Below, in pieces: positions 1 through 64,000 of a DNA stretch of 64,000 bases. Made by a program: the position numbers and the translations under genes. The notes beneath the pieces are model-generated. The model saw only the letters and a list, made by a program, of their open reading frames with translations. It did not search any database and had not been told where the DNA came from. Source of the DNA: Styela clava (Eukaryota; Chordata; Ascidiacea; Stolidobranchia; Styelidae); contig NC_135252.1 in NCBI RefSeq assembly GCF_964204865.1, positions 24,201,383 to 24,265,382 on the forward strand, given 5' to 3'. The stretch's first letter is position 1, and every line of letters begins with the position of its first letter.

Positions 1-796
1 TTAAAGCCATTCGGACTAGCTCGACAACACAGAATTTTGCCTTTGGGCATTCATACAGACTTTGTTTAAATTAGAACGAACTATTAGAATGAGTCTTCTA
101 AACAGAAATATGTTGGTATTTCTGCGGTTAGCGTTAGATTAACTTTAATAAGAAGTTTAGTTGTGTAGGCTGTGGCTAAGTCAGCGATTTCCAACTAGAG
201 AGGAATTTAGTTGTTTTCGGAAAGGATATACAAAAATATGACCTATAGTTTTACTAATATTGTCCAATTATTTTGGACTATTGCTACATACAGGTGTACA
301 TAGAGTCGCTTTTACAATTTCTCAATATATCTTAACCAGGTTTATTGTTTTTAATCAGCCATTGTTCAAGTATTTTTACTTCATTCAATACACCTGTGAG
401 GGCCAAAACAATATGTGGCATCGATAAACTCCTTTTGCATATTTAAAAAATTTTAAGACTTTATGGACGCCAGATATATCGTATTAATATAACGATGTAT
501 AAGGACACAGGAAAGAAATATTGAATAAATAAAGGAAACGCGTTTTTACGAATGGTAATGAAGGAATAAATAATTCCAAAATAGACGAAGGGAGGAATTT
601 ATAGGAAGATGTTCGCAACCGATGGGTAAAATGAACAGAAAGAAACGTCATCTGCTTAGTAAATTTACTCCGAAGACGTCTAATTAGTCAGTCTAATTAC
701 TTAGACAATTACGAAGGCACAGCAATTTTAAGATACCGGCGCGTGATTGCTTGCTATTTCTAACCCCAATTGGATAATTAATGATTTTCCTATTTT

Positions 797-1830
797 TAGC
801 GTTGGAGGGGGTGTTTTTTTGGTGAGGGCTTTGTCACAAAATCCCCGAAAGTAGTTTTTTGTGTAGATTTTACAATTTTATGCAGAGATAATTAACATTT
901 ATGTTAAGTTTTAAAATTATTCATACATCTGGTTTTGTTCAACATGGCGGGAAAAGTCATAAGCGCTTAATTAGCGGTGTGAATAAATTAAGTTTTCAAA
1001 GCACAACACAGCGAGCTAAACTTTGGGCAAAAAACTAACAATTTACCGTAAACTATTTTAGGTAATGTGATTAGTTGCCCGCAGAAGGTAAATGGAGATG
1101 AGATGGAGAGCATAACCGCTGTGTGAGTACTTGTCTGTATTTATTACTGCCAAAACAATTAAATTGTACAAAGCCATAAACCGAAAAACTCGGCGGAGTA
1201 ATGGAATTTTAAGCGTTGGCGTTTTTTTTTAGCGGAGGCTTTGTCAAAAAAAGCTTCGAAATTAGTCTTTTGTGTAGAATTTGCAATTTTTTGCAGAGAT
1301 AATTAACATTTATGTTGGTTTTTAAAATTGTTCATGCATCTGGTTTTTTTCAACACATTGTGGCTTTAATGGCGGAGAAAGCCGTAACCGGTTAACTAGC
1401 GGTGTGGATAAATTAAGTTTTCAAAACACAACACAGCGAGCTTATATTTAGACAAAAAACTAACAATTAACCGTAAACTATTCAGCTAATGTTGGGGGTA
1501 AATTGAGGTCAGATGGAGAGCAATTAGTATGGCCGTTGAGTGCTTGTTGTATTTATTACTGCCAACACAACTAAATTGGATACTCCCTTAGAATGTGTTT
1601 CAGTTTAGGGTTTAGCCATAATTTTATTCCGATTTTCCTTATTTTATTTCTATTACGATTTAGGGGACTGTCTGTTTTAGCCAAGTTAACCCCATGTCCA
1701 TAGGTTTCAGTACACAACTTGATGTAAAGTAGGCGAACAAAAATAGTTACCTCCATATTGGAACACATAATTCTGGAGCGCCGTAAATTGTACATAGCTA
1801 TGGGCCGAAAAACTCAGCGAAGAAATCAAA
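797..1830. repeat. ~410 bp direct duplication, second copy split by a MITE
   Basis: A unit starting near 797 (GTTGGAGGGGGTG then a conserved GCAGAGATAATTAACATTTATGTT) recurs starting near 1215. Both contain GATAAATTAAGTTTTCAAA-like sequence, an ACACAGCGAGCT block and TATTTATTACTGCCAA. The first unit continues from AAATTG at about 1165 through CCGAAAAACTC. In the second unit this continuity is broken by the insertion at 1577-1785 and resumes at about 1780 with the same AAATTG and CCGAAAAACTC. No coding capacity is seen. Confidence 0.75.
1577..1786. mobile_element. MITE, TIR family GGTGCTCC/GTATG (long form)
   Basis: A non-coding element of about 210 bp with ends like TACTCCCTTAGAATGTG and CATAATTCTGGAGCGCC, which are imperfect inverted repeats. 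It carries the family's internal GGGTTTAGCC and TTTACATCAAGTTG-type segments. It interrupts the second copy of a local duplication and is flanked by TAAATTG on both sides, consistent with a 7-8 bp target-site duplication. Similar long copies lie at 4500, 14385, 19679, 37428, 61556 and 63624. Confidence 0.7.
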
Positions 1831-2289
1831 TGAAATTTTGACAGGATATTAAAACCATAATTATGAGATTGGTGGTCGCTAGCAAAGCCGCAATGAAGGA
1901 TATTGACATTAGTGTTTCCCAAACTTTTTCAGTTCGCGACCCTATTTCAATGCCATTTTCTTGAGATGGGAAACCATGTATTTACACGCAATTTACTATT
2001 GTTGCGAAACATGAGCTTGCGTATTGGATATTATCAGATCAAATCGAGGCGACAAGCTCACGCGCATACAGACTTGATCGCCAGTTGAACGACCTTCCTT
2101 TGAGTTTAAAAAGATATTAGGTGACACAGAGGCCTATCAGCAACGTTCATGTCGCATCTATTTCGGGGCATATATACTCACATACCGTATATATGAGGAA
2201 AAAAGCGTGAATAATCGTTGCATAAAAAAAGCACGCGCACCGATTCATATACCGTCTATAACTGACATGGTCAAACTGCGGTCACAACC

Positions 2290-2515
2290 GAACTAAAATC
2301 AAATTTTGCGGTTTTGAATAAAATAGCTCAAGCCACTTGTTGAGATTGCAATTAAATTTTGTTTTGGTACGAGACTTATTGTTTTCCGCTTTTTCTTTTG
2401 TAACACTGTAAATATTGTTCATAAAATGTTTTTACGTTACACTTACATTGCCCGCCAGTCCAGGTGGGAAAATTTCTGGCCACTGGTCTAAAAACCTTGC
2501 ACTCCTGGTCTATAT
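2290..2515. repeat. hAT-like element fragment
   Basis: Shares the segments AAAATAGCTCAAG, GAGACTTATTGTTTTC, TAAATATTG and TTGCCCGCCAGT with copies at about 31910-32790 and 59427-60054. The 3' portion ending in ACCTTGCACTCCTGG resembles the terminal part of those elements. This copy is degenerate and its left end is unclear. Confidence 0.5.
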
Positions 2516-2855
2516 AGTCTCTTGAGGATGACTCAACTATCAGTAAATGGGGTGCAATGGCTTATATGCATAATTGTCATTATTTTCAAGTCATTATCGT
2601 TTTGCCCAATTGCTGTTGCTGGATGTGGTGAAACAACTTGTTTTTGTCCTATCGGATCTAATGTTGCAACTAAAATCTTCGCTATATTATTTTAATCCAC
2701 AGGAACCCTTTAATATGACATACGGGAACACTTTTCTATGACCTTCGTGTCGAAATTTAGGTCAGCTAGTGCTATACCATACCTATGCTATGACACACTA
2801 TAACGTTTTTTATAATATTTTAATACATTTAAGAAGCAGTAGCCGATGTTATATA

Positions 2856-5800
2856 ATGCTGATCGGTAGTATAGGCTTAAATAAGAAAGTTAAATTATGT
2901 ATGACGGCGTTCGTGGCGGCGTCTTTATTTGTGTATATAATCCTGGCTCTCAGTGCTGGTCAGGTATCACTTGAAAGCTTTAAAACGAAAAAAACGGGTT
3001 GGGTGAGTCCGTGGAAACTACATTATGGCATATACAAACCAAAGCCCGGACAAAAAATAGCCAGAGTAGCTGATAGAAAACGGATTATAACTAGATTTGG
3101 CTTGGTGGATATAATGTCGTTAAACGACAACACTCGTCTTAGTCACGACGACCTATTAAGAGCTTCAGCATTTTTCGTGTATGACGAGTTTGAAAAGAAC
3201 TCGCAGAATAAATTTTTAACTTTCAAAAACCAGAAGGAAAAATACCCGAATTGGACGGAAAATGATCCACTCCAACCAATTGGCAAACCATTATGTCCCA
3301 TTATTCCTCCAGAGTTGAAAGGAAAGTTTAAAGATAAACCTGACGACTCCAACCAGCCTTCGTTGCAAAATATATCAATAGCAAACCCTGATTTGACTTT
3401 AGGGGGTAAATATACCCCACCTTGTCACCCAAGAAGCAAAATAGCGATTATTATACCATTACGAGGCCGAGAGACCCAATTACGAACTTTGCTGGCGCAT
3501 ATGCACCCGATTTGGCAACGACAGCAGATTGACTACACTGTTTATGTGGTTTCTCAAGAAGCGAACAACCGAACGTTTAATAAAGCAAAGCTGATGAACG
3601 CAGGGTTCCTCGAAGCAAGTAAATGTAAGTCACAGTTTCATTTTTTTTTAATTTGCGCGACCCAGTGGATATGCGTCCAATTCCGAGATCCAATTCCGCT
3701 TAAAAACAACATTGAACATATCAAGACGTTTTTACGCGAATTCCATCTCGAAATGTCTCTGCAAAAAGGTCACTGCAAGAAATGAAAATAATTCCCTCTA
3801 TGTTCGGTCACCATGGAAACTGAGGATAAAAACAATTAATTACAGGCTACAGCACAATTTGCTTTTAGAATTTTTGCCGAGGCGGCACAAACTATCTCGA
3901 CTAAATTAAAATATACGATAATATTTGTAAAATATTTTCAACCAAAAACATCTTCGACATGTTATTATAAGCACTTCAAGTCAGCGCTAATTGAAATCCT
4001 TTCATCCCGGATGTAATTTATTGTCGTGTCGCACACGGCTGTCTTGCGATAAAAATGAAATAATTGTAAAATGTTTTAAATCAAAACGTGGACAGCGGCG
4101 CTAGAATATGTGCGCCATAATCGGTATTCTTATAAATTTGGAAAACGATATTCGAATATTAAATTAGAATTGGACATCCCTGCTTCAAGCACATCATTTA
4201 TTTAACCTAAAATAAACAGATATCACTACACGTGTTTTTGGTTTTCGGCCTCACGTATGTAGAAAACCTTACGTTAGTCGAAGCAATATTTTTACGAAAA
4301 TAATTTTCGGAAGTTGGGTTTTCGTTTCCAAAGCCTTTCGCAGGTAGAGTTTCTACTGTACTTTGCAGAAAATAAATCTTTTTCAGTTTACAGTATATAT
4401 ATTTTTTAATATTTAATTGTTAGTATTCTTTTACATTCCAATCCAAGTTAAATTTGTAAAATTGAAACTTCAATTCTAAAATATTCAAGGTAAAAAAATT
4501 GGTACTCCCGTAGTATGTATACCAGGTTAGGGTTAGGCCATAATGTTCTTCCGATTTTTCCTTTTTCAAGTTTTATTTCTAGTTCGAGAATTGTCTGTGT
4601 TAACCAAATAAACAGCCCCCTTGCCTATAGGCTTCTGTCCCTTTACACAACTTGATGTAAAGTAGGCGAACAAAATTAGTTACCCTCATATACTTCTAAA
4701 GCGCCAAAAAATTAAGGACCGGTGCTGGAGTCACAATTAGAAAATACTGTAGGTCTGTGGCTGGAGTCGTAGACATTCTGACTTCAAACCAGCTCACCGA
4801 CCATGTTTGCATCTGTCTCTGACTTTTTAGGGAAGAAAATATATATTGGCTTGTTGTCTGTATGGTGGACGACAGGTTATCGCCTGTCGTTATGCAGCGA
4901 ATACAACGGTAGCGCCTGCACCAGTTCCCCACGTCTTTGTTAGACACTTTAGATAGGATTTACATTTTTATTCCGGGGAAAGGGCAGCCGACAAGACGGC
5001 TTAAACATATGGTGAACCACGGCCTCTTTTCCGGTTACCGGTATGAGATTAGTTAGCCAGTTATTTGTTTTTCGGAAGCATGTAATTGATGGTGGAGGAA
5101 GCCTAACCGACTAGCGGTTACGCGAACTCTTTCAATATCAGCTTCCAACTTACCAACACAGTACATTACGATCGCCGTACGATACGATAACGATATGACC
5201 CAATAGTATAATAATCAGTGAATATTGAGTAGCACATATACTGATTACCAATAGGTGAAAACATCATATTCAAGTGTGGAACTGAGATAAGTTATATTAT
5301 ATTGAAACTAATTATTCATTGAGAAATGGCTTGAGGCTATATTTAACTCAATTTACTCAAGTTACGACGGCTTATAATTTTAAGAACTCTGAATTAACTG
5401 CTTTTAATATTATTCGTTTGAAAAACACAAGTAAAATCTAACTAAAACAACAAGATTATCCCTAAAACTTTATATTTTGCTTGAAGACGATACCTATGAT
5501 TGCTTCGTGTTCCACGACGTGGATTTACTGCTTGAAGACGATCGCTGTTTATACAGATGCGTGGATTCCGATAATGCAAGAATTTTAGCGGCACGAATGG
5601 ATAAGTTCAATTACACAGAACAAGCATATATGATGCCTTGCAAGCCAAAGGAATGTGAGTATGCTTCAAGTTTTTCATGCCAAACATTAATGACAGTTGG
5701 GGTTACGTGAAACAAACTACTTTCCTTGCTCTATGTCTTAGCGCAGGTGGATCCGTATGCGTATAACGCAAGGATGCTAAAGCAAGATTGAAAATGACTA

Positions 5801-8613
5801 TTCTATTTAATCCAAGAGTCTTGTTGCACACTAACGCAAATGTACTTCTGTAACGTTTCGTCTGACGTTACAGAGATACATATGTGTTAGTGTGTAGCAA
5901 GACTCTTGAATTAGAGTAGATAAACATCAATAACGCGCTTAACCAGTAGTTCTCAAACATTTTGTTTTCGAAGCGTTTGAAAAAAGGTTTGAAAACACTA
6001 ATCAAAAAAAGAACGGGGCAACTTTTTTTACAAACTACACCAAAATCTTGTGGCCTTGGTTGTCATATGTGCAATATTTTCAATGGAGAAACATAATATT
6101 ACACGAAAATTTGTTATATTTATATAGAGATAATTTAAGCATTACCAAAAACACAAATATTATTCTGGAGGGATTACAGACGTCCCGGAAACGCTCAATT
6201 AATGAAAATGGCTGCGAACCTTACCTTACAACGCAAACGTGTACATTCGGTATAAAATCTATATGCCGGATCATTTTACTGAGAAACACGTCACTTTCAC
6301 AACCGAAGTTTATGATTTAATTATGATCAACCTCTGTTAGTTGTCGCCCAACACCAGTTGCTGCGGCGGATCGTGTTGTTTTTGTCTGAATTGGAACTTT
6401 GATATTGCATTTTTTTTATGCAATTCCTACCCACTATATACATACAGTATATTTTATTTCCAAATACCTAAAGTGCATAATATCCTTTCCCGATTTTTGC
6501 AGATCCTGACGAATCGCCAGCGATATATTTCGGAGGAGTTGCAATGATGACCTCGAGGCAGTTTTATAGAACCAACGGATACTCCAATCTTTTCTGGGGT
6601 TGGGGATCCGAGGACATGGACATGTATTTTAGATTGTGGCACCGAGGTTTGTAACCTTTGACACTGCCCGAAGGTGTGTTAAGGCAGGGCTCGGCAACCT
6701 AGGGCCCGCGATGCTTCACTGAAATTTAGTGACGAAACGGCGGCTGCGATTTTTGACCATAATTCAAATTTATAATTTATGCTTGAGGAGCAGATTATTG
6801 GACACGGAGTGGAAGTATGGCTTGTTTTGTTAATTCAACTTCCGATTTGTGTAAAAATGTGATCAGCCACCTGTTCGGTTTTCAACTTGTGCGGCACGCC
6901 AAGATTTTCAACCCGTAATTTTGGCCCGCGAGCGACAAAAGTTGCCGACCCCTGGTGGGTTTCCGAACTAGACGTAGACTAGTACATAGAATTTTCATAT
7001 TTATTCCGAGGGGACAAAGTAGATAAGACTGCTTAATCTCGGCCAGTTATCAGTTCGCGTCGGGTTTGTTTCAGATGCACTGACTTTCAGCGGTTACGAA
7101 ATCCACCACAAAGCGAGGAATATCCCCTCGCATTAAATATACGGCACGGAATTTCGACCTGCGGATACGCGAATTCAGAATCGAATCGAATTTTTTTTCT
7201 CGTATCGAATCTCGAATATTTGGGAAATATTCAAATGTATATGATTGATATTTCACCAATAGAGTCATATGTCAAAATTACACTGTAATAATATGGCTTC
7301 AATAAAAAAAACTGAGGAAATACCTACGACCTTAGTGCGGCCAAATAAAAAACAATAATGGCGAGGATTCGAAATTTTAGTCTGGAACGATTCGAATAAT
7401 ATACTTTTCGATTCGAAATGCCCAGCCATAGTAACCAGTGGTGTTATGACAAGCATGTTCCTAACGCTGAGCACAAGCAAACAACCGCAAAACCGATGGT
7501 GAAATACAAAAGTTCGCCTATTCAATTCTCTGTATTCGCACCAGCATGCAAGTGTTCGCGCCGAACTACGCATACCGATACCAGCCAATGCCTTTTGTTA
7601 ATATATTAATAATATATTAAGTACTATTCTGTTTTTTTTTTCAGGACATGAGGTTGTACAACCTTATGGCGAAATGTGCTCGTATCATATGATAAAGCAT
7701 GAGCACGAAAAGTTAAATAAAGAAAACGATGGCAGATTTGGATTGCTAAAAAATTCGATTGACAGAATGAAATATGATGGACTAACATCGATCAGGTACA
7801 CATACTTCGAAGTACTATATATTCGACTCTAATATAGGTCGGGATTTACATATTTATCCCGGGAAAAGGAAAGTCGACTTAATCATATGGCGAACCACGG
7901 CCTCTCGCCCGGATATCAATCCAGGTCGTATATTAGATCAGTTATTTTGTTTTCAGTTGTATATACTTGATGGTGGAGGAAGACGTAACCGACCAGCGGT
8001 TACGTGAACCACCCTACGGCGTCGAGGAGTCCAGCAATTCTCTCGCACATAACTATCCCCGCATGGAATTCGAACCCACGCAGGCAATCAGAGGTGCTCT
8101 GGCAAGCGTATAACGTTATTTATCTATAACTTCCTTCGAGCCATCTTGTTAATTTTTAGGACCTCCAGAAGTATGCGCACCAAGATGGCGCACAACATGA
8201 ACATAGTATGTGTGTACCAGTTAGAGTTCAGGTTGTGCGACATCTTAGTACGCATACGTCTGGAGCACCAATTTTCATCTCCCCGACGTGAATATAACAA
8301 CCCTGCTAAAAACACGCACAAATACCCACAACTCAAATGAACACAGGAATATATAAAAATATAAACTTACTGTTACTGGACCAGATGAACATACCGGTAC
8401 TTCGAATTCGTGAATCCTTTTACAGGTCCCATATTTAATCCAAGTAATTCGTTTTGCAGATACAAAATTCTTTCCGTGGAACGAAATCGCCTGTTTACAA
8501 ACATCACTCTTAGTATTGGATACCCCAATAAACCGTTGCTCGAATTCATGAACCAAGAATATGATTCTTTCGAGGACAAATGCGAAGCAAAAGCTCCTTG
8601 GCAACTCACATGA
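2856..8613 (+). CDS. beta-1,4-galactosyltransferase family protein (5 exons, complete)
   Basis: Type II Golgi glycosyltransferase of family GT7. Exons are 2856-3624, 5487-5654, 6503-6646, 7645-7795 and 8460-8613; all junctions are GT/AG and phases close, giving 461 aa. The ATG at 2856 puts KK just before a membrane segment at about residues 14-33; an in-frame ATG at 2790 is an alternative start. The catalytic domain shows IPLRGRETQL, HPIWQRQQIDY, FNKAKLMNAGF, the metal-binding DVD (residues 267-269), YFGGVAMM (321-328), WGWGSED (344-350) and MIKH. These match the B4GALT1-6 type rather than B4GALT7. Oddities: WGWGSEDMD replaces the usual WGWGGEDDD, and there is an insertion before YFGGV. Donor and acceptor specificity and the exact paralogue cannot be assigned. 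Introns contain SINEs and a MITE-like hairpin. Confidence 0.93.
4500..4705. mobile_element. MITE, long form, in B4GALT intron 1
   Basis: Begins GGTACTCCCGTAGTATGTAT, contains ACCAGGTTAGGGTTAGGCC and TTTACACAACTTGATGTAAAG, and ends near ACTTCTAAAGCGCC. The ends are imperfect inverted repeats of the family seen throughout the window. It is non-coding. Confidence 0.7.
4970..5125 (-). mobile_element. tRNA-derived SINE fragment in B4GALT intron 1
   Basis: Minus-strand copy of the family's non-tRNA body. It shows the CCGACAAGACGGCTTAA, GGTGAACCACGGCCTC and GATGGTGGAGGAAGCC blocks in the same order as the full copies. The tRNA-like head is missing. Confidence 0.7.
5803..5914. repeat. near-perfect ~50 bp foldback (hairpin), MITE-like
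   Basis: Left arm around CCAAGAGTCTTGTTGCACAC through TTCTGTAACGT, a short loop, then right arm ACGTTACAGAGATACATATG through TAGCAAGACTCTTGAATTAG. The arms are almost fully complementary over about 50 bp. A single related arm occurs at about 27262-27330, so this is probably a repeated foldback rather than a unique hairpin gene. It lies in B4GALT intron 2. Confidence 0.75.
6685..6954. mobile_element. hAT-like non-autonomous element (TIR CAGGGCTCGGCAAC)
   Basis: Left end CAGGGCTCGGCAACCTAGGG and right end AAAGTTGCCGACCCCTG form terminal inverted repeats typical of hAT MITEs. No clean 8 bp target duplication is visible, so one boundary may be damaged. It lies in B4GALT intron 3 and is non-coding. 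Confidence 0.65.
7838..8115 (-). mobile_element. tRNA-derived SINE, B4GALT intron 4
   Basis: Read on the minus strand, it ends in the family tail (CCCGGGATAAATATGTAAATCC). Its body has GGTTACGTCTTCCTCCACCATC and the B-box-like region near GGGTTCGAATTCC. The tRNA-like head is nearly complete. Confidence 0.8.
8155..8275. mobile_element. short foldback MITE (GACCTCCAGAAGTATGCGCACC)
   Basis: The left end CTCCAGAAGTATGCGCACCA and right end TACGCATACGTCTGGAGCACC are inverted repeats, with inner inverted blocks AAGATGGCGCACAAC / GTTGTGCGACATCTT. This is the short form of the family also seen at 27072, 31465, 32265, 40536, 49500 and 60077. Confidence 0.8.
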
Positions 8614-9640
8614 TCTTCCCCTATGACGTCATAGACACGGTAGCGTCAATAAGGGATATCGTTGCCACAAATAGTTCATCTTATACTGTAATTTGTTTAG
8701 TAATGCTGCGCTTCGCGATTAAAAAGGATAATTTAACGCCAAACACCGATACGCCGGAGCTGGTACGGATAGCGTCTTTTATCCATCCCTAATTAATGGC
8801 ACCCCGGATCAGGTGACGGGCATTTGGCTTGAAGAACCATACGCAACTCTACTTCTATGGGAGAAGGAGAAGACGATAACACGGCCTCTCTTCCGGTTAC
8901 CAGATTAGCCCGTTATTTGGCTCAGATGCACTTAACTTGGTGGTGGAAAAGGCCGTGTCCCACCAGCGGTTACGGTACGTGAACCACCCTACGGATGTGA
9001 GGAGTGCAGCAGTCCTCTCGCAGATAATCATCCCCAATGGGATTCAAACCCACGCCGGCTACAGAGCTGGAGTTTTCGGAAAGACTGTTATCTTCACAGA
9101 TATTATGTCTCGGATACGGTACTCAATTAATTAGGTCTATATTAGACGAACTGTAGATTTTTTTTTATATCAGTTAGTCCCTACTACTAAGTGACCTGAT
9201 TGTCAACTATCATCCCAAATGGGATACACCTCCGCCACCTCACTAATTATTTAAGATATCATTATCAGCTTTCTATAAATTTGGAGAAAGTCTTATTTTA
9301 TACCTACAACTTTACATGTCTGGTTCTTGTATATTACATTAAATTCTATGAATTGCCGAATTAATTCGTTTTCGAGGTTCTATTTCCAGGATAGCTTCAG
9401 GGTGAGCAATAGAAAGAGCATGTCGGATATGGGGGTAGCAGTTAGCAGGTTATTACTTTCAGATGCGAAGGCTTGATGGTAGAGAAAGCCTTACTAACTG
9501 ACCAGCAGTTACGTGAATCACCCCCTGGCAGGGAGGGGTCCAGCTATCGTGTCACACATAATTATCCCTACAGAATTTGAATACACACAGGATGATCAGG
9601 TGCGGTGGCAAAAGTATTTCTAATGCGAGACATCGCACAA
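8614..9640. repeat. 3' flank of B4GALT, degenerate SINE copies
   Basis: No gene is recognised. Two decayed minus-strand SINE copies are visible at about 8868-9085 (GCGGTTACG, GTGAACCACCCTACGG, GGATTCAAACCCACG) and about 9395-9630 (CTTGATGGTAGAGAAAGCC, GGTGCGGTGGC). The rest is AT-rich and unrecognised. Confidence 0.55.
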
Positions 9641-11550
9641 CTAAGTATAAAGAAAATAAGTGATTTGTCTAATTCTTCGAAAAAAATGTATTTGTATTGT
9701 TTGGCCTGCGTTTGTTGTATTTTTTATCGTTAAACATGGCGCATTCGTGTTGGGCCAAAAGTGTTGAGTATCTAAAAAGGGGCGTGGATCAAAACAATTT
9801 GATAACCATCATCGAACAGTTGTTGTCACATAGTCCCATGAGATTACTTAGGAATATAACTCTGCAAGGGAGTTTTGAATGACATTGAATCTCCAATATG
9901 GACTGCACCGCGTCATGTAGTTATGAACACTATGTTCAATTTAATTCAATGCGAACTTGGGAAAAACCCTCTCTCTCTCGGAATAGATTGTAACATCTGC
10001 GGGGTCCGGTGCGAAATTGATTGCGTAGGTTACAGTATTGTCCGATGGAAACATAATTGAAGTTTGCAATAGAAAATGACTACATCTTTACTTCTTATTA
10101 CCTTTAGTACTATATCATGATTGAAGTCTTGCGTTCGCATCAATGGCTGAATTCAAGTGCATGCATCTGAAACAAGTAACTGGGTAACTAATCCCCTACT
10201 CGACAATCTACGAGGGTTGGCAACCAGATGAGGGGTTTGCCATATGATTAGGTCGTCTTATCACCTTCCCTCTCCTCTGGTATGAATATACAAATCCTAC
10301 CCTATAATAATTTACACCTAGAATTAACACAGAGCCCTTCTCGCTCGCATAGTTTGGAGTGACCAAAGGCAGACCCCGCTTATTCCACAGTAGTCTGCGC
10401 CATCTAGTACGAGCTGCAAGTTTGACACCCTTGCCTTGACCAAAATAAGACAAGTTAGAGTCCCAGCTGATTTTCAGGTTTGGTTTCGAGTTACAAGTAA
10501 AGTCGAGTCTTTGTTGCTTCGAGTATTTGATAATTAGTGACTGTAGCCTTCCCTAATACTGTGACAAACCACGGTCTCAGGTGTGGCCACTGAACTGATA
10601 CATCGTTCTGGAAAGTATTTCGCCAAGGAGCGGGAAGATACTTAACTTTAATCACATGTTGAGCCTCTTGTCTGGCTACCAGTCTTGTCAGGTATAGTTA
10701 AAGGTCAGAATGTTAAGATGGCTTAATCACGTGGTTAACCGCGGCCTATCGTCTTGTTACCTGTTCATGTCGGGTATGGGCGTAGCCCATAAATGTTAGG
10801 ACAGCTTAATCACATGGTAAACCAGGGCTTCTCATCTCATTACTAGTCCATGTCAATCAAGTAAAGGGAAAGCTATCCAAATTTTTTCGGATGCATGGAA
10901 TCATTTCCAATCTACTGAGTCCAAAGACTCAGGATTGAATGTATTTTCTGTGTCTGTCCAACAGGACGGCTGAATCGTAACGCGGCCATGGCCTCTGGTA
11001 TGAGCATAGTTAGCCAGATACTTCTGCATGTCATAGAATAGCACACTATCAATCCACAGAGTCCAAGTACTCGGGATCAAAAGTATTCTCTGCTTCTGTT
11101 CGTTCATCTTTAGTTCGATATTTTCCCTCAGGATGTTCGTTAGGTCGAGCGGAAATATGCATTCTTCGCATTACACGTTCTGCTAACTGCTCTGCTCGTT
11201 GTTCCTGGTAAAGTGGTCATAGGTTAAAGATCAAAGTTCATTACGGATCAACTCGATCATGGTGTAATAATGTAAGGAGTGAGGTCATAAGAGGTCAAGA
11301 CTTAAATCTCATGCCCATCACATAGGGTGTAATAATGTAGGTGGAATATCTAATCAGGTAGATTCAGAGGTAGGGGTCAAGGTGGCATGGGTGAAAGGTC
11401 ACGATTTAAATACCGTACCCTCACCCAGAGTGAAATGAACCGCTGTTTCTATTGTTGTTGTTAGTGGGTTAGATGCAACTATGAGTCATACAATGAAGGC
11501 TCGTTAGTTATCACATTTTCTGAGTGTAAGTAACATGCTTCCATTGCACC
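9640..11550. other. intergenic, old SINE pieces, no gene seen
   Basis: About 10130-10305 is a plus-strand SINE body fragment (AACTGGGTAACTAATCCC, ATATGATTAGGTCG). About 10700-10860 holds two tandem decayed pieces with CACATGGTTAACC / CACATGGTAAACC. Near 10900 and 11050 there is a locally repeated segment (GAGTCCAAAGACTC / GAGTCCAAGTACTC). A segment repeated at about 11255 and 11325 shares GGTGTAATAATGTA. No convincing exon was found. Confidence 0.45.
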
Positions 11551-11765
11551 TCTGGTTACCCTGAGCTGGTTTAAATCTCACGGGAGATAATTATGCCGAG
11601 CGGATTGCTGGACCCCTCGCCATTGCAGGGTGGTTCACATAATCGCTGGTCGATTATGTCCTCCTCCACCATCAAGTTCATGCATCTGAAATAAACAACT
11701 GGCTAACTAATTCTGTACACGACATGGACTGGTAACACGTCCTAACTAGATTGTAGGAGTCCCAA
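11550..11765 (+). mobile_element. tRNA-derived SINE copy, degenerate
   Basis: Contains the family order: GATAATTATGCC, GGATTGCTGGACCCCTCGCC, GGGTGGTTCACATAA, TCCTCCACCATCAAGT and ACTGGCTAACTAATTC, ending near GACTGGTAAC. The tRNA-like head is largely lost. Confidence 0.7.
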
Positions 11766-11819
11766 TATCTAACCTGGACTAATAAGCACAACCAAGGTCT
11801 TTGAATGCTAACAATTTTT

Positions 11820-14800
11820 CTAAAGACATTGGATCTTTTTATAAATAATATCCCAATGAATTAACAGTAAGGTAACCTGCACTATTCTCTGCTGTTCTGA
11901 ATAAAGATCCCTGCATTCCTTCACAGATATCAGTGTGGCCTCTCCATGTTCCGGGTCATGTACGCTAGCAGACGTTAAATCTTTTGAATGAAAGACTGGC
12001 TTATCTGAAAAAAAACGAGAAAATGAGGATTCGGATACCTTTTTTATATTTATTTTGAGGGATGGAAATTCAATTAAATGTGCACCACGGCTTCAAGTTT
12101 GCCAAAAAATTTGTTTTTCTCAATAGTATTTCCCCCAAAACCTCTGAGTGGATATTTTACTCCATGGAATCCGCATATTCTGGTGGTAATAAAAAAAAAT
12201 TTATGATTCAGATATTTATTTTCATCGTGGAAAACTAATATACGATATGAAATAAACAAAATGCATGTAACAAATTACAAAAACGAATATCGGCATTTGC
12301 AGGGAGACATAAATTCTTACGAATTTTTCAACACCATTTTGCTCTATTCTTAAATGATTCCCTGAAAACCGGACTTGCTATCAATAATCCTTTCGCCAAA
12401 TGGACCAATTAAGATAGATTAAAGATATGGACTTATATACATTGGATTACTTAGTTACATAGTGAAGTAAGTCTGAAGACACATTCTTTTAGATATTGAT
12501 AGATATCAATGGCTGCTTTATCTACCTTGTTGGGATCAAAAGGCACGAGTAAGCATTGTATTACATGCAATAAAGAAAAAAATAAATTTAGATTTTTATT
12601 CAAACTAAATTTTTGGATGTATTTGCAATACTCACCTATTCTATTATTTGTGCTGTCACTCTTCTTCTTGTTTGGCCTGAAATTTTAATAAAAAAAAAAG
12701 TTAAAAGAATCCTTCCGTACCATGAAAGAATACTGTTCTCATAAAAGAAAATCACTACACTCCTCTTTAACAGAATGGGAAATTTGCATGCCTTTCATTC
12801 TTAACAATGCTCTAGAGCAGCGTTTCCCAAACTTTTTTGACCACGGAACACTTACGCTTTTTATCTCGCCTCGCGGAACACCAAGAAAAATGAAAGGGTA
12901 AAAATGGTGCAATTCAGCGGTTCCCAAAGGTTGTGCCGCGACAGACTAAAGTCGTCAAATGCACCGCGAAAACTAACAAAATTGTGTTAAACATAACTAA
13001 AATATGAATGAATGTTTTACATATTGCAAATGCTCTGTATATGAATCAATACACCGGTATTCATTTTTCCTTTCTATGTTGTTCACTTTCTATTACATAA
13101 TGCCTTTGATGTTACGTAACAAGGGAGATAGAAGTTCTTGTTGCAATTTCGCGAGCTGCAGGCCTGCAGTTTATTTATCTGCTGAATCAAGTTTAGCGAA
13201 CATGAATAATTGTTTCAGCATTTTTAAAGTAAAATCAGGCAGAGATGGGGGGGGGGGGGGGCGAAGAGCTGACTTTTTACCTTTACACGTTTGCCTATAG
13301 CATTGGTTCACAAACTGGGGTCCGCGAAGCGATTTTAGGGGGACCGTGAGACAACTTTAACCTCGGCGCAGAAGCACTTTGATTTGAATTAAAAACAAAA
13401 ACCACAGTCTTACCCCGATGTCGCTGAGTTGGCACTAAAAAAGATCATTCCATTTGCAACAACTTACGAATGTGAGGCAGCTTTTTCATCATTACTCGCT
13501 ATTGAAACAAAATTTTGAAACAGAATGGACGCTTTACGGTAGAAAAATAATTATATTTTTCCTATGTTGTGAAATTCTGTCATAGCCCTTGCTAGAGGAG
13601 AAGTTACAACTGCAAACTTACGAATGCTATCCATTATTAACTATGTTTTAGAAAGCATGGAAATAAATACAAGAAGCATAATCAACATCAGTATTGAACT
13701 AATAAATAAATTAAACAGTATAAATACATGACAGTAATATTCTGTGGCCCGTCGCATCTTTTGTTGTTAAAATGCGGCCCTTTTACTTGGGAAGTTGAGT
13801 ACCTCTGCTCTAGCAACTAGAAAGACTTTTTCAATTTCATAAAACAGTTGATAGGATAGGATTTACATATTTATCCCGGGGGAAAGGAAAGCCGATAAGA
13901 CGGCTTAACCATATGACAAACCACGGCCTCTCGTCCGGTTACCAGTCCATGTCGGGTTTGGGATTAGTTTTAGTTATTTGTTTTCGGAAGCATGGACTTG
14001 ATGGTGGAGGAAGCCGTAACCGACCAGCGGTTACGTGAACCACCCTACGACGGCGAGGAGTCCAGCAATCCTCTCGCACATAACTACCCCGCATGGGATT
14101 CGAACCTGCGAACCCACGCAAAGTAATCAGAGATGCGGTGGCGAGCGTATTCCCAAGGCTTAGCACAATGAGCCACACCGCCGCGATCTCTGATTACCAT
14201 GTGTAGGCTCACAAGTTAGGATCCCATGGCTGATAATTATGTGTGAAAGGACTCGCCTTTTTCACATAACCACTGGTAACTTATGGCTACCTTCAACAAC
14301 AAGTGCATGCCTTTGGAAACCAAGAACAGACTGATCCCTTACTTGGAATGGTAACCAGATGAGACACTGCAGTTCACCATAACTTTATTCCCATTTTCTA
14401 TATTTTAGTTATAATATAAGTTCAGGGACTGTTTGTGTCAGCCAAGTAAATATACTCCCTGCCTATAGGTTTCAGTCTCTTTACACAACTTAATGTAAAG
14501 TAGGCGAACAAAATTAGTTACCTCCATATTGGTAAACATACGTCTGGGAGTCCTAAATTCGATCCCAAAACTAAACCAGCCTTTTCCATGAATAATACTT
14601 CTTTATATATCAGTATCATATATAACCATAGTTTCCAAAGTTGATTGGCTGGGGTTAAAATTATAAGCGGAATGATAATCGGGAGCCCGGGAGAGGGGTG
14701 CGTTTGCAATTGCCGATACCGGGTACGTATACCTTTTATTGTGTAAATGAGTTCTCAATAAAACATCCCCCCATAGTTTTCTGAGATTACATCGAATTTT

Positions 14801-17800
14801 TAAAAGTATTATTTGACAGACCAACTTTTCTAATAGTCATCTTTAGTGTGAAACCTAATCACTTCAGAAAATAGGGTGGGAGTTGAACTCGATGACCTCA
14901 TGGTCGTATCGCTCCCTCCTGTCAATACCAAAGCAATTTCATTTGTGTTATGTATCTATTTTCGTATTGATGACGGTTTGTTATTTGTTGACAAAATAAT
15001 AAATCTCTCTCTCTATTACGCTAGCAGGAAACAAACCTGTTCAATGCAAACTTTGATTTGTGGCTTTTTTCTTCTGCTTTCACAATGACCTGGTAGTGAG
15101 GCCCTTCATGCACAGATAGTTGGTCGAATCCCCTTTCTATAATTTTCAATTCTTTCTCCTAAGAAAGAAAAATTTTCAGACATTTTAAAATCAAAAGCAT
15201 AATCATCGTTAAAAATTTTTCACTCAAACAATGTCTCGAGCCCTCACTAAAAGTGGGAATATAACTGAGAAGTTGCAAGCGAACGCCAATGCTCTTATAC
15301 AGGAGTGGGCAACTTCTCTAGTCGGCGGGCCAGATAGGGGAAAATGAAGTCCTTGGTGGGCCGGATTATAACACGAATAGTATTCAATATCTTAATCACA
15401 TATTTATTCGCTTATGCAAGAAAGAAAATTAAACGACACTCGATGACACTCTCTGTCAACTTTACGTTTCTTGAGATATTCCATGGTTAATAAAACTTAA
15501 TATAAAATCTAAATTTTATTTATATTCAGAATCTATGTTCTCTGCTTTGACCTTGTATTATTTGTTCAACAAGTGTGCTAACACAATTGTTTGTTCACTA
15601 AGGCAATTGTTTATTTCACCAGCTCGCACAGATAGTGCGGTGAGAGTAGAGCGGTCGGCAACTTTCATGAATGATACGTCAGGCCACATTACAGAGTGTG
15701 GTTGGATACAGTCAGCGGGCCGATCAAAATCTCGTCGCGGGCCGGACCCGGCCCACGGGCCGTATGTTGCCCACCCCTGCTTTAATACAAGGCTGTGCTT
15801 ATCGTTTATTCGTGCCATTCGTTATAAACAAAGTACTCTGGCATCGTGCAAGACCTAACCATCCAACCGCCAAGCAATCGTGCCCCTTATTCAGATTAAA
15901 TGTTTAGAAACAGTGGAGTAAAAAATGTCACAAAAATATATGCCAAAACAGTTATCTGTACCTTCATTGTAGCATGACCTGTGATGTCATCAGTCACAGA
16001 TGATTGATCACAGTTGTGAAGATGAAGTAGTCATGTGCTCTCTGTACTTGGGGGCGCATTACTGTTGGGGTGCCTTGAGGGTTACTCTGGTTATGTTTGT
16101 GGGCATTTACTAATTATATGTTCATACTGAGTATAAAGCAGCAGTGCCAAAAGCAGCAATACCAACTCACAACACCTACATGTGGCAACTGTGTATCTTC
16201 ACCCAGTTCCATTCTGGAGCTTCTATCGTCCGTCGGAATTTCTTCTAAACCTGGCATGTTGGGGTCATCTTCAACATGATGGTTGAATGATTCTGTCACT
16301 TTGCCTTCTTCTCTTTCTTTCTCTCTTTTTTCTAATAATTCTTTTAAAGTTTTTACAAAATTTTGAATTTTCTCTCCTTTATCTGGAAGCCTTTCAACAA
16401 ATTTTCTGAAAGAAAGATGTTCCAGGAATCAAAAGTCTTTCATAAATATAAGTCTAATACAATTTGATAGTAAAATGATTTGGGTCATTCGAAGAACACA
16501 GTAGCCCTTCGGGTATCAGTCGGATGTAAATGTTCACAAGCCCTGTTTTGTTTACTTTATATCAGAGGTTTCAAACCTTTTTTTTTTCAAGCGAACCAAA
16601 CTTTCTAAAAAAAATGAGTTTTGTAAAATCTCATGACTCAAGGATATGCTCAAATACGAAATGACAAATACTTTTATGGCCGCAAAATTGAAAGACTGAT
16701 ATTTTTGCCCTCAGCGTGCCATGGTCTTACTTAAATAAACCATAATAAAAGCTGCAAAGCTTTTATCCTCTGATACTCCCCATGTATAAAACTACTATTG
16801 AGCAACACTTCAATACCAAATATAAAACGAGAATATCGGTCAGAGACCGAAGACTTATTGATCGAAAGTTAAGGGATCCCCCCCAAAAAAATCTTACTCC
16901 ATAGTGACACCTTGTGTCCCATCACTAATTAATTAATAACTCGCTAATTATACAGCATAATTCATCCAAAATCAAAAGGTTTCTGGTCCGAGATATGATG
17001 AATCCACATGCAAAATCTGGAGCAGATTCAACCTCGCTTTCGTAAGATTAAAGTACCGATTAAAATCGATAAGTAATAAACGAGAATATAGGTCGGAGAT
17101 CGAAGACTTATCAATCGAAACTGTGGTTTCGATTCATGACTCTATAGTGACACCGTGTGTTCCATCACTAATTAATTAATAACTCGCTAATACACGACAC
17201 AATTCATCCAAAATCAATAGGCTTCTGGTCCGAGATATGATGAATGCACATGCAAAATTTGGAGCAGATTCAACCAAGCCTTCGTGAAATATCGCGTGCA
17301 TCTAACAGACAGACATACAGACAAATACCTATCAACATACTTATCAACAATAAAATTTACCTGAAAATGAAGACTATTAAAGTTGGTTGAAAAAACAAGC
17401 GACCGAAAAAAAAATTTAAAGGCGACCCTAGGTTGAGAAACACTTCTCTACACAATGGCTCCTTTACTTCTGAGTGAGTTTGTGTGACCCTTCTTGTAGC
17501 AACACTTTTAAAATGATTCATACTCGACTCGAAAAGTATGAAACTTGAAAAGTATGATTGAAACATCTAGACACGAAAATTTCACCTAAAACCCACAAAC
17601 AGAAATTTAAAATATACCACTTACTTATTTTTCAGCATTTTTTCCTGTCTTTCCAGTAATTCATTCAATTCTGGTTCAGATTTTTCCTCTAAATCTCCCA
17701 AATATCCTTGTTTATTAATTGGTGAAATCATAGACGTTACGGCATTACCGTGCAAATAGTTTGGGTTTATTGAACCGCGACCATTCCCGCCTTTTTGCGT

Positions 17801-17806
17801 CTCCAT
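11820..17806 (-). CDS. POLR2M: POLR2M/Gdown1 (GRINL1A)-like protein, partial model
   Basis: Candidate regulator of RNA polymerase II: Gdown1 binds Pol II and competes with initiation and termination factors in the nucleus. Exon 1 is 17806-17625 and exon 2 is 16405 to about 16171. Together they encode ELNELLERQEKMLKNKKFVE followed by RLPDKGEKIQNFVK, which closely resembles the vertebrate Gdown1 LKRQERLLRNEKF...KLPDKGKKI segment. Downstream candidates are 12676-12636 (PNKKKSDSTNNRI), 12361-12321 (HLRIEQNGVEKF) and 12004-11877, extending to a stop at 11820. The last contains KDLTSASVHDPEHGEATLIS then VKECRDLYSEQQ, which loosely aligns with the Gdown1 DITAARLL...LLSIEES region. Junction phases fit between 12676-12636 and 12361-12321 but not at every other junction, so an exon is missing or misplaced. 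The N-terminal call is fairly firm; the 3' half is tentative. Confidence 0.6.
12816..13809. mobile_element. hAT-like element with nested insertions
   Basis: Starts CAGCGTTTCCCAAACTTTTTTG after CTCTAGAG and appears to end ...GTACCTCTG before CTCTAGCA, a partial 8 bp match (5-6 of 8). Inside are a second hAT-like start near 13300 (GGTTCACAAACTGGGGTCCGC) and a poly-G tract near 13248-13261. It lies in an intron of the POLR2M-like gene. Boundaries are tentative. Confidence 0.45.
13855..14185 (-). mobile_element. tRNA-derived SINE, near full length
   Basis: On the minus strand it reads from a GCGGTGTGGCTCATTGTGC-like A-box head, through the B-box region (GGGTTCGCAGGTTCGAATCC), GGTGGTTCACGTAACC, GGTTACGGCTTCCTCCACCA and CCGGACGAGAGGCCGTGG, to CCCGGGATAAATATGTAAATCC. 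The A- and B-box-like motifs with an unrelated body mark a Pol III SINE. It lies in an intron of the minus-strand gene. Confidence 0.85.
14190..14560. repeat. degenerate SINE (+) followed by MITE fragment
   Basis: 14190-14380 shows decayed SINE order (ATAACCACTGGTAAC, CTACCTTCAACAA, TGGTAACCAGATGAG). 14385-14555 holds the long-form MITE interior (TTTACACAACTTAATGTAAAG, ACCTCCATATTGG) with its left terminus missing. Confidence 0.6.
14560..15299. other. intronic/intergenic, nothing recognised
   Basis: AT-rich sequence without a convincing exon, RNA gene or repeat boundary on either strand. Confidence 0.4.
15300..15779. mobile_element. hAT-like non-autonomous element
   Basis: Left terminus CAGGAGTGGGCAACTTCTC and right terminus ATGTTGCCCACCCCTG are inverted repeats. 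Flanking octamers CTCTTATA and CTTTAATA match at 6 of 8, consistent with an aged target-site duplication. It includes GGCCCACGGGCC-like GC-rich subterminal motifs. No transposase is visible. Confidence 0.75.
16820..17345 (-). repeat. two tandem copies of a ~260 bp dispersed repeat (family R3)
   Basis: Each copy runs AACGAGAATAT(C/A)GGTC, GAAGACTTAT(T/C)GATCG or AATCG, a GTGACACC(T/G)TGTG motif, TTAATTAATAACTCGC, TCTGGTCCGAGATATGATGA and GGAGCAGATTCAACC. The second copy ends in ATCTAACAGACAGACATACAG. Further copies lie at 27335, 56106/57606 (split by a hAT element) and 62330. Non-coding; class unknown. Confidence 0.75.
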
Positions 17807-17849
17807 TTATATTTTTGATTTTATTTACAAAATTTTCGCTGAATTTAAA

Positions 17850-19675
17850 AATGAAAAAAAGCAATAAAATTATTAAATGGGAAAGCTGATAGATCATAAT
17901 AATATTCTTGAAATGAATAAATGTGGCAGCACTTAAGCCCTTTGATTAAGAAGCAAATATTCTGGCCAGATTTGCCTCATTGACTAATAGTGAAAAATAA
18001 ACAGTTGAACACCTCAATATTTGCAAAAACAATTAGACAGAATTATACCCTACTAAATTGAATAGAACTTATTCTGACCAGATATGCCTCAATGATTAAA
18101 AATTATCATTCGAATAATTATAAATGAGCGCCTCACCCAGGGCCAAACCAGAAATATACCAGTCGTTCCAAACTACATAACAGCAGTTCCCAACCAGGAA
18201 GCCATACCTCCCCAGGAAGGCCACAGAACAGTTGGGCCACAATGTCAGGTGTCAAACTAATCTACCAAATAAAATTACACTCTAAATACCACTGGAATGA
18301 TGGACAGGGGGCCATGAGTGCTAAAAGTATGTATGTATGTATGTTTATTTGCCTCAAAAAAGTAACAGTAGCTGCATAATAATTAAAGAGTAAAACAGAG
18401 ATTGGATACATGTTCAAGACCTTACTGGCCTAAGACACAGATGTGCGACATGCATGTTTAGGACTGCTGCGTTATACTAGGACAACAGACATGAAATTAC
18501 TATACAAATAAAATACACAAGACAAAGAGGTACGGCACAACGACGATATGTACAATAGTCAGTTTATGGCACGTCCATATCCCAGGTTCCGGTGTAAAAA
18601 GATGGAGATAGGGTATGGGTCGCTGAATTGATATGTTTTTACACTAAGTTTCACGAAACACATGAAGATCCAGACATGTAAATTCCAGAAGATGCCATGG
18701 ACCACATAAGATGGGGAAAATAGCAGTAATGTAGCCTTGTTCAGAGTGAACAGCATATAAAAGAATAGATTGGTTTTCAAGGCAGGGCAACTACTCTTCT
18801 GAGTGGGTCAGTTACAGAGAATAGACTTGGTTACTGGGCCGAAGGCTCAGATCTCAATATGACAAACTGTGAATATTATATATAGGTCATATTTGTCTTT
18901 AGCCTTGGACAACGCTCCTTAAAAATTGGATTCGGAACGAAAACCAGATTAGAAATGTAAGTCAAGTCTAGTCAATTCCTGCATTAAGTCTCACTGGCCA
19001 TTTGTTGAATCACTTCATTACGATCAGTACTTTCAAAAGATGAAAATCAAATTGTTATGATATACACATGCATTAAAAATTGCGATAATGACATAACAAT
19101 TGACAGTAATTAGAATGCAAAAATATATATGTTATAAAGTGTTGGACTATTTCAATTAGGTCCGATGGGCATGGGCCATATTAAATCATTTCGCCCAAGG
19201 GGCCACGGTTTGAGAATCACCGATTTCGACGAGAGAGGAGAGATTTATTTTTTTCGTCAACCAAAATAATATAACAGTCATCGTAAAAAAAATAATAATA
19301 ATAAGTAATAAATTATTTTGGAGAGAGTGATACAACCAGACAGTCATCAAAGTCAACGCCCCAAGTCACTTCAAGTCTTTAAAAAATGATAACTCGAGTC
19401 CAATTCAAATTGAGTCAAGCTGCCTCAACACAGCATACTGTGTGATCAAGCCACGTTACCGTTTTTCATCTCCCATTAACATGGATGAGTAATAAATATT
19501 ATGAAGAATCCTAAAAATCATCACATGGATTGATAACCAGATAAGAAGCCGTGGTTCTCCATATGATTAAGCCATCTTATCAAATTTCCTCTCCCCTTAG
19601 GATAAGTTTTAAAAGCCATTGATAATCTCGAACACCATTGCATGGTCGAGAGGCCATAGTTCGCCATATCATTAA
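17850..19675. other. region between POLR2M-like and CIAO1, no gene seen
   Basis: Contains a short (GTAT)n run near 18328-18345 and a SINE body fragment at about 19530-19610 (ACCAGATAAGAAGCCGTGG, ATATGATTAAGCC). The remainder is AT-rich and unrecognised. Confidence 0.45.
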
Positions 19676-19678
19676 GCG

Positions 19679-19914
19679 GGGCTCCCGAAGTATGCGAACC
19701 AAGATGGCGGACATCGGAATGTAATGTGTACTAGGTTAGGGTTAGGCCATAATTTTAGCTATAAATACTACGGGAGGCTCTTGGCTAGTCTTCGAACTGA
19801 TAATAGGATAAAAATAAGGAAAATTGGAAAAAAATCATCGCCTAACCATAACCTGTTACCCATGTTACGTTCCGATGTCCGCCCATCTTGGTTCGCATAC
19901 TTCGGGAGCACCCA
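19679..19914. mobile_element. long-form MITE next to the CIAO1 3' end
   Basis: Left end GGGCTCCCGAAGTATGCGAA and right end TTCGCATACTTCGGGAGCACC are strong inverted repeats of about 20 bp. Inner arms CAAGATGGCGGACATCGGAA / TTCCGATGTCCGCCCATCTT are also inverted. It carries TTAGGGTTAGGCC in the interior. Confidence 0.85.
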
Positions 19915-19974
19915 TTAAGCCCTCTTATCGGCTCCACTCTCCCATTAGGTTTTGAATTAAAATTCATAAAAAGA

Positions 19975-20976
19975 TTAAACATCATCAATTTTCCAAATTT
20001 TAACTTCACAGTCATCACTCGCTGAAGCGAGGATTCCCGGCTGAGCGGGATTCCAGGACACGCAGTTTACATCTTGCGCGTGAGAGTGATTATACGAACA
20101 CAACAGATTGAAAGTCGGTTCATCAGAAGAGCTTTTCTCATCTTCTTTAAAGATTCGAATAGCATCATCGGCACACGCTGTAGCGATGAGTCCCGTTTGA
20201 TGACACCAGTCAACGGAAAATATCGTTCTTTCGTGAAATCCAGAAAGAGTGCAAATACATTTCCATGAATACTTTGAACTCCCTGTCACAATATTTTGAG
20301 GGTTGCCAGATTTATAGCGTTTCCATATCTTTAAAGTTTTATCATCTGAGACTGTTGCTAATCGATCGCCGGATTTATCCCAAGAAATTGACCACACGGT
20401 GGAGTCATGACCTTCTAACACTGCACCAGTAACCCACTCCCCGTCATCCTCCTCAAAAATCCGCACTGTATCGTCATAGCTACCCGAAGCAAAAATATCT
20501 TCATTAGGATGCCATACTACTTCTTTTACATCCTGGGTATGAGAGGTCACGACCCCTGCACATTCAAAATCATCCTCATCATAGGTTTCCCAAACCCAGA
20601 CTGATTTATCCCGAGAACATGTTGCCAGATATGACCCTGAAATGGACCAGGCTGCAGCTTTGACTTCATTTTCATGTCCTTCAAGTGTTGCAATACATTC
20701 AAATTCCCCTGATTTTTTATCCCAAATACAAACTGTTGCATCAAAACTTGCGGTCGCTAAACGGTTCCCACAAGGGGACCAAGCAACCCTTCGTATTGCA
20801 CGCTGGTGGCCTTCTTCGAGAATCGTTTTGCAGACCCATTTTTCACCCTCCAGCCCCCAAATTCGCACGCTTTTGTCGCCGCTGCAAGACGCCAAATGCT
20901 TTCCTGTGTGATTCCAGTGAACACCCCATACTCTATCACCATGTCCCGTTAACGTTGCAATTTGTCGGATAGACAT
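19975..20976 (-). CDS. CIAO1: CIAO1, cytosolic iron-sulfur assembly WD40 protein (intronless)
   Basis: Complete 333 aa, against about 339 aa in human. In the cytosol, CIAO1 with MMS19 and FAM96B (CIAO2B) forms the targeting complex that delivers Fe-S clusters to nuclear and cytosolic apoproteins. The sequence is a seven-blade WD40 propeller. Repeats are visible at TGHGDRVWGVHW...KSVRIW, GHQRAIRRVAWSPCGNRLAT...VCIWD, GHENEVKAAAW...KSVWVWE, HTQDVKEVVWHP...TVRIF, GHDSTVWSISW...TLKIWK, HERTIFSVDW...AIRIF and HAQDVNCVSWNP...EVKIWK. The start ATG is followed directly by the first repeat, and the C-terminus ends in the family-like WKIDD. The single uninterrupted exon contrasts with every neighbour; no poly-A tail or flanking duplication was seen that would prove retroposition. 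Confidence 0.97.
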   Translation of the reverse strand: MSIRQIATLTGHGDRVWGVHWNHTGKHLASCSGDKSVRIWGLEGEKWVCKTILEEGHQRAIRRVAWSPCGNRLATASFDATVCIWDKKSGEFECIATLEGHENEVKAAAWSISGSYLATCSRDKSVWVWETYDEDDFECAGVVTSHTQDVKEVVWHPNEDIFASGSYDDTVRIFEEDDGEWVTGAVLEGHDSTVWSISWDKSGDRLATVSDDKTLKIWKRYKSGNPQNIVTGSSKYSWKCICTLSGFHERTIFSVDWCHQTGLIATACADDAIRIFKEDEKSSSDEPTFNLLCSYNHSHAQDVNCVSWNPAQPGILASASDDCEVKIWKIDDV

Positions 20977-20999
20977 TATAGGGCTGATTTATAATATAT

Positions 21000-21672
21000 T
21001 ATTAAATGATAAAAAAAATAATATTAAATGAAGACATAAACTATGTAAATTTAAAGTATAAAGTATGGCTTTCAAAAAACATATTCGTCAGGCAAACTAT
21101 ACTTGTTTTTCTACGTCTGCTAATTACTCGGTTTGCGATAGAAAAAAATGGCAATGGGAGAGATATAAACTTTCCGCAATCCTAGAATGATATTATTTTG
21201 TGATATACTGAAAAGATTACTGAATTAGGAGGATAAGTATAACAGTTGTTGAATTCCAACAATGAACATGTCAATGCCACTCATTTTCGGTCAAGTGCAC
21301 CAGAAGATTACTTAGAATATGTACATTTAAAGTAAACAAAACATAATGAGTATGATTTTATTTCGACTACATAATCCAGTAATCAGCATACCAGGCAATA
21401 AAATGATTGATAGAAACAAATAAATAAAAAACTGATTATGAAATCAGGAGAGCAAATAAAACCTTAGATAAGGTTTAAAACATACAGAATATAAGATGGA
21501 AGGTTTTGCCAAGAAGAAGTGGTACCGCACGGTATGTCAGTATGTATAATAAGTATAAGTTTATTTCAACTCCATAATCAGCATTAGACAATAAAACAAG
21601 AGATAAAATTAATTGATTATAGAATCGGGAAAGCGAACAAAACCTTGAGTAAGGTTTAAAACGTACAGATTT
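21000..21672. repeat. two copies of dispersed repeat R2, the second interrupted
   Basis: Family R2 has AAGTATAAGTTTATTTC-type sequence followed by CTCCATAATCAGCAT, then GATTATAGAATC, GCGAACAAAACCTT and AAGGTTTAAAACGTACAGA. Copies start at about 21345 and 21545. The second is cut at ACGTACAGATTT by a LINE insertion and resumes at 22247. Other copies lie at about 24395, 36925 and 38000, with an inverted one at about 37870. Confidence 0.7.
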
Positions 21673-22246
21673 ATTTATTTTTTTTAAATTTCAAGAATTA
21701 GTTCCACTTCATTACAATAAACACTTCTAGTTATATTTTATATATATTTGCATAATAAATCAAGTTCTTCACAATAATTAGGTAAATTTCTCAGTCGTTC
21801 TATATTTCTCCTACACCTTATTGAATTTCTTATAGTATTGACTACATTATTCACTCTTGGCATTACATTTTCAAAAATCACTGCATTTCTTTGCAACCAA
21901 ATTTTATATCTTGCAGTACATATCAATAAAATAATAGCATTTTTTTCTATATTGGTCAAATGTATATAATTATTGTGTCTTAAATCTAATAATGTACATG
22001 TTTCATAATTTATTAAGTTGCCACTGTTAGTTATTTTCATAATAATAGAAAAAACATAATCATACAATTGTTTCACAAATGAGCAATTCCAGAATAAATG
22101 TGTTATAAATTCAGCTTCTTTGTCCCAAAATACACATAGGTCATCTCCAGCAATATATCTAATTCTTGACATTGGTTTAAGCGGTAAAATATTCCACAAT
22201 AATTTGTAGTTAAAAGTTTTTACATGATTAGCTAGATTTTACATAG
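21673..22246 (-). mobile_element. 5'-truncated non-LTR retrotransposon (LINE) tail with 12 bp TSD
   Basis: Minus-strand coding from about 22230 to a stop at 21738 gives a fragment starting LANHVKTFNYKLLWNILPLK. It contains C-V-F-W-D...H-L-F-W-N-C-S-F, matching the zinc-finger-like (zf-RVT) region that follows reverse transcriptase in many LINEs, then KIWLQRNAVIFEN. After the stop the minus strand ends in an A-rich tail (plus-strand TTATTTATTTTTTTT at about 21671). The flanks ACGTACAGATTT at 21661-21672 and 22247-22258 are an exact target-site duplication inside an R2 repeat. The RT domain itself is missing, so it is a dead copy. Confidence 0.85.
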
Positions 22247-22258
22247 ACGTACAGATTT

Positions 22259-23550
22259 TAGATGGAAAGGTATTGATAAAGGAAGTAGTATGCGTTCGCT
22301 CACCCAAAAGTAAAAAAATTAATTAAGGCACGCACCTACAATCATTGAAACATGATAACGTCGGAAGTGGAAAAAGCGAGACTTAAAATCAATTAAATTA
22401 CTCAAATATCAATTAAAAGTAAAAAGAAAAATATACAAACAAAGGAAAAAAATGAGTAAACTCATTTGCCACACCAAATTAATAGTTTTATGAAGATTGC
22501 CGAATTGGATATCGAATTAGTCAACAAGACTAATCAACTGTGGATAGAAAAGTATTCCTTGAAAGATATCGTCAATCTGATTATAATTGGAGTCACCTAA
22601 TGCCAAATTGCCCAATCAGAATTGCCAAGTTGGATATATGAAGGGGTGAGCTAGACCTGCTTCACTCAACAATTAGAAGTAGGGTGGCTTACCCACTTTG
22701 CGGCCACGACCTATCTGCGACCATCAACTTCATCGATTAAACGAATGCCGAAAAAATTAACGAACCGCGACGATATTTCTCACACGTTATCGTCCACTTA
22801 TCCCTCGTAGCTCTGCAAAATTACACTAAAATGCGACCACAAATAAAAAAGTTACGACTGAAAACCTGACCGAAGAAAAAAAACGGACCATTTTACCATG
22901 TCGCCAACTACCCATTGTTCCTTCGGAAAAGCTTAAAAATCCATACAAATATAAGAGATAAAGAGATGAAACTTGGCAGGTGGGAAGAGTTGTGTTTCTT
23001 TTAACCATCTTTAAAGTTTCGCGTTTCTACATTCAAAGGAGGGGGAGTAGGGGGGTGCGCATTTCCAATACGTCAATAATATCTTTGTCAACAAATTTGC
23101 GACCACCGTGTTTTTGTCTGTTTGATTGCTGTGATGCGGCGCTTTGTTTATAATTTGAAGAATTTTGTTTGAAATAACTGTGTTCTTAAAATATATGACG
23201 GTCAGAAATGCAATTAGAAGCCCATTTTTTCACGCATGGCTGCGTATGCCCTAGTCTCGACGCAGCAGAAACGATGTTCAAGGCTTGAAATTCGTGATCG
23301 CACACTGGTCGTTCGGTCGCAAAAACGTCTTCAGAGTGTCGTACTTTGGTGGTTTGTATAGCTTTAACCCCTGGTCGTAGAAAGTTAATTCGTAGAATTA
23401 GAAATTGGTCGTAGAAGTTCAGCGTGTAGAATAAATGCCAATGCACCTACGGTGAAAAAATTAACGGGTTGGAAATATTGGTTTTTGTTTTAGTCGCCGT
23501 CGCGGTTTGAATGAAATCGTCCGCAGACTGGCTACACCACCCTACTAACT
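22259..23550. repeat. R2 tail plus a candidate inverted-repeat element
   Basis: 22259-22400 continues the interrupted R2 copy. From about 22678 (GTAGGGTGGCTTACCC) to about 23546 (GGCTACACCACCCTAC) the ends are imperfect inverted repeats, suggesting a non-autonomous DNA element of about 870 bp. No clear target duplication or gene was found. Confidence 0.4.
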
Positions 23551-23655
23551 AGCAAAACAACGTCCAAATTATGTGTTCACTCACCTAAAATAATTGAATT
23601 AGTTTGCACACGCGCCCACACAAACACAGAGAAAATATAAAGTAAGAAGAACTCG

Positions 23656-23937
23656 ATGACTTACACATCGATAGTAAACAAACATAATAAAAAAAAAATA
23701 TGTATCATTTGTCTAAAAACTGAAGATTTCTACAGACAGAGTCTGAGAGACCTCTGTGAAGCTAGCAGCAAAACACGAAATTGTCTGAGAGTGGACAAAA
23801 GCAAAAGTCATGTTTACCAACTTTGTTCACGTGATCTATGGTGCCAGTGGCACTGGGATAATGCCATGACATTGTTAAAAGGTCGCCCAATTTCTGAGGT
23901 ATTCCCAACAATTAATTTGGTGAAAAATAAAAATTAG
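23656..23937 (+). CDS. unrecognised small cysteine-rich reading frame
   Basis: 93 codons from ATG to stop. The translation has KKKICIICLKTEDFYR near residue 12 and HVYQLCSRDLWCQWHWDN in the second half. The paired cysteines (CIIC, LC...C) could suggest a small metal-binding domain, but I do not recognise a family. It lies 240 bp upstream of the AK6 start on the same strand, in a repeat-rich stretch. It could be an unrecognised exon, a transposon remnant or chance. Confidence 0.2.
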   Translation: MTYTSIVNKHNKKKICIICLKTEDFYRQSLRDLCEASSKTRNCLRVDKSKSHVYQLCSRDLWCQWHWDNAMTLLKGRPISEVFPTINLVKNKN

Positions 23938-24180
23938 AACTTGAATAAATTCATTCCAATTTTCTGAAATGTAATCAATCGGAAATTCACATGCGACTCA
24001 ATGTCGTCATCTAGCGGTTTGTGTGGAAAAATTTTTGATCCACAAGGAGTCACTTTAGAGTTTCCATGTGGAGTCACATTTGTTTACAATTACATCAGAT
24101 CAACTCGTTCTGGTCAGTTTCTACGAGTTTCGTCATATTGGCGTCATTTCTGAATGTTTTGTGCTGGAAGTACATTCAAA

Positions 24181-30106
<5,926 letters not shown>

Positions 30107-30126
30107 TGTGGAGTGAACTGTAAAAT

Positions 30127-30132
30127 AATAAA
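30127..30132 (+). promoter_or_regulatory. candidate AK6 polyadenylation signal AATAAA
   Basis: A canonical AATAAA lies 21 bp after the AK6 stop codon in an AT-rich flank. Confidence 0.5.
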
Positions 30133-31073
30133 TGATACTTCAAGTTAATAAATGCTTTAGTTGGTGGAGGGAGTTATCAATGCAATCAGCCGTGACATCT
30201 GGGATTTCTGAATTTTACTTTTATTTTTTATTTCAAATTTTCTATTTTTGATGTTGCATTTTTGAGCTGAAATCGGAGTGTGTGTTTTTTTTCTTCTCTT
30301 TTTTGCCCCAAAATGTGATGGGGGTCGTTCAAGCTGCAAAATAAATTCAAAATTTTGTTCACTGTTAAGAATTTTAATGGGTTGGGTGAGGGGTTTCAGT
30401 TCTCCCCTCTTTGTTAGGATAGGATTTACATATTTATCTCGGGAAGAGGAAAGCCGATAAGACAGCTAAACCATGTGACGAATCATGGCCTCTCGTCTTG
30501 TTACCAGTCCATGTCGGGTATGGGATTAGTCAGTCAGGTATACGTTTTCACAGTGCGCCGCACCGCCAAACCATACTTTGTAAGCTTGCTTCTACAGTAA
30601 TACTGTCGGGGTTAAAAATTTAAAGCTGAAAAAAATTGGGAAAGACAATGCTAAACCAGAGATATCTAAGAGATCGGCCATCTACAAAAACAACTTTCGC
30701 TTTAAAAAGTTCTGGCCAGCTCAGGAAAATCCATTTTCTCAAAATTACTTCTCGCCAACGTCTAAAATCAGTTCTCGCAAATCTTTATTCTCGAAAAAGT
30801 ACATTCGCGCAAAAGTTTATTCTCGAAAACCTACATTTTCGCAGAAGCATTTTGCCCGAATGTCACGAACTCGCTAACAGAGCGTCTCGTTGCATTCGCA
30901 CAAAAGTTCTGTATTGCAAATTTTATTCCCGCAAAATTCCATCCTTTTAAAAAGTTTTCGCACAAATTGCACCAGAAAGGCTTATTCAGAATTTCACAGT
31001 TCTGCACCAGCGATTTCATGTGTAAACATTTAATTCTCGCAACATTTATCTCAGATTTTGGATTTTTTTTTAG
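30133..31073. other. AK6-DCAKD intergenic region
   Basis: A minus-strand SINE 3' part lies at about 30418-30560 (GATTTACATATTTATCTCGG, CGATAAGACAGC). About 30740-30950 is a degenerate run of recurring TTCTCGCAAA / TTCTCGAAAA-type motifs. It ends in a T-rich tract and TTTTTTTTAG at 31064-31073, just before the DCAKD start. Confidence 0.5.
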
Positions 31074-31091
31074 AATTTATACATTTTTGAG

Positions 31092-33287
31092 ATGATTTTA
31101 GTTGGTTTAACTGGCGGAATAGCGTCTGGAAAGTCCACCGTTTCTTCTATTTTAAAAAATGACTTTAACTGCCCCGTTATAGACGCAGATTTAATCGCGA
31201 GGCAAGTTGTTGAGCCGGGGGCCAAGGCGCACAAAAAAATAGTTGAAACGTTCGGAAATGGAATTCTTTTAGCGGACGGGACGTTAGATAGAGGCAAACT
31301 TGGTGAAATTATATTTCAAGATGAAGCAAAAAGAAGAAAGTTGAACGCAATAACGCATCCGGAAATTGGAAAAGTAAGTACCGGTACACACTAACCATCC
31401 GGAATTCTCCATTTTTAATTCTGTAATTTGCGTGTATTAGGTATGAAGTTTTAAAAATAAACTGGACCCTCTGAAGTATGCGCACCAAGATGGCGCACAA
31501 CCTGAACTCAGGTTGTGTACCAGGTTAGGGTTCAGGTTGTGCGACATCTTGGTGCGCATACTTTAGGAGTACCAATAGACTATCTATCCATCCATACCTT
31601 GTACGGTATCATTTGCAGCGATTCTGGAAATTGAAAATTATAGTCCATGTCTGAATGTAGCAATGCTGTCTGGTGTATATGATTCCACATATCATCTCCG
31701 AACAAGGCAGACTGGGCAAACTTTTTATATTGGAGGACTAGTTTATTAGTGATAATTACAGAATTCAAGACAAATAGTCTTTTAAATGTTGTTGTTTTAC
31801 ACCATTTAAAATGGTTGAATTAAGAATAAGTTTTTTTCAACAGTAGGCCTATGACTTATCTTCGACGATTGACACAGCATCACACTAACTAATTTAGATG
31901 TTTTAGTTAAAAACTAGCTCAAGGAATTTGCTGAGACTGATTAAATTTAGTTTTGGCATGAAGCTTATTGTGTTCTGCATTTGCTTATGTAAGACTGTAA
32001 ATATTGCTCATAAAATGTAACTTTTTATGGGGTCTTACTACTTACTGAATACAGCGCGAAACACCGCAAAAGAGCGCAAAACAGAGAAAAACAGCGCGAA
32101 ACAGAAGGAAACCAGTGCAAAACAGGAGACGCAGTCATTACCACCTCCTGCCACGAAAGAACCACGGCGCCTCTCGCCATGGTTTTATGGCGCTATTTCC
32201 GGTATATTTACAAGGTTAGGTACCGGATTATAGGTAATCATGCGAAATTTTATCTACCTCTTTGGTGCTCCAGAAGTAGCCTCCAGAAGAATTGTGCAGC
32301 AATATGTCGCATAACCTGAATCCGCTACACACACACACACTATTTTCAGGTTGTGCGCCATCTTGGTGCACATACTTCTGGAGGTCCCTTTTTTACCTAA
32401 CCCTAACCCTGAAGCCAACTCTATCCATATGGAAAATGTTCTAAATTATGGTACCCAAAATGTGTCACCAGCAGGGGCAGACCTGTCATTACAGCATTAC
32501 TGGCTACATACGTTGGTTTGTGTTTTTAATTTGCTGCCGTGGTACTCCCAAACTCAAAACAAGGTGCCCCGAACTCATTGCAAAATTTTTTCTCTGCTTG
32601 ACACTGTTTCCCTCTGTTTTGCGCTCTTTCGCGCTGTTTCCCCACTGTTTTGCGCACTTTGCGGTGTTTCGCGCTGTATTCAGTAAGTAGTAAGACCGTT
32701 TTTTATGTCATACTAACATGGCCCGCCAGTTTGGATTGTCAAAATTTTCGACCCCTGGTCAAAAAACCTTGCCCACCACTGCCATAGAAGCATGCTTGTG
32801 ATTAGGTCCTGCATAATACATAACAGCAACACTACCAGCCGCTTCCAAATTAGATTATTCTGCTCAGTCACGCTTGATTTTTTTTTAGGTAATTCTGATC
32901 TCTATACTGAAGTATCTCATTCGTGGTCATCGTTTTGTCATTCTCGACGTTCCTCTACTTTTTGAGTCAAAAACATGGATAAATTTAACAACTTTTAATG
33001 TCGTTGTGTATTGCGACTTTGGAGCTCAACTCTCGCGCTTAATGAACCGTAACAGTTTGTCAGAAAGTGAGGCGAAACAACGTATCGACAGTCAAATGTC
33101 GCTTGAAGAAAAGCAAAAGCTTGCATCGATTGTAATCAACAATAATGGATCGCTAGATGAAATGTACAAACAAGTTGAAGAACTTCACAAATTGCTGCAA
33201 AGCTCGAAACGATATTTGATTTTAAGAATTTCAATATTATTGTTTATTTTGTGCTTGATTTATCTTTTTCTTATGTTGATAGGGTAA
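31092..33287 (+). CDS. DCAKD: DCAKD, dephospho-CoA kinase domain-containing protein (2 exons, complete)
   Basis: Exons 31092-31373 and 32889-33287 join in phase 0 to 226 aa (human 231). The family is homologous to CoaE, which phosphorylates dephospho-CoA to CoA using ATP; animal DCAKD is a membrane-anchored relative whose activity is less established. Visible features are the P-loop [12 protein letters not shown] at residues 5-16, [15 protein letters not shown], the LNAITHPEI motif, [19 protein letters not shown] and [16 protein letters not shown] (LID-like). A C-terminal hydrophobic segment (about residues 203-225, [20 protein letters not shown]) is typical of DCAKD and absent from bacterial CoaE. 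A pyrimidine-rich AG lies 18 bp upstream of the ATG. The intron carries two foldback MITEs and a larger foldback. Confidence 0.96.
31465..31577. mobile_element. short foldback MITE, DCAKD intron
   Basis: GACCCTCTGAAGTATGCGCA and TGCGCATACTTTAGGAGTACC form inverted termini, with inner CAAGATGGCGCACAACC / GGTTGTGCGACATCTTG arms and the ACCAGGTTAGGGTT core. Confidence 0.82.
31910..32790. mobile_element. hAT-like remnant interrupted by a foldback element
   Basis: The flanks (AAAACTAGCTCAAGG, TAAATATTGCTCATAAAATG; then ATGTCATACTAACATGGCCC, TTGCCCACCACTG) belong to the same family as 2290 and 59427. Between about 32031 and 32699 sits a foldback whose ends GGTCTTACTACTTACTGAAT / ATTCAGTAAGTAGTAAGACC and inner CAGCGCGAAACACCGCAAA / TTTGCGGTGTTTCGCGCTG are inverted over about 40 bp. 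TTTTTATG borders both sides, approximately an 8 bp duplication. A short MITE (32265-32390) is nested in its centre. Confidence 0.75.
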
Positions 33288-33534
33288 TAATTCAATGCAA
33301 TTAAGTCCACGTTCAAATCCCATCCTATTTTAGGCAGAAAATTTTTTTGGTGGTTTTAACCTAATGTAAGAAAGCATTGCTGGTTTCCCCGTCAGTATAC
33401 GATGGTTACAATTTACTTCACAATCAAAGGTCATGCAATTGGAATGAATGATTACATAATATATGGCCTGCTAATCAAATGAGAGTCTGTGCTTTGCTGT
33501 GCAATTAAGCTGTCTCATCAGCAGTCCTATCAAC

Positions 33535-35178
33535 CAGGGTTGTCCAAAACGAATCGAATATTCGAATGTATTCGAATATCAAAGTATTCGAATACCTTTT
33601 CGGCTGATTTTCGAATAATTCCGAATAGTAGTCACTTTTCGCCGTAAACGTGGTGTTTCGTTTTACGGGAATCTTCAAAGGACTTTTTACGCTGTCTCAC
33701 GTATTGTAATGACGATGAAATACAATCGGCACTTTGTTTGTTTATATTCTGTGCGACCGTACGTCGCATATTGTTGCGACACATTTGCACATTTGAGGAA
33801 GTATGTTAATTTTATTTCCATGTGGCCTGCTTATTATTATATCAATCATGATATTTAATCGCAGGTCGGTTATCGTTACTTTAAAAAGAAACACGGCCAC
33901 CGAGATAAAGTGATTTGCGACCCTTTCGTTTTGCCGATTCAGCAGAACACGACAGGGACAGGAAAACACAGCTGCGAAATAACCCGTGCACGTACAGTGT
34001 AGTACTTATCACATTCCAAAATTATTTCAACATTCGGGTTAATAGGTTGTCCAAAATGATTGCCGCTTTACAACTTAAATTTACCGCTCAATTGTTAAAA
34101 ATAGTTAATTCTGTGGGTATGATTCTACCAAACTAACATGATCTGGTTCTAAACATATAAAATTATTAGCGCGTATCAGCATAACTGAACAACAGGGACA
34201 CAATTTTTCTACCCGTATTATTGGAGGCCTATATGAAAACCCCCTTTTTGAGTGCTAAAAATAGACATCGTCCTATTTGCCATGTGGACCTATTAGCCGG
34301 GAAATACGGTATTTATAGCCGGCAAATAATTTCTGGCAAATAATTCTGATAACGATAGTTAAAAGTATCGATCCTTTACCAGGATGATTTTTTGTTGCGC
34401 AAAATAATCCAATCCATGACTAGTACCAGCATTTAAAATGTCATGCCGTATTAATTTAATTTTGTTCAACGTAACTCATGGTTGTATCGACAATCTGTAG
34501 ACATAAATTGTGTGGCAAACTCGCGATTAATATTAATTTTTGATTCCTATTTTCGTATCTACAAAATACAACGGCGATCTGTGGACTTAGAATGTGTGGT
34601 AAACTACCCGATTATAAATAGTTTTTGATTCCTATCTTCATATTTATAAAATAATAAAAGTATTATTACTCAAACAATCAAACATACAACGGCGATCTGC
34701 GGACTTAAAATGTGTGGTAAAGTTCCCGAATATAATTAATTTTCGATTCGTATTTTTGTACTCACGAAAAAATTGTCACGAGTGGAGAAATAACTCATAC
34801 TTTATCCCGCTTTTTGGCAAATAATTTGAACAATGGTTGGTATTTAAAAGTATGGGCGTTTTACTAGGATGATTTTGTGTTGCTCAAATATTCAAATCCA
34901 TCATCGATACCACTATTGCCGTATTAATTTAATTCTGTTAACATGACTCATGGTATTATACTGCAATAATCTGCAAATATGAAATGCCTGGTAATATAGC
35001 TAGGTTGTAACTTGTAGATAGCAGTTATTTCATTGCTTATTGTAGGGAAATTCCTACATACATTTAGATAAGCTTCAATTGGTGGATTTTATTTTCGAAG
35101 TATTCGAAATTTCATATTCGAAAAAAATAATTTCGAATGTATTCGAAATAGTGAACTATTCGATATTGGCCATCCCTG
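33535..35178. mobile_element. hAT-like element with exact 8 bp TSD (CTATCAAC)
   Basis: The left end CAGGGTTGTCCAAAACGAAT and right end TATTGGCCATCCCTG are inverted repeats, with subterminal ATTCGAATA-type palindromes. CTATCAAC occurs at 33527-33534 and 35179-35186. The element is about 1.64 kb. No transposase frame is seen; the interior has three related segments sharing ACGGCGATCTG(C/T)GGACTTA or similar. It lies between DCAKD and NUB1. Confidence 0.9.
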
Positions 35179-35192
35179 CTATCAACCTATTC

Positions 35193-35708
35193 CAGGGGTG
35201 GGCACAATTTTTTAGTATAACAGCCGCATGCTGCAAGTCAGAACTTTAAAAGAGCCGCAGAATTTGTTAATTTATTAATATTATTGAAATACCATGAACA
35301 GAAAAGAAATTCACACAAGAGTCTAATAACAATAAATAGATAAACAAGGCAACTCTGACAACTCGGTTTTCATCTTCGTACTTTCGTTTTTTTAATTTTG
35401 GACACATCGCACAGTAACTTATTAGACAAACTAACCGCAATCAAGCTGCAATGCCGCCGACGCATCAATAAACATTGACCGTTGTGACGAAAGATTTGCT
35501 GACTCGACTGACTTAAATTCAACGCTACAGTGATTTTCATACTAAAACATAGTTTGTCCTAATTATTGACGAAAACTTCTTTACAACTTTTAAAAAATTA
35601 AAAGAGTTTACATTAAAGTTTTTCTCTTAGTTAAAATTTGGATAATAATTTATGTTAGCGAGAAGAGCCGCACAAAAAGTCTGGCGAGCCGCGGTGTGCC
35701 CACCCCTG
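35193..35708. mobile_element. second hAT-like MITE, exact 8 bp TSD (ACCTATTC), adjacent to the first
   Basis: Termini CAGGGGTGGGCACAATTT and GCGGTGTGCCCACCCCTG are inverted repeats. ACCTATTC flanks at 35185-35192 and 35709-35716. Its left TSD overlaps the right TSD of the preceding element, so it inserted at the edge of that element. Confidence 0.92.
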
Positions 35709-35744
35709 ACCTATTCTATCAACTCTATACCTTTGATTGGTTGA

Positions 35745-35910
35745 AATCATAGCATCTGAAACAACTAATTAACCAACTAATCCTGGACCAAACATGGACT
35801 GGTTACCATAAGGGCGGCTGGGGTTCGTCATATGATTGAACTTTACGAAGCCTTATCGCCTTCCCTCTACTCCGGGATAATTATGTACTGTAAATCCCAT
35901 CATTCTCACA
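35745..35910 (+). mobile_element. tRNA-derived SINE, 3' body only
   Basis: Shows CATCTGAAACAACTAATTAA, ACATGGACTGGTTACC, GTTCGTCATATGATTG and CCCTCTACTCCGGGATAATT in family order. It lies upstream of NUB1. Confidence 0.7.
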
Positions 35911-36066
35911 AATTATTATAAAAATCCAATGCTACTCTAAAAATTCAGCATATTTCCTTTTTTTAATTCGCAAATTTTAATTTCTTAGAACAGAATTTCT
36001 AGAATAAATATAATTTTGAATCCCGATTGGTGTCAAATCTCACAACTTTTCTATTATGAATCACAA

Positions 36067-39000
36067 ATGGCTTCAGAAACTCAAGCAGCTACTAACAAAG
36101 TGAAAAACCATTTGCGTGTGAAGAGTGTTAAACTATGGCTTCCTCCTTACACAAAAGAAAATGGAGAGATTGAAGCAGATGCCATAAATACACTGGCTTT
36201 GGAATTTAGTAAGAAAATTAAAGTAAGTTTATTCATTTAGTGAGTTATTAAGCATATTGCTCTGAACTAGTCACTGTACAAGAAAATCACAGACATGAGA
36301 TTCAAATCCACATTTCTTTTTAGCCTTATCAATTTATTAAATAAAACTTTTGGGATCTTTTGTACAAAACCTCTTCGAACGCTCGAAAATGGGAAAATAA
36401 ATACCGGTAAATGTTTATTTAGGATTGCAAATTGCACTGAAAATTTCTTATTTTGAGTGTAGTGGGAGTGTTTTCTCAAATCTAGTGGCGAGGGCTTTAT
36501 ACAAAAGAACTAACTTTTGAATGTCAAACTTTTACGTGCATGGGAGAATAAACAAGACCCTACACAAACAGTCATTTAATTTACATACTCTGCCGTATTC
36601 TATTCAATGACAATCATAATACTCCTGACAAGGTGGCTTGTGATGCTTGCTTGCTATTTCATCAATGATTATACTATCTGAGGTCGAATGTTAGGGGGGG
36701 GGGGATTATAATTATGTGACAGGATTAATAAACTCTTGTTAGTGTAGGTAGGGTTCTTTACGTTAGTTACTTACGGTTCCCTCCACTATTCAAGTCTATG
36801 CGTATGCATCTTAAATAAATACGGGATCACGAGAGGCCATTTTGTTCATTTAAGATCGAGCAGTCTCATAAGCATTCCTTTTTCCCCGGAAATCCCAATT
36901 ATATATTTTTTTCAAAATTTGTATAAGTATAAGTTTATTTTGACTCCATAATCAGCAATAGACGATAAAATAATTGATAAAACAAAATAAATAAAACTGA
37001 TTACAGAATCAGCAAAGCAAATGAAACCTCAAGTAAGGTTTGAAGCGTACAGATTTTAGATGCAAAGGTATTGATAAAAGAAGTACCTAGTATGTGTGCG
37101 CTTACCCAATTTGTAGTCTGAAACTATAACAATTCAACTTTAAATAAGAATACCGACTCGAACCTAATTTCTTTTGCATCATCCATTTTCAGATTCCAGA
37201 AAATATTGTCGTCATATGCTTGAATGAACTCTGGCACCACACAGTAGAAAGATTGCGTCAAAATGAGAATTATAAAACGAATAAAATTGCGACATTGAAA
37301 CTCAAGCGATCATCAACCGAAAAAGTGGAGTTCGAAATTGTTGAAACAAATTTAAACGTCTCTGGGGAGGAACTGAAAAAATTAGTCACAGAAAAATTAA
37401 AGTATGATTGTAGTTACTTGAAATTTAAGTACTCATGTAGTATATGTACCAGATTAGGGTTAGGCCGTAATTTCAGGTACAAATACTACGTGAGTCACTT
37501 GGCTAGTCGTGATAAAACTGAAATAAGGAAAATTGGAATAAAATTATGTCCTAACCCTAACCAGGTGTACATACTACGTTCCGGTGTCCGCCATCCTGGT
37601 GCACATACTACGGAGCGCCGGAATTTATTACTTCAATTAAATTCATGCTCACTCACACTCAAAAACGTGCTCATGCTCACACATTGATACACTCAAAAAC
37701 GAACGGATTTTCAGTGACATTACGGACAGTCATTGAAAGAGTTACTGAAACTATATAATATAGATTATAGAAGCTTTATGTGCCAGTAAATATATTGCAT
37801 TCTCCACATAATAGGGAAATCCCATGAGGAAAAATGATGTAAAATTAATTATAAAGTTAAGAATAACATATCATATTAAACCTCATTAAAGGTTTTGTTC
37901 GCCCTCCTCTTTCTGTTTTCAGTTTTAATTATTTATCTGTTTTTATCAAATGTTTATTTATCGTCGGTTGTACTGATTATGGAGTCGAAATAGATAGATA
38001 GTTTATTTTGGAAACTCCACAATCTGACAATACAAACAAATAAAAAATGGAGAATTCTGGAGAGCGAGCAAAACCTTTAAAAAAAGTTTTAAAAAAGGTG
38101 AATATCATGTGCCCACTCACCAACACGCATTCACAAAAAAAAAAATCTTGTTAGACAAGGCTTGGGCAAGAAATAAACACACAAAAAATATGTGAATGTA
38201 ATACACTTAAACCTATTCCTTTCTGTATACTAGGCTTTCAGAAGATGTCAAACTCATTTGTGGAGGTCGCGTGATTCAGAAAGATTCCTCACTTGAATCA
38301 CAACATGTAAAGCATAACAGTGTTATACTGTGTCTTGTAATCGCCCAATCAGCTCGCAAAGAGTCATCAGAGGTCGAACAAGCATTGAAAGCAGTCAAGC
38401 GTGCAAGAAAAGGGGCGGAGTTATTGGCGGAGATGGGTGCAGAATCAAGCGATATGTCAGGGTGGGGCGTATTTACATGACAGTTTTATCCAAGCTGTTC
38501 ACTATAAGCCAGTGGTTTTCAAACATTTCAAGCCGCACCCTCTTTTTGGGATTTGTCAAGTCTCGCGCCCCACCTCATAAATAACTAGAGCTAAAAATAA
38601 GCTACAAATAACAGTTAGGCCGAGTGAGGCAAAAAATATATTGTCTATTAATTATCAAATATGTTTCAAATTGAACAATTCAACTCAATATTTTTAAGGA
38701 AACAACTAAAGGCGAGTGTATTTAATTATTGAAGGTTTTTGTGCATGTTTTTAAAATCTGAAGTTATTATTCCTTTCCTTTCAGGGCTTATGATGTTCAA
38801 ATAGCAGATCAGAAAGGGCAAGCGTTAGATTTACCAGAAGAAGAAAAACGATCGCTCACAATAGCTCTCGGACTACATGAAAAAGGTCGTGCAATATTAC
38901 AGCGTAAAAACTATGAACTCGCTTTATTACTTCTGCTAGAGGCTGATAAAGAGTTCCGAGAATGTCGTGCGGAAATTTTAACGATGGTCGATAACTATGC

Positions 39001-42000
39001 AGTGCTCTGTTTGGACATCGTGTGGTGTTATGTTTGCACAAAAAATATATCCGCACTTCCCGACGCGAAATTAAGACTTAAAGAATGTGAAAGCGCTTTT
39101 AATAAAAGTTATGGAGACTCATTACAAAGACTGCTTGCAGTGAAGGTACGTTTAGTTGTTAATTGTAATATTATTCTTCATTTCGTGGGTATGCAACTAT
39201 GCATAATACTAGAACCCAGGTCACTCGGTCGGAACATATTCAAAAGAAAACATAACTTTCGTGAAAAACGTCCTAGATATACTCATACACGAACAGTTCA
39301 AGTGTTTGTTGAATACATTTTCACAGAAGTACTTGAGAAAAATATGGGTTTTGTTTTTTGTAATGTATGTTATTATGTAATGTATGTTGTATGTTTAGTT
39401 ATGCCAATTCTATAGTTGGACATGATGCATGAATATCTCCCAATCCTATTGGCGGTCATACTCTTTGTAAATAGCTGCAAAAAGCATGATATTTTCAAAA
39501 CATTATATCTTCTATGTTTTCAGGGTTCTTCCGGAAATGAAATTGCACTTTTTGTTCGCTTGTATTTACTCCAAGGAGTAGTTTTTTATCACGAAGGACA
39601 ATACAAGGAGTCGAATAGATTATTAGACAAAGCTCAAGGGTTCGTATGAGTTTTAAGTGAAATTACTAAAAGTAGTGTCACACTTGAACTTAAAAGTAAA
39701 GGAGACATGCCTCTTAGCTCAATTATGGCTGGTCATTGACACTATTGTTATCAACCTTTTCTTTTATCCTGCAATAAATGTGAAAGTCATATACCATGCA
39801 TCTAACAAACGTGACCCAAAGGTTAACTGTTAAAGGCTATCCGCCACAAAAATGGTGGTTTGTGTAGGTGACAATATTCCTATACTTGTTGTAGACTGGT
39901 AACTGAGATAAATATATGTAATTTCGTCCCAATCTTATTATAATCATAGCTTTTTAACACATTATCAACTTTCCTCTCTCTTCCACAGGTATGCAAAGAT
40001 GGTTGTCACTGATCAAGATAAAGTAACGGAGTTGATGACAATGGGATTGGCCGAGAGGGAGGCAAGGAGAGCATTGAGGTTAATGTCATTATTGGAGTGT
40101 ATTTTTCTTCAAAGAGTTTTGCGAAAAATGCATTACATCACAGCTGTAAAATAAGAAAAGATGCTTTCAAATTTATTACTTGAAGGGTCCAGATTCGGAT
40201 TGGGGTCCGCCGGCCTACACGATTCGATTTAAATTTTTGACCTTGCCTCTGTTTTCAATACTCAGGGCGAACATGATGGATGTAAAACTGGCAACCCAGT
40301 GGGCTTTCAAACAACGAGAAGAACATAAAGAAATAAAGAAACAAGAGAAAGAGAAGAAAAGGAAAAAGGCATTGCAAAAGTATGAGAAGTTATATATGTT
40401 TTCTCCGAGCATGGCTCTAGGCCGCTTTTCAGGCCGTATACCCTTATTTGTTGGATTTGTCCGCAACGGTCAACCAAAAAGATGCAATGACTTTTTGATT
40501 GAAATCAATCTCTAAGGAGATCAAGCTCTTTTTTTGGTGCTCCTGAAGTATGCGCACCAAGATGTCTCATAACCTGAACCCTAACCTGGTACACAACCTG
40601 AGTTCAGGTAGCGTGTCATCTTGGTGCGCATACTTCAGGAGGTCCCTTTTTTCATCGTTATGGACCTCTGTGCAGTCATCTTGAACCCATCTTGAAATCT
40701 GCTCTAGGCTACCATTCTTGTTGCATGAAATATAAAACTTCGCTATGAACAAGATCCTGATTTTTCATTTAAGTAATATGTTTTTAGGGACACTTATTCC
40801 TCCCGCCTTACCCTTTGCTCGAGGCTTTGTACAAGCATTCACTAATAGCTAATGTTATGTAAAAAGCTCATCTTTTTGGAATCTGTTAGTCCGGCATTGC
40901 CTACGATTTATTACATCTTGGGTGAGGTAATGGGCTTGGTATCTGAAACTGAGATTTCAACCTGCCATGTTATCATAGAGAGAGAGAGAGAGAGTTTATT
41001 TCATTTTGTCAAACCAAGAAAACAATATATACATACATACATATGTGCATAACAAAATTGAAAAAATGTTTTCGGTACATGACTGGGAGGCAACGATACG
41101 ACCTTTGGAGGTCATCAGAGTCAGTTGCCACCCAATTCAATAAGCATAAAAAATAAATAACAGGTTTGGTGTCAATCTATTAATACCTCTCATGTTTGTT
41201 TACTATATACAATATTTACATAATATTTATTGATATTTATCATAGTCAAGTCTAGTGCATTCACCACTTTGTCACCAAATGCAATGTATTTCATATTGCA
41301 GAATAACATAGTTTTTGCCATTCCCTGCTGCTTTCCAAAATTAACGATATTCTTAATTTTTATTTCAGAAAATTTGGGACGTGTGCCAACGAAGACCCAA
41401 TTAATATTGACACTTATGAGCAACTTGTGTCACAGATGGGGTTCGAACCCACGTTAGTTGTTGAAGCACTGAAGCATGCTAACAATGATGTGGGTGGGGC
41501 TATAGAAATGATTGACAGTAATCCTGACCAATTACGTGAAGCTGTTCGAATGAATGCAGAAGAAAATATGAAAAAGAATAAAAAGAGTGCGCTTCAACAG
41601 GTTTGTTTTCAGGATAGTTTTTACAGTTCATCCTGAGAAAGGCTTGGCGGTGTGACGCAACGAGCTAATCATTAGGAATACGCTTGCCACCGCACCTCTG
41701 ATTTCCCTGCTTAGGCTTGCCGGTTCGAATCCCACACGGAATATTTATGTGCAAGAGTATTGCTGGACTCTTCGCCGCGGTTCACGTAACCGCTTGTCGG
41801 TTACGGCTTCCTCCACCATAAAATCCCATGCATCTGAAAACAAATAATAACTGGCTAACTAATACCACACACAATGACACAACATGGACTGCTAACCGGA
41901 CGTGATGTCGTGGTTTGTCATATGATTAAGCCATCTTATTAGATTTCCTCTTCCTTGGGATAGATATGTAAATCCCATCCTAAGCCGATACGAGACATTA

Positions 42001-43416
42001 ATTGTATGGCAAACCATAGCCTCTTGCCCGGTTAAAAGACCATGTCAGGTATGAGGTATGGGATTAGTTTGACAGGTCTTTGTTTCGTCCAGTGGTGGTT
42101 AGCCATCAAGACCGCAGTACCGATGGTCTACTGTGACAGATTGCCCCTTTTCCATCATTCTAGTGGTATTAATAGTGTTATTTTGATTGGTAGATTCCAA
42201 ATACCATTATGTTCAAACAATTTATGCATAAGAAAACGAAAACATCCTGTGAAATAACTTTATCAAGCAATGAAAACTGAGAAGAACGGGGGAGTTTCTT
42301 GTAAAGTAAAATTAAAATCAGTTTTGCGCCCAGCATTCATAATATATTTGTTTATAAACCTGTGCCTGCTTGCTTACAGCCTTGTTTACAGACAACTTTT
42401 TTAGTATCGTTTTTATTCATCACAGCTGAAAGCCATGGGATTTGATGAAGGAGTCGCAAAAGCTTGTCTGGAACATTTCTCTGGTGAACTAGAGGAAGCT
42501 GCTTCATATCTTGCTGAACATTTAGGAGAAATTCCCTCAGAATGGATCAGTTCCATCAGCAGCGCTTTGGAAGTAGGAGAATTTGTTTATTAGGCTCGAC
42601 GGTGTGGCGCATCGTGATAAGTATCAGGAATACGTTCACCACTGCATCTCTGATTATCTTTCGTGGGTTCGAATCCTATGCGGGGATAGTTATTTGCGAG
42701 AGGATTGCTGGACTCCTCACTGTCGTAGCGTGGTTCACGTAACGGCTGGCCGTGGTTTGTCAATAAAGAAGTCTTATCGCCTTTTCTCTCCCCCGGGATA
42801 AATATGTAAATCCTATCTTATCCAAAAGTCATGATGCATCACGGCATCCCGTTTGGTTGCAAACCAGGTTTGAGTGTGGGGATAAGTTTACCAGTTAACC
42901 AAATATAAATAAAATGAACTGAGAACTGAATTTCATTTCAATTCTTCATGCTGATAGACATTTTCTCATTTACATTTTATCTATGTGATTGCCTTCCTGG
43001 GATAACTGTGCTCTAATCTCATTTCCCACTTATTAACCAATGACAGCACAGCATGATGTCAGGGCATTATGGGTAAAACCCAGCTTGCTTCTTAGGTTTA
43101 AAAATACTGCCTTATCCTATGTAGATCGGGATTATTTGTAGATTTTCTGATATTTATGGGGGGGGAGCTCCTTAACTAATTACCTGTTCAATATGCGTAG
43201 ACGTATCATTTTATTGAGTATTCTTCTTTCTAATTCCAGGACACAGACACTGCAAGTTCATCTCGGAAACTGACTGAAGACGAAAAAGCAATGGTGCATG
43301 ACGTCGCAGGTGATGTCACGAAGCACACTGACGAATATCTCGATATCTCTTTGTCCGAGGAGTTAGAACTTATTGTGCAATATCTGACAATGATCGAGTC
43401 AGTTTCTGGAAAATAG
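36067..43416 (+). CDS. NUB1: NUB1, NEDD8 ultimate buster 1 (10 exons, complete)
   Basis: Exons: 36067-36222, 37193-37401, 38234-38461, 38785-39145, 39524-39639, 39989-40078, 40266-40379, 41369-41600, 42426-42572 and 43240-43416. All phases close, giving 609 aa (human isoforms about 601-615). NUB1 is a UBL-UBA adaptor that binds NEDD8/FAT10 and hands their conjugates to the proteasome. Visible features are the N-terminal LWLPPYTKENGEIE, a ubiquitin-like domain at about residues 84-152, and a conserved helical region with ALGLHEKGRAILQRKNYELA and TMVDNYAVLCLDIVWCY. Three UBA domains follow at about 361-400 (LMTMGLAEREARRAL), 436-475 (LVSQMGFEPTLVVEAL) and 502-540 (LKAMGFDEGVAKACL). A KKQEKEKKRKK stretch separates UBA1 and UBA2. 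The acidic tail has DEYLDISLSEELELIVQYL. The ATG at 36067 has a good context (ACAAATGG). Confidence 0.96.
36925..37115. repeat. R2 dispersed repeat, NUB1 intron 1
   Basis: AAGTATAAGTTTATTTTGAC, TCCATAATCAGCAATAGAC and AAGGTTTGAAGCGTACAG, then TTAGATGCAAAGGTATTGAT, as in the copies at 21545 and 22259. Confidence 0.7.
37428..37620. mobile_element. long-form MITE beginning 25 bp after NUB1 exon 2
   Basis: GTACTCATGTAGTATATGTA and GTGCACATACTACGGAGCGCC are imperfect inverted termini. The interior carries ACCAGATTAGGGTTAGGCC and its partner CTAACCCTAACCAGG. It extends the open frame of exon 2 by chance to a 155-codon frame, which is not the real protein. Confidence 0.75.
37870..38130. repeat. R2 copies in opposite orientation, NUB1 intron 2
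   Basis: 37870-37990 is an inverted R2 copy (TAAAGGTTTTGTTCGCC ... GATTATGGAGTCGAAATA). 37995-38130 is a direct one (TTTATTTTGGAAACTCCACA, GAGCGAGCAAAACC). Confidence 0.55.
40536..40650. mobile_element. short foldback MITE, NUB1 intron 7
   Basis: GGTGCTCCTGAAGTATGCGC and TGCGCATACTTCAGGAGGTCC are inverted termini, with CAAGATGTCTCATAACCTGA facing a GTGTCATCTTGG arm. Confidence 0.85.
40977..40996. repeat. (GA)n microsatellite
   Basis: A run of GAGAGAGAGA of about 18-20 bp in NUB1 intron 7. Confidence 0.85.
41640..41988 (+). mobile_element. tRNA-derived SINE, full length, NUB1 intron 8
   Basis: Starts GGCGGTGTGACGCAACGAGC, a tRNA-like head with an A-box-like region. It then has CCGGTTCGAATCCCACACG (B box GGTTCGAATCC), GGTTCACGTAACCGC, GGTTACGGCTTCCTCCACCA and ACTGGCTAACTAATACC, and ends CCTTGGGATAGATATGTAAATCCCATCC. 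Confidence 0.88.
42595..42822 (+). mobile_element. tRNA-derived SINE with internal deletion, NUB1 intron 9
   Basis: Begins CTCGACGGTGTGGCGCATCG about 23 bp after exon 9. B box GGGTTCGAATCC, then a jump from GTTCACGTAACGGCTGGCCG to TGGTTTGTCAATAAAGAAG, and the tail CCCCCGGGATAAATATGTAA. Confidence 0.82.
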
Positions 43417-43782
43417 GAATTTTTAAGTCTGGGTGTTGAAAAAATTTAATTTGAATAAGAATATAATTTTATTTTATTCTATAAATATCTGTTTAAAAAA
43501 AATTAAATAATTGAATTTATCTATTCAGTTTTTTTTTTTTTTTCATTGTATTGATGCCTCCTTAATGTGTGCTTTTTTATATTTCTGATGCGTCTGACAA
43601 ACGTTTAGTTTCCCAACTATATTGACATGTCACTGACATCTCTCCCAATATTGTTGAATATTTTAGAGGGTCCGAATATCCGTCTTATTCTATATATGGC
43701 ACTGTCTAAACTGCCTTTTTATTGTTATAAAAGCATCTCCAACAAATAACCTGTTCTTGTCTGAGGGATTACTCGCAGTTAG
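43417..43782. other. NUB1 3' flank
   Basis: AT-rich 3' region with a T-tract at about 43528-43544. No canonical AATAAA was found within the first 60 bp; AATAAG occurs. No gene is seen. Confidence 0.4.
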
Positions 43783-44115
43783 CAATAGGATAGGATTTAC
43801 ATATTTATCCCGGGGGAGAGGAAAGCCGATAAGACGACTTATCCATATGGCGAACCACGGCCTCTCGTCCGGTTACCATTCCAAGTCTGGTATAGGATTA
43901 GTTATATTGTTTGTTTTCGGAAGCATGGACTTGGTGGTGGAGGAAGCCGCAACCGACAAGCGGTTACGTGAACCACCCAACGACGGCAAGGAGTCCAGCA
44001 ATCCTCTCGCACATAACCATCCCTACATGGGATGCGAACCCACGCAGAGTAATTAGAGGTGCGGTGGCGAGCGTATTCCTAACGCTTAGCCCGTTGAGCC
44101 GCACCGCCGCGATAA
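43783..44115 (-). mobile_element. tRNA-derived SINE, full length, between NUB1 and SMC1
   Basis: Plus-strand view runs from AGGATAGGATTTACATATTT through CCGATAAGACGACTTATCC, GGCGAACCACGGCCTCTCGT, TGGTGGTGGAGGAAGCCGC and AATCCTCTCGCACATAACC to GAGCCGCACCGCCGCGA. This is a complete minus-strand copy including both Pol III boxes. Confidence 0.9.
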
Positions 44116-44808
44116 ATCCATCTCATCTAGTTGAGATTTTGTCGTGTTTTTGTGATTAGGATTGGATTTTCATATAATAGTTCTATATAAGTTTATTTAT
44201 ATCGCGTAACATACTAAAGTGCCTAACAGACAGACAAATATCTAACAACATACCTACCGGCCAAGATCGATAAGTGATATCGGGTTTGTTTTGGCTTCAT
44301 AATCGATATAAAGGCGAAACATGGGCGATAAAAGCGTGGATAATAATGTTAGAGAGCCAAGTGAAAGTAAGGGAGATACTGGGCGAACTGAGAGTTTTTA
44401 TAATGTGCCGATATACACATTAGTGTTTTCAGAGTGAAAGATCTTTTTTTCATTCTACATTGGTCACGTAAAGTTGGCATTAAAGATCATAAAGAGTTTT
44501 ATTTTATATTTATCTGTGCCGGAGAGAGCGCTGGGCTATTGAAAGGTTCAAATCAAATGGTTAACTAAAGGTATGTCTTTGAATCGACAAAAATGAAAAA
44601 AAACACTATTATAAAATTGAGGAAATACATAAAATAGTTGAAACAGTAATTGAATGATCATTTTTATGTGGTTTGTGTGCAAGACCAATAATACTCTACT
44701 AATTTTTCTTGACTCCGTCTACCACAATTACAGGAAGATTTTGCGCGCTAACGCTGCTAAGCGCGCTCGGTCTTGATTTGTTTTCGTTGCGGGTGCTTTT
44801 TCCTGTAG
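44116..44808. other. SMC1 upstream region
   Basis: Contains an R3 fragment at about 44210-44285 (CCTAACAGACAGACAAATAT, AAGATCGATAAGTGATAT) and otherwise no recognised element. It ends in GGGTGCTTTTTCCTGTAG, a strong splice-acceptor-like sequence 4 bp before the SMC1 ATG. Confidence 0.5.
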
Positions 44809-44812
44809 CAAA

Positions 44813-47800
44813 ATGAGTGGACGTTTGGAAAGTATCGAAGTTGAAAACTTCAAATCATACAAAGGGAAAATACTGATTCCTTTCAAGAGGTTCACGGCTA
44901 TCATTGGACCTAATGGATCGGGTGAGCGTAGTTTGGTAGTGGCGATGGATTCCAATCTGCCGATGGCAAACTGGTGCCCAGGATTCAGAGTTTGCTATAT
45001 CTGTATATGCTATAAATCTGTAAATGTTGTATTCCAGTTTTGACAATACCGTAAAAGCGCCTAACTTCGGGCAGTTACTAACTTCGGACAAAAAATTTAA
45101 ATGGCCATATCTTGACTAGTAAGCGCCGTATATTGTCAATTATAATTTTTATAGGTAGAGCTGTTATATATACATCTATTATCAACCTTTTTAATGTTGT
45201 ATAATTTTTTTTTTTCTCGAAAAAAACGGAAATATTGCCGAAAAATGACTGCACTCTATTTAACGGCACAGAGTGTCGCTCCTACTCAAGTTATCATCGT
45301 CAAAATACCATCATCCGGCAGAGGGCATTAACAATGTATATAATTTATCAGAGTGATCGCAAGATGTCATACGAGATTTAGATTAAACGTAAAATTCTGA
45401 ATTGTAAATTTCGTAAAATTATTGAGATTTCACACTGCGTCAAAAGTTACGTCAACCTCACATAGATCATTTTTCGCTCACTGCCGACACGAAGTCACAC
45501 TGCGTCACGGAAACGAATTTTGACGCCCGACACAACGGCGCCAAATTAGCAATTTCCGCTTTAGGTAAAGGCGCATTCCAGTGTAATATTTCTGTATTTT
45601 GTTCGGTCCATGTGTGAACATATGCCAAAATCACATTAACGAGAATACGTTTCTTACGTAACCAATGTCGTCAAGATTCGAAAATATAAAACTAGAGAAA
45701 TGCAACGTCTGAACGTCCATGTGGCTCTGTATACTGACGAAAACAACTATTTTACGCTTTGAAGTCGAAATCGATAGTTATTAGATACACCCGTGTGGAG
45801 AATTCATTTTATTCCGAACCAGAATCACGGTACCTATCTCAATGTTAATTAGCGAAATTAAATTGAAGAATAAACGTTCCTATTGGGTTCGTGTTAAGTT
45901 TGATGAAAAATTAATTACTTATAAAGATAAGCGTAACATCAACACAGCTATCTATCGAGAATATTAATATTTCAAAGACTTGCAAGTCGGTTAAAATGTT
46001 TCATTGTAGATCGAAACGGTTTGCATTAGAATAATTTGCGTATGTTAATTCCCGATTAGAATGGCCAACGTGTTATTATACTGATCTGACGTAACTAAAA
46101 TACCAAATAAATGCAACAAGGTTAACATTGGACGATGGAAATTTCAAATGATGCATTTTCGCCACGCCGTTTCGATGTTAACGTTACGACGCCGATCGAG
46201 CGTCTTATATTCACGCAACGATGTGATTACGTCATCCGCGTCGGAAGCCTCTTTCTCTCTGTGCGTCGCAGTTACGCAATGAGGAAAATGACTGTCCGAA
46301 GTTAGGGCAGTGAAGGATAATGGTCAGATGGCAAAATAAAACTGATTATTTCAATAGTAAAAATATTCCGACGAGCACGAAATTTGCAGGGAATGTAGCG
46401 TACCGCATCAATGTTTTACCGAGCAATTTTGGCGCAATTTGAACAATAAATGGTTGAGTTATTGATGAAAATATGGTAATTTTGTCCGAAGTTAGGCGCT
46501 TTTATGGTACCTAAGGAGGGTCTTGTCAGTTTTATAACCAAGATCTTGACATCCCAATTTAATCTAACCTTGCATCCACTGAATGAACTGGATCAGCGAA
46601 CAAATCTACAGTAGGGCACAGTTCTCGCATTCCATGATGTCCCGACATTTGGTTCAATAGAACAAACATTCTATTTGTCTCTGAAACAAGGACGTCTGGC
46701 ACGATGGCTGATGCGTCACATATCTTGATAATATTTTGAATTGTAGAGTGCGGCTATCACAGTAGTATCATAAATTTTTTCAGCTATTTTTTCTCAATTT
46801 CAATTCTCCATCCCAGAATTTTAAATTTATAAACTTTTTTTGTAGGAAAGTCAAATCTTATGGACGCAATCAGTTTCGTCCTGGGAGAAAAGACTAGCAG
46901 TTTGAGAGTTAAGAAATTGTCGGATTTGATCCATGGCGCCCCCGTTGGTGCTCCTGTCGCAAACAGAGCTAGAGTCACAGCGACGTACGTTGATGAAAAA
47001 GGAGAGAAAACTGTCTTTTCAAGGTTAGTTGCGAACAGATGTGAGAAAATGAGTATGAATTCAGTGGATCGAATCCAAAATGACCATATTATAGAAGGAT
47101 TCGGATCACGCCCTTATATGTTTTCAGTTGTTTTAAATTTGAGGTAGTCATCATTTTCAATTTTTTTCAAACTAGACAAGACTTTAAACCAAGGGTGGAA
47201 AATTACGGGCCGCTGGCTGGATCTAGCCTACTATGGTGTTTCATCCGGCCAACTTGTGTCTGCTTAAATTACGATTATAGTTTCTATTGATATGAATTTC
47301 AGCTGAAAATATCGTAAATGGAGGATTTACATATTCATCCCGGGGGAGAGGAAAGCTGATAAGACGGCTTATCCATATGGCGAACCACGGCCTCTCGTCC
47401 GGTTACCATTCCAAGACTGGTATGGGATTAGTTATATTGTTTGTTTTCTGAAGCATGGACTTGGTGGTGGAGGAAGATGTAACCGACCAGCGGTTACGTG
47501 AACCACCTAACAACGGCGAGGAGTCCAGCAATCCTCTCGCACATAACCATCCCTGCATGGGATTCGAACCTGCGAACCCACGCAGAGTAATTAGAGGTGC
47601 GGTGGCGAGTGTATTCCTAACGCTTAGCCCGTTGAGCCACACCGCCGCGCCATCGAAATAAGCCCGATTGTTGCTTTGTGCTTTATATTATTATATAAAC
47701 GTTTGCCTAGCTGTTGGAATAGGTGTTGTGAATAAACTGTTTTTTATTCATAGTTTTTCGTATCGAGTTCTGAGCTTCAGTAACCAAGTATATTTCATGT

Positions 47801-50800
47801 GATTGGCCCACTTAGAAAAGTAATTGTCCACTCATGCTTTAAATCAGTGTGTGCCGTGAGAGATTCTCAAGTGTGCCGTGAAGCTTTTTGGGATTTCAGA
47901 AAAAAAGCTGTTTGTATTACACATAGGCATACATGCAGCTGGCAAGCTTGTGAGCCTTGCATATCCATATCATTATTTACAATGATAATATTATATATTG
48001 CATTCGACTTGTCTTTATAGTAACAGGGATTGTTTTGTCATAAATGTATTGTGATGTCATAATGTTTTTGTAAATATGACGTCTACCTTCCACCGTGTTG
48101 ACTCTCACGTTCAGTTACGTAACAGGAAAGCAGGTTTGAACAAGTTTTGGCTATCTGCTTACAAATTATATTTTATCATTGGCGCAAAGGCCATCAAAAT
48201 ATTCTAGCCATTTGCATCTCCATGGCACTGTTAACACGTATTTTATGTTTTGACTGAAATTAAAAGCGAAAAAGGGAGCGACCGAACCTCATTTCTATTG
48301 TTTTTCAAAACAGGCACACACATCGCATTAGCTGAATAACTTGTTGAAGTCCAGCTTTATTTTTTCACGAGTGGGCCGCAAGATTTTTGTTATTTGCTCA
48401 GTGCGCCGTGAGCAAAAATAGTTTGAGAACCACTGCTTTAAATCATGTAGTATTTAGTTTTTCCTCATTTTCACCTTTTCTTTTATTTCAGAATAATCAA
48501 AGGTTCTTCAGCCGAACACAGAATCAATGATAAAGTCGTTCCTCATGCCGACTACAACAAGGAAATGGAGAGAATTAATATTTTCATCAAAGTCAAGAAT
48601 TTCTTAGTTTTCCAAGTGAGTGTCTTCTATAGCAACGGTTCCAAATTTTTTGTTTTTGCGTCGCCAAATTATCATGAGAATACTCATGGCGTACTTACAC
48701 GATGAAATTGCTGCCTTTAAATAAAACTCAATTTTGTGATTGTTAGTGTACATTTGTTAGTTAATGTGTATAATATGCCTTTTTAAGGTTGTAATCATGT
48801 AGGCCCAATGAATGAAGGCAAAATGTCAACTCTTATCCCTCATCTTTACCTAGTTTTCCTAAATAATCACTCGTGATCGCTAACTCAGTTCAGCAAATTG
48901 CAGAAAGTAGTATCTGCCTCTATTGTTACATAACAGTTACGTGACTCACTATATTGCCCTCGCAAGCTAGTGTACTCTAGTTGCAACCCCGCTGTCTATA
49001 TCCTCACTCAGTGTGTAGATTATTCTAGACCAGGAAAATTTTTTTCTAAATATTATCTCTTTACACAGCTCGTGACTGTTTGTGTAAAGCTATCTGTTCT
49101 ATTTGTCATAAAAACAAAAATTTCCAGGGACAAGTGGAATCAATTGCTATGAAAAATCCGAAAGAACGGACGCAACTCTTCGAAGAGATCTCAGGATCTT
49201 CAGAATTTAAAGAGGAATATGAAAGAGCAAAAGCTGAAATGGTCGCCTCGGAACAGGAGACGCAGTATTCGTATCATAGGAAGAAAGGTCAGTATGAAAT
49301 TATTCATAGCGAAATGGTGTGAAGCCGGGTTGAGAGCTGGGGCCAAGCTTAACTTAATATATGGAGCTAGAGCCATCAGAAATTTCAGTACTTTGCTATT
49401 CAATTTAGTAAACTCTGACAAATCCACACCTCTGGAAGAAATACTATTTTTGTAAAGACCGCAACTTTCATGCTCACCAAAGTTATTAAACTCGGTTAAT
49501 GGGTGCTCCCGTACCAAGATGGCGCACAACCTGAACACAGTCTGTGTACAAGGTCAGGGTTAGCAGGTTGTGCACCACCTTGGTACGGGTACCTTGGTAG
49601 AGATATTACGGGAGCGTCGGTTTACGGGCGTTGGCACAGAATTCAAACCCGATATTTTTAACTTATGAATTATTAAATCTTCAGGCATTGCTGCTGAAAG
49701 AAAAGAAGCCAAACAGGAAAAAGAGGAAGCGGAGAAATACGAAAAGCTGCGAGATGATTACGCTCAACAACGGTTACAAGTTATGTTGTTTAAGTTCTTC
49801 TATAACGATAGAGAAATGGAAAAAATGCACGAAACATTGCAGGTTTGTAAGAAGTTTCACATATTTTTATGTGAAGTTGCACATATTTTGTGTTGAATTT
49901 CACATACTTTGTGTGATGCTTGATATATTTTATGTAATGTAGCATTTTACATATTTTTATGTAGTTATCCATATATTTTCATGTGTTTTTTTTTTTTAAT
50001 ATTTATTTGGTGTTTGCCCATATAATGTGGTGTTTCACCTATTCAACATATTCACACTTGGCGAAAAGCTGTATATGGTTTTCCTGTACATGTCTACTCA
50101 AAGCAAGCTCTATGCTCTCAACTAAGAGTATGACCTACGCACAACCACTATTTCACTAGTAACTATAGATAAATTTTTTCGTGGCATCAATCAAAATTTA
50201 TTTTCCTTCTCTTTAGCATAAAAACTTTTTACTGTGTGTAGTATTTTTTGTGACGCTTCATATATTATTATATGGTGCCCTACACAACTTATTTGACCAA
50301 AACAAAAAGTCCCTATTTCTTGACAAAAAGTAGAAAGAGTGCTGTTAAAAGAATAATGCATTCATGCCACAAAAAAACCTTGGTTTTTCATACATGTCGA
50401 CTCAAAGTAAGGCCCCATTCTTACGACTAAGAGTATAATTTGCATGCAAACACTGTTTCACTAGTAGCTATAGTTCTGACATGTGCAAACTACGGTCCAT
50501 GGGCCAAATCTGGCCTGCCTGCCTGATGCTGCCATAAACTTCTTTTCTAACAACCAATTACACTTGCACTGTATAGTTCTTGTTATTGAAATTATTACGT
50601 CACACTTACATGGCCCGCAAGTCTAAGCAGTGGCGTAATTAGGGTGCGGCACGAGCCATGGGCGTCGTTTGAACAGGGGCGCAAAAACAGCGAAAAGTAT
50701 AAATCATAAAAAGTTTCAATCAAATAATTTCAATTGGAAATAATATTAGATGGATTTATTGTGACACAAATCAGCATATTCATATTTCCACCACCTTATC

Positions 50801-53800
50801 AGCATAAAAACAAAGATCTCAAGCATCTGATGCGAAAAGCAGAACGCACAGAAGAAGAAGTGAAAACCAGGAAGCAAGAGCAGGGAAAGATGATGAGAGA
50901 GGCGGCATCTGTCGAGAAGAAGATCCAAGAGAAGGAGACAGAACTGAACAAGAAGAGACCAATGTATATCAAAGTATGTATGTGATTTATGCATGGTAGT
51001 GAAACCATTTGAGGGAAACTCACTTGGACCATTTTCTAGGTTTTCATTAACTTAAACAATACTGCTATACAAAAACTATAAAAAGTGTACAAGAAGAAAA
51101 TAGTTTACAGATGGTGGCTAACCAAATGAAACCCTCGCTTTACCATGTGACTAGTAACATCTTCAAATTGCTCGGCGATAATTAATTTCATCACATGGAT
51201 GTATTGGTCTGATTACTTTACCACACACTTGTAATCATTGTACCATTACTTGTTGTTACTTGGTAATTATCTTTCCTGTCTGGTGATGATGCTGCATTGA
51301 TGGTTTATTATAGTTTGTAACAGGCTCACATAAGGTTATTATTTGTGTCAGATTTGAACAAAGTTTTGGCGTGTTGACCATAAAAAAAGCATATAATACA
51401 TTTGAAAAAATTAAATTTAAATATACCCCCACTTTCAAGAAATTTTCAGTTTGATTTAATTTGGCCACTTTTTCAAGTTATACATCAACAATGATTTATT
51501 CAATATAGATCTGGAAATAGATGTGCCTAATATGAAGTGTCTGTATAGACACCTGAAAAACCTTCATTATTCGATTCTTCTCAAATGCACTTTCCAGTTT
51601 TCCACATGTTTATTTCTTACAATGAATAAACCAATAGGCACCACTATTCCATTACAGGCGAAAGAAAACACAAATTTTGTAATGAAGAAGTTGGAATCGG
51701 CCAAAAAATCTCTCCGCACTGCAGAAATGAGACACGAGAGCCACATGCATGTGATTGAAGATTTAAAGCAACAACTGGCAGATGTGGAGTCTAAAAGATT
51801 AGAGTTTGAATCACAGGTATGTGGGAGGAGCATAGCCAAGAATTTTCAAAGAAAGGGTTCTGAATTTCAATTCTTATATAAGACAGTAACAGCTAGCAAG
51901 TCCGGTAGTAAAAACTACCCCTTGGGTAGGCCCTGGTATGTATACATGTTTTGTTCAAAATAATGCCATGAACGATCAGTCATTAATGTGGACTTAGTGA
52001 ATAAAGAGTTTCTTTTATGTATCTGTTTCAAACAAGGCTCTGCGCAAACGACATTGAGGTACAGCTAATATAGTACATATAAAAGTTAAAGACGTTTTTA
52101 TCAATATTTCCAAACAAAGGTCGAACTCGACAGTCAGACTGAAGGTCGTGACCTTGAGCTGGAAGAGTCGCAGATCAACGAATACAATCGCTTGAAAGAG
52201 GAAGCGGCAAAACGATCGACTGCAATAAATATGGAAATTGAGAAATTACTTCGAGAACAACAAACTGACCAGGAAAAGTAAGGACTCTGTGATTTTTATT
52301 AAAATTAATAATGTTCAAAATCAAAAATGTCTTCCCAGATCTATATGACTTGGTGTTGCTGTTCTGAAAGCATTGGCGATGTTTTCAATATCAAAAATTT
52401 AATTTCCTTTTGTTGTGACTGTGATTGATTGTGAAGAATAGCTATGAAACTGCAAATTATCAGGATATGTACCGTAACAGAGAGTATATATTCTGGGGTG
52501 TGCTGGTTATACCATATTCTGGGGTGTGCTGGTTATACCATATTCTGGGGTGTGCTGGTTATACCATATTCTGGGGTGTGCTGGTTATACCATATTCTGG
52601 GGTGTGCTGGTTATACCATATTCTGGGGTGTGCTGGTTATACCATATTCTGGGGTGTGCTGGTTATACCAAACTGTATTTCTCCATCTGAAAGCAACTTC
52701 TCCTTCTGTATTAATGGGTCCTTGTTCGAATTGAAGGTTTGAGCAATTCCTTAAAAAATATTAATTTATGTTATGCATTTTACTTTCCTTTCAGACTTGA
52801 TGCCGAACGTCGTAAGAAAAGTGAACTCTGGTCTTTGCAGAAGCAGAAAAGCAAAGAACTTGAGGAGGCCACTTCGAGGTAATATATGTTCCCCTGTAAT
52901 ATTATATTATAACAATTTTCTTTAAGCTTGGGTCTTGTCCTTCTTTTATAGTCTTTACAAGAATGTAAAAATGTCTACGGCTCCCTTTTTTGAACTCCGC
53001 GATAGCAAAATTTTGATTGTGACAATCAAGACCAGTTGTTCTCAATAGGTAAGGCGCTCCCCACAAATCGTAAACTTTCTTTGGGGGGACGTGAAGCTGA
53101 TTGAAAATGAAAATATTCGTTAGATCTGATCTTGCCTGCCTCATTTCGGCGAATTCAAAATGAAAATTCTCTCCAAATCTTGATGAAGCATTCGAAAACT
53201 TACTCAAAATGTTAAATGTTTCATTATTTACGTCCCACCTATTTTCAACGTGTTTTTTTGAATAAAACACACTTTCGCCAAACTATCTGTTATTTGTAGC
53301 TCATTGTTAGCTAGTTATTTTCGAAATTAGGCGCTAAACTTGATGAATTCTAAAAAAGGGGGCGCTGAAACACTGATATAAAATCTACAACCATGATTCA
53401 AAAATCCACCAAAAACCTCGCAAAGATGTGAAAAAACATTGAAAAAAAATCGACAATTTGAATTTCATTTAAAAGTATTAAACATTTGTCTTCGAAAACA
53501 ATTAGTTATCATGTATTTAACTCTCTGCATTGCTTTAAGCAAGTTCTCTTAAAAACTTTTTGTATTGAATTAACTATTCTGGGACTCAAGTCCTATACAA
53601 TTACGGCATCTTATCAGTGATGAGCATAGTTAAATGTGAGTTAAGTTTCCTTTAAGCTTGGAATTTCATTTTTTCAGAGTTGACAAATTGAGAGATTACA
53701 TTAAGACAAGCCGACAGACTTTGGCAGAACACAAGAAACTGAAGAGTGAATTGGAGAATGAGGTGGGCATTACTGGGGCGGTATCGTATTGAAATGGAGG

Positions 53801-56800
53801 GTATTTTTTTTGTATTGTGATTTGTGATGTCACATTTTTGTATTGTGATGTCACATTTTTGTATTATGATGTCACATTTTTGTATTATGATATCATATTT
53901 TTAGGTGTTGGTGGCATGGAATTTGGTACCAAGATTTTCACGTCAACTAAGCATCACTAGCTGATGAAGTCTTTTTTTTCAACATTTTACTTTACAGAGT
54001 TAACTTCCTCTTCCTAGGTTCAAGGGTCATATGAACGAATTCGTGAAATCAACGTAGAGTTAGAAGAAGTCATGAAAAAGCAAGGAGATGCAAAAGTGGA
54101 TCGTACGGAAAGTTCAAGGCAACAAAGGAAAGCGGAATTACTTGCAAATCTGAAGAGACTCTTCCCTGGAGTGGTAAGACTTGTAATCTAATGTTTTGGT
54201 CGGTGCAGGGCACGGGTTGGCAACCTTTAGCATTGAGCCATTTCGCATTCTTTCAATCAAACTTAAACCTACTCGGAGCGCAACATCTACTCTAATGTCA
54301 GTGGCTATCAAAACTTTCGGAAAATCACTTATGATGCAATAATCTAGTTCTTACTAAGAAGAAGACAATTGAAATATGAATGATGCAATAATTCAGTTCA
54401 CTATAAAATGAAAAGTTTGCTTTGATAGATTTGAATCACCTTAATGTGATTTATTATTACCTCTCACGACTTATGGATGGATGTTTCCTATACCTCTGAT
54501 TGACCCCTGGAAAATTATTTCTATACTTCCCCCATTGCAAAATTTTTTGTTCCTTTTTGAAGAGTGGTTTAGGGCAGGGCTACTCAACTGGTGGACCGAG
54601 GACTGAATCCGGTTCTTTCAAGTATTTAATTCGGGCCGCACTTAATTCTTTATTTTGAATCGTTACTTTTACTTTCAAAGTTTCATTCTATAAAAAAAAC
54701 ATTTATTGTTTTGAATATATACGGAAAGAACTATAACACTATAATAAACAATCTTGATTTGCTAATAATCATTAGCCGGCCGAGAAAGTGCGCGTTTAAG
54801 GATGTCGAAATATATTTTCTGGAAATACCGGACCCAAATTATTTTTAAGTTTTGTATGCGAATCTTCGGTAAAAATAGTTGAGTAGCCCTGATTTAGGGA
54901 AACCGGTTTATGTTTCAAACCTTATTTTGATCCAAAACATTCAAACCTATCATTTAAAAGCACTGATAGAAAAGTTCTGGTTAGCGAAACCGGTTTATAT
55001 GTTTTCAAATCTTAACTTTGATTCAAAATATTCAAACCTATCATTTGAAAGCACTGATAGAAATGTTCTGGTTAGCGAAACCGGTTTATATGTTTTCAAA
55101 TCTTAACTTTGATTCAAAATATTCAAACCTATCATTTGAAAGCACTGATAGAAAAGTTCTGGTTAGCGAAACCGGTTTATATGTTTTCAAATCTTAACTT
55201 TGATTCAAAATATTCAAACCTATCATTTGAAAGCACTGATAGAAAAGTTCTGGTTAGCGAAACCGGTTTATATGTTTTCAAATCTTAACTTTGATTCAAA
55301 ACATTCAAACCTATCATTTGAAAGCACTGATAGAAAAGTTCTGGTTAGCGAAACCGGTTTATATGTTTTCAAATCTTAACTTTGATTCAAAACATTCAAA
55401 CCTATCATTTAAAAGCACTGATAGAAAAGTTCTGGTTAGCGAAACCGGTTTAGATGTTTTCAAATCTTAACTTTGATTCAAAATATTCAAACCTATCATT
55501 TGAAAGCACTGATAGAAAAGTTCTGGTTAGCGAAACCGGTTTATATGTTTTCAAATCTTAACTTTGATTCAAAACATTCAAACCTATCATTTAAAAGCAC
55601 TGATAGAAAAGTTCTGGTTAGCGAAACCGGTTTAGATGTTTTCAAATCTTAACTTTGATTCAAAATATTCAAACCTATCATTTAAAAGCACTGATAGAAA
55701 AGTTCTGGTTAGCGAAACCGGTTTATATGTTTTCAAATCTTAACTTTGATTCAAAATATTCAAACCTATCATTTAAAAGCACTGATAGAAAAGTTTAGCC
55801 CAGTCATTCATAGCTATTTCTAGACAAATTTTTACGTAACCTTCATTCCAGCATGGCCGTGTTCTGGATCTCTGCGAACCGGTTCACAATCGTTACAAAA
55901 TTGCCATCACTAAAGTTCTCGGGAAATACATGTACGCGATCGTTTGTGACACAGAAAAAACAGCAAGGGATTGTATCCAGTATATGAAAGAGCAGTGCGA
56001 TGAACCAGAAACGTTTTTACCGCTGGATTATATCGACGCAAAACCTGTGAACGACAAATTGAGAGAAATTAGGTAAGGGATGAACTGATTTTTATTTGGT
56101 AACTAAATAAACGAGAATATCGGTTGGAAACCGAAGACTTATCGATCGATGGTTAGGGGATCCCCTAAACCAGGGGTCACCAAACTTTTTTGACCGCGGG
56201 CCGGGTATGACTCAAATTGTGTTGAAACGGGCCGGATGAATATTTTTGTCAATGCAATACAATAAATTCACAAATGTTGGGAATATCGCAGAATATAGAT
56301 CGAGAACAACCTAGGAAAAAAAATTAACAAGATTTCTATATCTAGACAACTATCCTGAGTGTAGCTGTTATCAAAACGTTGCTGTCATGAATTAGAAATG
56401 TTACAAAATCCGCGGCAAAAAATGTACGCATCACGTCTACCGTTACGCCGTGTTGAAATACCGCTCATAAAAATGACTGCCTGCTGTAGCTTGGAATTCT
56501 ATGAAATTTTGACATAATTTAGATAAAATAAACAACTATTATCTGGTATTTGAATTTTTTCATTAGCGCATAAATTTCCCAACATTCGACGCTTTTAAAA
56601 ATTACGCTCCAGTTATACGTAGTGCAAATAATGATATTGTCTACGGACACCAATAAAATTTATATGGACGTGTGTATTTCTTGTCTAACTTGATACTTAC
56701 CAATTTTTATGAAGTTCGTACAATCAGAACATCGTTAATTATTACCCACAATGAACCACTGTCAAACTATCATGCACAACTCCAGCGTTTATTTGCGACG

Positions 56801-59800
56801 ATCTTTCGGCGGTGTCAATGACCGTTGCCAGAATAAAATCCTGAAATAGTCTCAATATACCATAGATGTGACGCACATCGAAAGATTAGTGATTGATATG
56901 TGTTATTTTTCCATATTTAGTTCAGTTCTTATCAAAAAAGTAATAGGATCATTATGGAAAAAATTGGCTGTCGGGCGGTACTAAAATTCCGATATCTCCG
57001 TTATTTCTTGACCGTTTATTCCAAACTTGGTATTGTTTTCTATTTTTACTCAGATCTTTCCACTGGAGCAGTTTTTATTTAAATCGGATGAACTTCAATT
57101 TTTTTGTAACATACCTACATGAATATCCGCATTGAAGCAGTACAAAAGTTAGTGTGGCTTTTGAAATTGGAGCAGTACGCGAGGGATTACAGTACTGTTA
57201 GCACAAAATGCACATTCGACGTTTATTTTACCACGAAAAACAAACAGTTTCGTCGAAAGCAAGCGCCACAAGTGTACAAGTGTATCGCAGAAAACGTTAC
57301 GTACTGGTAGCATTCAAAGTCGCAAAAACGAAGTTTTGTTTACAACCACGACTGAAAATCTGTCAGAGTGACAAAAGTGTCTGAGCGGATGCGGAAAGGC
57401 CTATTATTACGTCACTTTTCTGCATCTTGCCGATTGGCCAATGTTACAAAATAAACAAGGACGACGATGCTCGTAAAAATCTTCCTTGGAAAAAATTTAG
57501 CCATTTTTGCGTGTTATTGCGGACCGGATAAAATGACGCCGCGGGCCGGATAAAATGACGTCGCGGGCCGGATCCGGCCCGCGGGCCGTAGTTTGGTGAC
57601 CCCTGCCCTAAACAGAAACTGCAGTTTCGATTCATCCGCTCTTGTAACTTGCGCACTGCGCATCGCGCACACACACTCGGCGGGTCTCAAAATTCTCTCG
57701 CTTTACAAAAATCTAGATCACTATATCAATAATTGATTGATAACTCGCTAATTATACGACATAATTCGCCCAAAATCAATAGGTTTCTGGTCCGAGATAT
57801 GATGAATGCACATGCAAAATTTGGAGCAGATTCAACCTCGCATTCGCGAGATATCGCGTTCATCTAACAGACACACACACAGACATACAGACAAATACTT
57901 ATCAATATACTTACCGATCTTAAGATCGATAAGTAATGAGGAGTAACTCGGAAGACAGATAACTGTTAATTAAAGTGTTACATGCCAGGAATAGCCAAAA
58001 CTGAATATTTCACTGTTCCTGATATATTCTGAAAAATATTTTCCAATATGGAAGACCAAATACATTCTAAATTGGGGGCAAGTTCATTCGGAAAAGGACA
58101 TAAATCATCACATCTTCATGTTGATTACATCTGAAAGGCCATAATTATAAGAAGGTCATTGTTTGTTTTGACTAACTTGCGTAATGGCTCATAATCTAAC
58201 AGTCGATAGCTAACAATAAGCTACAAATAACAGATAGTGAGGCGAGAGTATGTTTTATTCAAAAAAGACGTTGAAAATACAGGGAAAGATCCGCAATCTT
58301 TAAACCAGGGTTGGTGCAACCTTTTTCATTGGCGGGCCAAATACAAGTAACTGGGTGAAGCTGCTGGCCGCACCATAATTTAATTCAGGCTTTCTGGTAG
58401 TTGCAAGCGCAAAAATTGCTTATATTTGCTATTGATCTTACCGCATTGTTAGGGGTTCTTGCAGAAATAGTAGATTTAAAACGCATAAACTTCTGAAGAA
58501 ACTGCTATTTAAATTTCAACTTCAACTTTCCGACTTCAAACGAATGCAGCGAGAAACACGTTTTTGTAATATAAATCGTGTATTATGCAACAGAATTTTG
58601 TTAGCTTGTTTTGCTGATATGACTGGTATGGGCTTTGCGACGAAAAAGAATAAATACTCGTTTTGCGGGTACACCATTCGAAATTGTTATTTCTCCGCGG
58701 GCCACACAACTTCTTCTTGCGGGCTGCAGTTTGCACGCCCCTGCTTTAAACAATAAACAAATGTAAATATCCAAAATAAGTCGTGCAAGATAAATCTAAC
58801 AATATATTTTCTTTTTAGTTAGCGTCTCACAACCCCTCACAAAATTGTCCTCTTGTGGAGCGGGCCTCACCGTTTGATAACTGCTGATCTATGACATTAT
58901 CAGATTTTCCTAACGATTCTATGAATTCCTGATCATTTTTTTCTTCCAGGGAGCCTAAAGGAGTTAAACTAGTCATTGATGTGATTCGTTACGACCGTCC
59001 AGTGATTAAACGAGCTTTACAATTACAATTCACTTGCGGGAATTCCCTTGCAATTTTGCATGTATCCGAATACTCTATTTGCATTGCACATCATATTTAA
59101 TCTGTGTGTTAGTGCTTTTATAAAAGCATTTTCCATTTTTTGAGCTAAATTCTTCATCAACAATAATTTCTATTCCCAGGGAGCCAAAAGGAGTTAAACT
59201 AGTCATTGATGTGATTCGTTACGACCCTCCAACGATTAAGCGAGCGCTACAATTTACTTGCGGAAATTCTCTTGTCTGTGAGACCGCAGATGACGCACGT
59301 AAAGTTGCTTTTGGACAAGTTGAAAAACATAAGGTATGTTTTGTTGATTTTTATAGCTACAATTAATTAATATTATGTCGCTTTTTTAAAATTTACTGCA
59401 ATTCTACTTGTTAACCCAGTATAAACCTGACGTGGGCCAAGTACGGCCCGTTTGGAAATTCAATCTGGCCCGCCTGATGCTGCCACAACTAAACTAAAAC
59501 CAAATTCCATGTTTGACCTAAAAAATAGCTCAAGGAATTTGTTGAGATTGCGATAATTTATTTTTGGTACAAGACTTATTGTTTTTCAGTTTTGCTTTTG
59601 GATAGGATAGGATAGGATTTACATATTTATCTCGGGGGAGAGGAAAGCTGATAAGACGGCTTATCCATATGGCGAACCACGGCCTATCGTCCGGTTACCA
59701 TTCCAAGCGGGTATGGGATTAGTTTTACTGTATATTTTGTTTTCGGAAGCATGGACTTGGTGGTGGAGGAAGCCGTAACCGACCAGCGGTTACGTGAACC

Positions 59801-62800
59801 ACCCAACGACGGCGAGGAGTCCAGCAATCCTCTCGCACATGACCATCCCTGCATGGGATTCGAACCTGCGAACCCACGCAGAGTAATTAGAGGTGCGGTG
59901 GCGAGCGTATTCCTAACGCTTAGCCCGTTGAGCCACACTGTCGCGCCGGTAAATATTGTTAATAAATGTAACTTTTTACGTCACACTTACAGGGCCCACC
60001 ATTTTAGGTGGGCACAATTTTTGGCCACTGATTCAAAAACCTTGTCCACCGCTGGTATAAACGTATATTTAATAAATGGGGCTCCAGAAGTATGTGCACC
60101 AAGATGTCGCACATCCTGAACATAGTATGTGTACCAGGTTAGGGTTCAGGCTGTGCGCCATCTTGGTGCACATACTTCGGGAGCGCCAATAAATGCCCTT
60201 AAACAATAACCAAAGTAAACCATAGGCAACACAAACTGAACTGCGCATGAGACTACTGAGAGAACTTGACTACTTCATCTTCACAGCTGGTTGGTCATGA
60301 TCAGTCATCTGTAACTGATGACATCACCGGTCATGCTCAACCATCTGGGAAAATGCTAGTTGCCAGAAATCAATAGAGCTACAGTTAACATGAACATTTC
60401 TTTCTCTTCAACAACTGGAGCAATATTTGTTCTCCTGTGCGGTGTGACGCATTGTGCTAAGCGTTAGGAATTTGCTCGCCAACGCACCTCTGATTACCCT
60501 GCGTGGGTTAGCAGTTGCGAATCCCGTGCCAGGATAGTTATGTGCGAGAAGATCCCTGGGCTCCTCGCTGCCGTTGGGTGGTTCACATAACCGCTGGTCA
60601 GTTTGCTAACTAATCCCATACCCGACATGGACTGGTAACCGGACGAGAGGTCGTGGTTCGCCATATGATCGTCGTCTTTTTGACTTTTCTCTACCCCGGA
60701 ATGAATATATAAATCCTAATGATATTTCTTATTTTTCATTCATTCATATTGAAGTATTTTTATGTTTTTGGTTTATTTTAATCATTTTTTTGCAAATGGC
60801 AGGATATGTTCCAGAGACCTGATGGGACAAAAAGAAGAAATCAGGTTAAGAAACTGCATGTAGTGTAGTATTGTGCATGCTAAACAAAACACTAATCAAA
60901 AAATTTGCGAATATTTTATTTGTGTGTTTTGCCTTTACAAAGCCCTAAACAGAGTTACCGTATTTCCCGTCGAATAAGTCGCTTTTCTATGCCCAAATTT
61001 TTAGCCAGATTAGGCGAGTATGATAACTTTTTTGGTGTCGCCTTATTATTCAATGTGTACCATAAAATACCAAATACTCTGGCGATAGCATTCCACGTTT
61101 TCATCATTGCTGTGTTGTTTTAGATCGGTAATGTTCTTATATATGGTGCACACAATCGCGAGTTAGGTTGAACACAATTAGATTGAAATCGAAAGCCAGT
61201 TTGAATTCTCGTAGTTTTTATGAATTGAATATTACTCTACAAGAAAAAGTCATTATAGGCTATTTCAACCAATGCGCAAAGGCGGCGACCGCTCTAAAGC
61301 CTCTGCATAGTAATTTGAGATTCTGATGTTTGATGTGATTCTACTACTCGTCTTATTGGCAGGTTATATGCGAAAAGCCTTTTTTTCAGGCTTAAAAACG
61401 AGCCCCGTCTTATTCGCCTGGTAGACTTATTTGCCGGGAAATACGGTATATACAATAATTGAAAAACTGGGTGTAGTGTGCATGCTTTGCACCAATTTTT
61501 TAAATTCTTCTATGAGGTGTGCGGTGGCGTATGGTAAATTGGTCTGGTATTTGAAGGGCGCTCCAGAAGTATGTGTACCAATATGGAGGGAACTAATTTT
61601 GTACGACTACTTTACATCAAGTTGTGTAAAGGAACTAAAACCTATGGGCAGGAAGTATATTCACTTGGCTAACACAGACAGTCCCCGAACTCGTAATAGA
61701 ACTAAAATAAGGAAAATGAGAATTAAATTATGGCCTAACCCTAACCTGGTACACATACTACGGGGGTACCACTTGAAGATATATAGAGCACAACGGGTTC
61801 TCAAATAACTATGTAATCCGGATGTTTCGATTTTCTATTCAGCAAATCATCCAGGCATGATATGTTTTAGATTAGATTTCACTTCTTGATCATTTTTCTT
61901 GCTAAATATGACTTTGGTATGTTTACTAACCATGCACTGATGAAGTTTTTCTGAACAGAAATTTTAAACGCTGAAAAATTATGTGGTTTTGCTCACACCG
62001 GTTATGCTATGTATAACACCACTTGTAGTGCATTCTGCATGTTGATATCTGATTTTATAATTTGTGGAATTATCCCAATAACACTCGATAGCTTTTAAGA
62101 GGTGTAAATAATTTTTAGCTCTCTTCTGTCTGTCACTATTTTTTCCTCTTATCAGTTTTTCACATCTCAAGATTGCATTTGTGATAGTAATCTGTAACTT
62201 GGTCAATAATGCTCAGTATCTTCTGAAAGTGTAAAATAATTTCTAGCTCTGTTCTGTCTGTCATTAATTCTTCCTTATTAAATGCTCTTCACATTTCAAG
62301 AATGTATTCAGGATAGTGGATTAATATCTATTGATCTTAAGATCGATAAGTATGTTGATAGGTATTTGTCTGTCTGTTGTTTGTTTGTCTGTTAGATGAA
62401 CGCGATATTTCACGAAGGCGAGGTTGAATCTGCTCCGAATTTTGCATGTGCATTCATCTTATTTCGGACCAGAAGCCTATTGATTTTGGATGAATTATGT
62501 CTTATAATTAGCGAGTTAATAATAAATTAGTGATGGGACATGCGGTGTCGCTATAGAGTCATGAATCGAAATCGCAGTTTCGGCCACCACCACCATGCAT
62601 GATCCTATTTAATAAGAAGTCTTCAAATCATGAAATTTTCACTTTTTTGTGGCTAGTCTTTTTGCTAATTTCGTAACTTTTTTTTTGATGTATGTCGGTA
62701 ACATTTTTCTAGTAAGCACAAGTGTAGTGGAATATACCCGACTTGCTTGTAGTGCAGTGCAGTCTGCATGTTATTCACTAATTTTGTCATTTGTAGGATT

Positions 62801-63590
62801 TTTTCAATATCCCTAAGTAGGTTTTATGAGGCGCAAGTTAATTGCAAATTGTAGTCACTTGCGCTCTATTTCATCTGTTACTATCTACTAGCTTTTATAT
62901 ATATTTTTAAAAGCATGTGCAAAATAAGTTATTATTCATTTATTGCCTTGCTCGCAATCTTCACCTCTATGCATAATCTAATTCTAATAAGTATTAAAAT
63001 ATTAATTTTATACAGTTTTGTAAATTATTTCCATCTGATGATTTTGTAACTCTTCCTTTCCTGCACTCTTTTTCTGAATTAGGCGATAGATAATCGACTA
63101 CTGGTATTTTGAGATTCACACTACTTTAATAAGACCCAACATCTTTTGAAATTGTCAACCCAAGTTATTGCATCTTATTTTTGAAAACTCGCTGACGGCA
63201 AACAAGCGCAAGCTTTCTCACAAGTGCAACTTTGAAATTCATTTCTGTTAAAAGAATTACTGTTTTGTATTGACCATTATTTATGTGGCCATAAGAGCAC
63301 TACGTACCATTTAGTATGCAAGTATATCATTTGGTCAGGAAATTTCACAAAATTTATTTTTTAAAAAAATTGGTTACTAGGAAAAAAAAGGTTGGGTACC
63401 ACTGTACTAAACAATAACAACTTCCATTTTAATATCCAGGCAGTTGCATTGGACGGCACATTGTTCCAGAAATCCGGCGTGATATCCGGCGGTGCCACCG
63501 ATCTCAAGAGAAAAGCCCAGAGATGGGATGAGAAGGCCTTGGATCAGCTCAGAGCAAAGAAGGAGAAACTAACTGAAGAGTTAAAACAAG
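44813..63590 (+). CDS. SMC1A: SMC1 cohesin ATPase, SMC1A-like; N-terminal half, continues past the window
   Basis: Core subunit of the cohesin ring with SMC3 and RAD21; it acts on chromatin in sister cohesion and loop extrusion. Exons: 44813-44921, 46846-47023, 48492-48615, 49128-49287, 49685-49842, 50803-50973, 51658-51816, 52120-52277, 52795-52878, 53678-53762, 54018-54173, 55852-56072, 59180-59333 and 63440-63590. All are in phase, giving about 689 residues here. Visible features are Walker A GPNGSGKSN (32-40), [45 protein letters not shown] head sequence and a long coiled coil (about 170-500). The hinge runs from about 513, with [61 protein letters not shown] and [20 protein letters not shown]. 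The C-terminal coil and head lie outside. A second copy of the exon at 59180 sits at 58950. SMC1A versus SMC1B is inferred from overall similarity. Confidence 0.95.
45049..46507. mobile_element. non-autonomous DNA transposon with TA target duplication, SMC1 intron 1
   Basis: The left end CCGTAAAAGCGCCTAACTTC and right end GAAGTTAGGCGCTTTTATGG are inverted repeats (21 of 22 bases including the next two). TA flanks both sides (45047-45048, 46508-46509), as in Tc1/mariner-type insertions. Further GTCCGAAGTTAG / CTAACTTCGGAC motifs lie inside each end. It is 1.46 kb with no transposase frame. Confidence 0.85.
47319..47650 (-). mobile_element. tRNA-derived SINE, full length, SMC1 intron 2
   Basis: Same layout and very similar to the 43783 copy: GGATTTACATATTCATCCCG to GTTGAGCCACACCGCCGCGC, including the GGGTTCGCAGGTTCGAATCC head on the minus strand. 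Confidence 0.9.
47845..48435. mobile_element. hAT-like element with exact 8 bp TSD (CTTTAAAT), SMC1 intron 2
   Basis: Starts CAGTGTGTGCCGTGAGAG and ends ATAGTTTGAGAACCACTG. CTTTAAAT occurs at 47837-47844 and 48436-48443. Subterminal GTGCCGTGA / GCGCCGTGAGC repeats are visible. The terminal inverted repeats are short. Confidence 0.75.
49500..49620. mobile_element. short foldback MITE, SMC1 intron 4
   Basis: GGGTGCTCCCGTACCAAGAT and a right end with ACCTTGGTACGGG ... TTACGGGAGCG. The inner arms CAAGATGGCGCACAACCTGA / AGGTTGTGCACCACCTTG are inverted. Confidence 0.75.
49855..49995. repeat. degenerate tandem (TT(T)CACATATTTT-like), SMC1 intron 5
   Basis: Repeated units such as TTTCACATATTTTTATGTG, TTGCACATATTTTGTGTTG, TTTCACATACTTTGTGTG and TTACATATTTTTATGTAG occur in series immediately after exon 5. 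Confidence 0.7.
52489..52672. repeat. 26 bp x 7 minisatellite, SMC1 intron 8
   Basis: TTCTGGGGTGTGCTGGTTAT followed by ACCATA repeats with identical units starting at 52491, 52517, 52543, 52569, 52595, 52621 and 52647. Because 26 is not a multiple of 3, all frames are cycled and the long open frames across it are artefacts. Confidence 0.97.
53810..53905. repeat. ~23 bp x 4 short tandem repeat, SMC1 intron 10
   Basis: Units of TTTTTGTATTGTGATGTCAC, with TTATGATGTCAC and TTATGATATCAT variants. Each contains TGATGTCA, similar to a CRE core. Confidence 0.85.
54575..54891. mobile_element. hAT-like MITE, near-exact 8 bp TSD, SMC1 intron 11
   Basis: CAGGGCTACTCAACTGGTGG and ATAGTTGAGTAGCCCTG are inverted termini. 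The flanks GTTTAGGG and ATTTAGGG match at 7 of 8. It is 317 bp and sits just before the satellite array. Confidence 0.88.
54898..55796. repeat. 91 bp x ~10 tandem array (minisatellite), SMC1 intron 11
   Basis: The unit begins GGTTAGCGAAACCGGTTTAT and continues with GTTTTCAAATCTTAACTTTG, ATTCAAACCTATCATTTG and AAGCACTGATAGAAAAGTTC. Period 91 is measured from unit starts at 54979 and 55070. The units differ at a few sites (ATATTC/ACATTC, TATATG/TAGATG, TTTGAA/TTTAAA), giving a readable internal order of variants. The array ends about 55 bp before the exon 12 acceptor region. Confidence 0.96.
56106..57945 (-). repeat. R3 dispersed repeat split by a hAT element, SMC1 intron 12
   Basis: 56106-56170 (AACGAGAATATCGGTTGGAA to GGATCCCCTAAAC) and 57606-57945 (CAGAAACTGCAGTTTCGATT ... 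CCGATCTTAAGATCGATAAG) are two halves of one R3 copy. The hAT element at 56171-57605 lies between them. Confidence 0.85.
56171..57605. mobile_element. hAT-like element, 1.4 kb, exact 8 bp TSD (CCCTAAAC)
   Basis: Left end CAGGGGTCACCAAACTTTTT and right end TAGTTTGGTGACCCCTG are inverted, with subterminal GACCGCGGGCCGG / CCGGCCCGCGGGCC. CCCTAAAC lies at 56163-56170 and 57606-57613. A short duplicated segment (GCGGGCCGGATAAAATGACG) lies near the right end. No transposase is recognised. Confidence 0.93.
58306..58743. mobile_element. hAT-like MITE, exact 8 bp TSD (CTTTAAAC), SMC1 intron 12
   Basis: CAGGGTTGGTGCAACCTTTT and CAGTTTGCACGCCCCTG are imperfect inverted termini. CTTTAAAC lies at 58298-58305 and 58744-58751. 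It is about 200 bp upstream of the duplicated hinge exon. Confidence 0.9.
58950..59061 (+). pseudogene. duplicate copy of SMC1 hinge exon 13 (decayed or alternative)
   Basis: Preceded by a good acceptor (TTTTTTCTTCCAG). It encodes [20 protein letters not shown] and [14 protein letters not shown], nearly identical to the true exon at 59180-59333. Differences are D-R-P-V for D-P-P-T and a 6 nt insertion giving QLQF for QF. Similarity stops after the GGGAATTCCCTTG segment, so the second half ([14 protein letters not shown]...) is lost. A possible donor GTATCC at 59062 would leave phase 0, the same exit phase as the true exon. Without that donor the frame stops at about 59100. Non-functional duplicate or mutually exclusive exon: undecided. 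Confidence 0.75.
59427..60054. mobile_element. hAT-like element, exact 8 bp TSD (GTATAAAC), hosting a SINE
   Basis: Starts CTGACGTGGGCCAAGTACGG and ends AACCTTGTCCACCGCTG. GTATAAAC lies at 59419-59426 and 60055-60062. Same family as 2290 and 31910. A minus-strand SINE is nested inside at about 59600-59947. Confidence 0.82.
59600..59947 (-). mobile_element. tRNA-derived SINE nested in a hAT element
   Basis: Full-length minus-strand copy. The plus strand reads GGATAGGATAGGATAGGATT, showing a (TATCC)n-type variable 3' tail on the minus strand. It ends GTTGAGCCACACTGTCGCGC. Confidence 0.9.
60077..60190. mobile_element. short foldback MITE, SMC1 intron 13
   Basis: GGGGCTCCAGAAGTATGTGC and GTGCACATACTTCGGGAGCGCC are inverted termini, with CAAGATGTCGCACATCCTGA and GCTGTGCGCCATCTTG arms and a central ACCAGGTTAGGGTT. 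Confidence 0.85.
60435..60720 (+). mobile_element. tRNA-derived SINE, plus strand, SMC1 intron 13
   Basis: CTGTGCGGTGTGACGCATTG head, AGCAGTTGCGAATCCCGTGCC (decayed B box), GGTGGTTCACATAACCGCTG, CATGGACTGGTAACCGGACG and CCCCGGAATGAATATATAAATCC tail. Confidence 0.85.
60803..60844 (+). other. candidate 42 nt in-frame cassette exon of SMC1
   Basis: Acceptor TTTTTTTGCAAATGGCAG and donor CAG|GTTAAG bracket 42 nt encoding [14 protein letters not shown] with no stop. The flanking SMC1 exons (59180-59333 and 63440-63590) both join in phase 0, so inclusion would add 14 residues between VEKHK and AVALDG in the hinge. Only splice-site grammar supports this; vertebrate SMC1A has no residues here. Confidence 0.35.
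60958..61446. mobile_element. non-autonomous element with TA target, SMC1 intron 13
   Basis: CCGTATTTCCCGTCGAATAA and ATTTGCCGGGAAATACGG are inverted termini flanked by TA (60956-60957, 61447-61448). Inner AATAAGTCGC / GTCTTATTCGCC motifs are also inverted. It is 489 bp and non-coding, and a related GCCGGGAAATACGGTAT piece lies at 34297. Confidence 0.8.
61556..61775. mobile_element. long-form MITE, SMC1 intron 13
   Basis: GGGCGCTCCAGAAGTATGTG and GTACACATACTACGGGGGTACC are inverted termini. The interior has TTTACATCAAGTTGTGTAAAG and CCTAACCCTAACCTGG. A 125-codon frame across it is spurious. Confidence 0.82.
61776..63430. other. rest of SMC1 intron 13
   Basis: Holds a plus-strand R3 copy at about 62330-62585 (GATCTTAAGATCGATAAGTA, TGAATCTGCTCCGAATTTTG, TGATGGGACATGCGG). 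Two similar segments at about 62040-62165 and 62205-62290 share TCTAGCTCT/TTTTAGCTCT, CTGTCTGTCA and TTTCACAT(C/T)TCAAGA. The remainder is AT-rich and unrecognised. Confidence 0.55.
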
Positions 63591-63623
63591 GTTAAATCAT
63601 TTTCTCCTAAGCAGAAACTGAAA

Positions 63624-63862
63624 TACTCGTGTAGCATGTGAACCAAGATGGCAGATACCGGAACGTAGTATGTGTACCAGGTTAGGGTTGGGCAATTATT
63701 TCAGGTACGAATACTACGGGAGTCATTTGGCTAGTCCCCGAACTCGTAATAGAACTAAAATAAAAAAAATGGGAATAAAATTATGTCCTAACCCTAACCG
63801 GGTACACATACTACATTCCGGTGTCCCCCATCTTGGTGCACATACTACGGGAGCACCGAAAC
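63624..63862. mobile_element. long-form MITE, SMC1 intron 14
   Basis: AAATACTCGTGTAGCATGTG and GTGCACATACTACGGGAGCACC form inverted termini. Interior AAGATGGCAGATACCGGAAC / TTCCGGTGTCCCCCATCTT arms and CAGGTTAGGGTTGGGC are present. The window ends about 140 bp later within the intron. Confidence 0.82.
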
Positions 63863-64000
63863 TGGAATGTGATGAGCGTATATTTTTTGAGGACGAAGAG
63901 TTTTAGGTTTAGTATTGCCTGCTCAATTTTTTACATCCTATGCCAGTAGTTCCCCAACCTTCGGTCCAATTATGGCGTAACGATTTAATATGACCCGCCG

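Follow-up and report, generated by a model that had tools for sequence, protein, structure and literature searches.

A shortened, probably relict copy of the SMC1 hinge exon in an intron of the ascidian Styela clava

The SMC1 hinge exon and its shortened copy

The 64,000-nucleotide stretch of Styela clava DNA analysed here (hereafter, the window) carries the 5' portion of a gene that encodes the cohesin subunit SMC1; it occupies the plus strand from approximately 44.8 kb to the window end. Fourteen SMC1 exons or exon parts were placed via open reading frames, a procedure that may miss further ones. Elsewhere in the window, on the minus strand (19975-20988), a single open frame of 337 codons encodes a WD-repeat protein, which we take to be CIAO1-like; this gene looks intronless. 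On another contig of the assembly (C6:3634352-3634435), a 28-residue fragment of cytochrome oxidase I that includes one TGA codon was the only match of its query and may be nuclear DNA of mitochondrial origin. The region of SMC1 considered below comprises the following features:

55852-56072, plus strand: preceding SMC1 exon, ending on the first two bases of the Arg codon that is continued at 59180
58950-59050, plus strand: homologous part of the upstream, shortened copy of the hinge exon, delimited by alignment and protein match
59019-59030, plus strand: doubled ACAATT, the sole 6-base in-frame insertion of the copy, yielding QLQF
59051-59179, plus strand: spacer between the copies, including the acceptor region of the live exon
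59180-59333, plus strand: live SMC1 hinge exon of 154 bases, starting on the last base of the Arg codon and ending on a codon boundary (exit phase 0) before the donor GTATGT
63440-63590, plus strand: following SMC1 exon, with its 3' end set from the best candidate donor only

The live exon and the next exon together match 22 distinct PDB sequences. The best six of these matches are SMC1-type hinges (E 2.5e-46 to 8.4e-41), labelled either 'protein 1A' or just 'structural maintenance of chromosomes protein'. With the live exon, the match to the SMC_hinge profile (PF06470) reaches 86.7 bits, above the cut-off of 22.5.

In the intron immediately upstream, the 101 bases from 58950 to 59050 are the counterpart of the first 95 of the 154 bases of the live exon; the local alignment joins 58932-59050 to 59163-59274. 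Of the 93 aligned codon bases (31 codons), 83 are identical, leaving 10 base differences, and the copy runs through 33 codons with no stop or frame break. In a search of the whole assembly (376.6 Mb, 379 contigs), the protein match of the copy has an E value of 5.0e-11, and the only two scored candidates are the upstream copy and the live exon, which puts the likeness well outside chance and bears out the two neighbouring copies reported in the first-pass annotation of this DNA. Several other elements of that description also hold, namely, an AG acceptor belonging to the copy itself, the open frame, the D-R-P-V and QLQF changes, and the missing second part. Through these changes the leading proline of the DPP/EPP stretch is replaced, and two residues are added. 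Over the part common to both copies, the live exon is the better fit to SMC1A hinge chains, at 44.2-44.8 bits versus 33.7-34.2 bits for the copy, with queries of differing length.

The copy lacks the last 59 bases of the live exon (59275-59333) and its donor. A search of the spacer for a counterpart of these 59 bases found none, as 182 of 500 and 79 of 300 shuffled sequences scored equally well. At an E value of 0.05, a search of the window with the 14 SMC1 exons revealed a duplicate for one of them; for the third SMC1 exon, a distant match on the opposite strand (33%, E 0.016) was taken as chance. For other genes, 12 coding pieces were picked by hand, and none proved to be duplicated at E 0.001. 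Relatives were also sought in viral_contigs, where 14 pattern matches were obtained and none was confirmed.

Flanks, spacer and local repeats

Strictly, a tandem duplication, the term originally applied to this pair, would include intron sequence. The two copies stand, but the strict sense finds no support in the flank alignments, in which nothing around the copies aligns past about 18 intron bases. The immediate left introns align no better than shuffled sequences (273 of 500 score as well or better), also with the last 20 bases removed (279 of 500). The same holds for the spacer aligned with the sequence that precedes the dispersed repeat (117 of 500, or 138 of 500 with the repeat omitted) and with the second part of the live exon plus intron (182 of 500), and separate runs on the flanks (264 of 300 and 79 of 300 shuffles as good) likewise lend no support to homology; given such short flanks and a dS near 0.38, weak intron homology could escape detection. 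The stretch 59040-59180 has a single match in the assembly, which is itself. The gap between the copies is 118 bases, as initially given, when counted from the candidate donor described below, and 129 when counted from the end of homology.

The copy is preceded by a dispersed element:

58782-58892, plus strand: piece of a dispersed repeat just 5' of the copy, recurring at 26 or more other genomic sites with 72-83% identity

Direct repeats that span 50 bases or more and lie within 1 kb fill 15 rows, one of which is the exon pair; several of these rows cover parts of a single repeat, and two represent tandem arrays. Because such repeats are common here, a stray local copy would be unremarkable in itself.

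Other repeats were observed in the same region. The spacer contains a perfect 16-base palindrome, TGCTTTTATAAAAGCA (59113-59128), which could be due to chance. An inverted repeat at 59880-60500, with 59-base arms of 83% identity and inner 45-base arms of 91% identity (60077-60188), is transposon-like. The intron before the exon at 55852 carries a minisatellite (54894-55795; 10 copies of a 91-base unit, 97% matches), and another SMC1 intron sequence (52488-52670) consists of seven copies of a 26-base unit with 100% matches, probably a recent expansion.

Splice signals and predicted products

Whether the copy could be spliced into a message depends on the following signals:

58910-58949, plus strand: 3' splice site region of the copy, with branch-like CTAAC (58910) and CTGAT (58929), a T-rich tract and AG
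59062-59067, plus strand: in-frame candidate donor GTATCC, scoring -3.23, at the 67th percentile of the GTs of the window
59098-59100, plus strand: in-frame TAA, reached when the copy is read on beyond 59061

A branch pattern places CTAAC at -40 and CTGAT at -21 relative to the acceptor of the copy, and finds only TTCAT, at -27, for the live acceptor. By eye and branch motif, without a score, the candidate acceptor of the copy looks at least equal to the live one.

The donor side is different. The first-pass annotation ended the copy at 59061 and proposed a possible donor there. A GT does follow 59061 and its exit phase is 0, but homology stops at 59050, and the score is poor under our donor matrix, which is one of human splice sites. 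Between 58960 and 59179 there are 11 GTs. Those scoring best inside the copy, after 58980 (-0.14) and after 59001 (-1.11), both have exit phase 0 and exceed the proposed donor; exons ending there would be 31 and 52 bases long, respectively, and the hinge would be shortened further. The GT after 58980 recurs inside the live exon with identical neighbours. For comparison, the donors after 59333 and 56072 score 5.48 and 5.80, and the best GTs near the ends of the 14 SMC1 exons range from -0.99 to 5.80, where taking the best GT near each end favours high scores and yields candidates rather than proven donors. The GT after 59061 thus falls below all 14, and the GT after 58980 lies above the weakest of them. 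An alternative last exon was also considered: the spacer (59051-59179) contains TATAAA at 59119, and six other variants of the signal, including AATAAA and ATTAAA, are absent from it.

If the live exon were swapped for the copy with the donor at 59061, the frame would be kept and the three exons would encode 161 residues rather than 175. In this product, AILH replaces 20 residues and QL is gained, so that the hinge is 14 residues shorter. With 64.5 bits instead of 86.7, the profile match stays above the cut-off, and positions 104-116 of the 116 in the Pfam hinge are lost. Inclusion of both copies results in a frameshift and early stops. Splicing from the upstream acceptor to the normal donor gives a 384-base exon (58950-59333) with a premature stop at 59098.

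Divergence between the copies

The 10 base differences comprise seven synonymous and three non-synonymous ones, the latter in two codons, corresponding to dS of 0.38, dN of 0.044 and dN/dS of 0.12 with the 6-base insertion excluded. When a neutrally evolving copy was simulated along with a live exon that accepted synonymous changes only, on average 6.3-6.8 of 10 differences were non-synonymous, and three or fewer were found in 1.8-3.8% of the simulations (P 0.018-0.038). Counted by codon, the ratio is seven synonymous to two (P 0.007-0.017), and codons 16-31 alone give six to two (P 0.009-0.022). The model behind these values is simple and the sample small, and the insertion, which was left out, would weaken the test if counted as non-synonymous. 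The open frame by itself is less telling, as 60% of the simulated dead copies are also free of stops. The excess of synonymous changes is hinting that the copy coded for protein before its 3' end was lost. At face value, the copy coded during part of its existence; such past coding would require a donor and probably full length, both since lost. Divergence that is mainly synonymous is a poor match for a copy without function from its origin.

The differences are unevenly spread, with one in the first 45 codon bases and nine in the next 48 (Fisher P 0.016, with the split point picked post hoc). Gene conversion confined to the 5' half might produce this distribution, which is suggestive only; neither 'gene conversion' nor 'cohesin' occurs in PMC9741552.

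Nature and origin of the copy

We consider it probable, at roughly 70%, that the copy is a relic of an SMC1 hinge exon that at present would be unable to give a normal hinge. This reading builds on the loss of the 3' end and the weakness of the candidate donors, together with the asymmetry of phase and the stop on read-through. Under this scenario, the relic would have kept its 3' splice site, with the last 59 of the 154 bases and the donor gone. The splicing machinery would presumably skip it by exon definition, and transcripts that used its acceptor, whether with the exon 58950-59333 or with both exons, would carry a premature stop and be destroyed. More tentatively, the copy might once have been full length and coding, perhaps in mutually exclusive use with the live exon, and then have suffered a 3' deletion. 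The 33 open codons, the good-looking acceptor and the in-frame GTs scoring -0.14 and -1.11 would argue against a relic. The 'dead exon' that was initially allowed for is apparently the better fit for the present, but a copy dead from birth is ill-suited to the mainly synonymous divergence.

It is nevertheless plausible, at somewhat below even odds, that this is how the copy originated, that is, as a fragment copied into the intron by template switching or local repair, truncated and dead from the start and decaying since. The failure of the intron flanks to align beyond some 18 bases, the position of the left edge of homology near the exon start and the abundance of local repeats are all compatible with such an event. 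What speaks against it is the count of three non-synonymous differences where neutral decay predicts more than six, a small sample that the insertion would weaken. This account of the origin overlaps with the relic reading of the present state, as both give no normal alternative hinge.

A regulated decay switch, in which some cells would splice to the upstream acceptor and the premature stop would lower the SMC1 level, appears rather unlikely. It would make sense of a 3' splice site with two branch-like motifs, of the stop at 59098 and of the frameshift upon double inclusion, and cryptic poison exons are known from human introns (PMC11632617). However, reading through a short AT-rich spacer would be expected to run into a stop by chance, and none of the candidate donors belonging to the copy is convincing. 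A composite history, whereby the SMC1 gene of this lineage formerly had two mutually exclusive hinge exons, the upstream one now being a decay-coupled switch that sets the SMC1 level, strikes us as improbable.

A working alternative hinge exon spliced via the donor at 59061 is very unlikely. The agreement of frame and exit phase and the mainly synonymous substitutions would suit it; the donor, at the 67th percentile of GTs and below the 14 SMC1 candidates, and the drop of the hinge match with loss of the profile end do not. The original suggestion that alternative use alters the hinge thus retains its basis, a second exon copy with its own acceptor, but is weakened on these two counts. Least probable of all is an assembly fault, for instance the tandem joining of two alleles, given that the spacer and the left flank fail to align with the flanks of the live exon, that the copy is truncated, and that the spacer is matched once in the genome.

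Under the preferred reading of the copy as a relic, its significance depends on what it was before. The gene pair SMC1A/SMC1B is known from vertebrates. A relic that had been an alternative hinge exon would mean that this lineage formerly produced two cohesin hinges from a single gene, in the absence of a gene pair of the vertebrate type. A stray copy would add one to the local exon fragments and serve as a warning in gene prediction, since an open frame with a good-looking acceptor may be wrongly annotated as an exon.

Comparison with known systems

Intronic exon duplicates are described from human, fly and worm in PMC9013439, where human genes are credited with 4,027 intronic targets and at least some of the unannotated human duplicates may be expressed. 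As cited there, a 2002 study found that about 10% of animal genes hold tandem duplicated exons and also covered unannotated exon duplicates in introns. Among the paper titles listed, none points to a doubling of the SMC1 hinge exon, although one may still have been described elsewhere.

With the mutually exclusive tandem duplicated exons of Dscam1, 14-3-3 zeta and tropomyosin, as portrayed in PMC9013439, the SMC1 pair shares homologous neighbouring exons with the same entry phase and an asymmetric exon the joint use of which is out of frame. It differs in that the copy has no 3' part or convincing donor and that exclusive use would be hypothetical; the lengths are dissimilar, at 101 bases (112 to the candidate donor) versus 154, and the copy does not hold the full domain segment. 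The homology between neighbouring exons and the frameshift on double inclusion that mark such pairs are both found.

The cryptic poison exons discussed in PMC11632617 resemble the copy in that read-through or double inclusion brings a premature stop; the swap via 59061 brings none, and unlike these exons, the SMC1 copy is no cassette exon with two good splice sites. There is also a likeness with the unannotated intronic exon duplicates treated in PMC9013439, since the SMC1 copy, too, is exon-like and lies in the neighbouring intron with more than 80% identity; it differs from these in being truncated. The doubled exon is real, single and of an already known kind, ordinary in kind and mildly curious in history.
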